A stretch of DNA of 35,893 nucleotides, taken from a virus. Position numbers and translations under genes: made by a program. Positions within the stretch are counted from its first letter, which is position 1, and every line of letters starts with the position of its first letter. The notes under the pieces are model-generated. The model saw only the letters and a list, made by a program, of their open reading frames with translations, was not told where the DNA came from and made no database searches. The stretch spans positions 1 to 35,893 of the IMG/VR virus record IMGVR_UViG_3300044691_000170; one strand, written 5' to 3'. Positions 1-35,893 of the stretch are shown one piece after another.

Positions 1-1
1 C

Positions 2-370
2 CATTGGCTTGATGCCCAGTGGTGGTACCCGGAAGCAGATTTCCTGCAACTGGGAGAATCATACGACGCCCAGGGTATTGCCTATAACGCCATCGCCGCC
101 GAGCTGGCCGAGACCAAGCGCGCGCTCGCTGTTGTGCAAGACACGTCCATAGCGCACGCAGGCAAGCAGAGCGACCTAATCGAACGCACCTTGAAGGAAG
201 GCTACGACATTCAGGCCCGCCAGCGGGATCGTATCCGCGAACTGGAGGCGGCGCTGCGGTATTGGATGCCAGAACTCAATGAGATCGACGTGGCTGCCGA
301 GGAATTAGAACGTTGGCAGCATGACCGAGCGCTATTGGCTACTGCGGAAACGGGAGATGTCAAACCATGA
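2..370 (+). CDS. Partial hypothetical protein, 5' end cut by window
   Basis: The frame is open from base 2 to a TGA at 368-370, so the gene begins before the window. The visible part is about 122 residues. It starts in a Trp/Tyr-rich stretch (HWLDAQWWYPEADF), followed by a long charged helical region rich in Glu, Arg and Leu that looks like a coiled coil (around residues 35-115). An internal ATG at 134 also exists, but the upstream codons continue the same protein-like composition, so I read through it. The stop overlaps the next start (ATGA), as in the rest of this operon. I do not recognise a family; a small left-arm accessory protein of a temperate phage is the best description. Confidence 0.7.
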   Translation, partial: HWLDAQWWYPEADFLQLGESYDAQGIAYNAIAAELAETKRALAVVQDTSIAHAGKQSDLIERTLKEGYDIQARQRDRIRELEAALRYWMPELNEIDVAAEELERWQHDRALLATAETGDVKP

Positions 371-699
371 GAATTGAGTCCGTCACCGTGGAGGCGTTTA
401 CGATTTACGAAGCCCCTGCGTTGGACCCCGTCATGGTGGTCATACAGGACTACCACGTCGGCAGCGGTCGCCTGTTGGTCGAGTGCTTTGGTAGCGCATG
501 GTCGACCTATTGGGGCGCCATGGGCGACAACGGGGTCCGTGGATTCGTATGCAGTTGCAGTGCCGACTACGTCACCAATCGTCTGTGGCCCTCCGGGCAG
601 AGACGAATCAAGAAAGACTATGCGTACCTGACTCGGATCGTCGAAGCGGTTCAGACAGCACTGCGCTCTGCTAGTGACCGGGGAGCCGAGCATGGATGA
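367..699 (+). CDS. Conserved phage hypothetical protein, 110 aa
   Basis: The protein has an N-terminal beta-rich stretch (RIESVTVEAFTIYE), then DPVMVVIQDYHVGSGRLLVECFG. The block WSTYWGAMGDNGVRGFV around residues 45-62 follows, and then a Cys-containing segment (CSCSADYVTNRLW). This order resembles a hypothetical family often seen in lambdoid left arms, where a Gly/Trp block precedes FV..C.A.Y..NKL. No function is known to me. The start is fixed by the ATGA overlap with the upstream gene. Confidence 0.8.
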   Translation: MRIESVTVEAFTIYEAPALDPVMVVIQDYHVGSGRLLVECFGSAWSTYWGAMGDNGVRGFVCSCSADYVTNRLWPSGQRRIKKDYAYLTRIVEAVQTALRSASDRGAEHG

Positions 700-889
700 C
701 GTTGTATACGAGCGTACGAAGGAGCAGCGGGATTTCTGGAAAGAGCGAGCTGATTTGCTTGAGGGACAGATACAAAGGATTCGCGCGCTACCAACTTACA
801 GTGTCTCTCAAAGTATCTGCATTGACCCATACGCTGAAAAGCTATTCAAGGCAGATCAGGTCTACAAAATCATCGGCTCGCAGTCCTGA
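692..889 (+). CDS. Small hypothetical protein, 65 aa, helical
   Basis: I chose the ATG at 692 because GGGGAGC lies just upstream (679-685) and the start overlaps the previous stop by 8 bases. An in-frame ATG at 674 lacks such a site. The first 40 residues (YERTKEQRDFWKERADLLEGQ and on) are strongly amphipathic and charged, consistent with a coiled coil. The C-terminal part is more mixed and ends IIGSQS. There is no recognisable enzyme motif and the family is unknown. Confidence 0.7.
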   Translation: MDDVVYERTKEQRDFWKERADLLEGQIQRIRALPTYSVSQSICIDPYAEKLFKADQVYKIIGSQS

Positions 890-902
890 CCGGGGGAACG
901 AA

Positions 903-1094
903 GTGAGCCTACTCGTAATCGAGGTGCCTGACGGACCAACTTGCGATACATGCGGCGTCCCGATTACAACCGGCTTCCTCGCCTTCATCTGCCCGATGCG
1001 CGAGCGCTGCGAGTTCTTCCCGGATGACGCCGACGGACAGCGGATTATTCGCGAGGTCTGGGCATCCGAACAGAGTGAGGGAACTGTCAAATGA
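903..1094 (+). CDS. Small Cys-rich protein, GTG start, 63 aa
   Basis: The GTG at 903 is preceded by GGGGGA at 891-896, a strong ribosome-binding site at ideal spacing. The protein carries CDTCG early (residues 14-18) and CPMRERC later (residues 32-38), a pair of CxxC/CxnC motifs that could bind one zinc. A negatively charged tail follows. The stop overlaps the next ATG (ATGA). It is one of several tiny zinc-ribbon-like proteins in this operon. The function is unknown. Confidence 0.7.
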   Translation: MSLLVIEVPDGPTCDTCGVPITTGFLAFICPMRERCEFFPDDADGQRIIREVWASEQSEGTVK

Positions 1095-1279
1095 ATAAGC
1101 CGCGAATGATCCAAATCCGAGACCCCGAATTATCTGACATGGGCCATCCGATGAGCGGTGATCTCGGCACGCCAGTCCTTTGGCTGAATACGCGAGATTC
1201 CACCTATTGGGCTGATGCCGATGAGCTGCGACTATGGCGTTCCGCTCGTACTTCAGGAGCCGACCGTGGCAGCAAGTAA
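1091..1279 (+). CDS. Small hypothetical protein, 62 aa
   Basis: This gene is coupled to the upstream gene through ATGA. The sequence has two Trp residues and a DELRLWRSAR helix near the C-terminus. No Cys pairs or membrane segment are visible and I do not recognise it. It overlaps the following GTG-started gene by 14 bases. Confidence 0.65.
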   Translation: MNKPRMIQIRDPELSDMGHPMSGDLGTPVLWLNTRDSTYWADADELRLWRSARTSGADRGSK

Positions 1280-1553
1280 GGCCGATATCAGCGAATGGTT
1301 TGACCGCGGTGTGAAGGAAGGCGCAACGCATTTGATCGTGGTCTGCGATACCTACGACCATGACGACTATCCCTCGTGGGTTCACCCAGGTCAGGACTTC
1401 TGGGCCACCTACGAGAGCTACGACGGCAAGAATATGCAGCGCGTCATGGAGGTCTACGACCTCAAGCACGACAAACAAGCGCAGATGAGCGAACGCCGGG
1501 CGCACCGCGTACCCAACCGCACAGCCCCTACATCCACAGCGGAGCCGAAATGA
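1266..1553 (+). CDS. Hypothetical protein, GTG start, 95 aa
   Basis: The start is the GTG at 1266, with AGGAG at 1255-1259 in the preceding coding sequence. The first 70 residues look like a compact alpha/beta domain: FDRGVKEGATHLIVVCDTYDHDDYP followed by W.HPGQDFWATYESYDGKNMQRVMEVYDL. This resembles small phage proteins of unknown function predicted to form one sheet with helices. The C-terminal 25 residues are low-complexity (Arg, Pro, Thr). The stop overlaps the next ATG. Confidence 0.75.
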   Translation: MAASKADISEWFDRGVKEGATHLIVVCDTYDHDDYPSWVHPGQDFWATYESYDGKNMQRVMEVYDLKHDKQAQMSERRAHRVPNRTAPTSTAEPK

Positions 1554-1750
1554 GTTACAAATTCTGCTGCGATGAGTTTGAGGACGCCACGCTCGGAGAT
1601 CCAGAAAGCGACGCCGATAAGCCGGTTTACGCCTATCAAAACCGGTGGCGTTTCGTTGCCGATTGCTACGCGCTGAAGTATTGCCCGTTCTGCGGTGTCG
1701 AATTGAGAGCGCCGCCTTCTGCCTCTAATCCATTACCGGAGTCCAAATGA
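1550..1750 (+). CDS. Small zinc-ribbon-like protein, 66 aa
   Basis: The N-terminus reads MSYKFCCDEF and the C-terminal half carries ALKYCPFCGVEL (residues 42-53), the knuckle typical of phage zinc-ribbon proteins. An acidic linker with an aromatic core (YAYQNRWRF) lies between. The two Cys pairs could bind one Zn. It is ATGA-coupled on both sides. This could be a small nucleic-acid or protein-binding accessory factor, but the sequence gives no specific role. Confidence 0.75.
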   Translation: MSYKFCCDEFEDATLGDPESDADKPVYAYQNRWRFVADCYALKYCPFCGVELRAPPSASNPLPESK

Positions 1751-1944
1751 GCGTGCGCGAAATGATGGTTTTGATCGAGCGCGAAGTTAAGCCGCTCATG
1801 GCCGACCGTGACGAAGCAATCACGTTGCTGCGGTCGATCCCGGCGAACTGGTCGGAGCATCGCAAATCCTGCATCTGTGACCATTGCGAACGGACCCGGG
1901 CTTTGCTGGACAGATTCCCTGCCGACACAGGAGGTGGCAAATGA
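1747..1944 (+). CDS. Small hypothetical protein with CxCxxC motif, 65 aa
   Basis: A helical N-terminal half (REMMVLIEREVKPLMADRDEA) leads into HRKSCICDHCERTRALLD, with three closely spaced Cys and a His that could bind a metal. It ends DTGGGK. The start and stop both use ATGA overlaps. The family is unknown. Confidence 0.7.
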   Translation: MSVREMMVLIEREVKPLMADRDEAITLLRSIPANWSEHRKSCICDHCERTRALLDRFPADTGGGK

Positions 1945-2198
1945 GCATCGAAAAGAACTTAGCCGTTCACGCAAAGCAGCCCGGGGCACGGTCGCCCACC
2001 GGAGCGGAGCGTCAGTTCATAGAGGATTTGCGCAAGGCCGCGTTGTGCGGCGTCGGTTACGGTTGGATGCAGCAAGTGATCGAGTGGGAATGGCAAGCCC
2101 ATGGCCCTGGTGCGTGGGGCCCGTATTACTTCGGCAATCGGATCAGTGAATTGGAAAAGCTGGTGGCCTCTCAAGCCGATGGAGGGGGTGTCAAATGA
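1941..2198 (+). CDS. Hypothetical protein, 85 aa
   Basis: ATGA-coupled to its neighbours. The central part has FIEDLRKAALCGVGYGWMQQVIEWEW followed by a Gly/Pro/Tyr turn and NRISELEKLV. It looks like a small soluble alpha-helical protein. An in-frame ATG 57 bases earlier is ignored because the overlap start matches the operon pattern. No function can be assigned. Confidence 0.7.
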   Translation: MSIEKNLAVHAKQPGARSPTGAERQFIEDLRKAALCGVGYGWMQQVIEWEWQAHGPGAWGPYYFGNRISELEKLVASQADGGGVK

Positions 2199-2383
2199 AC
2201 TGCCTGCCGCCGTGCCCGCTCCATATCTGCGCTGCCATGACGCCGGCAGGCTTGTGCGCAATTGCGAACAAATCCTCGCCAGAGCATCAAGCCGTGATGA
2301 AGTGGGCGCGCGAGACTGTCAGCAAGGTCGTTATCCCGCCTGCATCCACGGACAGCGGAGGAACAGAGCATGGCAAGGTTTAG
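2195..2383 (+). CDS. Small Cys-containing protein, 62 aa
   Basis: The N-terminus MNCLPPCPLHICAAM has Cys-x3-Cys-x4-Cys, and a further Cys lies at residue 21. The rest includes a helix (EHQAVMKWARETVSKVV) and a polar tail. The start is an ATGA overlap and the stop overlaps the next gene by 14 bases. It resembles no family I know. Confidence 0.6.
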   Translation: MNCLPPCPLHICAAMTPAGLCAIANKSSPEHQAVMKWARETVSKVVIPPASTDSGGTEHGKV

Positions 2384-2708
2384 GGTTGCCGTGCATCGTC
2401 GGCTGTTTGGCCCGAACGAGCGGCCGCGCAATCCGTTCCACGCTGGTCTACCGAGGGATGGCGTCACGCACGAGATGGCAGTGCGCACGTGGGTATTCGA
2501 GGCGCGCAACGAGCAGCACGTCAAGAGTCTGCTGGAAGAAGCCCAAGCAGTCGGCCACACCAACGTGCATGGCTACACGCTCCGCAGCATCGAACAAGTC
2601 CCTGACTGTTGTCGGACGCCGTGCCCTGAACAGATATGCCGCGCCATGTCCGCCGAGGGGATGTGCTTTCAATCCATGATGCCGCAGGTGAATCATGAAG
2701 CAAGGTGA
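2370..2708 (+). CDS. Hypothetical protein with Cys-rich tail, 112 aa
   Basis: The start ATG at 2370 is preceded by GGAGGA at 2357-2362. Residues 35-70 contain TWVFEARNEQHVKSLLEEA, which may be a strand-helix unit. The C-terminal third has four Cys (PDCCRTPCPEQICRAM), a Cys-rich pattern also seen at the start of the upstream 62-aa protein. The repeated CPEQICRAM / CPLHICAAM-like pattern suggests the two genes may be related by partial duplication. The function is unknown. Confidence 0.7.
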   Translation: MARFRVAVHRRLFGPNERPRNPFHAGLPRDGVTHEMAVRTWVFEARNEQHVKSLLEEAQAVGHTNVHGYTLRSIEQVPDCCRTPCPEQICRAMSAEGMCFQSMMPQVNHEAR

Positions 2709-2877
2709 AATCGATCCGTCGATCACGGTCAAATGCCCGCGCTGCGGAAACGACCAATGGTGTTATGTGAACGCTTCTCAGTGGATGTGCGCGACCACCT
2801 ATCCGGGCGGCGATCACGCTGTATGCGGCTGGACCTACCCTTTTTCGACGTCGCCTGATGCCGGGGCCAAGCCATGA
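2695..2877 (+). CDS. Small zinc-ribbon protein, 60 aa
   Basis: It contains VKCPRCGNDQWCYVN at residues 12-26 and then QWMCATT...CGWTYPF, an arrangement of CxxCG plus two later Cys that fits a single-zinc ribbon like those in small phage nucleic-acid-binding proteins. The start overlaps the previous gene by 14 bases. It ends one base before a convergent minus-strand gene. A binding role is inferred from the motif only. Confidence 0.75.
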   Translation: MKQGEIDPSITVKCPRCGNDQWCYVNASQWMCATTYPGGDHAVCGWTYPFSTSPDAGAKP

Positions 2878-2878
2878 C

Positions 2879-3055
2879 TCACGGCTCCAGAGACTTCGCC
2901 TTGAGGTCCCACCGTTCCGCCTTCTCGGCGGCAGCCATGCCCTGCTCGTCCTTACCTTTCGCGAATAGGTCGATGGCGCGCCGAGCCCACTCATCGCGCT
3001 TCATGCGGTACTCGACGTATTTCTCGAAGCGCTCGATGAGGTCGATTTTGCGCAT
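2879..3055 (-). CDS. Lone reverse-strand small helical protein, 58 aa
   Basis: Reading the minus strand from 3055 to 2879 gives a protein of 58 residues starting MRKIDLIERFEKYVEYRMK and ending LKAKSLEP. It is highly charged and amphipathic (Lys/Arg/Glu with regular Leu/Ile/Phe/Trp), and its third codon positions are mostly G or C. The overlapping + frame at 2874-3089 is Ser/Arg-rich and looks like an antisense shadow. The start codon follows a perfect TATAAT by 5 bases and has no Shine-Dalgarno, so the mRNA may be leaderless. It is the only minus gene inside this + operon, which suggests an independently expressed moron. The function is unknown. Confidence 0.7.
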   Translation of the reverse strand: MRKIDLIERFEKYVEYRMKRDEWARRAIDLFAKGKDEQGMAAAEKAERWDLKAKSLEP

Positions 3056-3060
3056 GGCTG

Positions 3061-3089
3061 ATTATAGTGGGGTGGACCATGGGCGATAA
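3061..3089 (-). promoter_or_regulatory. Promoter for the reverse-strand small gene
   Basis: On the minus strand, TATAAT (3066-3061) is an exact -10 box. A 17-base spacer separates it from TTATCG (3089-3084), a weak -35 with three of six consensus bases. Transcription would begin at about the ATG at 3055, giving a leaderless message. The box sits in the 23-base gap between this gene and the divergent + gene at 3079. Confidence 0.5.
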
Positions 3090-3228
3090 CCGCGCCTCGA
3101 GCCAGATCCTGGTTTGCAAAAAGTGCGGCCAGCGCTTTCAGGCGATTACCGGGCAGGTGGGGCGGCGCTGTCTGTGTGGCGGGGTGTTGGAACCGGTGAA
3201 GCCGAAGGAGCCGCCGGCCCATGACTGA
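3079..3228 (+). CDS. Small zinc-ribbon protein, 49 aa
   Basis: ATG at 3079 with a G-rich site (GGGGTGG, 3067-3073) upstream. The protein reads VCKKCGQRFQAITG (residues 12-25) and then RRCLCGGVLEPVK, a classic CxxCG...CxCG zinc ribbon. It overlaps the next ATG by 8 bases. It lies directly upstream of the excisionase-like gene. A DNA-binding or regulatory role is possible but is inference. Confidence 0.75.
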   Translation: MGDNRASSQILVCKKCGQRFQAITGQVGRRCLCGGVLEPVKPKEPPAHD

Positions 3229-3595
3229 CCTCGCTGGCAAGGACTATTTCACGGTCCCGGAAGCCGCTGAATATGCCGGTATTTCGGTGAGTCATTGGCG
3301 CGCCCGGATCCAGCGCGAGTTCCCGCCCGGGGAGTTTTACGGCAAACTGCTCTACCGACGGTCCGACGTACAACGATTTATCGAAAGAAAGGTCCGATGG
3401 CCACAGTCTCCCCGCGAGGAAAGAGCTGGTACCTTAATTGGTCAGAGGCCGGTGTACAGCACCGACTATCGCTGGGACGGATCACCGCCGGCGAAGCCGA
3501 GACGCGCCGGAAGGCCAAAGAGTACGAACTCGCCAGCGGACACAAGATCTTCTATGCGTCCGCCCTCTTTGACGATCATCTCCGACGATACTTGA
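3221..3595 (+). CDS. Excisionase-like HTH protein upstream of integrase
   Basis: Residues 8-60 form a MerR/excisionase-type winged helix: YFTVPEAAEYAGISVSHWR, then KLLYRRSDVQRFIERK. This is the usual form of phage proteins that bind attP and direct integrase towards excision. The position just before int supports that. The frame stays open for 199 bases inside int and adds a Pro/Arg/Ser-rich tail of about 65 residues that looks like an out-of-frame reading of int. The functional domain probably ends near residue 62. Control of early genes is an alternative role. Confidence 0.7.
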   Translation: MTDLAGKDYFTVPEAAEYAGISVSHWRARIQREFPPGEFYGKLLYRRSDVQRFIERKVRWPQSPREERAGTLIGQRPVYSTDYRWDGSPPAKPRRAGRPKSTNSPADTRSSMRPPSLTIISDDT

Positions 3596-4410
3596 GCTGG
3601 CACGCGGTGCAATACCGTGACAGTCACTTTCGGGTCAAACAGATCGGCGAGAAGTTCTTGGGGGACTTTTCAGGCAAGGCGCTGTCCCAAATCACCGCCG
3701 GCGACGTTGAGCGCTGGAAGTCAGCACGAATGACGAGGATCGGGGTCAATCGGCTGGGCAGGGAAGCGGTGATGAGTTCGGAGACCGCCGCCAAGGAACT
3801 GCGCACCTTGAAGGCGATCTTGAACAAGGCGGTCGAATGGGGCGAGATAGAGCGCTCCCCGGCCAAGTCGGTGAAGGCGCCGAAGAACCTACGCAGCGCC
3901 CCGATCCACTGGTATACGAAGGCCAATCTCGCCAAGCTCTATCGGGGATCCCAATACGCCGCGATGTGGCGGCTCCTGGCGAATACCGGCCTACGCCGCG
4001 GCGAGGCGCAGCAGCTGCGGTGGGTCGACGTCAAAAAGGACCATCTGCACATCCTCTCGACCGCGGACGAACGAACGAAGTCGGGCAAGTGGCGCCAGGT
4101 ACCGCTATCAGATTCCGCACTCGCGGCGCTCAAGGTGCTGAAACGCCAGACCGGCAAGCTCATCTATGTCCTGCCGCGCATGACCGCGCCCAGCCTGTCG
4201 AGGGCATTCAGAATCGACGTACGAGCCCGTGGGCTGGCGGGCAGTCTGCACAGCCTGAGACACACTTATGGCGCGCATCTCGTCATGGCGGGCGTCCCCT
4301 TGCGCACGCTGCAGGTACTGATGGGTCACGCGAGTTTCACGACCACCGAACGGTATGCGCATGTGGGCGGCGATCACCTGCAAGATCAGGCGCGCTTGGT
4401 CAATTTATAG
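3397..4410 (+). CDS. int: Tyrosine-family site-specific integrase
   Basis: 337 residues. The ATG at 3397 follows an AAAGG site; a longer open frame upstream (from 3295) runs through the HTH gene and is not used. N-terminal residues 5-45 form the arm-binding strand domain (SWYLNWSEAGVQHRLSLG), and residues 55-160 the core-binding helices. The catalytic set is complete: R200 in TGLRRGE, K228 in the TKSGKWRQVPL hairpin, H285-x-x-R288 in LHSLRHT, H311 in LMGHAS and the nucleophile Y320 in TTERYAHV. It cuts and rejoins attP with a host attB, here probably a tRNA gene. The stop codon overlaps the first TAGCACA arm repeat of attP, so gene and substrate are physically joined. Confidence 0.95.
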   Translation: MATVSPRGKSWYLNWSEAGVQHRLSLGRITAGEAETRRKAKEYELASGHKIFYASALFDDHLRRYLSWHAVQYRDSHFRVKQIGEKFLGDFSGKALSQITAGDVERWKSARMTRIGVNRLGREAVMSSETAAKELRTLKAILNKAVEWGEIERSPAKSVKAPKNLRSAPIHWYTKANLAKLYRGSQYAAMWRLLANTGLRRGEAQQLRWVDVKKDHLHILSTADERTKSGKWRQVPLSDSALAALKVLKRQTGKLIYVLPRMTAPSLSRAFRIDVRARGLAGSLHSLRHTYGAHLVMAGVPLRTLQVLMGHASFTTTERYAHVGGDHLQDQARLVNL

Positions 4411-4610
4411 CACAGGAAATAGCACACATGCCCGCTAACCCATTGTTCCACATGGAACATCGCCAGCCCTCTCAAGGCAAGTACACGAGTTCGAATCTCG
4501 TAGGGAGCGCCATCTAATCAATGGGTTACATGTACCGCGCGCACCACAGGTTTCCAAGAAATGCCATGTTGTGCTATGGATTTAGCACAGCAGCACAAAT
4601 CATGGAAACC
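4408..4610. other. attP: Phage attachment site attP with arm-type repeats
   Basis: The core holds a tRNA 3' half on the + strand: T stem ACGAG (4485-4489), loop TTCGAAT (4490-4496), CTCGT (4497-4501), acceptor strand AGGGAGC, discriminator G and CCA (4510-4512). Upstream, GCC-CTCTCAA-GGC (4466-4478) resembles a tRNA-Glu anticodon loop with anticodon CTC. Perfect TAGCACA heptamers lie at 4408-4414, 4420-4426 and 4583-4589, with an inverted copy at 4570-4576 and a one-mismatch copy at 4591-4597. GGTTTCCA (4549-4556) is mirrored at 4603-4610. Direct and inverted repeats on both sides of a tRNA-derived core are typical of tyrosine-integrase attP sites. The intact 3' end would restore the host tRNA after integration. 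Confidence 0.8.
4444..4459. promoter_or_regulatory. parS-like 16-bp palindrome
   Basis: TGTTCCACATGGAACA has 6-bp arms (TGTTCC/GGAACA). It differs by one central transition (CACATG for CACGTG) from the Pseudomonas form of the chromosomal parS site, TGTTCCACGTGGAACA, as I remember it. It lies between the int-side arm repeats and the tRNA core. It could bind ParB, integrase or an excisionase, or be chance; the changed central base would be expected to weaken ParB binding. Confidence 0.4.
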
Positions 4611-4662
4611 CTGACCGCCCGCTCGGGTACCATGCCGCACCGCAGATCAAATGGAGCAGGGA

Positions 4663-4821
4663 ATGAGCGATCAGCCATTTATGGATTGGTGTTTGGCGTT
4701 GGAGGCGCGCGTGAGGGAATTGGAAATCGTGGCGCGATGGCTCAAAGAGTGCGGCTCTAAGCACAACATGCCGGATGAGGTGGCTGCGATTCTGCAGACG
4801 GTACCTGCTATTCCCCCTTGA
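4663..4821 (+). CDS. Small hypothetical protein beyond attP, 52 aa
   Basis: ATG at 4663 has GGAGCAGGGA directly upstream; an in-frame ATG at 4651 has no such site. The product starts MSDQPFMDWCLALEARV and continues as a charged helix (RELEIVARWLKECGSKH) with a Pro-rich end. It is on the + strand, past the attachment core, and its last 14 bases overlap the end of the late operon tail to tail. In an integrated prophage it would lie close to the att junction opposite integrase, a common place for lysogen-expressed cargo. The family is unknown. Confidence 0.65.
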   Translation: MSDQPFMDWCLALEARVRELEIVARWLKECGSKHNMPDEVAAILQTVPAIPP

Positions 4822-5008
4822 ACCGCCCTGTCAGCTTATTCCACGCCCGGTGGACCCCGGTGCGCGTCAATGACTCGGCATCGATCCCGACGTCTGACAG
4901 GGGACCTTCCTTGACCTCCATACCCGGCTCATCCTTCACCCGCGGCTTGACCTCAACCGGCTGATACGGCGGGATGGCCGGCAGCGGCTTGCGGCGGAAC
5001 CACCTCAT
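4808..5008 (-). CDS. Last late-operon gene, small Pro/Lys-rich protein, 66 aa
   Basis: The start (5008) overlaps the upstream stop as ATGA. The N-terminus is basic and aromatic (MRWFRRKPLPAIPPYQPVEV), then polar with several Pro, then a short helix (GVHRAWNKLTGRF). No membrane segment or lipobox is visible, so it is not an obvious Rz or Rz1 spanin. It follows the holin-like gene and could act in lysis or packaging; that is only from position. Confidence 0.7.
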   Translation of the reverse strand: MRWFRRKPLPAIPPYQPVEVKPRVKDEPGMEVKEGPLSDVGIDAESLTRTGVHRAWNKLTGRFKGE

Positions 5009-5529
5009 TTGCCTTTCGCAAGCGTTGAAATGGTCGAGTCCTTGTTCTGCGAACCTGCCGAGCTGCCAAAGTAATACCCCAGGATCAGCCCCAGGGCCAT
5101 GTCCATCGTGCCCATGGTGCGGAGCACGATGTCGCGCATGTCTTTGTCGATGACGTGGGTCATGATGAAGGCTTGAATGGTGAACCAGCCGATGACGAAT
5201 AGGAACGCGAGGAGCCGCGGCGTCCAGTCCTTGACGGCCATCTCCCGGCCTCGAGCATTGGCGGTGTCATCGAAAGCAAGCTTTTCCTCCTCGATGCCCA
5301 ACTGCTTCATCTGGACCGTAAAATCGTTCTCGGCCTTCTTGAGCGCGAGTAGCTGATCCGGGGTAGCCGTCAGGAGTGCAGCTTCCATGCCCTTGGGATC
5401 GTCCGGAGACTTCCCCAGCACGGCGCTGATCGCGGTGGCCGCCAGTGGGCCAAAGGGGCCGCCGGCGGCCACCGCGAGCGTGGGCGCGACCGTACGCAGT
5501 ACTTGGAGAGCTTTTTCGCCGAATGTCAT
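5005..5529 (-). CDS. Holin-like membrane protein (3-TM GTA-type)
   Basis: 174 residues. A hydrophobic Gly/Ala/Pro stretch spans about residues 14-38, a charged middle part (GIEEEKLAFDDTANARGRE) precedes DWTPR, and two clear membrane segments lie at about 106-124 (LLAFLFVIGWFTIQAFIM) and 139-157. This order, with charged helix, DW.PR, then two TM segments, matches the three-TM holin family found in gene-transfer agents and many tailed phages. It is expected to permeabilise the inner membrane and release the signal-less endolysin encoded a few genes upstream. Both ends are ATGA overlaps. Confidence 0.7.
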   Translation of the reverse strand: MTFGEKALQVLRTVAPTLAVAAGGPFGPLAATAISAVLGKSPDDPKGMEAALLTATPDQLLALKKAENDFTVQMKQLGIEEEKLAFDDTANARGREMAVKDWTPRLLAFLFVIGWFTIQAFIMTHVIDKDMRDIVLRTMGTMDMALGLILGYYFGSSAGSQNKDSTISTLAKGK

Positions 5530-5702
5530 TTGAGCACCGCCACTTTGAGTTCCTGCAACGTTTTATGCACATCCTCGACCGCAATCTGGAGAAAATATCC
5601 AGCCGAGTCCCCATGCGTGCGCATGCCCTTCACTTCGAGAAGGAGGCCGGTCAAGGTCTGTTCGAGTTTCTCCAGCACGTCCCGTAGGCTCGTTTCCGTC
5701 AT
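5526..5702 (-). CDS. Small helical protein in lysis cluster, 58 aa
   Basis: Start at 5702 through ATGA overlap with the upstream gene; a longer frame to 5792 lies inside that gene and is ignored. The sequence (MTETSLRDVLEKLEQTLTGL... to the C-terminal DVHKTLQELKVAVLK) is entirely amphipathic helix, probably a coiled coil, with no membrane span. Its role may be structural or as a holin partner; the sequence does not say. Confidence 0.7.
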   Translation of the reverse strand: MTETSLRDVLEKLEQTLTGLLLEVKGMRTHGDSAGYFLQIAVEDVHKTLQELKVAVLK

Positions 5703-6076
5703 TCCGTCACTCCCTTGATTCCAAAGTGCATGCAGGCGACCGCAATCCCGATCGTCAAGAGCTTCTCCAGGAGCCATGCGCCGTGCTTCCATAGGCGGGC
5801 AATGAACCGCTCACGGATCTCCTCGCGGGGTTTGAGTTTCTGATCGACCTGACGATTGATGATCTTGGCCAATTCCATGGGCGTGAGGTCATCCAGGACC
5901 TTTTGCATCTTGCGTTGGTTCTGCAGGATGCTCGCCATTGAGACCTCGGCGGTAACGCGCATGCGCTCCAGGGTCGAGAGAAGCTCAAGGCGCCATTGCA
6001 ACTCGCCCGGCGACTGCGCGATGAGGCGAAGCCGTCGCATCGTGTCATCTGAACTGAGTTTGAATTGCTCATCCAC
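5699..6076 (-). CDS. Helical protein with C-terminal membrane anchor, 125 aa
   Basis: The start is GTG at 6076, three bases after the endolysin stop. Residues 5-100 are charged helix (RRLRLIAQSPGELQWRLELL, then Met/Lys-rich coiled coil) and residues about 103-118 (LLTIGIAVACMHFGIKG) are hydrophobic. A soluble coiled coil with a tail anchor next to a lysis module could be a spanin-like or holin-regulating protein. No named family is recognised. Confidence 0.7.
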   Translation of the reverse strand: MDEQFKLSSDDTMRRLRLIAQSPGELQWRLELLSTLERMRVTAEVSMASILQNQRKMQKVLDDLTPMELAKIINRQVDQKLKPREEIRERFIARLWKHGAWLLEKLLTIGIAVACMHFGIKGVTE

Positions 6077-6079
6077 ATG

Positions 6080-6565
6080 TCACGCGAACGCCCCGCCAGC
6101 TTTGCCATAGGCCTGTACCAGTTCCGCCATGGAGCGCCGCGGCTGGCCGGCGGTACTGCCCGGGAGCGACGCCCATATCCCGTGACACTTGCCGATCGCC
6201 TCGGCCACACGTCCCGCATTGACGAGATCCAATGCCCCAGCTTCTCGGATCAATTCGGTTGCGGCTGCATCCTGTGAGGGTCCAGTGAAGTCGGGCAAAT
6301 TCAGGATGCGCTTACACGTGCGCCAGGTCGGGACGATGATCTGATACGCACCCGCGGCGGTCGAGATCTTGCCAGCATACGCTGGGCCGAGATTAGCTAA
6401 CGACTCGCCGTGCCACTCACCGGTGATCGCAGGATGGTCGGAGAGACTGATGATGGTGTGTCCGTAGCCGTACACCACTCGATAGGGGTCAGCGGCTTTG
6501 TCCGTGCCCTCTGAATGGCGCGTCATGGCGAGGAAGGCGGCAAGATTGAGGTCTACGGCGGTCAT
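6080..6565 (-). CDS. Lambda R-type endolysin (lytic transglycosylase)
   Basis: 161 residues from the ATG at 6565, five bases after the tailspike stop; a longer frame to 6622 overlaps the tailspike and is not used. Residues 11-22 (FLAMTRHSEGTD) match the active-site region of the lambda R endolysin, with the catalytic Glu at position 19 as in lambda. Further family marks are YGYGHT, SDHP, STAAGAYQI, the block DFTGPSQDAAATELI, and IWASLPGS near the end. Such enzymes cleave the MurNAc-GlcNAc bond of peptidoglycan and form 1,6-anhydro ends. There is no signal peptide, so release should need the holin. Confidence 0.9.
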   Translation of the reverse strand: MTAVDLNLAAFLAMTRHSEGTDKAADPYRVVYGYGHTIISLSDHPAITGEWHGESLANLGPAYAGKISTAAGAYQIIVPTWRTCKRILNLPDFTGPSQDAAATELIREAGALDLVNAGRVAEAIGKCHGIWASLPGSTAGQPRRSMAELVQAYGKAGGAFA

Positions 6566-6569
6566 TGAT

Positions 6570-8480
6570 TTATCCCACATTCGCAATGGACGCTTGCCAA
6601 GAGAAGGCGTGCGTGCCGCCACCCGCGTAATTCACGGTGAAGGTGGTGGCACCGGGGGCGCCTGGAAATACCGCCGTCGGCGTTCCATCTTGTGCTTGGA
6701 GTAAAACGATCGTCGGCGTAACAGCGAGTCCGTGCGCGACCGTGGCACCCGTGGCGATTGCACCAGTAACGCCCTTATTGCTGGTCAAGAAACCCGGATT
6801 GTTGGTGACGGAATTCGGCACCAAGAACGCCGCCACCGTCGCCGGCCCTTGATTGTTAATCACCACCGCCCCAGGCGTGTTGAATACATTGGCAGTGACC
6901 AATACGCCGGCCGTATTCGGGTTCAAGTTGATGCCAACCGAATAGTTGTCGATCACGTTGCCCTGGATGACGCCCACCCCGGCCGTGAGGGTCGCGGCGG
7001 TTGTCGGGCTGCCAGTAATTGCAGGAAACCAACTCAAGTTGGCGTTGCCTAAGCCGGTAAAGAAGGCCCGAAGCGATTGACCTGTCGAGGTCACGATGCT
7101 AAACGCCTGCCCGGCGGCGTAGATCAACGGCGCGGCATAAGTTCCGGAAGTTGCACCGGTTGAAGGCGCAGGGCTAAATGTGAGCGCTACCGTGTTGATC
7201 GAAACCGCAGTAACGTTTGCGGCGGTAGAGAGGGACTGAAAATAGTTGTTGGCTATGGAGAAGTCGTATTGACCGGCGATCGTGATCGCAATATCGCCCG
7301 TAAATTGCGATATAAAATAATTGCCGACGATGTTGGTGCCGACGATGCCGGACAGTAAAGAGATGTCGAAATTGCATGCAAACTGCGAGCCTGTGACGGC
7401 CAGTTGCGCGTCGGACACCTGTCCGGCGCTTTGGACGATACCGTAATCGCAAAGTGTGAAATTTGTAGTGGCAACGCTTAAGCCTTGATAAAACCCAACT
7501 GCACCGCCGTAATTGATGCCCTGATGCAGGAACATGAAATTGCAGCGCGTAACGTTCGTCAGGATGCCAAGATTACTTGAGTTGATTCCCTGCACCACCA
7601 CGCCAGTGCCACTACAACCAGTGGCACCAGCGGCAAAAGTGCCTTTGCCGAAGAACGTGCAGTTATCAATGTTCAATGCGCTGGTGTCGTTTTGAACGAC
7701 GCCATTAGTCCAGTAGAAGGCGACGTTGTAGCCGTCGCTGCCACGAAAGACGCAATTCTCCACATCGCTTAAGCTGCTGGCCGAACCGAACGAATTGTAA
7801 TTAAAGGCAAGCGCCGTGCCGCCGTTCGCGACACTGGTCGTAAAGGCGATGTCTCGGATGTGGACGGTGTTGAGTTCCGTGTTCCACGTGAAAGCTAAAC
7901 CGCCAGATGCGGCGCTGCATCGAAACTCGGTCAAGTTCGCGCCTGCACCGATAATGGAAATATCGGTCAGCGCAGCAGGAAATGCAGTGACGATCTGCGC
8001 GGTGTAAAGATATATGCCGGGAGGCGCAATAACAGGGCCGCCGCCGGCCATCGCAAAGGCGATTGCCGCTGTGATTGCAGCGGTCATATTCGTGGTGCCG
8101 GGCGTCGTATTGGTGCCGTAGCGCAGGATGTTGCCGTAGGGATACCAAGCGTTGACGACCGTCGCGCCCTCGATACCCAGCACCGGATATAGAATCGCTC
8201 CAATGGAGGCTTGAGTAGGAACTGTGAAGTTCGCTACAGGGATCCCATTTAAAGTGGCCCAACGCTTGGTATTGCTCCCAAGGTTGTAGATAAAATCCGT
8301 GGCCGGCAGGAAATCGGCCGCCATCTTGCCCTGGCCGTCGCGCGTGACGCAGTTGGTCAGTCCGGCAGCAAAGCCATCGTCCTCGCTATCGACCCGGCTT
8401 GCCGTAATATTGATGCTATTGGCCGCATCCTGGGTCCATTTGAAGAGTCGATTGAATACACCAGAGCCGTCAAATGCCAT
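6570..8480 (-). CDS. Tailspike / tail fibre with beta-helix domain
   Basis: 636 residues from ATG 8480, preceded by GGAGA; the extra 13 codons of the open frame upstream lack support. The N-terminal 90 residues (FNRLFKWTQDAANSINITASR, then GKMAADFLPATDFIYNLGS) look like the virion-attachment domain of podoviral fibres. Residues about 120-480 carry pectate-lyase-like repeats: AAITAAIAFAMAGGGPVIAPPG followed by many N/C/F rungs (DVENCVFRGS, NIDNCTFFG, NVTRCNFMF). The C-terminal 100 residues are Gly/Thr/Val-rich beta. It probably binds and may cut a surface polysaccharide; catalytic residues cannot be assigned by eye. It sits between the ejection proteins and the endolysin, as tail genes do in related phages. 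Confidence 0.85.
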   Translation of the reverse strand: MAFDGSGVFNRLFKWTQDAANSINITASRVDSEDDGFAAGLTNCVTRDGQGKMAADFLPATDFIYNLGSNTKRWATLNGIPVANFTVPTQASIGAILYPVLGIEGATVVNAWYPYGNILRYGTNTTPGTTNMTAAITAAIAFAMAGGGPVIAPPGIYLYTAQIVTAFPAALTDISIIGAGANLTEFRCSAASGGLAFTWNTELNTVHIRDIAFTTSVANGGTALAFNYNSFGSASSLSDVENCVFRGSDGYNVAFYWTNGVVQNDTSALNIDNCTFFGKGTFAAGATGCSGTGVVVQGINSSNLGILTNVTRCNFMFLHQGINYGGAVGFYQGLSVATTNFTLCDYGIVQSAGQVSDAQLAVTGSQFACNFDISLLSGIVGTNIVGNYFISQFTGDIAITIAGQYDFSIANNYFQSLSTAANVTAVSINTVALTFSPAPSTGATSGTYAAPLIYAAGQAFSIVTSTGQSLRAFFTGLGNANLSWFPAITGSPTTAATLTAGVGVIQGNVIDNYSVGINLNPNTAGVLVTANVFNTPGAVVINNQGPATVAAFLVPNSVTNNPGFLTSNKGVTGAIATGATVAHGLAVTPTIVLLQAQDGTPTAVFPGAPGATTFTVNYAGGGTHAFSWQASIANVG

Positions 8481-8602
8481 GCGAAATCTCCAATAGTCTA
8501 TAATGCTCGGGCGGTGCAAAGCCGCGCCGAGATAACCTCGTGGATCAAAATGCTGTGTTGGTGCCGGCCGCGACCGTGGCCGGAATCGTCTTTTTGAAGC
8601 TC

Positions 8603-10684
8603 TTAGCGGCTGGGCTGCAGAAGTTGGTTGATGCCGGTCGCCGCCGTTGGCGCAGCGCCCGAAGTCAGAAGCGCAGCCAGGCGCTTTTGAAGTTCCGGGG
8701 ATAGACCGCCCTTGGGTTTGCCGATGGATGCACCCAAGGCATCCGCCAATTTACCGGCGGCATCGCTGCGCGCGGCATGCTTCTCCAATGCACCCACCAC
8801 CGTGTCATTGATCAGGGGTAAGTTAGGCCCGATCAATCCCCGGCCACCTTTGACCAAACTCAGGAGCATCGGCGCCGTGTTGGAGTGATTCACCGCGCCA
8901 TAGGCAGGCTCATAGGTCGCATCGACGCCGGCGCGCGCCAAGCTATCTAATTGCGCATGAGCGTCATTGCCCAGCACCATTTTGAGCTTGCTGGGGCCGA
9001 TGGCATCCATGGCCTTGGTGAGCGCGGTACCGCTGAACTGGCCGTTCTGTTTGACGGCCGCATCCTGCAGGTGCTCCATCATGCCGCCGCGGAGCGCGTT
9101 CAGCGTCTCGCCGCTCTGCTTGTCCGGCATCTTGCCAATGGTCGCAAGCAACGTGCCGACGTCCTGTTCCGGCGCCGAAATGACGTGAGTCTTGATGAAA
9201 CCCTGCGCGGTGCGTCCCTGACCCAGTTCGCCGATGTTGTCCAAGAGCTTCTGCGTCGCTGGGTTGCCCAGCATATCGAAACGCGCCGATGCAGCGTTTC
9301 TGCCCGCCCCGAAAGCATTCTCTCCAGTGCCTGAGAGGACATCGCTATCGGTCGCCTTGATGAACATGGTCGCGATGCGATCGGTTTTCGGGTCCCCTGA
9401 CTTCAGCGTCTGCAGGAACTTCCGGAATTCCTCGGCTTGCGTCACCGTCATCGTCTGCGACGTGAGCTTTCCCTCATCATCGATCATGCCGAAGCGCTTC
9501 AAGCGTTTCGACACGCTGTTGATGATCGGTTCCGCATAGGCGTTGTCGGCTACATCGGGATCGTGCAGCGTCGAGACGACATTGCGTGCGTCGGAGGCGA
9601 GTTGATCACCTTTCGTCGCTTTGACCTGATCGTAAACCGCCTTCACGTCCTTCTGCGATGACTCCGCGAGGGCATCGATGTTTTGCATCGCGACCATGCC
9701 GCGCCCTTCCTGGGTGGCGGCCCCGTAGGGTTTGGCGAGCGCTCCCATCTTTGCGGTGAGCGCCTGATCGTTTCCCTGGTAGACCCGGGTCAGTTCCTGC
9801 CCGGTATTCGACAACGCTTCATCGGGGGACTGCGCGAGCTTCTGCAGATTCCGTTCGCGCGTCCACTGCGCGGGATCGCGCGTGACCATGGAAGTCGTCG
9901 GCGTCACATCATTGGCGAGTAGATTGGCCTTGCGGGCGACCGCCGCCGCATCCAGCTTGCCTGACTGCGCGATCTGCGCCTGCGCCTCTTTGATCAAATC
10001 ACCGCGCACGGCCGGCGGTGCGTTGGCGAGGTCGGGAACGTCCTGAAGCACGCGCCCGGCGGATTTATCAGCGACCAGACCCGATGCCCGGCCTTTGACC
10101 GTATTCAAGGCGCCCACCAGCTTATCGCTGATCGTGCCCGCGATTGGAGCCGCCACTGCGCCGGTGACCGTGCCGATACCTGCCGCCTTGGCGCGATCCA
10201 GCATGGAGCCGGTCGCCGTCGGCTGCGCGGCGGCATCAAGACCGCCCTGCACGGCGCCCAGGCCGGCGCGCGCGAGCAACCCCTCGCCTGCCCCTGGAAT
10301 CAGCATCAGGGGCGCGCCCATGCCCGCAGAGCCGCCCAAACTTGCCCAATCTATCCCCGCATCCTTGCCGCGACCCTTCTGATAGAGCGCTTCGTCCTCG
10401 TTCAATCCCTTGGTGTAGTTGTCAAGTTCCTGCTGCGCCTTGGTCTTGCCCGTGATCTGACTTTGCAAGTCAGGGCCGGCTAATTTTGCTTTGAGTTCAA
10501 GGAACGCCTGATGAATGCCGCCCACCGTGCGATCGGCGCCATGGCCGATGCGCTCGAGTACGTTCGGCGCTTCTTGCGCGATCGGTGCGGCCCCTTGAAG
10601 GGTAAATCCAGGCGGCAACGCTGCGCCGGGACCGCTCGCCGCGGCCGGCTGCACGATCGTAAACCCCGGCGGTAGATCGCTCAT
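8603..10684 (-). CDS. Large internal virion / DNA-ejection protein
   Basis: 693 residues; the ATG at 10684 overlaps the upstream stop (ATGA). The N-terminus has two copies of PPGFT (residues 5-9 and about 24-28). A hydrophobic Gly/Ala stretch at about 115-200 (GGSAGMGAPLMLIPGAGEGL, GLGAVQGGLDAAAQ, GTVTGAVAAPIAGTI) could insert in membranes. The remainder is long helix. It is the third of three consecutive Gln/Ala-rich virion genes placed like P22 genes 7, 20 and 16, whose products leave the head with DNA and span the envelope. The equivalence rests on order and composition, not on visible motif identity. Confidence 0.7.
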   Translation of the reverse strand: MSDLPPGFTIVQPAAASGPGAALPPGFTLQGAAPIAQEAPNVLERIGHGADRTVGGIHQAFLELKAKLAGPDLQSQITGKTKAQQELDNYTKGLNEDEALYQKGRGKDAGIDWASLGGSAGMGAPLMLIPGAGEGLLARAGLGAVQGGLDAAAQPTATGSMLDRAKAAGIGTVTGAVAAPIAGTISDKLVGALNTVKGRASGLVADKSAGRVLQDVPDLANAPPAVRGDLIKEAQAQIAQSGKLDAAAVARKANLLANDVTPTTSMVTRDPAQWTRERNLQKLAQSPDEALSNTGQELTRVYQGNDQALTAKMGALAKPYGAATQEGRGMVAMQNIDALAESSQKDVKAVYDQVKATKGDQLASDARNVVSTLHDPDVADNAYAEPIINSVSKRLKRFGMIDDEGKLTSQTMTVTQAEEFRKFLQTLKSGDPKTDRIATMFIKATDSDVLSGTGENAFGAGRNAASARFDMLGNPATQKLLDNIGELGQGRTAQGFIKTHVISAPEQDVGTLLATIGKMPDKQSGETLNALRGGMMEHLQDAAVKQNGQFSGTALTKAMDAIGPSKLKMVLGNDAHAQLDSLARAGVDATYEPAYGAVNHSNTAPMLLSLVKGGRGLIGPNLPLINDTVVGALEKHAARSDAAGKLADALGASIGKPKGGLSPELQKRLAALLTSGAAPTAATGINQLLQPSR

Positions 10685-12288
10685 TGCTGTCCGGGCGGCA
10701 TTTGCAGCGGCACCCATTGCCCGTTGTGGTAGACAATTTTCTTCTCGCCATTGGCCGCGATCTGGCCTTCCTTAAATTGCGGTGCCGGGCCCTGCGCGAT
10801 ATCACTCGCATTGCGGATGCCGGTTTGCTGCCGAGGAACGGAATTCAAGCCTCCGGCCGCGATCTTCTGCCGGGTCGCGAGATCATAGGCGGCGGGAAAG
10901 TCGATCGAATAACGCCCCGGGTCATTTTTCTGATTTGACGTGAACTGCTGCCACGCCTGCTGCTTATCGAGCGTCTGGTCGAAGCCCTTGCCCATGAAAT
11001 CCATGGCGCGCGAGATCCCCGTGGGGGTCATCATCCAGTTCGGGTTGTTCGCGAGATAGACCTTAAATTCCTGCTGCGTGACCTTGTTCGTCATCTGCTT
11101 GGCCGCTTCTGCGGCAAGGTTCGCGGTGCCCTTCTGGAAGGCCTGCGTATCGCCGACATTCATGCCGGTCAAACTCGTGACCTTCTCTTCAGGAACGCCC
11201 ATCGCCTGGGCGACAGAGCCGATCGCCTGAAGAACAGGGGCGCCAGCGCCGGGCGTGAAGCCTTGCAGCAAATTGCCCATCTCGGACAACGTGCGCTTGC
11301 CCTGTAGCGCGTTCTCGGCATCCGCATTGATCTGCGCGCCTAAAGCGGAGCCCGCCTTGCCCTGGTCGCCCTGGAAGGCTGCACCGGCGGTGGTCTGCCC
11401 GCCCCCACCATCGGTGCCCGTCGGAATTGCGCCTTGTTGGCGCAGCGCCGGCGGCGTCGTATAGGCAAAGGTGCTGCGACCTTGCGAGTCCTTCACTTCG
11501 TGCGGTGTCTGCGATTGAGTAGCGGCGGTGGTGGCCGCCGTCGTTTGCGCCATGTTCGCGCCCAGGCCGCCCACCGGCGCCGCTTGCACGTTGCCATTGG
11601 CATCGAGCCCCAATGTCGAGGAGCTGCCGGGGACAACCGCGCCCCTCAAGGAATCGGCCATCGCCATGGTGCGGCTCTGATTGGCCGAAATCCCGCGATA
11701 GGCGTCATTTTTCTGTGCATCGGTCCAGTCGTAGCGCTTGGCGACCGCCTCTAAATACTTGGGCACTCCCATCTGCACCGCCATCATGCGATCGCGCGTG
11801 GGGTCGCCGGTGAGGGAGGGAATGCCGCCGGGCTGCTGGGGCTGACCCTGCGGCGGCTGCGCTTGACCACTTTGCGGCGCAGATTGCGGCGGCAACGCGA
11901 TACCCGGCGCGCTTTGATTCGCGCCCGAGATTGCGGCGGTCAATTGCGCGACTTTCGGATCCACGGGAGGCTGTCCCGATTGCCCTCCAGCGGGCGGCTG
12001 TGTTCCTGGGAACATCGCATTGAATTGATCCGCCTGGCTTTTCGCCAATCCCCGCTCTCCGGTCAGCACATCCTGGTTTGCCTTACCCGCCATCAACGCT
12101 TGGGCCAAGGCCCCGACGTTTTGCAATGCACCGCGCTTCGGCACGACTCGCATCGAGTCCCAGCTCTGCGGCGTCTCATTCGACTGCTGAAATGCCCCCA
12201 TCAATTGCTGCGCAATCTGCTGCTTGCGCTGCAGATCCAAATAGTCTGGATACTGAGACGGATCAATGGGTGGTTGAACGAGCGCCAT
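10681..12288 (-). CDS. Internal virion / DNA-ejection protein, Gln-rich
   Basis: 535 residues; the ATG at 12288 follows a GGAAT site and the preceding stop by one base. The N-terminal 45 residues (SQYPDYLDLQRKQQIAQQLM) are helical. Residues about 90-180 are Pro/Gln/Gly low complexity. The C-terminal half contains a globular helical part (MGVPKYLEAVAKRYDWTDAQ, TQQEFKVYLANNPNWMM, AYDLATRQKIAAGGL). The position matches P22 gene 20. The role in DNA ejection is inferred from operon order. Confidence 0.7.
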   Translation of the reverse strand: MALVQPPIDPSQYPDYLDLQRKQQIAQQLMGAFQQSNETPQSWDSMRVVPKRGALQNVGALAQALMAGKANQDVLTGERGLAKSQADQFNAMFPGTQPPAGGQSGQPPVDPKVAQLTAAISGANQSAPGIALPPQSAPQSGQAQPPQGQPQQPGGIPSLTGDPTRDRMMAVQMGVPKYLEAVAKRYDWTDAQKNDAYRGISANQSRTMAMADSLRGAVVPGSSSTLGLDANGNVQAAPVGGLGANMAQTTAATTAATQSQTPHEVKDSQGRSTFAYTTPPALRQQGAIPTGTDGGGGQTTAGAAFQGDQGKAGSALGAQINADAENALQGKRTLSEMGNLLQGFTPGAGAPVLQAIGSVAQAMGVPEEKVTSLTGMNVGDTQAFQKGTANLAAEAAKQMTNKVTQQEFKVYLANNPNWMMTPTGISRAMDFMGKGFDQTLDKQQAWQQFTSNQKNDPGRYSIDFPAAYDLATRQKIAAGGLNSVPRQQTGIRNASDIAQGPAPQFKEGQIAANGEKKIVYHNGQWVPLQMPPGQQ

Positions 12289-12289
12289 A

Positions 12290-12619
12290 CTATGGAATTC
12301 CGGGCGTCGGCATCCCGTTGGGGATCTGTGGTTGCGGCAATGGCTGCATCTGCGACTGCTGAAGCGCCTGCATCTGGGGATCGGCCCCGATCTGAGCTTG
12401 CGTTCCCGGCAGCATCGCATTCGCCTGATGCTGTTGCTGTTGCCCCTGAAGCGCCTTCATCAGCATGACCTTTTGCACGAGTTGCGCGGCGGCCCCGCCG
12501 GCGCCGATTTGGCCTTGCATCTGCGGGCCCGCGGCCCCGCCGCCAAAGCTCGTATCCTGCGGGGACTGCTGCAGTCGCTGTGCCAACATCTGCTGCATCA
12601 TGCCGGGGTCCATGCTCAT
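12290..12619 (-). CDS. Small Gln/Met-rich virion protein
   Basis: 109 residues; the start at 12619 has GAGG eight bases upstream and lies two bases past the preceding stop. The composition is extreme: Gln, Met, Pro, Gly and Ala make up most of it (MMQQMLAQRLQQSPQ, then LQGQQQQHQANAMLPG). It precedes the two large ejection-type genes, in the place of the smallest P22 ejection protein (gp7). Low complexity prevents any family call. Confidence 0.6.
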   Translation of the reverse strand: MSMDPGMMQQMLAQRLQQSPQDTSFGGGAAGPQMQGQIGAGGAAAQLVQKVMLMKALQGQQQQHQANAMLPGTQAQIGADPQMQALQQSQMQPLPQPQIPNGMPTPGIP

Positions 12620-12621
12620 AA

Positions 12622-13158
12622 TCAGTGCCTCAAAAAGTGATGCGATGCCCATTCAATCATTGGGGTAACGCGGGTTTTGATCTCGTGCAGCGTCCACGCC
12701 TCATTCTCGGCGACGCGGATGCGAAGCCCTTCATCGAGTTTCTCAATCTGCGCCCGCAACTCCGCGCCGTGATAAGGATCATGGATCGCGTGGTGGCGCG
12801 TGCAAGTGAGGGTTCCGTGCTCCGCCTCAAGCGCATTGACCTCATCCAAACTCGGCGGTCTGCATTCGAGTGCGGCCATGTAGCCCAAGAGCATCGCCGG
12901 ATGTTCATGTTCGATGTAGTAATACTGAGCCCCGGCAAGCTGTGCGGCGGCCGGAAACTTGATGATATCGGTCACGCCGAGGCGCGCGAGATCCTCCTCA
13001 AGCATAGCCAAATGTCCGGCCTCCTCGGTCAGGTGATGCGAGAAATAACCAAGCAGGTCATCCCCCGCCCGACTGATCGCGGCGCGTAAGAGCCCCTCGG
13101 AGGCAGTCATGGTGCCGTGAATGAAGCACAGATTCGCGCGTAGGAATTGGGGGGTCAT
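12622..13158 (-). CDS. Heme-oxygenase-like diiron oxidase family protein
   Basis: 178 residues from ATG 13158 (a TTG three bases earlier is possible). It shows two matched metal-binding helices: H42-x3-E46-x2-H49 in HHLTEEAGHLAMLEEDL and H123-x3-D127-x2-H130 in RHHAIHDPYHGAEL. Between them is an acidic/His helix, YYYIEHEHPAMLLGYMAALE (from residue 79). The HxxxDxxH helix and overall all-helical length of about 180-230 fit the TenA/heme-oxygenase-like non-heme diiron group (CADD, UndA, BesC, SznF), whose members use O2 on small molecules or amino acids. It is embedded in the virion operon between a Gly-rich structural gene and the ejection genes. A purely structural role in the tail is the main alternative. 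Confidence 0.65.
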   Translation of the reverse strand: MTPQFLRANLCFIHGTMTASEGLLRAAISRAGDDLLGYFSHHLTEEAGHLAMLEEDLARLGVTDIIKFPAAAQLAGAQYYYIEHEHPAMLLGYMAALECRPPSLDEVNALEAEHGTLTCTRHHAIHDPYHGAELRAQIEKLDEGLRIRVAENEAWTLHEIKTRVTPMIEWASHHFLRH

Positions 13159-14144
13159 CAATAAAACATCATGGCGGCCATCGCTGCCGTCGTAACAGCG
13201 CCTTGCGTGTTCGCATTGTTGGTCGCGACATTCGCGTTATAGCCGGCAAGCGCTCCATTATATTGCTGACCGAATGCACCGGAGATATCCGGCGTCGCCG
13301 CATTGATTTGGCCACCACTGCCGTTGCCTTGCAATTGCTGATATTCCGAGATTGGGGCATTACGCACCGCCAATTGATTTTGTAACCCTTGGCTCCCTAG
13401 CCCAAATAACCGCGACTGCTCTGCCCCGCCGCCGGTGATCGCTGAATTGATCGTTTGATTATTGGTGAAGGTGTTCTGCCGGTTTTGCTGATCCATTGCC
13501 TGCTGGTATGCGGCAGACCCCGGCGTGATTCCCTGATTCGCCAATTTCGAATCGAGCTGTTCGGCCGCCAAGTCCTGCTGTGGCTTGATGTACGCCTGTT
13601 GCTGGTCATAGAGGCTGTGCTGCGTGTTGTAGAGATCCTGCGTCGTCGAGGGTCCGCCCGGCATGCCCGCAAGGCCGGTCGTATCGATCGGCTTGGACAG
13701 CATGTCATTCGCCCATGGCGTGAGCGAGGTCTGCTGCGAGTAGATCGGTGCGCCGGAGCCGCCATTCGAACCAGGGCTTACTGTGGCCCCGGGACCCCCG
13801 CCTCCAGCGCCCATTCTCCCGCCAAAACCATACATGCCACCGCCCAGGGAGGACGGAATTGGGTAGCCACCCGAATTTCCGCCCGGCGATCCATCGCGTC
13901 CCGTGACCGACCAGGTATTCGAGCCCAGGGGGTTCGAACTGTTCGTTCGATTGAGCGCGGCGTTGTAATTCGCGGTGCCGGTCGCTAGACCGTACTGCGC
14001 ATTGGCCTGCGTATAGGGATCGACCGGCGCGGGCGCGGAGCCAGAGGATTTGCAGTCACTGACCGGACCAGAATACTCGAACGACTCCTCCTCGATGACT
14101 TCGCAGGTCTCCCAGTCAATTACTGCGCGAGTAATGATCTTCAT
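13158..14144 (-). CDS. Gly/Gln/Asn-rich tail or neck structural protein
   Basis: 328 residues; the ATG at 14144 gives an ATGA overlap with the GNAT gene (another ATG at 14156 overlaps further). It begins with a short ordered strand-rich part (MKIITRAVIDWETCEVIEEE), followed by PAPVDPYTQANAQYG and ALNRTNSSNPLGSNTW. A long Gly-rich stretch covers about residues 90-140, and the rest is Gln/Asn-rich helix (YDQQQAYIKPQQDLAAEQL). The motif NPLGSNTW with VDPY..A.AQYG recurs in podoviral tail-region proteins near the hub and ejection genes. The exact position in the virion is unknown. Confidence 0.7.
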   Translation of the reverse strand: MKIITRAVIDWETCEVIEEESFEYSGPVSDCKSSGSAPAPVDPYTQANAQYGLATGTANYNAALNRTNSSNPLGSNTWSVTGRDGSPGGNSGGYPIPSSLGGGMYGFGGRMGAGGGGPGATVSPGSNGGSGAPIYSQQTSLTPWANDMLSKPIDTTGLAGMPGGPSTTQDLYNTQHSLYDQQQAYIKPQQDLAAEQLDSKLANQGITPGSAAYQQAMDQQNRQNTFTNNQTINSAITGGGAEQSRLFGLGSQGLQNQLAVRNAPISEYQQLQGNGSGGQINAATPDISGAFGQQYNGALAGYNANVATNNANTQGAVTTAAMAAMMFY

Positions 14145-14539
14145 AAAAATCGGCACTCGGATTTCAGCATGCCCATAAGAATTACATCCTCGCCGTTGAT
14201 CGCGGACTCACGCAGTCGGCCTTCCTGAATAAAGCCCATGTTCGAACACAACTTGATCGACTTCGCATTGCTTTCCTCGATCGCGCAGCTCAAATGCCGC
14301 ACATTCCATACGACGAACGGGTTATAGAAAATGGCGTAGAGAAACCGCCGGTTGATCGGCGCATCTAAGGCAATCGAAGCAAACACATTCGCCGGTGTAT
14401 AATTCGTGTACACCACGCCGCCTTTGATCACCCCCTCGACTTCGTAACCGATCGCTTTCGGGTCCGATCCCCAGCCCGAGAAATGCTCGATGCGCGCCTC
14501 GCACCAATCTGCGACCCGTTGGTGTTCGGTGAAAATCAG
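14141..14539 (-). CDS. GNAT-family N-acetyltransferase, probable CTG start
   Basis: 132 residues. The domain starts at LIFTEHQRVADWCEARI, then GYEVEGVIKGGVVYTNYTP, the strand FLYAIFYNPFVVWNVRHLSC and, near residue 95-125, a GNAT tail AIEESNAKSIKLCSNMGFIQEGRLRES (N-A-x-S-x-x-L...GF..EG.LR). This is a standard small GNAT fold using acetyl-CoA. No ATG, GTG or TTG lies near the domain start. The only upstream ATG (14641) would force a 100-base overlap and a Ser/Arg-rich tail. A CTG at 14539, one base beyond the hub stop, fits exactly. Similar GNATs occur in virion operons of related podoviruses; the substrate is unknown. Confidence 0.75.
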   Translation of the reverse strand: MIFTEHQRVADWCEARIEHFSGWGSDPKAIGYEVEGVIKGGVVYTNYTPANVFASIALDAPINRRFLYAIFYNPFVVWNVRHLSCAIEESNAKSIKLCSNMGFIQEGRLRESAINGEDVILMGMLKSECRFL

Positions 14540-14540
14540 C

Positions 14541-16379
14541 CTAGAGCGGGCCGCCGGGCTCGAACATGTAGTCGATCGACTGCCACTGAACGGCAATATT
14601 GTTGACTTGGAACGCGATGCGTCCGCTTGCTGCGTAGCCAATGCCGGTGACTCCTAGCCAGTTCTTAATCTGCTGATTGACGATGGTTCCGCCCCAAGGG
14701 GTCACATTCCACGGACTCGTGTTCCAGGGCGCTGTCAATCCGCTATTGAAATAAGGCGCCGGATTGGTCACATCCTCGAAATCGACATTGAGCGTGATGG
14801 GTGGAATGGTTAAGGGCGCACTCGAGCGAAAGATCGGCCGCGCCATCAAAAACCGTTTCTCGGTCATCGATTCGAAGTAAGAGAACGCGGGCTTGCCATC
14901 CACCGCAATCGCCGCGCCGGAATCACTCAGGCCCACATCGGCCAAGTAGAGCGTTCCCAACCCGCCGAAATAGAGCGAGTCCTGCTGCACTTCCCAGCAA
15001 TTTGCATTCCAATTGACGAACCGGCACCAGGCGTTCGAGGTCGAGACCGTATTCATCACCCACTGATGGGCGGTTTGATCGGTGACTTCCGGCACATTCA
15101 GGATGAGCTTGTTGCCCAACGGGTGCTCAATGCACTGCCAGCCGAAGTTATTTCCGTAGGCCGTCGCATCGCTGCTGATCGCATTGATGATCTTGTTGGT
15201 CAAGAGCGCGTCGGGCTGCGAGCGATCGGTCAGGAGTGCTTTGCTCAACGGCGCGAGACCATCGGTGCAGATCACGAGCACATCGGAGCCGTATTTGACG
15301 ATGCAGCGACGTCCCAAGGGGCGGCCGATCCGGAAAACCCCGACCAGTGACCAGGTCGCCACCGCGCTCGGATCGTACCCCTGATAGATCGCGACCTCCC
15401 CCTCACTCGTGATGAAGGCGGCGTAATCGTTGATCCCTGACACGTTGTCGATGGTCCACGTCGCCATCTGCATCAGGAATCCGCCCATCTTGAATATCTG
15501 CCCCAGGGGCAGCATCGTGAGCGCGCCTTGGAATGCGCTGATCCCGGTGTACCAGGCATTCATCGAATTGTTTTCGATGAACCACAAGCGCTGCTTGAAC
15601 ACCGTGACGGTGATCAAATTCGCGATCACCAAGGCAAGCGCGGTAAACGAATTGGTGCCCGATAAGGTCGTGGTAGACCACCCGCCCACCGTCTGCACCG
15701 TGATCGAAAATCCAGAGCCGCTACCGCCAATACTCGCGGCCGTCGCCGAGAGCACGTTGCCGACGACGTAGCCGGTCCCAGGCGTGGTGATCGTGACGGA
15801 CGTGACGGATGCACCCGCGATGACAATCGTCGCCTGTGCGCCGGTCCCAGCGCCGCCGGTCAAGGGGACGTTGGTATACGTTCCATTGGTGTAGAGCGTT
15901 CCCCCGACCAAGGTCGTCAGGATCTGCACCCCGCCCTGCGTCGCGCCGTCATAGCGCAAAGGCGAATCCGCGCCATCGACCATCATCAGCACATTGCCGC
16001 CGCCGGCATTAAACATGGCGTGCTGCCAACGGCTACTCGCGAGAGCCGAGACAACCGCTGCTCCTACGGCACCCTGGGCGGTCGTATCAAAAATCTTGCC
16101 GCCGGCGACCGAGAAGAGTTTGCGGGTGACGGTCCCGTTATAGGCCGCCGCGGTTTCGACCGCCGAGACCATGCCGGTGGCCCAGGTCTGTGACCCATTG
16201 CGGACGGCCACATAGGAGGGCGTCGGGAACCAGTTGTCCAACGCGATCGCATCGGTGGCCGGCATGCTTGCCAGCGCATCGCGCGCATTCACCCCGCCCG
16301 TGGGGGCCATGACGGATTTGATGACGGCCGTCTGCTGGCGACTCTGCGGCGAGGCGCGGCGGGCGATACCGATCGCCAT
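14541..16379 (-). CDS. Tail hub / DNA-stabilisation protein (P22 gp10-like)
   Basis: 612 residues; the ATG immediately follows the stop of the adaptor gene. The N-terminus has APTGGVNARDALASMPATDA and LDNWFPTPSYVAVRNG, then AYNGTVTRKLFSVAGGKIFD, a pattern of beta-propeller blades seen in short-tail hub proteins. Around residues 180-235 lies a Gly/Thr repeat unit (GAGTGAQATIVIAG, then GTGYVVGNVLSATA) that is common in phage tail proteins. The order after the coat and adaptor genes is that of P22 gene 4 then gene 10, whose products close the portal after packaging. The call rests on position plus propeller-like repeats. Confidence 0.7.
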   Translation of the reverse strand: MAIGIARRASPQSRQQTAVIKSVMAPTGGVNARDALASMPATDAIALDNWFPTPSYVAVRNGSQTWATGMVSAVETAAAYNGTVTRKLFSVAGGKIFDTTAQGAVGAAVVSALASSRWQHAMFNAGGGNVLMMVDGADSPLRYDGATQGGVQILTTLVGGTLYTNGTYTNVPLTGGAGTGAQATIVIAGASVTSVTITTPGTGYVVGNVLSATAASIGGSGSGFSITVQTVGGWSTTTLSGTNSFTALALVIANLITVTVFKQRLWFIENNSMNAWYTGISAFQGALTMLPLGQIFKMGGFLMQMATWTIDNVSGINDYAAFITSEGEVAIYQGYDPSAVATWSLVGVFRIGRPLGRRCIVKYGSDVLVICTDGLAPLSKALLTDRSQPDALLTNKIINAISSDATAYGNNFGWQCIEHPLGNKLILNVPEVTDQTAHQWVMNTVSTSNAWCRFVNWNANCWEVQQDSLYFGGLGTLYLADVGLSDSGAAIAVDGKPAFSYFESMTEKRFLMARPIFRSSAPLTIPPITLNVDFEDVTNPAPYFNSGLTAPWNTSPWNVTPWGGTIVNQQIKNWLGVTGIGYAASGRIAFQVNNIAVQWQSIDYMFEPGGPL

Positions 16380-17096
16380 TTAGTGATTCCACGATCCGGC
16401 GGGTATCCAGATTCCCGGCGTGAAGTCGCCCTGCGAACCCGCGAGGTTCAGGGTGGGCTTCGAGGCATTGCGCGACATGGCATCGATAATCGCGGCCTGC
16501 GCCTTGTCGAAATCCTCGTCATACGCCAAGCGCTTGGTCTGTTTGTAGCGCCACACCGTATCCAAGGTGAGCAGGCGCTCATCGAGAATACTGACATCGC
16601 TGTCCACCCCGTAGGCTTGTTGGGTGCCGATCGTGGGGACCGCGGTATTGGCCACCCAAAATTTGCTCACCCACTCAAAGAAGATCGCATCGCCGGCGGC
16701 GGGCACGGGGATAAAAAGCACCTGATTACCGCGGATGCGGTATTGCGTCCACGGGCCATTGACGAACTGCGCCTTCAGTTGCTGCCATTCGGCAGAGACT
16801 TTGGGGCCAAACACCGGGCGTTTGGTCGATCGGTCCCACATCGTCTCATTCAGCACCCAGCCAAAATCCGCACCCGTCTTGGCTTGAATCGTCCCTTGCG
16901 ATTCGGTCGCTACCGTGGTGAACGTCGCTTCCTTGGTCAGCTCCTGCCAGTCGTAGCGGGCCGCCAATTCCTGCCCCGCCTCATTCGCAAAACTGATGAT
17001 CTGCTGGATATTCTGATCGATCGAACCGACGGCCACGGTCGGCACGGTCACGCCCACTTTGAGCGCGACCGCTTTGACGATATCCAGCAGAGGCAT
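16380..17096 (-). CDS. Head-to-tail adaptor (P22 gp4-like)
   Basis: 238 residues, starting directly after the preceding stop (TAA then ATG). The N-terminal helical bundle (VKAVALKVGV, then QQIISFANEAGQELAARYDWQELTKEATF) is typical of podoviral adaptors that add a ring beneath the portal. The middle is beta-rich (YRIRGNQVLFIPVPAAGDAIFFEW) and the C-terminus returns to helix (DERLLTLDTVWRYKQTKRLAYDEDFDKA). Its gene position between coat/decoration genes and the hub gene supports this. It should bind the portal after DNA packaging. Confidence 0.8.
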   Translation of the reverse strand: MPLLDIVKAVALKVGVTVPTVAVGSIDQNIQQIISFANEAGQELAARYDWQELTKEATFTTVATESQGTIQAKTGADFGWVLNETMWDRSTKRPVFGPKVSAEWQQLKAQFVNGPWTQYRIRGNQVLFIPVPAAGDAIFFEWVSKFWVANTAVPTIGTQQAYGVDSDVSILDERLLTLDTVWRYKQTKRLAYDEDFDKAQAAIIDAMSRNASKPTLNLAGSQGDFTPGIWIPAGSWNH

Positions 17097-17732
17097 TTAC
17101 GCAGCTTCCTTGCGCGGACGGCCGGGCCCACGCTTCGGCTCATCGGTCTCGCGCGCCTCGAGCCGAGCCTGTAAGCGGTTCAACTGCTCCGCCTGCCGAT
17201 CGATGGTCGTTTTCAAATCATCGATCTTGACGTTCGCATCGGCTAGGGCTTTGGCATTGGTCCCTTTGTCCTTCGCCTCATTGATCCAACCGCGCGCGGT
17301 GTCGCGCAAATACCGGCCATCCATGCCGATAGCCCCCAAGTTCGAATCGGGAAATTCTGCGAGGTCCTCGACCGTCGTGATCCCGACGCTCAACAGGCGC
17401 GTTATTTGCGCCCGGGTCGCCATCGCCCAGGTTTTCACCGGTGTGCCTTCCCGAGGCAGTTCGTTGCCCTTCTGCCATTCGGAGAACTGCAATTCGAAAT
17501 GGTTCTTCCATTCGATTGAATATTCCCCGCGCAGCGCCTTCTGCTTGATCTGCGCCAGCCATTCGGTGGCCGGCTTTTCGAACTCATCCTTCGAGCCGTG
17601 CGAGGTGATGCACGCCAATACGACGACTCGGGGAACGGGCCGGCCGGCCTTTTCGGTCGCCTCCGGATCGATACCCATCTCGCGCTCTTCGAAGCGCACG
17701 AAGGGCGGGCGTTTATCCAAAATTGAAATCAT
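17097..17732 (-). CDS. Virion-region protein with coiled coil and AT-hook-like tail
   Basis: 211 residues with GGAGA before the ATG at 17732. Residues 1-110 form a mixed domain (PPFVRFEEREMGIDPEATEK, then EYSIEWKNHFELQFSEWQKG). Residues 100-140 include a helix-hairpin-like stretch (ATRAQITRLLSVGITTVEDLAEF). Residues 160-195 are coiled coil (DDLKTTIDRQAEQLNRLQAR), and the end is KRGPGRPRKEAA, an AT-hook-like GRPRK motif that could touch DNA. It lies between decoration-like genes and the adaptor and is likely a minor head component. The family name is not known to me. Confidence 0.7.
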   Translation of the reverse strand: MISILDKRPPFVRFEEREMGIDPEATEKAGRPVPRVVVLACITSHGSKDEFEKPATEWLAQIKQKALRGEYSIEWKNHFELQFSEWQKGNELPREGTPVKTWAMATRAQITRLLSVGITTVEDLAEFPDSNLGAIGMDGRYLRDTARGWINEAKDKGTNAKALADANVKIDDLKTTIDRQAEQLNRLQARLEARETDEPKRGPGRPRKEAA

Positions 17733-17747
17733 AGGGTTCTCCTATTG

Positions 17748-17773
17748 AAAATGGGGCGCCGATATGCGCGCCC
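17748..17773 (-). terminator. Weak intrinsic terminator between head genes
   Basis: On the minus strand GGGCGC (17773-17768) pairs with GCGCCC (17759-17754) around an 8-base loop, followed by CATTTTC. The T stretch is short, so it would at most reduce transcription from the coat/decoration genes into the tail genes. Confidence 0.4.
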
Positions 17774-17781
17774 GAGGGGGA

Positions 17782-18150
17782 TCAGGCAGACTGAGAGGCG
17801 ATGTAGATCAGCGGCGTGACGCAATACACTTCGACGTAGGGCGTTGCCGTCGCCACGCTGTAGCCGGCATTCGCGCCCAAGGAGTTGATCACCGCACCGG
17901 GCGGCGGATACACCAAAAGAGCAGCTGCCCCCTTGTTGTAGAGGTTCACCGAATCACCGGGATTCATCGCCGGCAAGACGGTGCCCGTCCCAGCCCCTAC
18001 CGTGGTGAAGTAGTTGACATCCGCCGGCAACGCCAAGGCGTTAGCCTGGGTCGTGCCGAGGGCGGTCAAACCATTGGCGACGGTGCCTTGAATCGCCGTG
18101 GCCTGCGGGGCAGAGAGCCCCGAGACCACCAAGCGCTGTGAAAGAGCCAT
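17782..18150 (-). CDS. Small Ala/Gly/Thr-rich head protein, 122 aa
   Basis: AGGAG lies just before the ATG at 18150. The sequence is beta-prone and low in charge: QATAIQGTVANGLTALGTTQ, FTTVGAGTGTVLPAMNPGDS and then VNLYNKGAAALLVYPPPGAV. The phrase VxNxGAAxLxVYPPxGAxINxLG is typical of small phage virion proteins near the coat gene, perhaps head decoration. It ends VTPLIYIASQSA. The decoration role is inferred from position. Confidence 0.7.
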   Translation of the reverse strand: MALSQRLVVSGLSAPQATAIQGTVANGLTALGTTQANALALPADVNYFTTVGAGTGTVLPAMNPGDSVNLYNKGAAALLVYPPPGAVINSLGANAGYSVATATPYVEVYCVTPLIYIASQSA

Positions 18151-18161
18151 AACTTATCTCC

Positions 18162-18875
18162 TTAAGTGATGGCGCCCTGCGCGACCGGATTGTTGAGGAT
18201 GCCGGAGCCAAAACCGGTGTACGTCCCGGTCACAGTCACAGAGGCTGTGGCAGTCGCCGTTTTGTCGAACGTGCCGATGGCCGAGCCCATGTAAATGCGC
18301 TTGCCGTCCGGATCCAAGCCCGCCACCACCGTCGAAGCCGGAATACCGGTGCCCGACAAGGCCGCGCCCAGGAAGAAGCCGTCATAGCCCTTCGTGGCGA
18401 ACAGGACGCCGCCGCCGTTCTGCGTATTCGCCACGACCGTGACCGTGCCGGTGGCCGCGACGCGATTGCGCACGTTGAGCAATTGCTTGCCCGCCGAGTT
18501 GGTGCCGGCGATACCCGCCGCGCCAATGCCGATCGCCGCATCTGCGGCAACCGTCGCATTCGTCGCATACACGGCGCGACCTTCGGTTTGCGCCCAGAAG
18601 AAATTCCCCGAGGCCGCCGGATACATGGCAACGCCAAACGGAAATCCCTGGTTCGCGGTGTTGGGCAGCAGAGCCGCGCTATAGGTCTCGTCCCACATGA
18701 CGAGTGAACCCTTCGCAACGACGCCGCCGCTCTTGAGATAGACGAACTTACCGGTTCCCCAAAAGGGATCGGTGGCCGTGACCGTCATCCCTAAGGGCTG
18801 ACGCTGCACGGTGTCGGAGACGAACCAATCATTGAATGGCTGCGTCCCCAGGGTCGGTGAAACAGAAGCGAACAT
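18162..18875 (-). CDS. Head decoration-like protein, 237 aa
   Basis: The ATG at 18875 follows AGGAG; the frame's earlier ATG (18932) lies inside the coat gene and is dropped. Residues 25-105 look like a decoration/coat-stabilising domain (GKFVYLKSGGVVAKGSLVMW, then FPFGVAMYPAASGNFFWAQTEGR, with a turn-rich WAQ..GRAVY). Residues 167-190 (FFLGAALSGTGIPASTVVAG) carry a Gly-turn beta module also present in the SGNH protein at 23704-25434. It sits directly downstream of the coat gene with its own good ribosome site, suggesting high expression. Confidence 0.75.
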   Translation of the reverse strand: MFASVSPTLGTQPFNDWFVSDTVQRQPLGMTVTATDPFWGTGKFVYLKSGGVVAKGSLVMWDETYSAALLPNTANQGFPFGVAMYPAASGNFFWAQTEGRAVYATNATVAADAAIGIGAAGIAGTNSAGKQLLNVRNRVAATGTVTVVANTQNGGGVLFATKGYDGFFLGAALSGTGIPASTVVAGLDPDGKRIYMGSAIGTFDKTATATASVTVTGTYTGFGSGILNNPVAQGAIT

Positions 18876-18885
18876 AATCTTCTCC

Positions 18886-19887
18886 TTAAGCTTTGAGGAC
18901 GCCCTGCAGCGACCGATTGGAAGTGACGACATTGCCCATCCAGAGCACCGGGATCACGACCGCATCCTGGTTGACGCTTTTCAGCTCATCCATGATCGTC
19001 ATGTTGGCGTCGCGATGAACCACGACTTCGAGGTACTCCGTGTTGGCGAAATAGCCGTGCACCGCCGGGATACCACCCGATGAGTCGAAGAACACATCGC
19101 AGCCCTTGTACTTCATCGAAATGAAGCCCGCGTTCGCGTCCGATTCCGGCGCGCCGGTGTCGGTCGAGGTGTAACGCTTCAAGGAGGTCTGGCTCTGCTC
19201 GAACATGGTGAACAGGTCATCCGAGAACACCGCCACATCGGGCATATCGGTGCCGCGCGTCAACTTGATGTAGAGCGCGAGCATCAATGACTCAATCGTG
19301 GAAGGCCCTAAGGTGAGCGCTGAACCACCCTGCAAAGGCGCAGCCGCCGATTGCACGATGTTCTGCCAGAAGGGGAAGGTTGAGGAATTGATCTGCCCGA
19401 CCGTACCCGTTCCGGTATCGGAGATGAGCGCCTGCAGGCCGTTGATCTGGTTCGCCGCGGTGCCGTCCGAATACAAATCGGTCGACAGGCCGTTCTTGAA
19501 CGAGTTCATGGCGTTGCGGATCTTCGCCTTGGTGAAGTTGATGATCCGTGACTCGCCCATGTTGGTGCGAAGTTCGAGGCCGGAAGCCGCGACGTTCACC
19601 GCCACCTGGCGCCACGGATATTCTGCCGCCGTCAACACGTCGACCGCGTTGATATTGAGCGCGTCGTATCCGCTGTAGCGCTGATAGGTCGAGTTGGAGG
19701 CGTATTCCAACGGCGTGACGATCGAAAGGCCACCATCCTCGGTGCGGATGCGGCCCTTTTTGGTCAGGCGCCGAAAGAGCGCGTTATGTTTCGAGACGTT
19801 GTCCGCGACTTCCGATTCGTGCTTGCGGTAAGTCGTCGCGGCCAATTCGGACCAGGCCGTGAAAATGGAACTGATGCCAGCTGGCAT
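18886..19887 (-). CDS. Major capsid (coat) protein
   Basis: 333 residues; AGGAG precedes the ATG at 19887. Residues 1-45 (GISSIFTAWSELAATTYRKH, then NALFRRLTKKGRI) form an N-arm, followed by an extended-loop-like region (GGLSIVTPLEYASNSTYQRY, then NVAASGLELRTNMG). The C-terminal half has the mixed strands of an HK97-like A domain (MPDVAVFSDDLFTMFEQSQ, KYKGCDVFFDSS, YLEVVVHRDANM) and ends MGNVVTSNRSLQGVLKA. It is placed right after the scaffold gene. It should form the icosahedral shell. Confidence 0.9.
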   Translation of the reverse strand: MPAGISSIFTAWSELAATTYRKHESEVADNVSKHNALFRRLTKKGRIRTEDGGLSIVTPLEYASNSTYQRYSGYDALNINAVDVLTAAEYPWRQVAVNVAASGLELRTNMGESRIINFTKAKIRNAMNSFKNGLSTDLYSDGTAANQINGLQALISDTGTGTVGQINSSTFPFWQNIVQSAAAPLQGGSALTLGPSTIESLMLALYIKLTRGTDMPDVAVFSDDLFTMFEQSQTSLKRYTSTDTGAPESDANAGFISMKYKGCDVFFDSSGGIPAVHGYFANTEYLEVVVHRDANMTIMDELKSVNQDAVVIPVLWMGNVVTSNRSLQGVLKA

Positions 19888-19906
19888 GGGAATCTCCTAA
19901 AAGTGG

Positions 19907-21043
19907 TTACGTGATGAGTCCGAGTTCGCGTGCGGTGTTCGTGATCGTCTCTTCCAGCGTTCCGGGTTTGCCGGGGGCCGGGGTCGAGGCGCGTCGCGCC
20001 ACATTCACGCTGCCCGCTCTCTTTGCTTCACGCACCCGTAGCTGGTTATCAGCTAGGCGTTTTGCCTCGAGGTCGGTTTGCTGCTGCTGTTGCAGGAGCC
20101 CGCGGATTTCGGGGTGTGCCCAAATCGCGCGTTCATAGGCAGCATCTAATGCTTGCCCATGGGTCAAGGTCGGATCGTTCTGGCGTAATTGCGGGACCAA
20201 CGCCGACATCTCGTTGATCACATCGCCAAGGTAAGGGCGCTTGGGGTTTCCTTGCGCATCCGGCTCATTCATCCACCGGGTAACGGTGGACTCTGTTTGC
20301 TGCTGTTCGCGCTGCGCGGTCGCTTGACGTTCAGCGTTCTGTTGCGCGAGGAGTTGATCCACGCGCGGGTCTCGAAACTGTTGCTGGGTTTGCTGCTGCT
20401 CTGGTTGCTCACCGCCGCTGAATGCGCGCAAATCAATGCCGTAAAGCTGAGCGACTTGGGCAATTGCCCCATATTTCTGCTGCACGGTACCGGTGCGCAG
20501 GATCGCGGCGGTACGCAGCAGATCACCGACCGCCCGCTCCGGCGTGCCGCCTTCGGTCTCGATGAGCATGCGATACGGCTCGATGACCTGGCGCATGTTC
20601 TTGCCCAGGGTGGCATCGGGCGCGAGTTGCGCCTGACCATTGAGGAAATCAGCCTCCCGGCGGTGAATTTCCGTCTTGATCGCGGGCGGGAGCTTGTCGT
20701 ACTCAGCCCGTGCGGTTGGCTTCCAGGTCGAGGGCGCGCGATTGATGTCGCGGGCTTGGGGTGCGTCGGTCGGCGGCTCAACGGCCGCGACTGCGGGCTC
20801 AGTCGGCTCCGGTGCGGCCTTGACCGGCTTCGTCGCTTTATCGACGACCGGCTTTGGCTCTGGCTTCTCGTCCTGCGCCTTGAACTTACCGTCGGCCTCG
20901 CGTGAGACCGGAATGGATTCTTTGGCGGCCTCGACTTCGGGCTCTACCGGCTCCGGTGCCGCGACTTCCTCCACGGCATATTTCGCCTGAATGTCCTTCC
21001 AATCGGAGGCAATACCGGCATCGACGTCTTTATCAGCGAGCAT
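19907..21043 (-). CDS. Scaffolding protein
   Basis: 378 residues; the ATG at 21043 follows AGGAAAA. The N-terminal third is Pro/Glu/Lys/Ala-rich and disordered (VEEVAAPEPVEPEVEAAKES and on). Residues 95-175 are helical (STWKPTARAEYDKLPPAIKT), followed by long Gln-rich coiled coil (EQQQTQQQFRDPRVDQLLAQ, RQATAQREQQQTES) and a basic Arg/Lys tail near residues 325-355. Acidic disordered N-terminus, coiled-coil middle and basic C-terminus next to the coat gene are typical of phage scaffolds, which line the procapsid and leave before packaging. Confidence 0.85.
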   Translation of the reverse strand: MLADKDVDAGIASDWKDIQAKYAVEEVAAPEPVEPEVEAAKESIPVSREADGKFKAQDEKPEPKPVVDKATKPVKAAPEPTEPAVAAVEPPTDAPQARDINRAPSTWKPTARAEYDKLPPAIKTEIHRREADFLNGQAQLAPDATLGKNMRQVIEPYRMLIETEGGTPERAVGDLLRTAAILRTGTVQQKYGAIAQVAQLYGIDLRAFSGGEQPEQQQTQQQFRDPRVDQLLAQQNAERQATAQREQQQTESTVTRWMNEPDAQGNPKRPYLGDVINEMSALVPQLRQNDPTLTHGQALDAAYERAIWAHPEIRGLLQQQQQTDLEAKRLADNQLRVREAKRAGSVNVARRASTPAPGKPGTLEETITNTARELGLIT

Positions 21044-21056
21044 AGGGTTTTCCTAG

Positions 21057-21386
21057 TTATCGACCACGAAATACTTTGCGCACGCGCTCTGGAGCCATGT
21101 CCCAGGCTCGGTGTGCCATCTTCTCGGCGAGTTGATCCAATCCACGGTCTTTGGCCGCTTGGGCGCGCTGCGCCTCTTGGCGTTCGGCTGCCATGCCTTC
21201 CCACGGCCTAGAGCCAGTGCGCTTCAAATCCTCGCGACGTGCTTTGCGCCCATCGACCCATTGGCCGGTTACTGGCGATTGATAGCCGGGCAAGTCCGGT
21301 TGAATGAAGTGAAGCGCGGCGGATCGGCGCGGGGCGGCCTCCACCATCGCGTTCGATCGTGGATCCCAGACGTAGCGGCGGCGCAT
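21057..21386 (-). CDS. Small basic protein between portal and scaffold, 109 aa
   Basis: I use the ATG at 21386, which overlaps the stop of the tiny membrane gene (TAATG). The open frame upstream to 21458 is an out-of-frame copy of that gene. The protein starts MRRRYVWDPRSNAMVEA, continues IQPDLPGYQSPVTGQWVDGRKARREDLKRTG, and ends in a charged helix with many Arg. The pattern of DLPGYQSPVTG.WV.GR..RREDLKR is common to small phage proteins next to portal genes. The function is not established. Confidence 0.75.
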   Translation of the reverse strand: MRRRYVWDPRSNAMVEAAPRRSAALHFIQPDLPGYQSPVTGQWVDGRKARREDLKRTGSRPWEGMAAERQEAQRAQAAKDRGLDQLAEKMAHRAWDMAPERVRKVFRGR

Positions 21387-21499
21387 TAGTGGCCTATGAA
21401 GAAAAAGATTAAGAGAGGTGAGCAGAACGTCAAAAGCAGCAATACCCATTCCCACCATTTGGGCGCGTCCTGGGGGCCTTCCGAAAATGCTCCGATCAT
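21386..21499 (-). CDS. Tiny membrane protein directly after portal, 37 aa
   Basis: The minus strand from 21499 reads MIGAFSEGPQDAPKWWEWVL and then a hydrophobic run ending FFFIGH, so residues 16-35 would form one membrane segment with an aromatic belt (WWEW). Its ATG immediately follows the portal stop (TAA-ATG) and its stop overlaps the next start (TAATG). This tight coupling supports it as a real gene in spite of its size. It could be a small membrane or virion peptide; the role is unknown. Confidence 0.65.
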   Translation of the reverse strand: MIGAFSEGPQDAPKWWEWVLLLLTFCSPLLIFFFIGH

Positions 21500-23704
21500 T
21501 TAATTGATATCCCGGCTTATCTCGGCATCGGCCTTTGCCACCGCGGCAGCATCGGAGGTGGCGGTTGCGGCCATGGAGGCGGTGACGATCTTCACCATCG
21601 CATCCAACTTGCCCATCATGAAATCGCGCTCGGTCTGCTGCTGATCGGTCATCTGCTGGCGCTGCGTGGCCATCTGTTCGGTGAACTGGGTCTTTTGAGC
21701 TTCGAGCGCGTTCTTGCTGTCGTGCATCTGCCGACGGCCTTCCTCATGCATCTGCGCGATCTGCGCCTTGCTCTCGGCATGCATCGCTGCGATCTTTTCA
21801 TCGCTCTGTGCGCTGATCTGCGCGACCTGCGCGGCCGCTTGAGCTTTGCCCGCATTGGGGTCCGGAGGCGGCTTCGGCGCCGTCATCTTGTCGAACGCAT
21901 CCTCGACCGCCATGCCCATGCGCGCGCGGCGCAGCACCGCCATCACGATCTCTTTGGCCGCATCGACCGGCAATGCGCCGTCTTGCACCAGCGGGGCTAA
22001 CCCGGTGAGGGTCTGCGAGATGGCCTGCAGCACTTGCGATAAGCCCGCCATGTCCGAGGACATCGTCCCGGCAATGGTCGAATCCGTCTCGACATCGATG
22101 CGAAATTGCTGGCGCTTCTCCGAGCGCATGATCCCGATCACATCCTCCCAAGTCGGCATTTGCAGGATGGCGGGATTCATCGGCGCAGGACCTGGCGCCC
22201 CTGGAGGAGCGCCGGGCGGCGTGCCGGGCGATTGCGGCGCCGGTTGTGCCATTGCCTGTTGCTGCTGCATTTGCACCTGCAGCACCTGTTTCTGTTCGGC
22301 GGTGGGGAAATTCAATTCCGTCATCCGCGCGAAGGTTTCGGGGGAGAACTTTTGCGACATCACCGCCGCGGCGATACGGAGCAAGTCCCGTGCATAGCGC
22401 TGCACCTCTTTTTGCATGCGCTGCAATCGCACCGAGCCGTAATTCGACTTCAAGTTCTGGGCGGTCGCCGTCTCATTGGGATCAGTCGCCCCGCGGATGA
22501 TGTCCGAGATCCCCAACAGCTCATCGATGATGGCCTTCTGGCGCTCCCGCGCGTCGTAGAGCGAGACGAGCAACGCCGCAGCCTTCTCCACCGGCATCCA
22601 ACTGATCGCCTTGTCTAAGCCGCCCTCGAGCCAGGCCTGTGCATTGGAGACCGGGGTGAGTTCGTTGTCATCCTTCGCGGTGAGGTCTTTGAGTTCCGTC
22701 AGCTTCGCGTCATACACGCCTCGCAGGCGCATCCCATTGACGATCTTGTCGATGCGCCCCGAAATCTTGTCGAGTTCATCCGCCTGCTGCTGGTAGAGCG
22801 TGAACATCGGGATCGGCAAGCGAGAGCCGGTATTCTCGATGATCTCCAACGGGCGGGGAATCGGGTAGAACCCCTCGATATCGAACGGCGGCTCACCGTC
22901 AGAATTATCTTTCGGAAAGAGCAGGACGTTTAATTCGTCCTGGATGAAAAACACCCGCTTGCCGTCTTTGTCCCAAATCTCCCAAAACTCCGCAATCTTC
23001 TGCGTCTCGCCGACCTTCTCACTCGATTTCGAGTCATCGGCTTGCGGGGCGGCGAACTTGATCGCCTTGATGTCATCCTCTTCGAACTTCTCGCACGCCT
23101 CGGCACGGGTGAGCTTATGGCGAAACCCCACCCAGGGAACCTCACCCCACACCCGGCCGTAGCCTTCCCGATAGTCGCGATAGTCGACATGCTCGGAGCA
23201 GACGTATTCGCCGTCCAATTGCTCCTCGGGCTCAGCAGGCTTTTTCGCTACAGCCTTGGGTCCGGGGGATTCCTCGTCATCCGCCTTGGGCGGTATCTGC
23301 GTGATCTTCGGCACATAGCGAATACGCGAGACCCCACGCCCCGGGAGGAGCCCATCGAGCACGTCGTTCTTGAGCGCATCATCAAACTCGTCCCCATCGA
23401 CGAATACCGCCAATGAGCGCTCCAACACTTGCGAGACTGCTTTGCCGCCGGGGTCCGCATCTCGAAAGCGCCGCCGTACATCAGGATTGGGTCGGCTGTT
23501 GTAAATGGCCGGCCGCAGGATCTCCGTATTGGACCAAAGCACATTGAATCGATTCTTCTTGCGCTCCTCGCCGCGGTAGCGCTTGACGATGCCGTCCGCT
23601 TCCTTCAGCCAGTCGGCCTCGCGTTTCTTCGCGAGCTGCAATTCTTTCTTCCACCGCCGCGCATCCGTCTCTTTCGCGGATGGGAGGGAAGATGCCGCAG
23701 CCAT
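21500..23704 (-). CDS. Portal protein, P22-like
   Basis: 734 residues; the start overlaps the SGNH stop by one base (TGATG). Residues 20-110 (RRWKKELQLAKKREADWLKE, then NRFNVLWSNTEILRPAIYNS, RRRFRDADPGGKAVSQVLER) are the usual podoviral portal wing. The centre holds ENTGSRLPIPMFTLYQQQAD and IIDELLGISDIIRGATDPNETATAQNLKSNYGSVRLQRMQKEVQRYA, the stem/crown helices found in the P22-type family. The long Gln/Ala/Met-rich C-terminal region (residues 600-700) is coiled coil, like the P22 barrel. Twelve copies should form the DNA entry pore that docks the terminase. Confidence 0.9.
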   Translation of the reverse strand: MAAASSLPSAKETDARRWKKELQLAKKREADWLKEADGIVKRYRGEERKKNRFNVLWSNTEILRPAIYNSRPNPDVRRRFRDADPGGKAVSQVLERSLAVFVDGDEFDDALKNDVLDGLLPGRGVSRIRYVPKITQIPPKADDEESPGPKAVAKKPAEPEEQLDGEYVCSEHVDYRDYREGYGRVWGEVPWVGFRHKLTRAEACEKFEEDDIKAIKFAAPQADDSKSSEKVGETQKIAEFWEIWDKDGKRVFFIQDELNVLLFPKDNSDGEPPFDIEGFYPIPRPLEIIENTGSRLPIPMFTLYQQQADELDKISGRIDKIVNGMRLRGVYDAKLTELKDLTAKDDNELTPVSNAQAWLEGGLDKAISWMPVEKAAALLVSLYDARERQKAIIDELLGISDIIRGATDPNETATAQNLKSNYGSVRLQRMQKEVQRYARDLLRIAAAVMSQKFSPETFARMTELNFPTAEQKQVLQVQMQQQQAMAQPAPQSPGTPPGAPPGAPGPAPMNPAILQMPTWEDVIGIMRSEKRQQFRIDVETDSTIAGTMSSDMAGLSQVLQAISQTLTGLAPLVQDGALPVDAAKEIVMAVLRRARMGMAVEDAFDKMTAPKPPPDPNAGKAQAAAQVAQISAQSDEKIAAMHAESKAQIAQMHEEGRRQMHDSKNALEAQKTQFTEQMATQRQQMTDQQQTERDFMMGKLDAMVKIVTASMAATATSDAAAVAKADAEISRDIN

Positions 23705-25434
23705 CAGCTATTCCACGAGTTCGCAATCATCCCCGCGATCATCACGCCCATGGCAATGTGCCCCGCGCTTGAGGGGTGAACGTCATCGGTAAAGACGAGA
23801 TTGTCCGCATTGCCAATCCCGGTGGGCGCGCCCTGAAAGCCCGCGCCGCGCAGGTAGCAGTTGCCGACCTGCGTCAATTGAGTGCCCGCCGGGTAGGAGC
23901 CGGGAATACGATCGACCGTGGTGGTAAAGCCTGAACGAGAGATCGCGAAAAGTCGTTTTCCATCCGGGAGCTGATAGGTGGTGCCGGGGACTGGAAAGTT
24001 GATGTTCGTGGTCAGGAACGTGGTGGCGCCGGCGCTCACCGCCGCGCTTAATTGCGTCGTATGCGGCAACAGCGGCGCGGGGCCCGTGGTCGGATCCATG
24101 TACCTGACTTGATTGCTGGCGAAGGATGCGACCGTTGCCCCGCAGGCGTTGCGCGTACCCATAAAGCCCGGGTCGCCGGGATGAGTGCCCGATCCTGAGT
24201 TCACATAGGGGCCGACGACGGTGATTCGGCAGAGCGGTAAATTGTTCTGCACGGTTGAGATCAAGAGCGTCAGCGCGGCCTGAATCTGGCCCGAGGGGAA
24301 ATTATTATCGTTGAAGAAGCCCTGAATGATCAGTTCATCGGGGGCAAACGGGATGACATCGGTCAATACCCGCTGCTGATAGGTGCAGTAGCTGCCGGGA
24401 TTGATGAGGCCCGTCCCCCCGATACCGGACTGCCAGACATCATCGATGCCCAAATACTCACCCACCACCGCGGGGAAGCCCAGAGCGGTCGATCCCGCAC
24501 CGGTGGCCGTGGTGAAGGAATCGCCCATGATCATCATGCGCAAGCCCCCACGGATCGGGGCCGGATAGAGCGTATCGGTGGCTCCAACCCAGAAGCCGCC
24601 GAACTTAAACGCACTCAACACGTTGTCGCCGATGAAATCGATGCGCCGCAGCTGGGCGGTGGGGAAGGTCAGGCTGTAGAAGTTGAGCGAGGCGTTGGTC
24701 GGGACCACGGTCGGGGTGAGGGAGACGTACTGGTCATTCACCTTGGCGGTGATATTGGTCGATAAGCCCTTGACCACCATCACGATCGTCAAGCCCGAAT
24801 GCATCACGCCGATTTGGATCGAATTGCCGCCGAGGTAGCTTCCACCCCCCGCAATCGCACTCACGGTCTCGAACTTGACCAAATTGAAATCGGGGCTGGC
24901 GGTACCAGCAATCACCGGATTGCCGCCGCGCATGACCGAACAGAACGAGAGGTCAATCGAGCCAGGCCCGAGCGCGCCCATGAAGGGCGGCTGAGAATTC
25001 AAGAAGGGCGAGAACTGAAGGCCGGCCGCGAGGGGATTCGTGGTCGAGATCGCAACCGTGGGGCCACCCGGGCCAATGGCGGTAATCAGCGCCGAGGTAA
25101 AGCCAGTCGTATTGCTGACCGTGTAATTGCCAATGCCACCGCCGGCGGGGATGGCAGTCACCGTGGTTCCCGCCGCCACGCCGGGGCCGTTGATGACACT
25201 GCCCACGACCAATTGACCTTGCGTGATGGCGGTCACAGCCAGCGTGGCACTGGCCGCCGTTTGATTGGCCGTGCCGACGAAGAGCGCCGGCGGAATGGGA
25301 TTTTGAATCGCGCCCACACCCGGGGCGATGAAGGGGCGCTTGAGGATGGCGTTGCTGGGCGCAACTTTGCCGCCGGCCACGATCCCTCCTCCGATCACAC
25401 TCGAACTGACGAAATTCGACTGCGGGACGGTCAC
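23704..25434 (-). CDS. SGNH/GDSL-type esterase, virion-associated
   Basis: 576 residues from GTG 25434 (GTGA overlap). Residues 295-576 form an SGNH hydrolase: block I MIMGDSFT with nucleophile S306, a Gly near 337-340 (QSGIGGTG), block III GFFNDNN with N375, and block V DDVHPSSAGH with D550 and H553. About 65 residues (460-525, Thr/Gly-rich beta) are inserted between blocks III and V. The N-terminal 290 residues are beta-rich with Gly-turn modules and may bind the virion or sugar. SGNH enzymes on phage particles often remove O-acetyl groups from capsule or O-antigen. Its place between portal and terminase is unusual for a tail enzyme. Confidence 0.85.
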   Translation of the reverse strand: MTVPQSNFVSSSVIGGGIVAGGKVAPSNAILKRPFIAPGVGAIQNPIPPALFVGTANQTAASATLAVTAITQGQLVVGSVINGPGVAAGTTVTAIPAGGGIGNYTVSNTTGFTSALITAIGPGGPTVAISTTNPLAAGLQFSPFLNSQPPFMGALGPGSIDLSFCSVMRGGNPVIAGTASPDFNLVKFETVSAIAGGGSYLGGNSIQIGVMHSGLTIVMVVKGLSTNITAKVNDQYVSLTPTVVPTNASLNFYSLTFPTAQLRRIDFIGDNVLSAFKFGGFWVGATDTLYPAPIRGGLRMMIMGDSFTTATGAGSTALGFPAVVGEYLGIDDVWQSGIGGTGLINPGSYCTYQQRVLTDVIPFAPDELIIQGFFNDNNFPSGQIQAALTLLISTVQNNLPLCRITVVGPYVNSGSGTHPGDPGFMGTRNACGATVASFASNQVRYMDPTTGPAPLLPHTTQLSAAVSAGATTFLTTNINFPVPGTTYQLPDGKRLFAISRSGFTTTVDRIPGSYPAGTQLTQVGNCYLRGAGFQGAPTGIGNADNLVFTDDVHPSSAGHIAMGVMIAGMIANSWNS

Positions 25435-25670
25435 GCGAGGGCTACCAACAGCGTCGCCGTGGTGAGCGTCGAATTGATCAAGCCCTGATCGAGCGCGATC
25501 GGGATCACGCTACCCACGGGCGGAGCGGTGAAAGTGACCGCAACCCCACCTTTCGGCGTGACCGTCACATTCCCCGCCCCGCCAACATAGATCGCACGGC
25601 AGGTCACAAGCGTCGTGTCCGATGGCACAACCGCGAATGCGCTCGAAAATTGGTTCAACGTACCTTGCAT
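25431..25670 (-). CDS. Spike-base-like small virion protein, 79 aa
   Basis: The sequence AFAVVPSDTTLVTCRAIYVGGAGNVTVTPKGG followed by VAVTFTAPPVGSVIPIALDQGLINSTLTTATLLVAL matches a small beta-rich phage/GTA family annotated as spike base protein (RCAP_rcc01079-like): PSD....RAIYVG.AG...V...GG..VTF...P.G...P. It is translationally coupled to the SGNH gene and follows the large terminase by one base. It may connect the SGNH enzyme to the virion; that is inference. Confidence 0.7.
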   Translation of the reverse strand: MQGTLNQFSSAFAVVPSDTTLVTCRAIYVGGAGNVTVTPKGGVAVTFTAPPVGSVIPIALDQGLINSTLTTATLLVALA

Positions 25671-25671
25671 A

Positions 25672-27144
25672 TCAACTCTCCGCCAACCGTTTACTGGTGG
25701 CTCGTTTGATCAATTCATTGACCGTCAATTGCGTGTCGAAGCGCGGGGCTGGGGTGTTCGGCGCATCCCTGACCATCGGCCGGGACATGCAGACATATCT
25801 GCAGGTATCCACCGCGTGATCCTCGCTCTCGGTTTGGATGTCTTCGGGCCGGTGCGTGTCGTGCTGCATGGCCGGCAGCGTTCGAATGATGTGGGCGCAG
25901 GTCGAGAAGAAATACATCATCGGGCGCCCTTCGCTGCCCTTGAGCCGTTCTCGCACTTGATCCCAACCGCCCATCGCGCCCTGCCTGGCCACGCGTGCGT
26001 TGTCCGCATGCCGCCAGTTCAAGTTCATGCGCTCAGCAATACTCGGGCCACCGTCGCGCGTGAAGGCGGATGGATCTAGCACCTCATCCGCCATCTTCTC
26101 GGTCTCGCGCTCCCGGACTCCGTTGCCGACCTCTTCGGCCGTCAGCTTGCAACCCGTATTCGGTTCACCGTTCCAGCCGTACCATTCGCGGTAGAACACC
26201 AGCGCGCCGCGCGGGATGCCGTCGACGATCCCGTCACTCACCGCGGCCCAATGCACGCAGAACGGCTTCGCCGATCCCCAATCCATGCCCCGTATGCGCG
26301 CCCAGTGTTCGGGAATCTCGAAGGGCGCAATGACGTGCACATCGAGACGGAATTCAGGAAAGTACGCGCCGGCGATGACCGACCAATCACCGTCTTTGAT
26401 CGCGCGCACGAAGTTGGCGTTGCCCGCCCCCTCCAAGCGCATCTCATACCCCGGATCGTTTGCAATGCCGATCTTGTTGTCTTTGAGCCGCGCCTTGACG
26501 AACAACCGGCGCATCTGTGAGCCGTCCTCGGCCCAGAACGTATGATCGCCGAAGGGGTATTCCTCGATCTTCCAATAGGCGCGCACCCAGTGATGACCGG
26601 GGCCACCGGGGTTCGCCGATGCTCTAATCCGCTTATTCGGTATCGCCGCCGCAGCGCCTCTCAGACGGGCTTTCATTCGCACGTAGGGAACTGACGACCC
26701 CCACAGCGCGAGTTCGTCCCAGCCGATCCACGTATAGGCGTGGCCCCAATATTCCATCCAGTCGTCGTCTGATTCCATGAAGCGCAGCTTCAGGGTGGCC
26801 CCGTTCGGCCAGGTCCACGTCTTGGTCTGATTGCTCCAATGACAGCCCGGGAACCAGGGTGGATAGATTTCCTTCGACCGGCTGATCAAATCCTCAAGCT
26901 GCGGATAGGTCTTGCGAAACAGGATCCCATGCCAGTGCTTGCCATAGGGCCGCGGTACGTCTTGAGCAAAGTCACCGAGCAAGAAATCCGATTTGCCGCC
27001 GAATACCGCCCCACCGTAGAGCAGTTCGTCGACATCGTCGTGCCTAATGGCGGTTAACTGTGGTCCCGGCTGTGCTCTCCAAGGAATCAGTGTTGCGCTG
27101 TTCGACGGGGATCGGCTGCGCTTCGTATTGCCCGATGACGCCAT
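25672..27144 (-). CDS. terL: Terminase large subunit (TerL)
   Basis: 490 residues. The ATPase domain has PWRAQPGPQ at 21-29, a variant Walker A GGAVFGGKS at 44-52, an arginine-rich FRKTYPQLEDLISR segment at 76-89, and Walker B YTWIGWDELALW with D143/E144. The nuclease domain shows RIRGMDWGSAKPF (first Asp), EVLDPSAF (second Asp) and SEDHAVDTCRY (last Asp), the three acidic residues of the RNase H-like fold. It should cut concatemers and drive DNA into the head. The start ATG at 27144 has GAAGG upstream and lies 100 bases inside the small-subunit gene; the conserved PWR..PGPQ block requires a start this far upstream. Confidence 0.95.
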   Translation of the reverse strand: MASSGNTKRSRSPSNSATLIPWRAQPGPQLTAIRHDDVDELLYGGAVFGGKSDFLLGDFAQDVPRPYGKHWHGILFRKTYPQLEDLISRSKEIYPPWFPGCHWSNQTKTWTWPNGATLKLRFMESDDDWMEYWGHAYTWIGWDELALWGSSVPYVRMKARLRGAAAAIPNKRIRASANPGGPGHHWVRAYWKIEEYPFGDHTFWAEDGSQMRRLFVKARLKDNKIGIANDPGYEMRLEGAGNANFVRAIKDGDWSVIAGAYFPEFRLDVHVIAPFEIPEHWARIRGMDWGSAKPFCVHWAAVSDGIVDGIPRGALVFYREWYGWNGEPNTGCKLTAEEVGNGVRERETEKMADEVLDPSAFTRDGGPSIAERMNLNWRHADNARVARQGAMGGWDQVRERLKGSEGRPMMYFFSTCAHIIRTLPAMQHDTHRPEDIQTESEDHAVDTCRYVCMSRPMVRDAPNTPAPRFDTQLTVNELIKRATSKRLAES

Positions 27145-27382
27145 CTACCTTCGCCTCGATATTGGCAAGTTTGGGATGGACATAGGGGGCGCATTCTTTG
27201 GCGTAAGGCATAGCCGCTACAGGGCCGCCTTGGTCGTAGGCTAAACGCATGGCCTCGAGCATGACCTCGAGCGGCGTCGTGCCGTCAGCCAACGCCTTGA
27301 GGGCAATATCCTTGCGAAGTTTGACGTCGGGCGTCGTGCCCTTCTTGCGTCCCGATCCAGGCCTATAGCCACCGCGTGCCAT
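27044..27382 (-). CDS. terS: Putative terminase small subunit
   Basis: 112 residues. The N-terminus GGYRPGSGRKKGTTPDVKL is a basic DNA-binding-like element common in phage small terminases, followed by helices ALKALADGTTPLEVMLEAMRLAYDQGGPVAAMPYAKECAPYVHPKLANIEAKV. The form '...A...APYvHPKLa.ie' is often seen in these proteins. Position directly before TerL supports the role: recognition of the packaging site and assembly of the motor. The ATG at 27382 has no evident Shine-Dalgarno; a hairpin-forming inverted repeat lies just upstream. Confidence 0.8.
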   Translation of the reverse strand: MARGGYRPGSGRKKGTTPDVKLRKDIALKALADGTTPLEVMLEAMRLAYDQGGPVAAMPYAKECAPYVHPKLANIEAKVDGVIGQYEAQPIPVEQRNTDSLESTAGTTVNRH

Positions 27383-27383
27383 G

Positions 27384-27406
27384 TTGATTCGTTTTCAAAG
27401 AATCAA
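27384..27406. repeat. Inverted repeat directly upstream of terS
   Basis: TTGATTC (27384-27390) and GAATCAA (27400-27406) form a perfect 7-bp inverted repeat with a 9-base spacer. It includes the stop codon of the upstream gene and ends one base before the terS ATG. It could be a translational control hairpin or part of the packaging (pac) site bound by TerS. Confidence 0.5.
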
Positions 27407-27600
27407 TTCTCAATCACAAGGCGCGGCTGTTCGAGCAATTTCTTATGAGCCGCAGCCATAGCTGCCTCAACATTCAGAAACTGGCCGATCTCGCGGCCTA
27501 TCCCATCGCCAGAGCCCCATTCGATCAGCAGGTAATCCATCTGCTTAGCATCAAGGGTCAGTGCGGTCTGGATCGAATAGCGAGGCGGTATCTTGTGCAT
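27403..27600 (-). CDS. Small hypothetical protein, first late gene, 65 aa
   Basis: The ATG at 27600 follows AGGAAAA; the longer frame to 27639 runs into the terminator and is not used. The sequence has RYSIQTALTLDAKQMDYLLIEWGSGDGIGREIGQFLNVEAAMAAAHKKLLE, an alpha/beta-like small fold. It is the first gene past the terminator that separates early from late genes. I do not recognise its family. Confidence 0.7.
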   Translation of the reverse strand: MHKIPPRYSIQTALTLDAKQMDYLLIEWGSGDGIGREIGQFLNVEAAMAAAHKKLLEQPRLVIEN

Positions 27601-27625
27601 CAGGGTTTTCCTGGGGTGTAGAAAC

Positions 27626-27651
27626 GCAAAAACCCGCAACTAGGGCGGGTT
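27626..27651 (-). terminator. Intrinsic terminator between Q-like gene and late operon
   Basis: On the minus strand AACCCGC (27651-27645) pairs with GCGGGTT (27637-27631) over a 7-base loop, followed by a run of five T (27632-27628) and GCGTTTC. It lies 15 bases after the Q-like stop and before the first late gene. This is where lambda carries tR', the terminator that Q overrides. Confidence 0.75.
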
Positions 27652-27665
27652 CGGGGAAGGGAACT

Positions 27666-28106
27666 TCAAGAATATTCGCTATTTACAGTTTTCTGGCGCC
27701 ACTTGTCAATGACATCCGCCAAAGATGTGAACAATGACCACTGTGCCGCGTGGAGTCGTTGGCGATACGCGAGGCGATTCAAGCCGCTCCGCCCCCACTT
27801 ATCCGACTGTGTGCCGCTCATCACATATTCCAGGAACACGATGACTTTGAGGCGCTTGGGCAAATGCGCGATACCGCGATCAACCAAGGTGAATTGATCA
27901 TCCGTGATGGTCAAATCCCAGCACCGGCCATTACTGGAGTTGATGCCGAGCACCTGGCCGGCGGCGGTCGCTGAGAGACGCACGCCATTATTGCGCTGCC
28001 ATTTACCCCAATCCTCCAGCAATCGGTCGATGTACTGGGTTTCTGTGGCGCTTTCCGTATCCGTGGGCTCCAGCCAGTCATGTGCGATCACCGCAGCACC
28101 ATCCAT
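27666..28106 (-). CDS. Antitermination protein Q-like
   Basis: 146 residues from ATG 28106, with a G-rich site before it; a GTG at 28091, giving a GTGA overlap, is also possible. Residues about 25-40 read YIDRLLEDWGKWQRNNGVRL, the typical opening of phage Q antiterminators (W-G-x-W). Then CWDLTITDDQFTLVDRGIAHLPKRLKVIVFLEYV (DD...VD..I..L...L...Y) and a C-terminal HTH-like region GLNRLAYRQRLHAAQWSLFTSL. It is the last early gene, with a promoter-like element and a terminator following, exactly the lambda Q-PR'-tR' order. It should modify RNA polymerase at the late promoter so that virion and lysis genes are expressed. Confidence 0.75.
   Translation of the reverse strand: MDGAAVIAHDWLEPTDTESATETQYIDRLLEDWGKWQRNNGVRLSATAAGQVLGINSSNGRCWDLTITDDQFTLVDRGIAHLPKRLKVIVFLEYVMSGTQSDKWGRSGLNRLAYRQRLHAAQWSLFTSLADVIDKWRQKTVNSEYS
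27680..27709 (-). promoter_or_regulatory. Candidate late promoter (PR'-like)
   Basis: On the minus strand a perfect TTGACA (27709-27704) is followed after 17 or 18 bases by GTAAAT or TAAATA. Transcription would begin near 27673 and meet the terminator after about 25-45 bases. It is inside the end of the Q-like gene. The -10 match is weak (three of six). Confidence 0.45.
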
Positions 28107-28459
28107 ACCACCCCGCACGCTGCGGCACATCCCACAAGCAGCCACCCAATGTGGCGCCAATGGTAGTTCGGGCGGTCCAAGCCTAAGCGCGGCATGCGCG
28201 GTGGGTCGACGTAGATTTTCAGCTTGTCCATGGTGTTCTCCCTTCCCTTTGAATCCGCGGGCTTACAGAAATTTGGATCGAACATGCCGCGATAGATCAG
28301 CATCGACATTTCGAAGTTGTATTGCGTCCAAAACGCTTGGAGCTTGGCGGTGATCTCGTCGGACATCGCCTTGGAGCGGGCAATGCGTGCATACGATTCC
28401 TGAATCTCAAGCTGGCACTTTTCGATGTAGGCCTGGCGTTCCTCGAAGGTGTCCATCAT
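28088..28459 (-). CDS. Small helical protein with C-terminal TM, 123 aa
   Basis: Start ATG at 28459, overlapping the nuclease stop (ATGA; a second ATG follows at once). Residues 3-50 are coiled coil (TFEERQAYIEKCQLEIQESY), and residues 105-121 (IGWLLVGCAAACGVVWMV) form a membrane anchor. An internal in-frame ATG at 28231 has a very strong GGGAGAAC site and would make a 47-residue membrane protein starting MDKLKIYVDPPRMPRLG. The family is unknown. Confidence 0.65.
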   Translation of the reverse strand: MMDTFEERQAYIEKCQLEIQESYARIARSKAMSDEITAKLQAFWTQYNFEMSMLIYRGMFDPNFCKPADSKGRENTMDKLKIYVDPPRMPRLGLDRPNYHWRHIGWLLVGCAAACGVVWMVLR

Positions 28460-28860
28460 CCTAAATACTCGTTGATCGCGTCTTTGGCCTCCTCCCAGCC
28501 CTTCGCAATGACCGCGGCGTAACCCATCGCTTGCACCAGCGATTGAAACTCGGTCTGCTCAGTGCTCGTCACGCTCAACGACCGCCGCTTAAGCTCCAGG
28601 AACAGCCCGTGATACCCACCCCTCGCGATGGTCAGGAGGTAGTCGCTCGCGCCGCTCTTGAAGCCGCAGCGCTTCATCCGCGCCATGGTGATGGCCCGTT
28701 GCTTGGGGTCGTGGCCGAGATAGGCGCCATTGGGGATCATGATCAGCAAGTCGGACAAGCGCCGATCTTCGTAGCGCACCACGCGCGCCCATTGGATGAG
28801 ACATTGAGCTTCACTGTCTTCGCTCGGGATCAGGTGCTTGAGTTTGAAGGGCTGCGTCAT
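28456..28860 (-). CDS. VRR-NUC domain nuclease
   Basis: 134 residues from ATG 28860 (ATGA overlap). The C-terminal 100 residues fit the VRR-NUC fold of the PD-(D/E)XK group: LIMIPNGAYLG, GFKSGASDYLLTIARGGYHGLFLELKRR with D, E and K of the active site, then TEQTEFQSLVQAMGYAAVIAKGWEEA. Free-standing VRR-NUC proteins in phages are thought to act as structure-specific nucleases, for example on Holliday junctions. The place between replication genes and Q matches the nin region, where lambdoid phages keep such nucleases (rap, rusA). Confidence 0.9.
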   Translation of the reverse strand: MTQPFKLKHLIPSEDSEAQCLIQWARVVRYEDRRLSDLLIMIPNGAYLGHDPKQRAITMARMKRCGFKSGASDYLLTIARGGYHGLFLELKRRSLSVTSTEQTEFQSLVQAMGYAAVIAKGWEEAKDAINEYLG

Positions 28861-29033
28861 GACTTCGCCTGGTGCTCTTTGCAAAATTTCTTGGCCGCCG
28901 GGAGCGTCGGTATCTCCCGGGCCAGCACTTCGTATTTGCCGCCCAACTGTATCCATGCCTCCCATCCCCGAATACTCCCGATGACCTGATAGGGCGCCGA
29001 AAGAAAGCAGTGGCCGCGCTGGGTCCAAATCAT
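28857..29033 (-). CDS. Small hypothetical protein, 58 aa
   Basis: Coupled on both sides by ATGA overlaps. It begins MIWTQRGHCFLSAPYQVIGS, then RGWEAWIQLGGKYEVLAREI, and ends with a basic helix (AAKKFCKEHQAKS). The pattern of an aromatic beta half and a Lys-rich helix is frequent among nin-region proteins of temperate phages that add a small sheet. No function can be read from it. Confidence 0.75.
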   Translation of the reverse strand: MIWTQRGHCFLSAPYQVIGSIRGWEAWIQLGGKYEVLAREIPTLPAAKKFCKEHQAKS

Positions 29034-29626
29034 GTGACGGCATCGCCGCGAAGTTTCCGCGCATGCTCCGAGGTCGCGTCCATCCAGTTTCTGCGCTGCT
29101 CAGGGGTAGGCCGTGGACCCGGTTGAAAGCTGTGCAGCGCCTTCGCGTGGCCTTCCTTGTCAGCGAGCATATCGGCCACCGTGAAGCGAAACGCGGGGTG
29201 TTCCTCGTCCCATTGCGGAATCAGCAGGCCGCTGCACTCGGCGCATTTCTGCAGGTGCTTCGGCCGGTTCTCGTCAATCCATTCGCGGTAGAGGTACGTC
29301 CAGGGCAGCGCAAATTGCTTCGGATGCAAGCGCGTCCGCAGGTTCAGCGTCGCATAGGCACATAATTGCGCCTGAAGGCTCGGGCCACTGTCGCTATTCA
29401 CTTGTGGCATATCGACGCAGGCAGCGACGAACTGCCCCAGGGTCGGCGGATGAATCGGCGTATCGCGCACCACTTTGCGCATGCCGTAATCAATCTGCTG
29501 ATCGGCAATGTCGTCAACCGCATCGACCCAAGAGGACGGCATATCCTCGCCATAGCTCTCTGCCACCCGTGAGCCGTACGCCTGAATCAGGCGCAGCCAA
29601 ATCTTGTCCGCACGTTTATTCACCAT
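29030..29626 (-). CDS. Replication protein P-like helicase loader
   Basis: 198 residues from ATG 29626, with GGAGG upstream and an 11-base overlap with the O-like gene. Residues 5-60 (ADKIWLRLIQAYGSRVAESYGED, then SSWVDAVDDIADQQIDYGMRKVVRD, PPTLGQFVAACV) match the N-terminal domain of lambda P-type proteins, which load the host DnaB helicase. Residues 120-160 carry CAECSGLLIPQWDEEHPAFRF, a Cys pair that may bind zinc. It follows the O-like gene, as P follows O. Confidence 0.75.
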   Translation of the reverse strand: MVNKRADKIWLRLIQAYGSRVAESYGEDMPSSWVDAVDDIADQQIDYGMRKVVRDTPIHPPTLGQFVAACVDMPQVNSDSGPSLQAQLCAYATLNLRTRLHPKQFALPWTYLYREWIDENRPKHLQKCAECSGLLIPQWDEEHPAFRFTVADMLADKEGHAKALHSFQPGPRPTPEQRRNWMDATSEHARKLRGDAVT

Positions 29627-30350
29627 TGATGCGAGCCTCCAATCGGGAAATGAGTTGATCAGCGCGGCCCTTGCGCGGTTGGTTGGCCTGCGTCTTGCGT
29701 TCGGACTGACTGCGGCACCACATGCGCCAGGTGGCATCCCAGTCGTGCTTGCGGGCTTTCGCTCCGCTCGCTGCGGTCCAGTAATCTTTGAAGTTCTCGA
29801 AGGTGGCTGCGGGGTCGATGCCTTGATTCAGGGCGTATGCCTTGCGGTCATCGGTCAACTCAAAATCCTTTGGAAACCTCGTCGCGGCTGAGCGCGTAGC
29901 GCGAGGCTCTCCCCTTGCATCCCCTCTTCTCTTTTCTGTCTCTGTATCTGATCTACTCTGTATCTGACTCTGATCTATAACCGTTTCATGCCGTTTCTGA
30001 AACGTTTCAGTAACGTTTCCTTTGCTTTTCTCGCGGAATTTCCGTACTCGAATGCTGGAGTAGTCGGATTGAAACTGGCGATTCTCCCATTTGAGCGGGA
30101 CCCAGTCAGACCCCACGAGACCCCCCTCGACCAGTCGTCGTTTCGCCTCGATTGCGGACACCGGATCGAGCCCCAACGCTTTCGCGACGAGCCGCTCTCG
30201 GTACGCCTCCGAGGGCGCTTGCCCGTCGAGCGTCCCGTTACCCTTGAGGCATAGGAGCATCACGTAATGACGTTGATCCTCGAAGGCAAGGATCTGGATT
30301 TTTGGATCCGCCGCGAACTCCGTGTACAGGCGAAACCAGGGGAGGTTCAT
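29616..30350 (-). CDS. Replication initiator, O-like / DnaT-like
   Basis: 244 residues. The N-terminal 90 residues (LPWFRLYTEFAADPKIQILAF, then HYVMLLCLKGNGTLDGQAPSE, KRRLVEGGLVGSDWVPLKWENRQ) form a winged-helix type found in phage replication proteins. A charged linker with Gln/Arg/Ser/Thr covers about residues 105-150. The C-terminal part (RFPKDFELTDDRKAYALNQG, then FENFKDYWTAASGAKARKHDWDATWRMWCR) is a DnaT-like domain common to O-type replication proteins. It probably binds the iteron array just upstream and recruits the P-like loader. Confidence 0.8.
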   Translation of the reverse strand: MNLPWFRLYTEFAADPKIQILAFEDQRHYVMLLCLKGNGTLDGQAPSEAYRERLVAKALGLDPVSAIEAKRRLVEGGLVGSDWVPLKWENRQFQSDYSSIRVRKFREKSKGNVTETFQKRHETVIDQSQIQSRSDTETEKRRGDARGEPRATRSAATRFPKDFELTDDRKAYALNQGIDPAATFENFKDYWTAASGAKARKHDWDATWRMWCRSQSERKTQANQPRKGRADQLISRLEARINGE

Positions 30351-30404
30351 GTCGGCACCATCCGACAGATGAATGAGAAATCAGCGGATTCCCGATATCG
30401 AATT

Positions 30405-30419
30405 TGACACGTAATGTCA
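30405..30419. repeat. Short inverted repeat TGACA-N5-TGTCA
   Basis: TGACA (30405-30409) and TGTCA (30415-30419) flank CGTAA in the 115-base gap between the O-like gene and the RHH-like gene. It may be a protein-binding site within the putative origin. The rest of this gap is AT-rich without a gene. Confidence 0.45.
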
Positions 30420-30452
30420 TCCTGTCGACTTGCATATCCGTGATTGCTGGGG

Positions 30453-30528
30453 CGCAAAATTTGAGTCATTTTCGCCCCTTCCCGGCCGTTCCCGGCTTGT
30501 CCCGGAGTTTCCCGGTTATTCCCAGGCT
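30453..30528. other. Putative replication origin: five 10-bp iterons plus AT-rich stretch
   Basis: Five units of TTCCCGGNNN lie exactly 10 bases apart, starting at 30479, 30489, 30499, 30509 and 30519 (third begins GT, fifth has CCCAGG). Next to them, 30453-30472 is AT-rich (GCAAAATTTGAGTCATTTTC). The repeat period is one helical turn and not a multiple of three, so it is a DNA-level signal although it lies in the end of a coding region. It is just upstream of the O-like initiator gene. Confidence 0.65.
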
Positions 30529-30702
30529 GGCGATTACATCCCCGTCCAAGATCCAGCCATGGATACGCTCAGCAAGAACGCGCTCAATCTCGCGCTCAAT
30601 AAATTCACCGACGTCAATACCGTCGCGGGCACAGATTTTGACCAAGGCTTCGTGCCACTCTGGATCGAGCTTTGCGCGGACGTCCTTCCGCTCCAGGCTC
30701 AT
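30466..30702 (-). CDS. RHH-like small DNA-binding protein in cII position, 78 aa
   Basis: The sequence KDVRAKLDPEWHEALVKICARDG followed by DVGEFIEREIERVLAERI has the strand-helix-helix order of ribbon-helix-helix proteins. A Gly/Lys/Arg-rich tail (ITGKLRDKPGTAGKGRK) is the part encoded by the 10-bp iterons. It follows the Cro-like gene, where lambda has cII, so a regulatory role is possible. No clear ribosome site precedes the ATG at 30702. The DNA-binding call is by pattern only. Confidence 0.65.
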   Translation of the reverse strand: MSLERKDVRAKLDPEWHEALVKICARDGIDVGEFIEREIERVLAERIHGWILDGDVIASLGITGKLRDKPGTAGKGRK

Positions 30703-30774
30703 TATGGAAACCGCGTGGCGGTTATGTTGCGTTGCGCGAGACGGAGAAATCCCTGTGTCATTGAGGCGGCGGGA

Positions 30775-30978
30775 TTAAGCGGATTCGCGCGGGTAGAGAT
30801 CGGAGCGAAGCTGATGGCGAGAGACGCCAGTCGCCCGCTCGATTTGCAGCACGCGCTCGGCGGGCACCATGACCTTTGGCTTGGTCCATTTGTGGACGGC
30901 TTGGTAGCTGATGCCGATCAACTTCGCGAGCTGCTGAATGCCGCCGGCTTTTTTAATTGCTGCTTGGATGCCTGACAT
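30775..30978 (-). CDS. Cro-like regulator, YdaS family
   Basis: 67 residues. AIKKAGGIQQLAKLIGISYQAVHKW is a helix-turn-helix, followed by VPAERVLQIERATGVSRHQLRSDLYP, the signature end of YdaS/Cro-like proteins (VPAERVLAIE..TGVSRHDLRPD.YP). It is the first gene after PR, as cro is. It should bind the operators in this region and turn down the repressor gene. The ATG lies only 7 bases past the proposed -10, so the mRNA may be leaderless; no Shine-Dalgarno is present. Confidence 0.85.
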   Translation of the reverse strand: MSGIQAAIKKAGGIQQLAKLIGISYQAVHKWTKPKVMVPAERVLQIERATGVSRHQLRSDLYPRESA

Positions 30979-30985
30979 GGCAGCT

Positions 30986-31015
30986 ATCTTGCAACCGATA
31001 GTTGCAGTTTGTCAA
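30986..31015 (-). promoter_or_regulatory. PR with operator in spacer (OR)
   Basis: On the minus strand TTGACA (31015-31010) is followed by an 18-base spacer holding the 13-bp operator CAACTATCGGTTG (31004-30992) and a weak -10 CAAGAT (30991-30986). The same operator unit occurs at PL. On the + strand TTGTCA (31009-31014) overlaps the -35 and may serve the repressor gene (PRM). Confidence 0.7.
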
Positions 31016-31045
31016 TCACTGATAGTTACTGAGCAGTCCGTAAAA

Positions 31046-31483
31046 ATGCAATTTATGGTTGCAATCAGTCGCGAAGAAGAAAAACAGGGATTTAGCCGGC
31101 GCCTCAATGCGGCTTGCGAGTTCCGAGAAATCAAGCTTCGAGGGCGCCCCGCGTATCTGGCGAAGCAAATGGGCGTGTCGCCCCAGGGCGCTCGGAAGTG
31201 GCTCGAAGCGTACTCAATCCCCGATCAGACGAACATCGGCCGCCTGGCGGTCCTCCTGCAAGTGAACGCCGAATGGCTACAGGTCGGGCCGGGGGATACG
31301 GTTATCCCTGCAAATACCGACGAAGTAGCTCAGAAGCTGGCGTTCATCTGGGCCGCCCTGAGTGAGGACGATAAGAAAACGATCCTGCGCCTAGCTAGTG
31401 GGCTTGCGACGCTTCCAAATCAAAACGACAAACCAAAACCGATTCTCGAACCTCCACCCCCGAGCGATCCGGTTAGCGAATAA
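31046..31483 (+). CDS. CI-like repressor without peptidase domain
   Basis: 145 residues from ATG 31046 (ATG 31055 also possible); upstream codons back to 30938 overlap cro and are dropped. Residues 13-75 form an XRE-type HTH: FSRRLNAACEFREIKLRGRPAYLAKQMGVSPQGARKWLEAYSIPDQTNIGRLAVLLQVNAEWLQVG, the last part typical of CI N-domains. The C-terminal region (DEVAQKLAFIWAALSEDDKKTILRLA and a Pro-rich tail) is a short helix pair; there is no S24/LexA-type Ser-Lys peptidase. Divergence from the Cro-like gene with operators between supports the repressor role. It cannot be cleaved in the usual RecA-dependent way, so induction must work otherwise. Confidence 0.8.
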   Translation: MQFMVAISREEEKQGFSRRLNAACEFREIKLRGRPAYLAKQMGVSPQGARKWLEAYSIPDQTNIGRLAVLLQVNAEWLQVGPGDTVIPANTDEVAQKLAFIWAALSEDDKKTILRLASGLATLPNQNDKPKPILEPPPPSDPVSE

Positions 31484-31550
31484 TTGATTCCGTTTCAGTA
31501 AATTCGCGAGCATCAGCTTCACCCCCAATCTCGTTGCTTGTCGGACCACA

Positions 31551-31631
31551 CCCCTCTCTAAGGGGGGTCGGCAATCATCTGCCATACCAACATACAGTTG
31601 AAAGAGGGGATTCCCCTCTCCATTTCATTTT
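31551..31631 (+). terminator. Terminator region after the repressor
   Basis: Two hairpins follow the repressor gene. The first is CCCCT (31551-31555)/AGGGG (31561-31565) with a 5-base loop. The second is AGAGGGG (31603-31609)/CCCCTCT (31613-31619) with a 3-base loop, followed by a T-rich stretch (CATTTCATTTT, to 31631). The second looks like a working intrinsic terminator separating the repressor from PL. Confidence 0.7.
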
Positions 31632-31649
31632 GACGCGCGCCCACAATAA

Positions 31650-31691
31650 CAACTAACGGTTGTTGACACCTGCAACCGATAGTTGTAGTTT
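31650..31691 (+). promoter_or_regulatory. PL with two operators (OL)
   Basis: CAACTAACGGTTG (31650-31662) and CAACCGATAGTTG (31673-31685) are related 13-bp inverted-repeat operators, 23 bases centre to centre. Between them is TTGACA (31663-31668); the second operator fills the 17-base spacer before TAGTTT (31686-31691), a weak -10. The 31673 site is identical to the OR site apart from orientation. The first gene starts at 31698, so the transcript would be nearly leaderless. Confidence 0.75.
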
Positions 31692-31697
31692 AGCTCC

Positions 31698-31802
31698 ATG
31701 GACCACATGGAGACCGCGATGCAAGCCAATCACCCCCTCGAATCCTGGGCCGTAGCCGCCGCCCTCGCCTGGTGTGTGATCGCGATGTGGAGCGTGCTGT
31801 GA
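31698..31802 (+). CDS. Tiny membrane protein, first PL gene, 34 aa
   Basis: MDHMETAMQANHPLESW is followed by a hydrophobic Ala/Val/Trp/Cys run to the end (AVAAALAWCVIAMWSVL), one transmembrane helix. Its stop overlaps the next GTG start (GTGA). The ATG lies 6 bases past the proposed -10. An immunity or superinfection role at the membrane is possible for a first PL gene but not shown. Confidence 0.6.
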   Translation: MDHMETAMQANHPLESWAVAAALAWCVIAMWSVL

Positions 31803-31969
31803 ACGCCGCACTTAAATCGATTCAGTGGAAGCTGCGTCGGCTGAATGATCTGGTCGCCCTAATGGGTCCCTACGATCCTCGCACGATCTTGCGGGTCGAT
31901 CGTCTCAACAAAACGATTCGCAAAGGCGTGTTTGCTTGCTATCGATTGCGCGCCAAAGGTGCCGCATGA
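31799..31969 (+). CDS. Small basic protein, GTG start, 56 aa
   Basis: The GTG at 31799 overlaps the preceding stop (GTGA); the open frame extends upstream to 31772, but that part reads through the membrane gene. The protein is rich in Arg/Lys and Leu (KSIQWKLRRLNDLVALMG, then RTILRVDRLNKTIRKGVFAC), which could bind RNA or DNA. Lambda N is a small Arg-rich protein encoded first in PL, but no boxA/boxB was seen, so an N function is not claimed. Confidence 0.65.
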   Translation: MNAALKSIQWKLRRLNDLVALMGPYDPRTILRVDRLNKTIRKGVFACYRLRAKGAA

Positions 31970-32229
31970 GCGCGCATACCCCTGGTCCCTGGCATTGCGG
32001 CGGCATCTTTGAGCCGAATTCCGCCAGGCCGACCAGCAATGTGTGGGGCCCGACGCCGCCCGGCATGCAAAGCGGCAACATCGTCTGCTGTAACGCGACG
32101 ATCCCTGACGCTCGCCTCATCGCCGCCGCACCGGATCTGGCGGAAGCGCTGCTTGATCTTTTGGCTGACAGTGACGATACCGATGTACGCGAGGCGGCAG
32201 TAGCTGCTCTCGCAAAGGCGGGTCTATGA
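31966..32229 (+). CDS. Conserved phage hypothetical protein, HTPGPW family, 87 aa
   Basis: It starts MSAHTPGPWHCGGIFEPNSA and later has IPDARLIAAAPDLAEALLDLL, the widespread phage family 'HTPGPW ... DA.LIAAAPDLLEAL' of unknown function. ATGA overlaps on both sides. The N-terminal half is beta-like with two Cys in NIVCCNA; the C-terminal half is Ala/Asp-rich helix. Confidence 0.85.
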   Translation: MSAHTPGPWHCGGIFEPNSARPTSNVWGPTPPGMQSGNIVCCNATIPDARLIAAAPDLAEALLDLLADSDDTDVREAAVAALAKAGL

Positions 32230-32393
32230 GCCCCGAAGAACGCATCGCCGACTACGAAGAATCGTTCGAACGCGACCTGGACGAAATCGACGTGGCCGAA
32301 CAGCTCGCCGACGAATCCCGCCACGTCATCGACTGGGTCACCGATGAGAAGCTGATCGCCTTGGCGCGGCAGCGGCTCGCGATGGAGGCGTGA
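32226..32393 (+). CDS. Small acidic helical protein, 55 aa
   Basis: The sequence SPEERIADYEESFERDLDEIDVAEQLADE is strongly acidic and helical, followed by VIDWVTDEKLIALARQRLA. It starts with ATGA overlap. The net charge is negative, as in some DNA-mimic or inhibitor proteins, but nothing specific can be claimed. Confidence 0.65.
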   Translation: MSPEERIADYEESFERDLDEIDVAEQLADESRHVIDWVTDEKLIALARQRLAMEA

Positions 32394-32740
32394 TGACCGT
32401 TTGGCTCAACCATCAGTGCGCGGCGAAAGGCTGCGTCAATACGCGGGATCATGGCCGCTTTGTCGGGCGATTCTGCGGGGCATGCGATGCGGCGTTAACC
32501 AGCGGGAAGGCTGAGCACGGGACATCCATTGTTTTCACCCAGTTGGCGCGCATCCGCGAGTTAGAGGCGCTGCTACTGGAGTTTAACGACGCCAATCTGC
32601 CGGGCCCATCGAATGACTGGGATGCGCGATTCGACGCCGTGATTGCTGGCCTGCGCCCAGCCAAGCCGCCTTACCCCTGGTGCCGTCAACCCTCGGTGTG
32701 CCGCGGCACCTGCCCAATGGACCCGTCATGCGGAGAGTGA
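32393..32740 (+). CDS. Cys-rich hypothetical protein, 115 aa
   Basis: ATG at 32393 (TGATG); a GTG three bases before is possible. The N-terminal 35 residues have HQCAAKGCVNTRDHGRFVGRFCGACD, four Cys and two His that may bind zinc. A helix with IRELEALLLEFNDANLPG follows, and the C-terminus has WCRQPSVCRGTCPMDPSCGE, four more Cys. Two metal knuckles at the ends of a helix are likely. The family is not recognised. Confidence 0.7.
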   Translation: MTVWLNHQCAAKGCVNTRDHGRFVGRFCGACDAALTSGKAEHGTSIVFTQLARIRELEALLLEFNDANLPGPSNDWDARFDAVIAGLRPAKPPYPWCRQPSVCRGTCPMDPSCGE

Positions 32741-32741
32741 A

Positions 32742-32957
32742 GTGCTTCGAATAGACAAAACCTTTTGGCGCATCTCTCCAGTGCTGGGAAATGGCGGCAC
32801 CAAATGGACGCTATCGTCGGTATCAACTAACGGTAGTCAGGCGGTCATCACGTCAACCATTGGCTGGTACAAAACGATCAAAGCCGCGAAAGCTGCCGCA
32901 TGGCATCTGGACCGCAGTCCGATCGACTTCCCTTGTCGACGCAGGGCGCAGTCATGA
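32742..32957 (+). CDS. Small hypothetical protein, GTG start, 71 aa
   Basis: GTG at 32742, right after the preceding stop, with GGAGAG at 32732-32737. The sequence (TFWRISPVLGNGGTKWTLSS, then SQAVITSTIGWYKTIKAAKAAAWHLDRSP) reads as beta strands plus a helix. It ends in an Arg/Gln tail. The family is unknown. Confidence 0.6.
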   Translation: MLRIDKTFWRISPVLGNGGTKWTLSSVSTNGSQAVITSTIGWYKTIKAAKAAAWHLDRSPIDFPCRRRAQS

Positions 32958-33136
32958 GCCCCGACATGCCATGGAGCCATGCAGCCGCACTCTTGCTCGC
33001 CGCTTGCCTGGTCGGTGGCGGAACGATCGCTGTGATCGTGAGCCTGTACCGCGATGAGCAGCGCCGCAAGCTGGGGCACTTCGATGCGCGGGTGGGTAGA
33101 GATTGCTGGAAAGACATTAAAGGACTCACACGATGA
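32954..33136 (+). CDS. Small membrane protein, 60 aa
   Basis: ATGA start at 32954; upstream codons in the same frame belong to the preceding gene. A single TM helix at residues 8-29 (HAAALLLAACLVGGGTIAVIV) is followed by a charged tail (SLYRDEQRRKLGHFDARVGRD). The orientation is probably N-out, C-in by the positive-inside rule. The role is unknown. Confidence 0.65.
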   Translation: MSPDMPWSHAAALLLAACLVGGGTIAVIVSLYRDEQRRKLGHFDARVGRDCWKDIKGLTR

Positions 33137-33570
33137 ACATTTACACGGCGATTATGAAGGCGGCAGACACGATTGAGCAGTGTCCCAAACTGTACACGTT
33201 TCAAGCGAACCGAGTTCCTGAGTGCGGCTCTCCCGGTTGTCTGATCGGGCACATCGGCGCGCAATTGGGGCACGTCGGGCAGGGCGTCTACAGCGGTGAG
33301 ACCTGGGCAATGATCGGCCTGGATCCTGACCGGCGATACGACATCTTGGATCAGATGGGCTATTGGGACTTTCGATTCAAAACCGACGAGGGTCGTACAT
33401 TCGCCAGGTATGCGGTAACCGAGCATGCACCGCTCGCAGCGGCATTCTTGCGCCACTTCGCTCTGCGCTTCAAGCCGCAGCACACCGGCCTGCCCGACAT
33501 CGTGCGTGACATCTTCACCAACCCGCGCCAGACGATCAGCGATACCGCGGTGGATCAGAGGTTCGCATGA
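33133..33570 (+). CDS. Conserved phage hypothetical protein, 145 aa
   Basis: MNIYTAIMKAADTIEQCPKL, then PECGSPGCLIGHIGAQLGHV, YDILDQMGYWDFRF and FLRHFALRF. The CGSPGCLIGHIG block with the opening IYTAI.KAAD.IE occurs in a phage family of unknown function. It may bind metal through Cys and His. ATGA overlaps at both ends. Confidence 0.75.
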   Translation: MNIYTAIMKAADTIEQCPKLYTFQANRVPECGSPGCLIGHIGAQLGHVGQGVYSGETWAMIGLDPDRRYDILDQMGYWDFRFKTDEGRTFARYAVTEHAPLAAAFLRHFALRFKPQHTGLPDIVRDIFTNPRQTISDTAVDQRFA

Positions 33571-33743
33571 CCGACGACCTCATCGTGCCGCTCAAATGGA
33601 GCATCGACCGGGCTAAAGACAAGCGCCTCATCGCCGCACTCAAGGCTGAAAACGCACTTTTGCGCAGCAAGCTCGAGGAGCGCGATCGATTCGATGTGAG
33701 CGCGGATTCAGTGGCTTTTAACCAAATTGGACCTACATCATGA
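33567..33743 (+). CDS. Small helical protein, 58 aa
   Basis: MTDDLIVPLKWSIDRAKDKRL leads to a coiled-coil segment (IAALKAENALLRSKLEERDRF) and a short polar tail. It is coupled by ATGA at both ends. No known family. Confidence 0.65.
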   Translation: MTDDLIVPLKWSIDRAKDKRLIAALKAENALLRSKLEERDRFDVSADSVAFNQIGPTS

Positions 33744-33907
33744 ACGAACTTCTCGCCCTCGCGAAAGCGAACAACGACGTCTATATGGCGGCCTACAAAG
33801 TGGGCTTCGAAGCGGGCTATAAGGAAGCGCTCGATAAGGCCGTAGCCATCCTCGAAAGGGTACCGAAGCCGGCGGCGGTCAGAACGCTGGAGCCGGTCAG
33901 TGGATGA
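33740..33907 (+). CDS. Small hypothetical protein, 55 aa
   Basis: MNELLALAKANNDVYMAAYK is followed by VGFEAGYKEALDKAVAILERVPKP, all helix with a Gly/Tyr turn; the phrase YK.GF..GY.EAL.KA is seen in small phage proteins of unknown function. ATGA start. The end overlaps the next GTG-start frame by 8 bases. Confidence 0.65.
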   Translation: MNELLALAKANNDVYMAAYKVGFEAGYKEALDKAVAILERVPKPAAVRTLEPVSG

Positions 33908-34133
33908 CATCGACGCGGCATTGGCCCAGCAGCAGCTTGAGGAGCAAGAGCGCTGGGAACACGCCGCACGGGTACACAACGACTTTCAGGCCTGGGCAAT
34001 TGCCGAGGGCCTATTACCACAGAGGAATGATCATGCAATTTCAAAAGGCAGCGAGAAAGCGCGCAAAGCTACGGCTGGCGCTATCGGGCCCGAGCGGATC
34101 GGGGAAGACTCACTCAGCGCTTCTGATCGCTAA
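33900..34133 (+). CDS. Possible small protein overlapping the ATPase gene, 77 aa
   Basis: GTG at 33900 opens a frame MDDIDAALAQQQLEEQERWE, then HAARVHNDFQAWAIAEGLLPQR, a protein-like helical stretch. From about residue 45 it overlaps the ATPase gene, and the last 33 residues (Gly/Lys/Ser/Arg) look like an out-of-frame reading. The gene may be real, with a tolerated overlapping tail. The alternative frame starting at ATG 33904 is Ser/Arg-rich and not protein-like before 34033. Confidence 0.5.
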   Translation: MDDIDAALAQQQLEEQERWEHAARVHNDFQAWAIAEGLLPQRNDHAISKGSEKARKATAGAIGPERIGEDSLSASDR

Positions 34134-34998
34134 GGGGCTAGGGGGCCGCATTGCGATGATTGATACCGAGCGCGGCTCGGCATCGCTCTACAGTGACTTG
34201 GTGGACTTTGACACGATGGAGCTGGAGCCACCGTTCAGCCCGGAACACTTCATCAAGGCGATTGAGGCTGCGTCTGCAGCGAAGTACGACGTGTGCATCA
34301 TCGACAGCATCACGCACGAGTGGGACGGCTCCGGTGGATGTTTGGAGATGAACGAAAAGATTGCCAACGTGAAGTTCCGCGGCAATACCTGGGCGGCATG
34401 GAATGAGACGACCCCCCGCCACCGCGCCTTCTTGGACGCCATCTTGCAGGCGAACATGCACGTCATTGCGACCATCCGCAGCAAGACCGAGACCGTGCAG
34501 GGCGATGACAAGAAAGTCAAAAAGCTTGGCATGAAGGCCGTTCAGCGCGAGGGAGTGGAGTACGAATTCACGGTGGTGCTGGATTTGGAGCACGAGAAGC
34601 ACTACGCGGTCGCGAGCAAGGACCGCACTCGCCTCTTCCCGGAGCCGCACATCATCACCCCGGGCACAGGCCGCGCATTGGCAGCATGGCTGGAGTCCGG
34701 CGCTCCGATGGCCGAGGAACCCAAGAAGGAGACGCACGAGACCAAGGGCGGCGCCCTGAGCGATATTTCGCCTGAACTCGCGCAACAGACTGCCATGCGC
34801 ATGATGGCGATCCTGGACGATGATGCCAGCGAGAACGCTATCGCGCTGTCCGCGCTCGATCTGCACGACGAATTGAAATCACAGCATGATCTGTACATTG
34901 CCGCGAGTCATCTGCTTGAAACCGAGATGCGCACGGGGTTTAAGAAATACATCGAGATCGGCAAGAAGCTAGCGAAGGAAGAGCGGGCTCATGGCTAG
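34033..34998 (+). CDS. RecA-like phage ATPase (Sak4-type recombination candidate)
   Basis: 321 residues from ATG 34033, with GAGG seven bases upstream. Walker A is GPSGSGKT (19-26); residues 40-55 (AMIDTERGSASLYSD) follow as in this ATPase group; Walker B is DVCIIDSITHEWD with D91. HVIATIRSKTETV is a sensor-like strand. Residues 260-321 add a helical tail. Proteins of this type (phage AAA_24 / Sak4) are RecA-related and promote single-strand annealing. Its position in the PL operon with a Ref-like nuclease supports a recombination role. Other phage ATP-binding proteins of unknown task look similar. Confidence 0.75.
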   Translation: MQFQKAARKRAKLRLALSGPSGSGKTHSALLIAKGLGGRIAMIDTERGSASLYSDLVDFDTMELEPPFSPEHFIKAIEAASAAKYDVCIIDSITHEWDGSGGCLEMNEKIANVKFRGNTWAAWNETTPRHRAFLDAILQANMHVIATIRSKTETVQGDDKKVKKLGMKAVQREGVEYEFTVVLDLEHEKHYAVASKDRTRLFPEPHIITPGTGRALAAWLESGAPMAEEPKKETHETKGGALSDISPELAQQTAMRMMAILDDDASENAIALSALDLHDELKSQHDLYIAASHLLETEMRTGFKKYIEIGKKLAKEERAHG

Positions 34999-35437
34999 GA
35001 TGTACCTGCGCAAAACCCTCTCCGGCTTCGTCCCTGCGGACGAACCGAGTCTTAATGTTGCGCGCAAATTCAAGCTGAACGAGGTATATCGCTCGGATCT
35101 GGTGAAGCCCCGCAGCTATCGCCATCACAAATTGATCATGGCGCTGCTGAACCTGACCTACGCGAACCAGGACATGTACGAGGACTTCGAGATGTTCCGC
35201 AAGGCCGTGGCGGTCGCGGCCGGGCATGTCGAGGATCTGGTGACGGTCGACGGGGAAATCATCAAGCTGCCGAAAAGTATCAGCTATGACGCTTTGGACG
35301 AAATCGAATTCACCGCGGTGGCCGGGGCGATGATGACGGTGTGCTGTCGGCTCCTCAAGGGCATTGGAGCCGATGAACTGGAAGCCGAGGTATCTCGGTA
35401 CGCCGACGATAACTACGGCATGGCGGTCGCCTCGTGA
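34991..35437 (+). CDS. DUF1367-family phage protein, 148 aa
   Basis: It begins MARMYLRKTLSGFVPADEPS, then KFKLNEVYRSDLVKPRSYRHHKLIMALLNLTYANQD and FRKAVAVAAGHVEDLVTVDG, LPKSISYDALDEIEF. This order, with LRK...GF.PAD, K.R....HK...ALLNL.Y.NQ, FRKAV...AG and LPKSIS, is that of DUF1367, a protein often found among lambdoid recombination genes. The exact function is not known to me. It overlaps the ATPase stop by 8 bases and the next start by GTGA. Confidence 0.8.
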   Translation: MARMYLRKTLSGFVPADEPSLNVARKFKLNEVYRSDLVKPRSYRHHKLIMALLNLTYANQDMYEDFEMFRKAVAVAAGHVEDLVTVDGEIIKLPKSISYDALDEIEFTAVAGAMMTVCCRLLKGIGADELEAEVSRYADDNYGMAVAS

Positions 35438-35784
35438 TCCGCATCGGCCCCACCCGCGATGAGAAGCGCTACGCCGCCCTGCGCGCGATCGGCTGCATCA
35501 TCTGCCGCCTCAAGGGCTATTCGTTCCCGTGCGGCCATCCCGAGATTCACCACCTCGTCGACCACGGTTATCGCAAGCACTCAGGCGGCAACCAAGCGAC
35601 GATCCCGCTAGGGAAGTGGCATCACCGTGGGGAGCCTCGCATCGAGTACACAGTGACCGAGATGCGCCAGATTTGGGGTCCGTCGATGGAGTTGGAGGGC
35701 AAGGAATTCGACAGGCTTTACGGCTCTCAGCGCGCATGGCTGGCGAAGGTCAACGAGATGCTCCAGGAAGGGAAAAGAGGTTAA
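35434..35784 (+). CDS. Ref-like (P1 recombination-enhancement) HNH nuclease
   Basis: 116 residues, GTG start in a GTGA overlap. IGCIICRLKGYSFPCGHPEIHHLVDHGYRKHSGGNQATIPLGKWHHRGEP shows the Ref family core: two or three Cys, EIHHLV, and P...WHH, the beta-beta-metal nuclease site. The C-terminal helices (YTVTEMRQIWGPSMELEGKEFDRLYGS) are also typical. P1 Ref is a RecA-dependent nuclease that cuts within D-loops. The pairing with a RecA-like ATPase is interesting. No signal or membrane segment. Confidence 0.85.
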   Translation: MIRIGPTRDEKRYAALRAIGCIICRLKGYSFPCGHPEIHHLVDHGYRKHSGGNQATIPLGKWHHRGEPRIEYTVTEMRQIWGPSMELEGKEFDRLYGSQRAWLAKVNEMLQEGKRG

Positions 35785-35787
35785 GCC

Positions 35788-35893
35788 ATGAGTGCTGCCG
35801 TGCGATTGGAGATAGAGCGTTTCACATGGGGACTGCTTGAGCAGCGGCTAGTTCGATTGACTCAAGCCCAGCGCGATACGTTCCAGCGGGTAT
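35788..35893 (+). CDS. Partial hypothetical protein, 3' end cut by window
   Basis: ATG at 35788, shortly after the nuclease stop, with AAGAGG upstream. The 35 visible codons (MSAAVRLEIERFTWGLLEQR, then LVRLTQAQRDTFQRV) form a helix with LT.AQRD.F, a pattern of small phage proteins. The frame is open at the window edge. Joining the last base to base 1 would not place it in frame with the gene at 2-370. Confidence 0.6.
   Translation, partial: MSAAVRLEIERFTWGLLEQRLVRLTQAQRDTFQRV

Follow-up and report, generated by a model that had tools for sequence, protein, structure and literature searches.

Heme-oxygenase-like diiron oxidases (HDOs) are a young superfamily that, to our knowledge, has been met only in the natural-product and cofactor chemistry of bacteria so far. 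Phage-borne redox enzymes of the same overall fold class exist in cyanophages, which carry true heme oxygenases (ho1); these use heme as substrate and cofactor, whereas the protein described here has the ligand set of a non-heme diiron protein. In the open-access literature we found no report of a phage-borne HDO. The described members of the family (Pfam PF14518: UndA, BesC, SznF, AetD, HrmI and CADD) have a seven-helix-type heme-oxygenase (HO) fold, and their ligands follow the general motif E-H-E-H-(D/E)-H (PMC11363339). In AetD the ligands are D76-x2-H79, E140 and H172-x3-E176-x2-H179, and an interrupted core alpha1 has been described for several HDOs (PMC11611611). The relay and donor residues of CADD are Y141, Y170 and K152 (PMC13108848).

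Here we describe an HDO-like gene in the 35,893-base IMG/VR virus record IMGVR_UViG_3300044691_000170, the whole of which is referred to as the window. The virus is a tailed phage with a major capsid protein of the podovirus type. The predicted protein resembles the known HDOs in its fold, in its 3H/3C ligands with the order E-H-E-H-D-H and in the interruption of alpha1 between its two ligands; with AetD it shares the ExxH spacing on alpha1 and HxxxDxxH on alpha3. In contrast to the known HDOs, it is shorter, virus-encoded and placed in a clade of its own, and no biosynthetic partner gene adjoins it. The coordinates of all features are collected in Table 1.

Table 1. Location of the HDO genes, their neighbours and the related loci discussed in the text
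Feature	Location	Strand	Remarks
HDO-like gene	window 12622..13158	(-)	178 aa; ATG 13158, stop 12624-12622; predicted ligands E46/H49/E98/H123/D127/H130
Virion structural protein (PHROG 6121)	window 13158..14156	(-)	upstream; position-equivalent of Mx8 p54; stop overlaps HDO start
GNAT-type acyl-CoA N-acyltransferase (PHROG 4470)	window 14141..14641	(-)	one gene further upstream
Tail tube/nozzle-type protein (PHROG 5107, labelled 'amidase')	window 14541..16379	(-)	anchor of the slot survey
Small Met/Gln-rich protein g12290	window 12290..12619	(-)	likely start ATG 12619; other edge of the cargo slot
Large late gene	window 10681..12420	(-)	579 aa; kept behind the slot in near relatives
PAPS-reductase-like gene	L050:9745-10449		234 aa; after PHROG 6121 homologue, in HDO slot; Pfam PAPS_reduct 6e-14, PHROG 424 'moron'
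HDO of viral clade	L189:5914-6540		208 aa; between two small membrane-protein genes and P3 capsid gene
PRD1-like P3 capsid gene	L189:6562-7749		directly after HDO; Pfam 3.4e-51; PDB 3.5e-84
Radical SAM genes	L034:6481-7869, L035:5152-6216, L044:6019-7476, L045:6542-7846		overlap HDO gene in L034 and L035
Small precursor-like peptide	L037 about 4278-4442; L040 about 4250-4384		MDxVMSLNxLP... leader, variable tail

Fold, family and predicted metal-ligand residues

The open reading frame of the first-pass annotation was borne out and lies on the minus strand, which had not been given there. The coupling by overlap that it had claimed was found as a one-base overlap between the ATG and the stop codon of the upstream virion gene (TGATG), and the ATG of the following gene lies 2 bases past the HDO stop. 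The gene is under purifying selection, with dN/dS values of 0.06-0.13 in five of six close sequence pairs and 0.19 in the sixth.

An AlphaFold2 model based on a seven-sequence alignment consists of helices only (pLDDT 94.7, pTM 0.88). When this model was compared with the PDB using Foldseek, HO-like proteins took the top ranks (3dde, TenA homologues, CtCADD, HrmI, AetD and UndA). The best match was 3dde (TMq 0.76, E 6e-4, probability 1.00), the uncharacterised HO-fold protein Sden_3740 of Shewanella denitrificans, which differs from the phage protein in being bacterial and 239 aa long; HrmI (TMq 0.77, probability 1.00) and the Fe/Mn protein CtCADD (TMq 0.79, rmsd 2.7, probability 1.00, E modest at 2e-2) matched as well. 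A profile made from 37 relatives had 3dde as its sole significant match in the PDB, at E 2.9e-8 and with the ligand columns aligned. No family of PHROGs or NCBIfam matches the window protein, and the only family it touches is Pfam PF14518, at 16.8 bits and thus under the cut-off of 28.9, which is passed by the phage relatives L012 (33.8) and L178 (32.2) and by all six bacterial relatives scanned. Among the viral proteins of BFVD, a fold search showed none that was HO-like and matched at E<=0.001; the best matches had weak E values and were a phage protein resembling rubrerythrin and a protein of a giant virus. DARPin matches to the ExxH region, obtained with single-sequence phmmer against the PDB, were rejected as a composition artefact.

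The first-pass annotation had also pointed to a pair of motifs, HxxxExxH and HxxxDxxH, and both are present where it had placed them (H42-LTE-E46-AG-H49 and H123-AIH-D127-PY-H130). The first, however, is in fact an ExxH ligand pair (E46, H49), because H42 is no fixed part of it and is a histidine in only 44 of 52 distinct viral proteins. E46, H49, E98, H123, D127 and H130 do not vary in any of the 52 viral proteins or of the 12 nearest bacterial ones, so the pattern exceeds chance; the HDO loci were retrieved with patterns made of short conserved peptides around QYY and GYMAALE, which makes the conservation near residues 72-98 partly a selection effect and leaves the five ligands other than E98 outside the retrieval patterns. 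E98, the sixth of these residues, had not been named precisely in that annotation. In the model the predicted ligands fall on helices 33-46/49-59 (core alpha1, broken between E46 and H49), 89-98 (alpha2) and 118-139 (alpha3), and their conservation suggests that the six side chains converge. Position 21, which from sequence alone would be the candidate for the auxiliary-alpha2 glutamate of the 3H/4C type (SznF, RohS), is E in 36 of 52 viral proteins and otherwise A, V, G, P or D.

Taken together, the fold, the profile match to 3dde and the invariance of the six ligands support the proposed HO-like non-heme diiron-type protein; an HO-like fold was found on comparison with CADD and UndA, and no loss of the His/Glu/Asp ligands was seen among the phage homologues. 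The identity of the protein as an HDO is thus well supported. The ExxH helix also gave weak profile matches to ferritins and bacterioferritins (E 0.07-0.3), which could speak for a ferritin-like or rubrerythrin-type diiron or iron-storage protein; we regard such a protein as hardly credible, since over its full length the fold matches HO-like proteins and not the four-helix ferritin bundle, and the ligand order E-H / E / HxxxDxxH is that of an HDO. The TM-score of CtCADD is the highest among the matches listed, as might be expected of a CADD/PabS-like self-sacrificing p-aminobenzoate synthase feeding folate to phage DNA synthesis. However, with the CADD ligand numbering that we assume, the spacings of Y141, Y170 and K152 fall on positions 97 (L/M), 119 (mostly T/C) and 108 (E/D/N, with K in 1 of 52), and, by the same assumed numbering, E46 lies too near the start of the chain for a counterpart of Tyr27, a further donor residue of CADD/NePabS, at the same distance. 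We therefore consider such a synthase highly improbable.

The gene slot in related phages

In the window, the genes for the major capsid protein, the adaptor, the tail tube B-type protein, the GNAT protein and the PHROG 6121 virion protein precede the HDO gene in this order; the small Met/Gln-rich protein and then large late proteins follow, and the 579-aa product is probably a virion or internal protein. The HDO gene occurs on 56 further IMG/VR contigs, and all but one of the viral carriers are tailed phages. The window protein together with two relatives served as TBLASTN queries against 50,697 named phages and gave no real match, and no HDO was found at the slot in Mx8 and other named phages with a similar gene order. 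Its place in the tailed phages is nearly always the same, with a virion-protein gene in front of it. The tail tube B gene was upstream in 69 of the 72 HDO loci read (some contigs were fetched twice), and in most relatives the distance from this gene to the HDO end is 1.7-2.6 kb. On L159 the HDO gene directly follows the tail tube B gene; L146 ends early, yet a GNAT gene and a PHROG 6121 homologue are present beside its HDO; the gene order of L178, a phage beyond the reach of BLAST because of its divergence, is apparently the same. When the slot was surveyed through the tail protein, none of the best 50 matches by rank had an HDO; a count over the top ranks gives no frequency, and the known carriers are absent from among them.

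The content of the slot changes between close relatives. L050, a near-twin phage that shares 99% identity with the window in its capsid protein, has a PAPS-reductase-like gene joined at the same junctions, including the same downstream gene. PAPS-reductase-type phage AMGs of PHROG 424 thus share the slot with the HDO and belong to another enzyme class (sulfur/nucleotide chemistry). A PAPS-reductase gene stands at the HDO slot in five further relatives (L069, L074, L077, L091 and L105). In L054, with a capsid protein 86% identical, the slot is empty and nothing lies between the flanking genes. From this exchange and the empty slot we conclude that the site accepts alternative cargo. As in a moron or AMG, the HDO gene is absent or replaced at the same site in close relatives.

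The first-pass annotation had left three readings side by side, a virion-carried enzyme, a metabolic gene acting in the host and a fold re-used as a structural part. We consider it likely that a virus-specific HDO clade is carried as late-expressed metabolic cargo (moron/AMG) and is not a component of the particle. This argument draws on the presence, absence and exchange of the gene among relatives: an enzyme cargo is suggested rather than a particle part, because some close relatives hold another metabolic gene or nothing at the site. The protein might instead be packaged with the internal or ejection proteins, injected and act on the host during entry or as infection starts. A packaged enzyme would agree with the virion genes that flank the HDO in nearly all relatives among the tailed phages, with the translational coupling to a virion gene and, in a tectivirus described below, with the place directly before the major capsid gene; a position in the late operon is equally expected of it. 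On the other hand, the same slot alternatively holds a PAPS-reductase-like protein, a class filed by PHROGs as moron/AMG, and late operons often host morons. A virion-carried enzyme thus appears unlikely to us; the metabolic gene acting in the host is favoured over it, the two not being separable here.

Some observations concern the neighbouring genes themselves. The GNAT gene is a fixed member of the tail module throughout this group of phages, even in those that have no HDO. Between the tail gene and the GNAT gene of L050, an ORF (7873-8343) looks HNH-endonuclease-like by eye (CxxC and HxxxxxxC-type residues). Residues about 146-232 of the tail tube B protein match tail-fibre/baseplate families, and in L001 and L009 a second copy-like match falls within the region of the adaptor gene, which suggests that the segment is a mobile repeat domain.

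A tectivirus carrier and the origin of the viral clade

The one carrier that is not a tailed phage, L189, is a tectivirus, whose HDO nests among the tailed-phage HDOs in the tree. No HDO was seen on 11 related tectivirus contigs; where the contig extends far enough upstream, the order is packaging ATPase, small ORFs, capsid gene. A chimeric assembly seems unlikely because two junctions within 700 bases would be needed, and the single contig counts as one observation. One could suppose a virus-specific O2-activating diiron lineage, packaged in or coupled to virions and exchanged between the unrelated lineages of HK97-type tailed phages and PRD1-like tectiviruses, with an oxidation that would benefit both; we think this rather improbable.

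The tectivirus also bears on whether the HO-like bundle is a degenerate or re-used fold, serving as a structural or binding protein that lacks metal chemistry. The small size of the protein and its virion-gene neighbours would suit such a role, which we nevertheless regard as very unlikely: the six ligands are kept in the bacterial proteins as well as in viral sequences whose identity to the window falls to about 35%, the gene is lost or replaced in near-identical phages, and it occurs in an unrelated virion type. The structural part offered by the first-pass annotation is therefore disfavoured.

With respect to the nearest bacterial proteins, the viral HDOs form one clade with support of 100/98 in a careful tree; in a larger quick tree, its support was 98 with L189 inside. 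Bacterial HDO relatives were found in Actinomycetota, Acidobacteriota and Pseudomonadota. The nearest cellular ones (L034-L045, about 30-40% identity) come from Streptomyces, Streptosporangiaceae, Acidobacteriaceae and a Caulobacteraceae MAG. They share with the phage proteins the ligands as well as D56, G76, Y79, Y80, H84 and G92, and differ in being chromosomal and in forming a separate clade (98-100% support). The chromosomal alphaproteobacterial relatives are more distant (row L208 in their tree is a fragment artefact). To look for hosts, we searched with the major capsid protein. Of 289 Alphaproteobacteria, 8 contained prophage relatives, with identities reaching 58%, and the 299 Terriglobia gave a single weak match; no HDO was found in those of these prophages whose slot region was readable.

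In 4 of the 12 bacterial relatives (L034, L035, L044 and L045), a radical SAM gene adjoins the HDO gene, and the two may form a radical SAM-HDO pair. In L037 and L040 (Streptosporangiaceae), a small conserved peptide that looks like a RiPP precursor is encoded upstream of genes for an MFS transporter, an S9 peptidase and the HDO. TBLASTN of these GC-rich actinobacterial loci gave many frame-shadow hits, and we took from it nothing but the radical SAM motif and the small peptide. The bacterial neighbourhoods hint at peptide or amino-acid chemistry. In contrast, no partner of the radical SAM or precursor-peptide type adjoins the phage HDO gene.

Possible role in the infected cell

If the gene is metabolic cargo, its product would be translated late through the coupling to the upstream virion gene, bind two irons (or Fe/Mn) and activate O2 at this cluster, and a small substrate would be oxidised in the infected cell. 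We infer the enzymatic activity itself. An amino acid, a fatty acid or a peptide side chain would be the most likely substrate, since known HDOs act on these.

Overall, our data describe a virus-only HDO clade with a fixed cargo slot, in which the gene is exchangeable with a PAPS-reductase-like gene. The protein is a compact, naturally minimal HDO available for study, and it makes testable which oxidation the phage needs late in infection.
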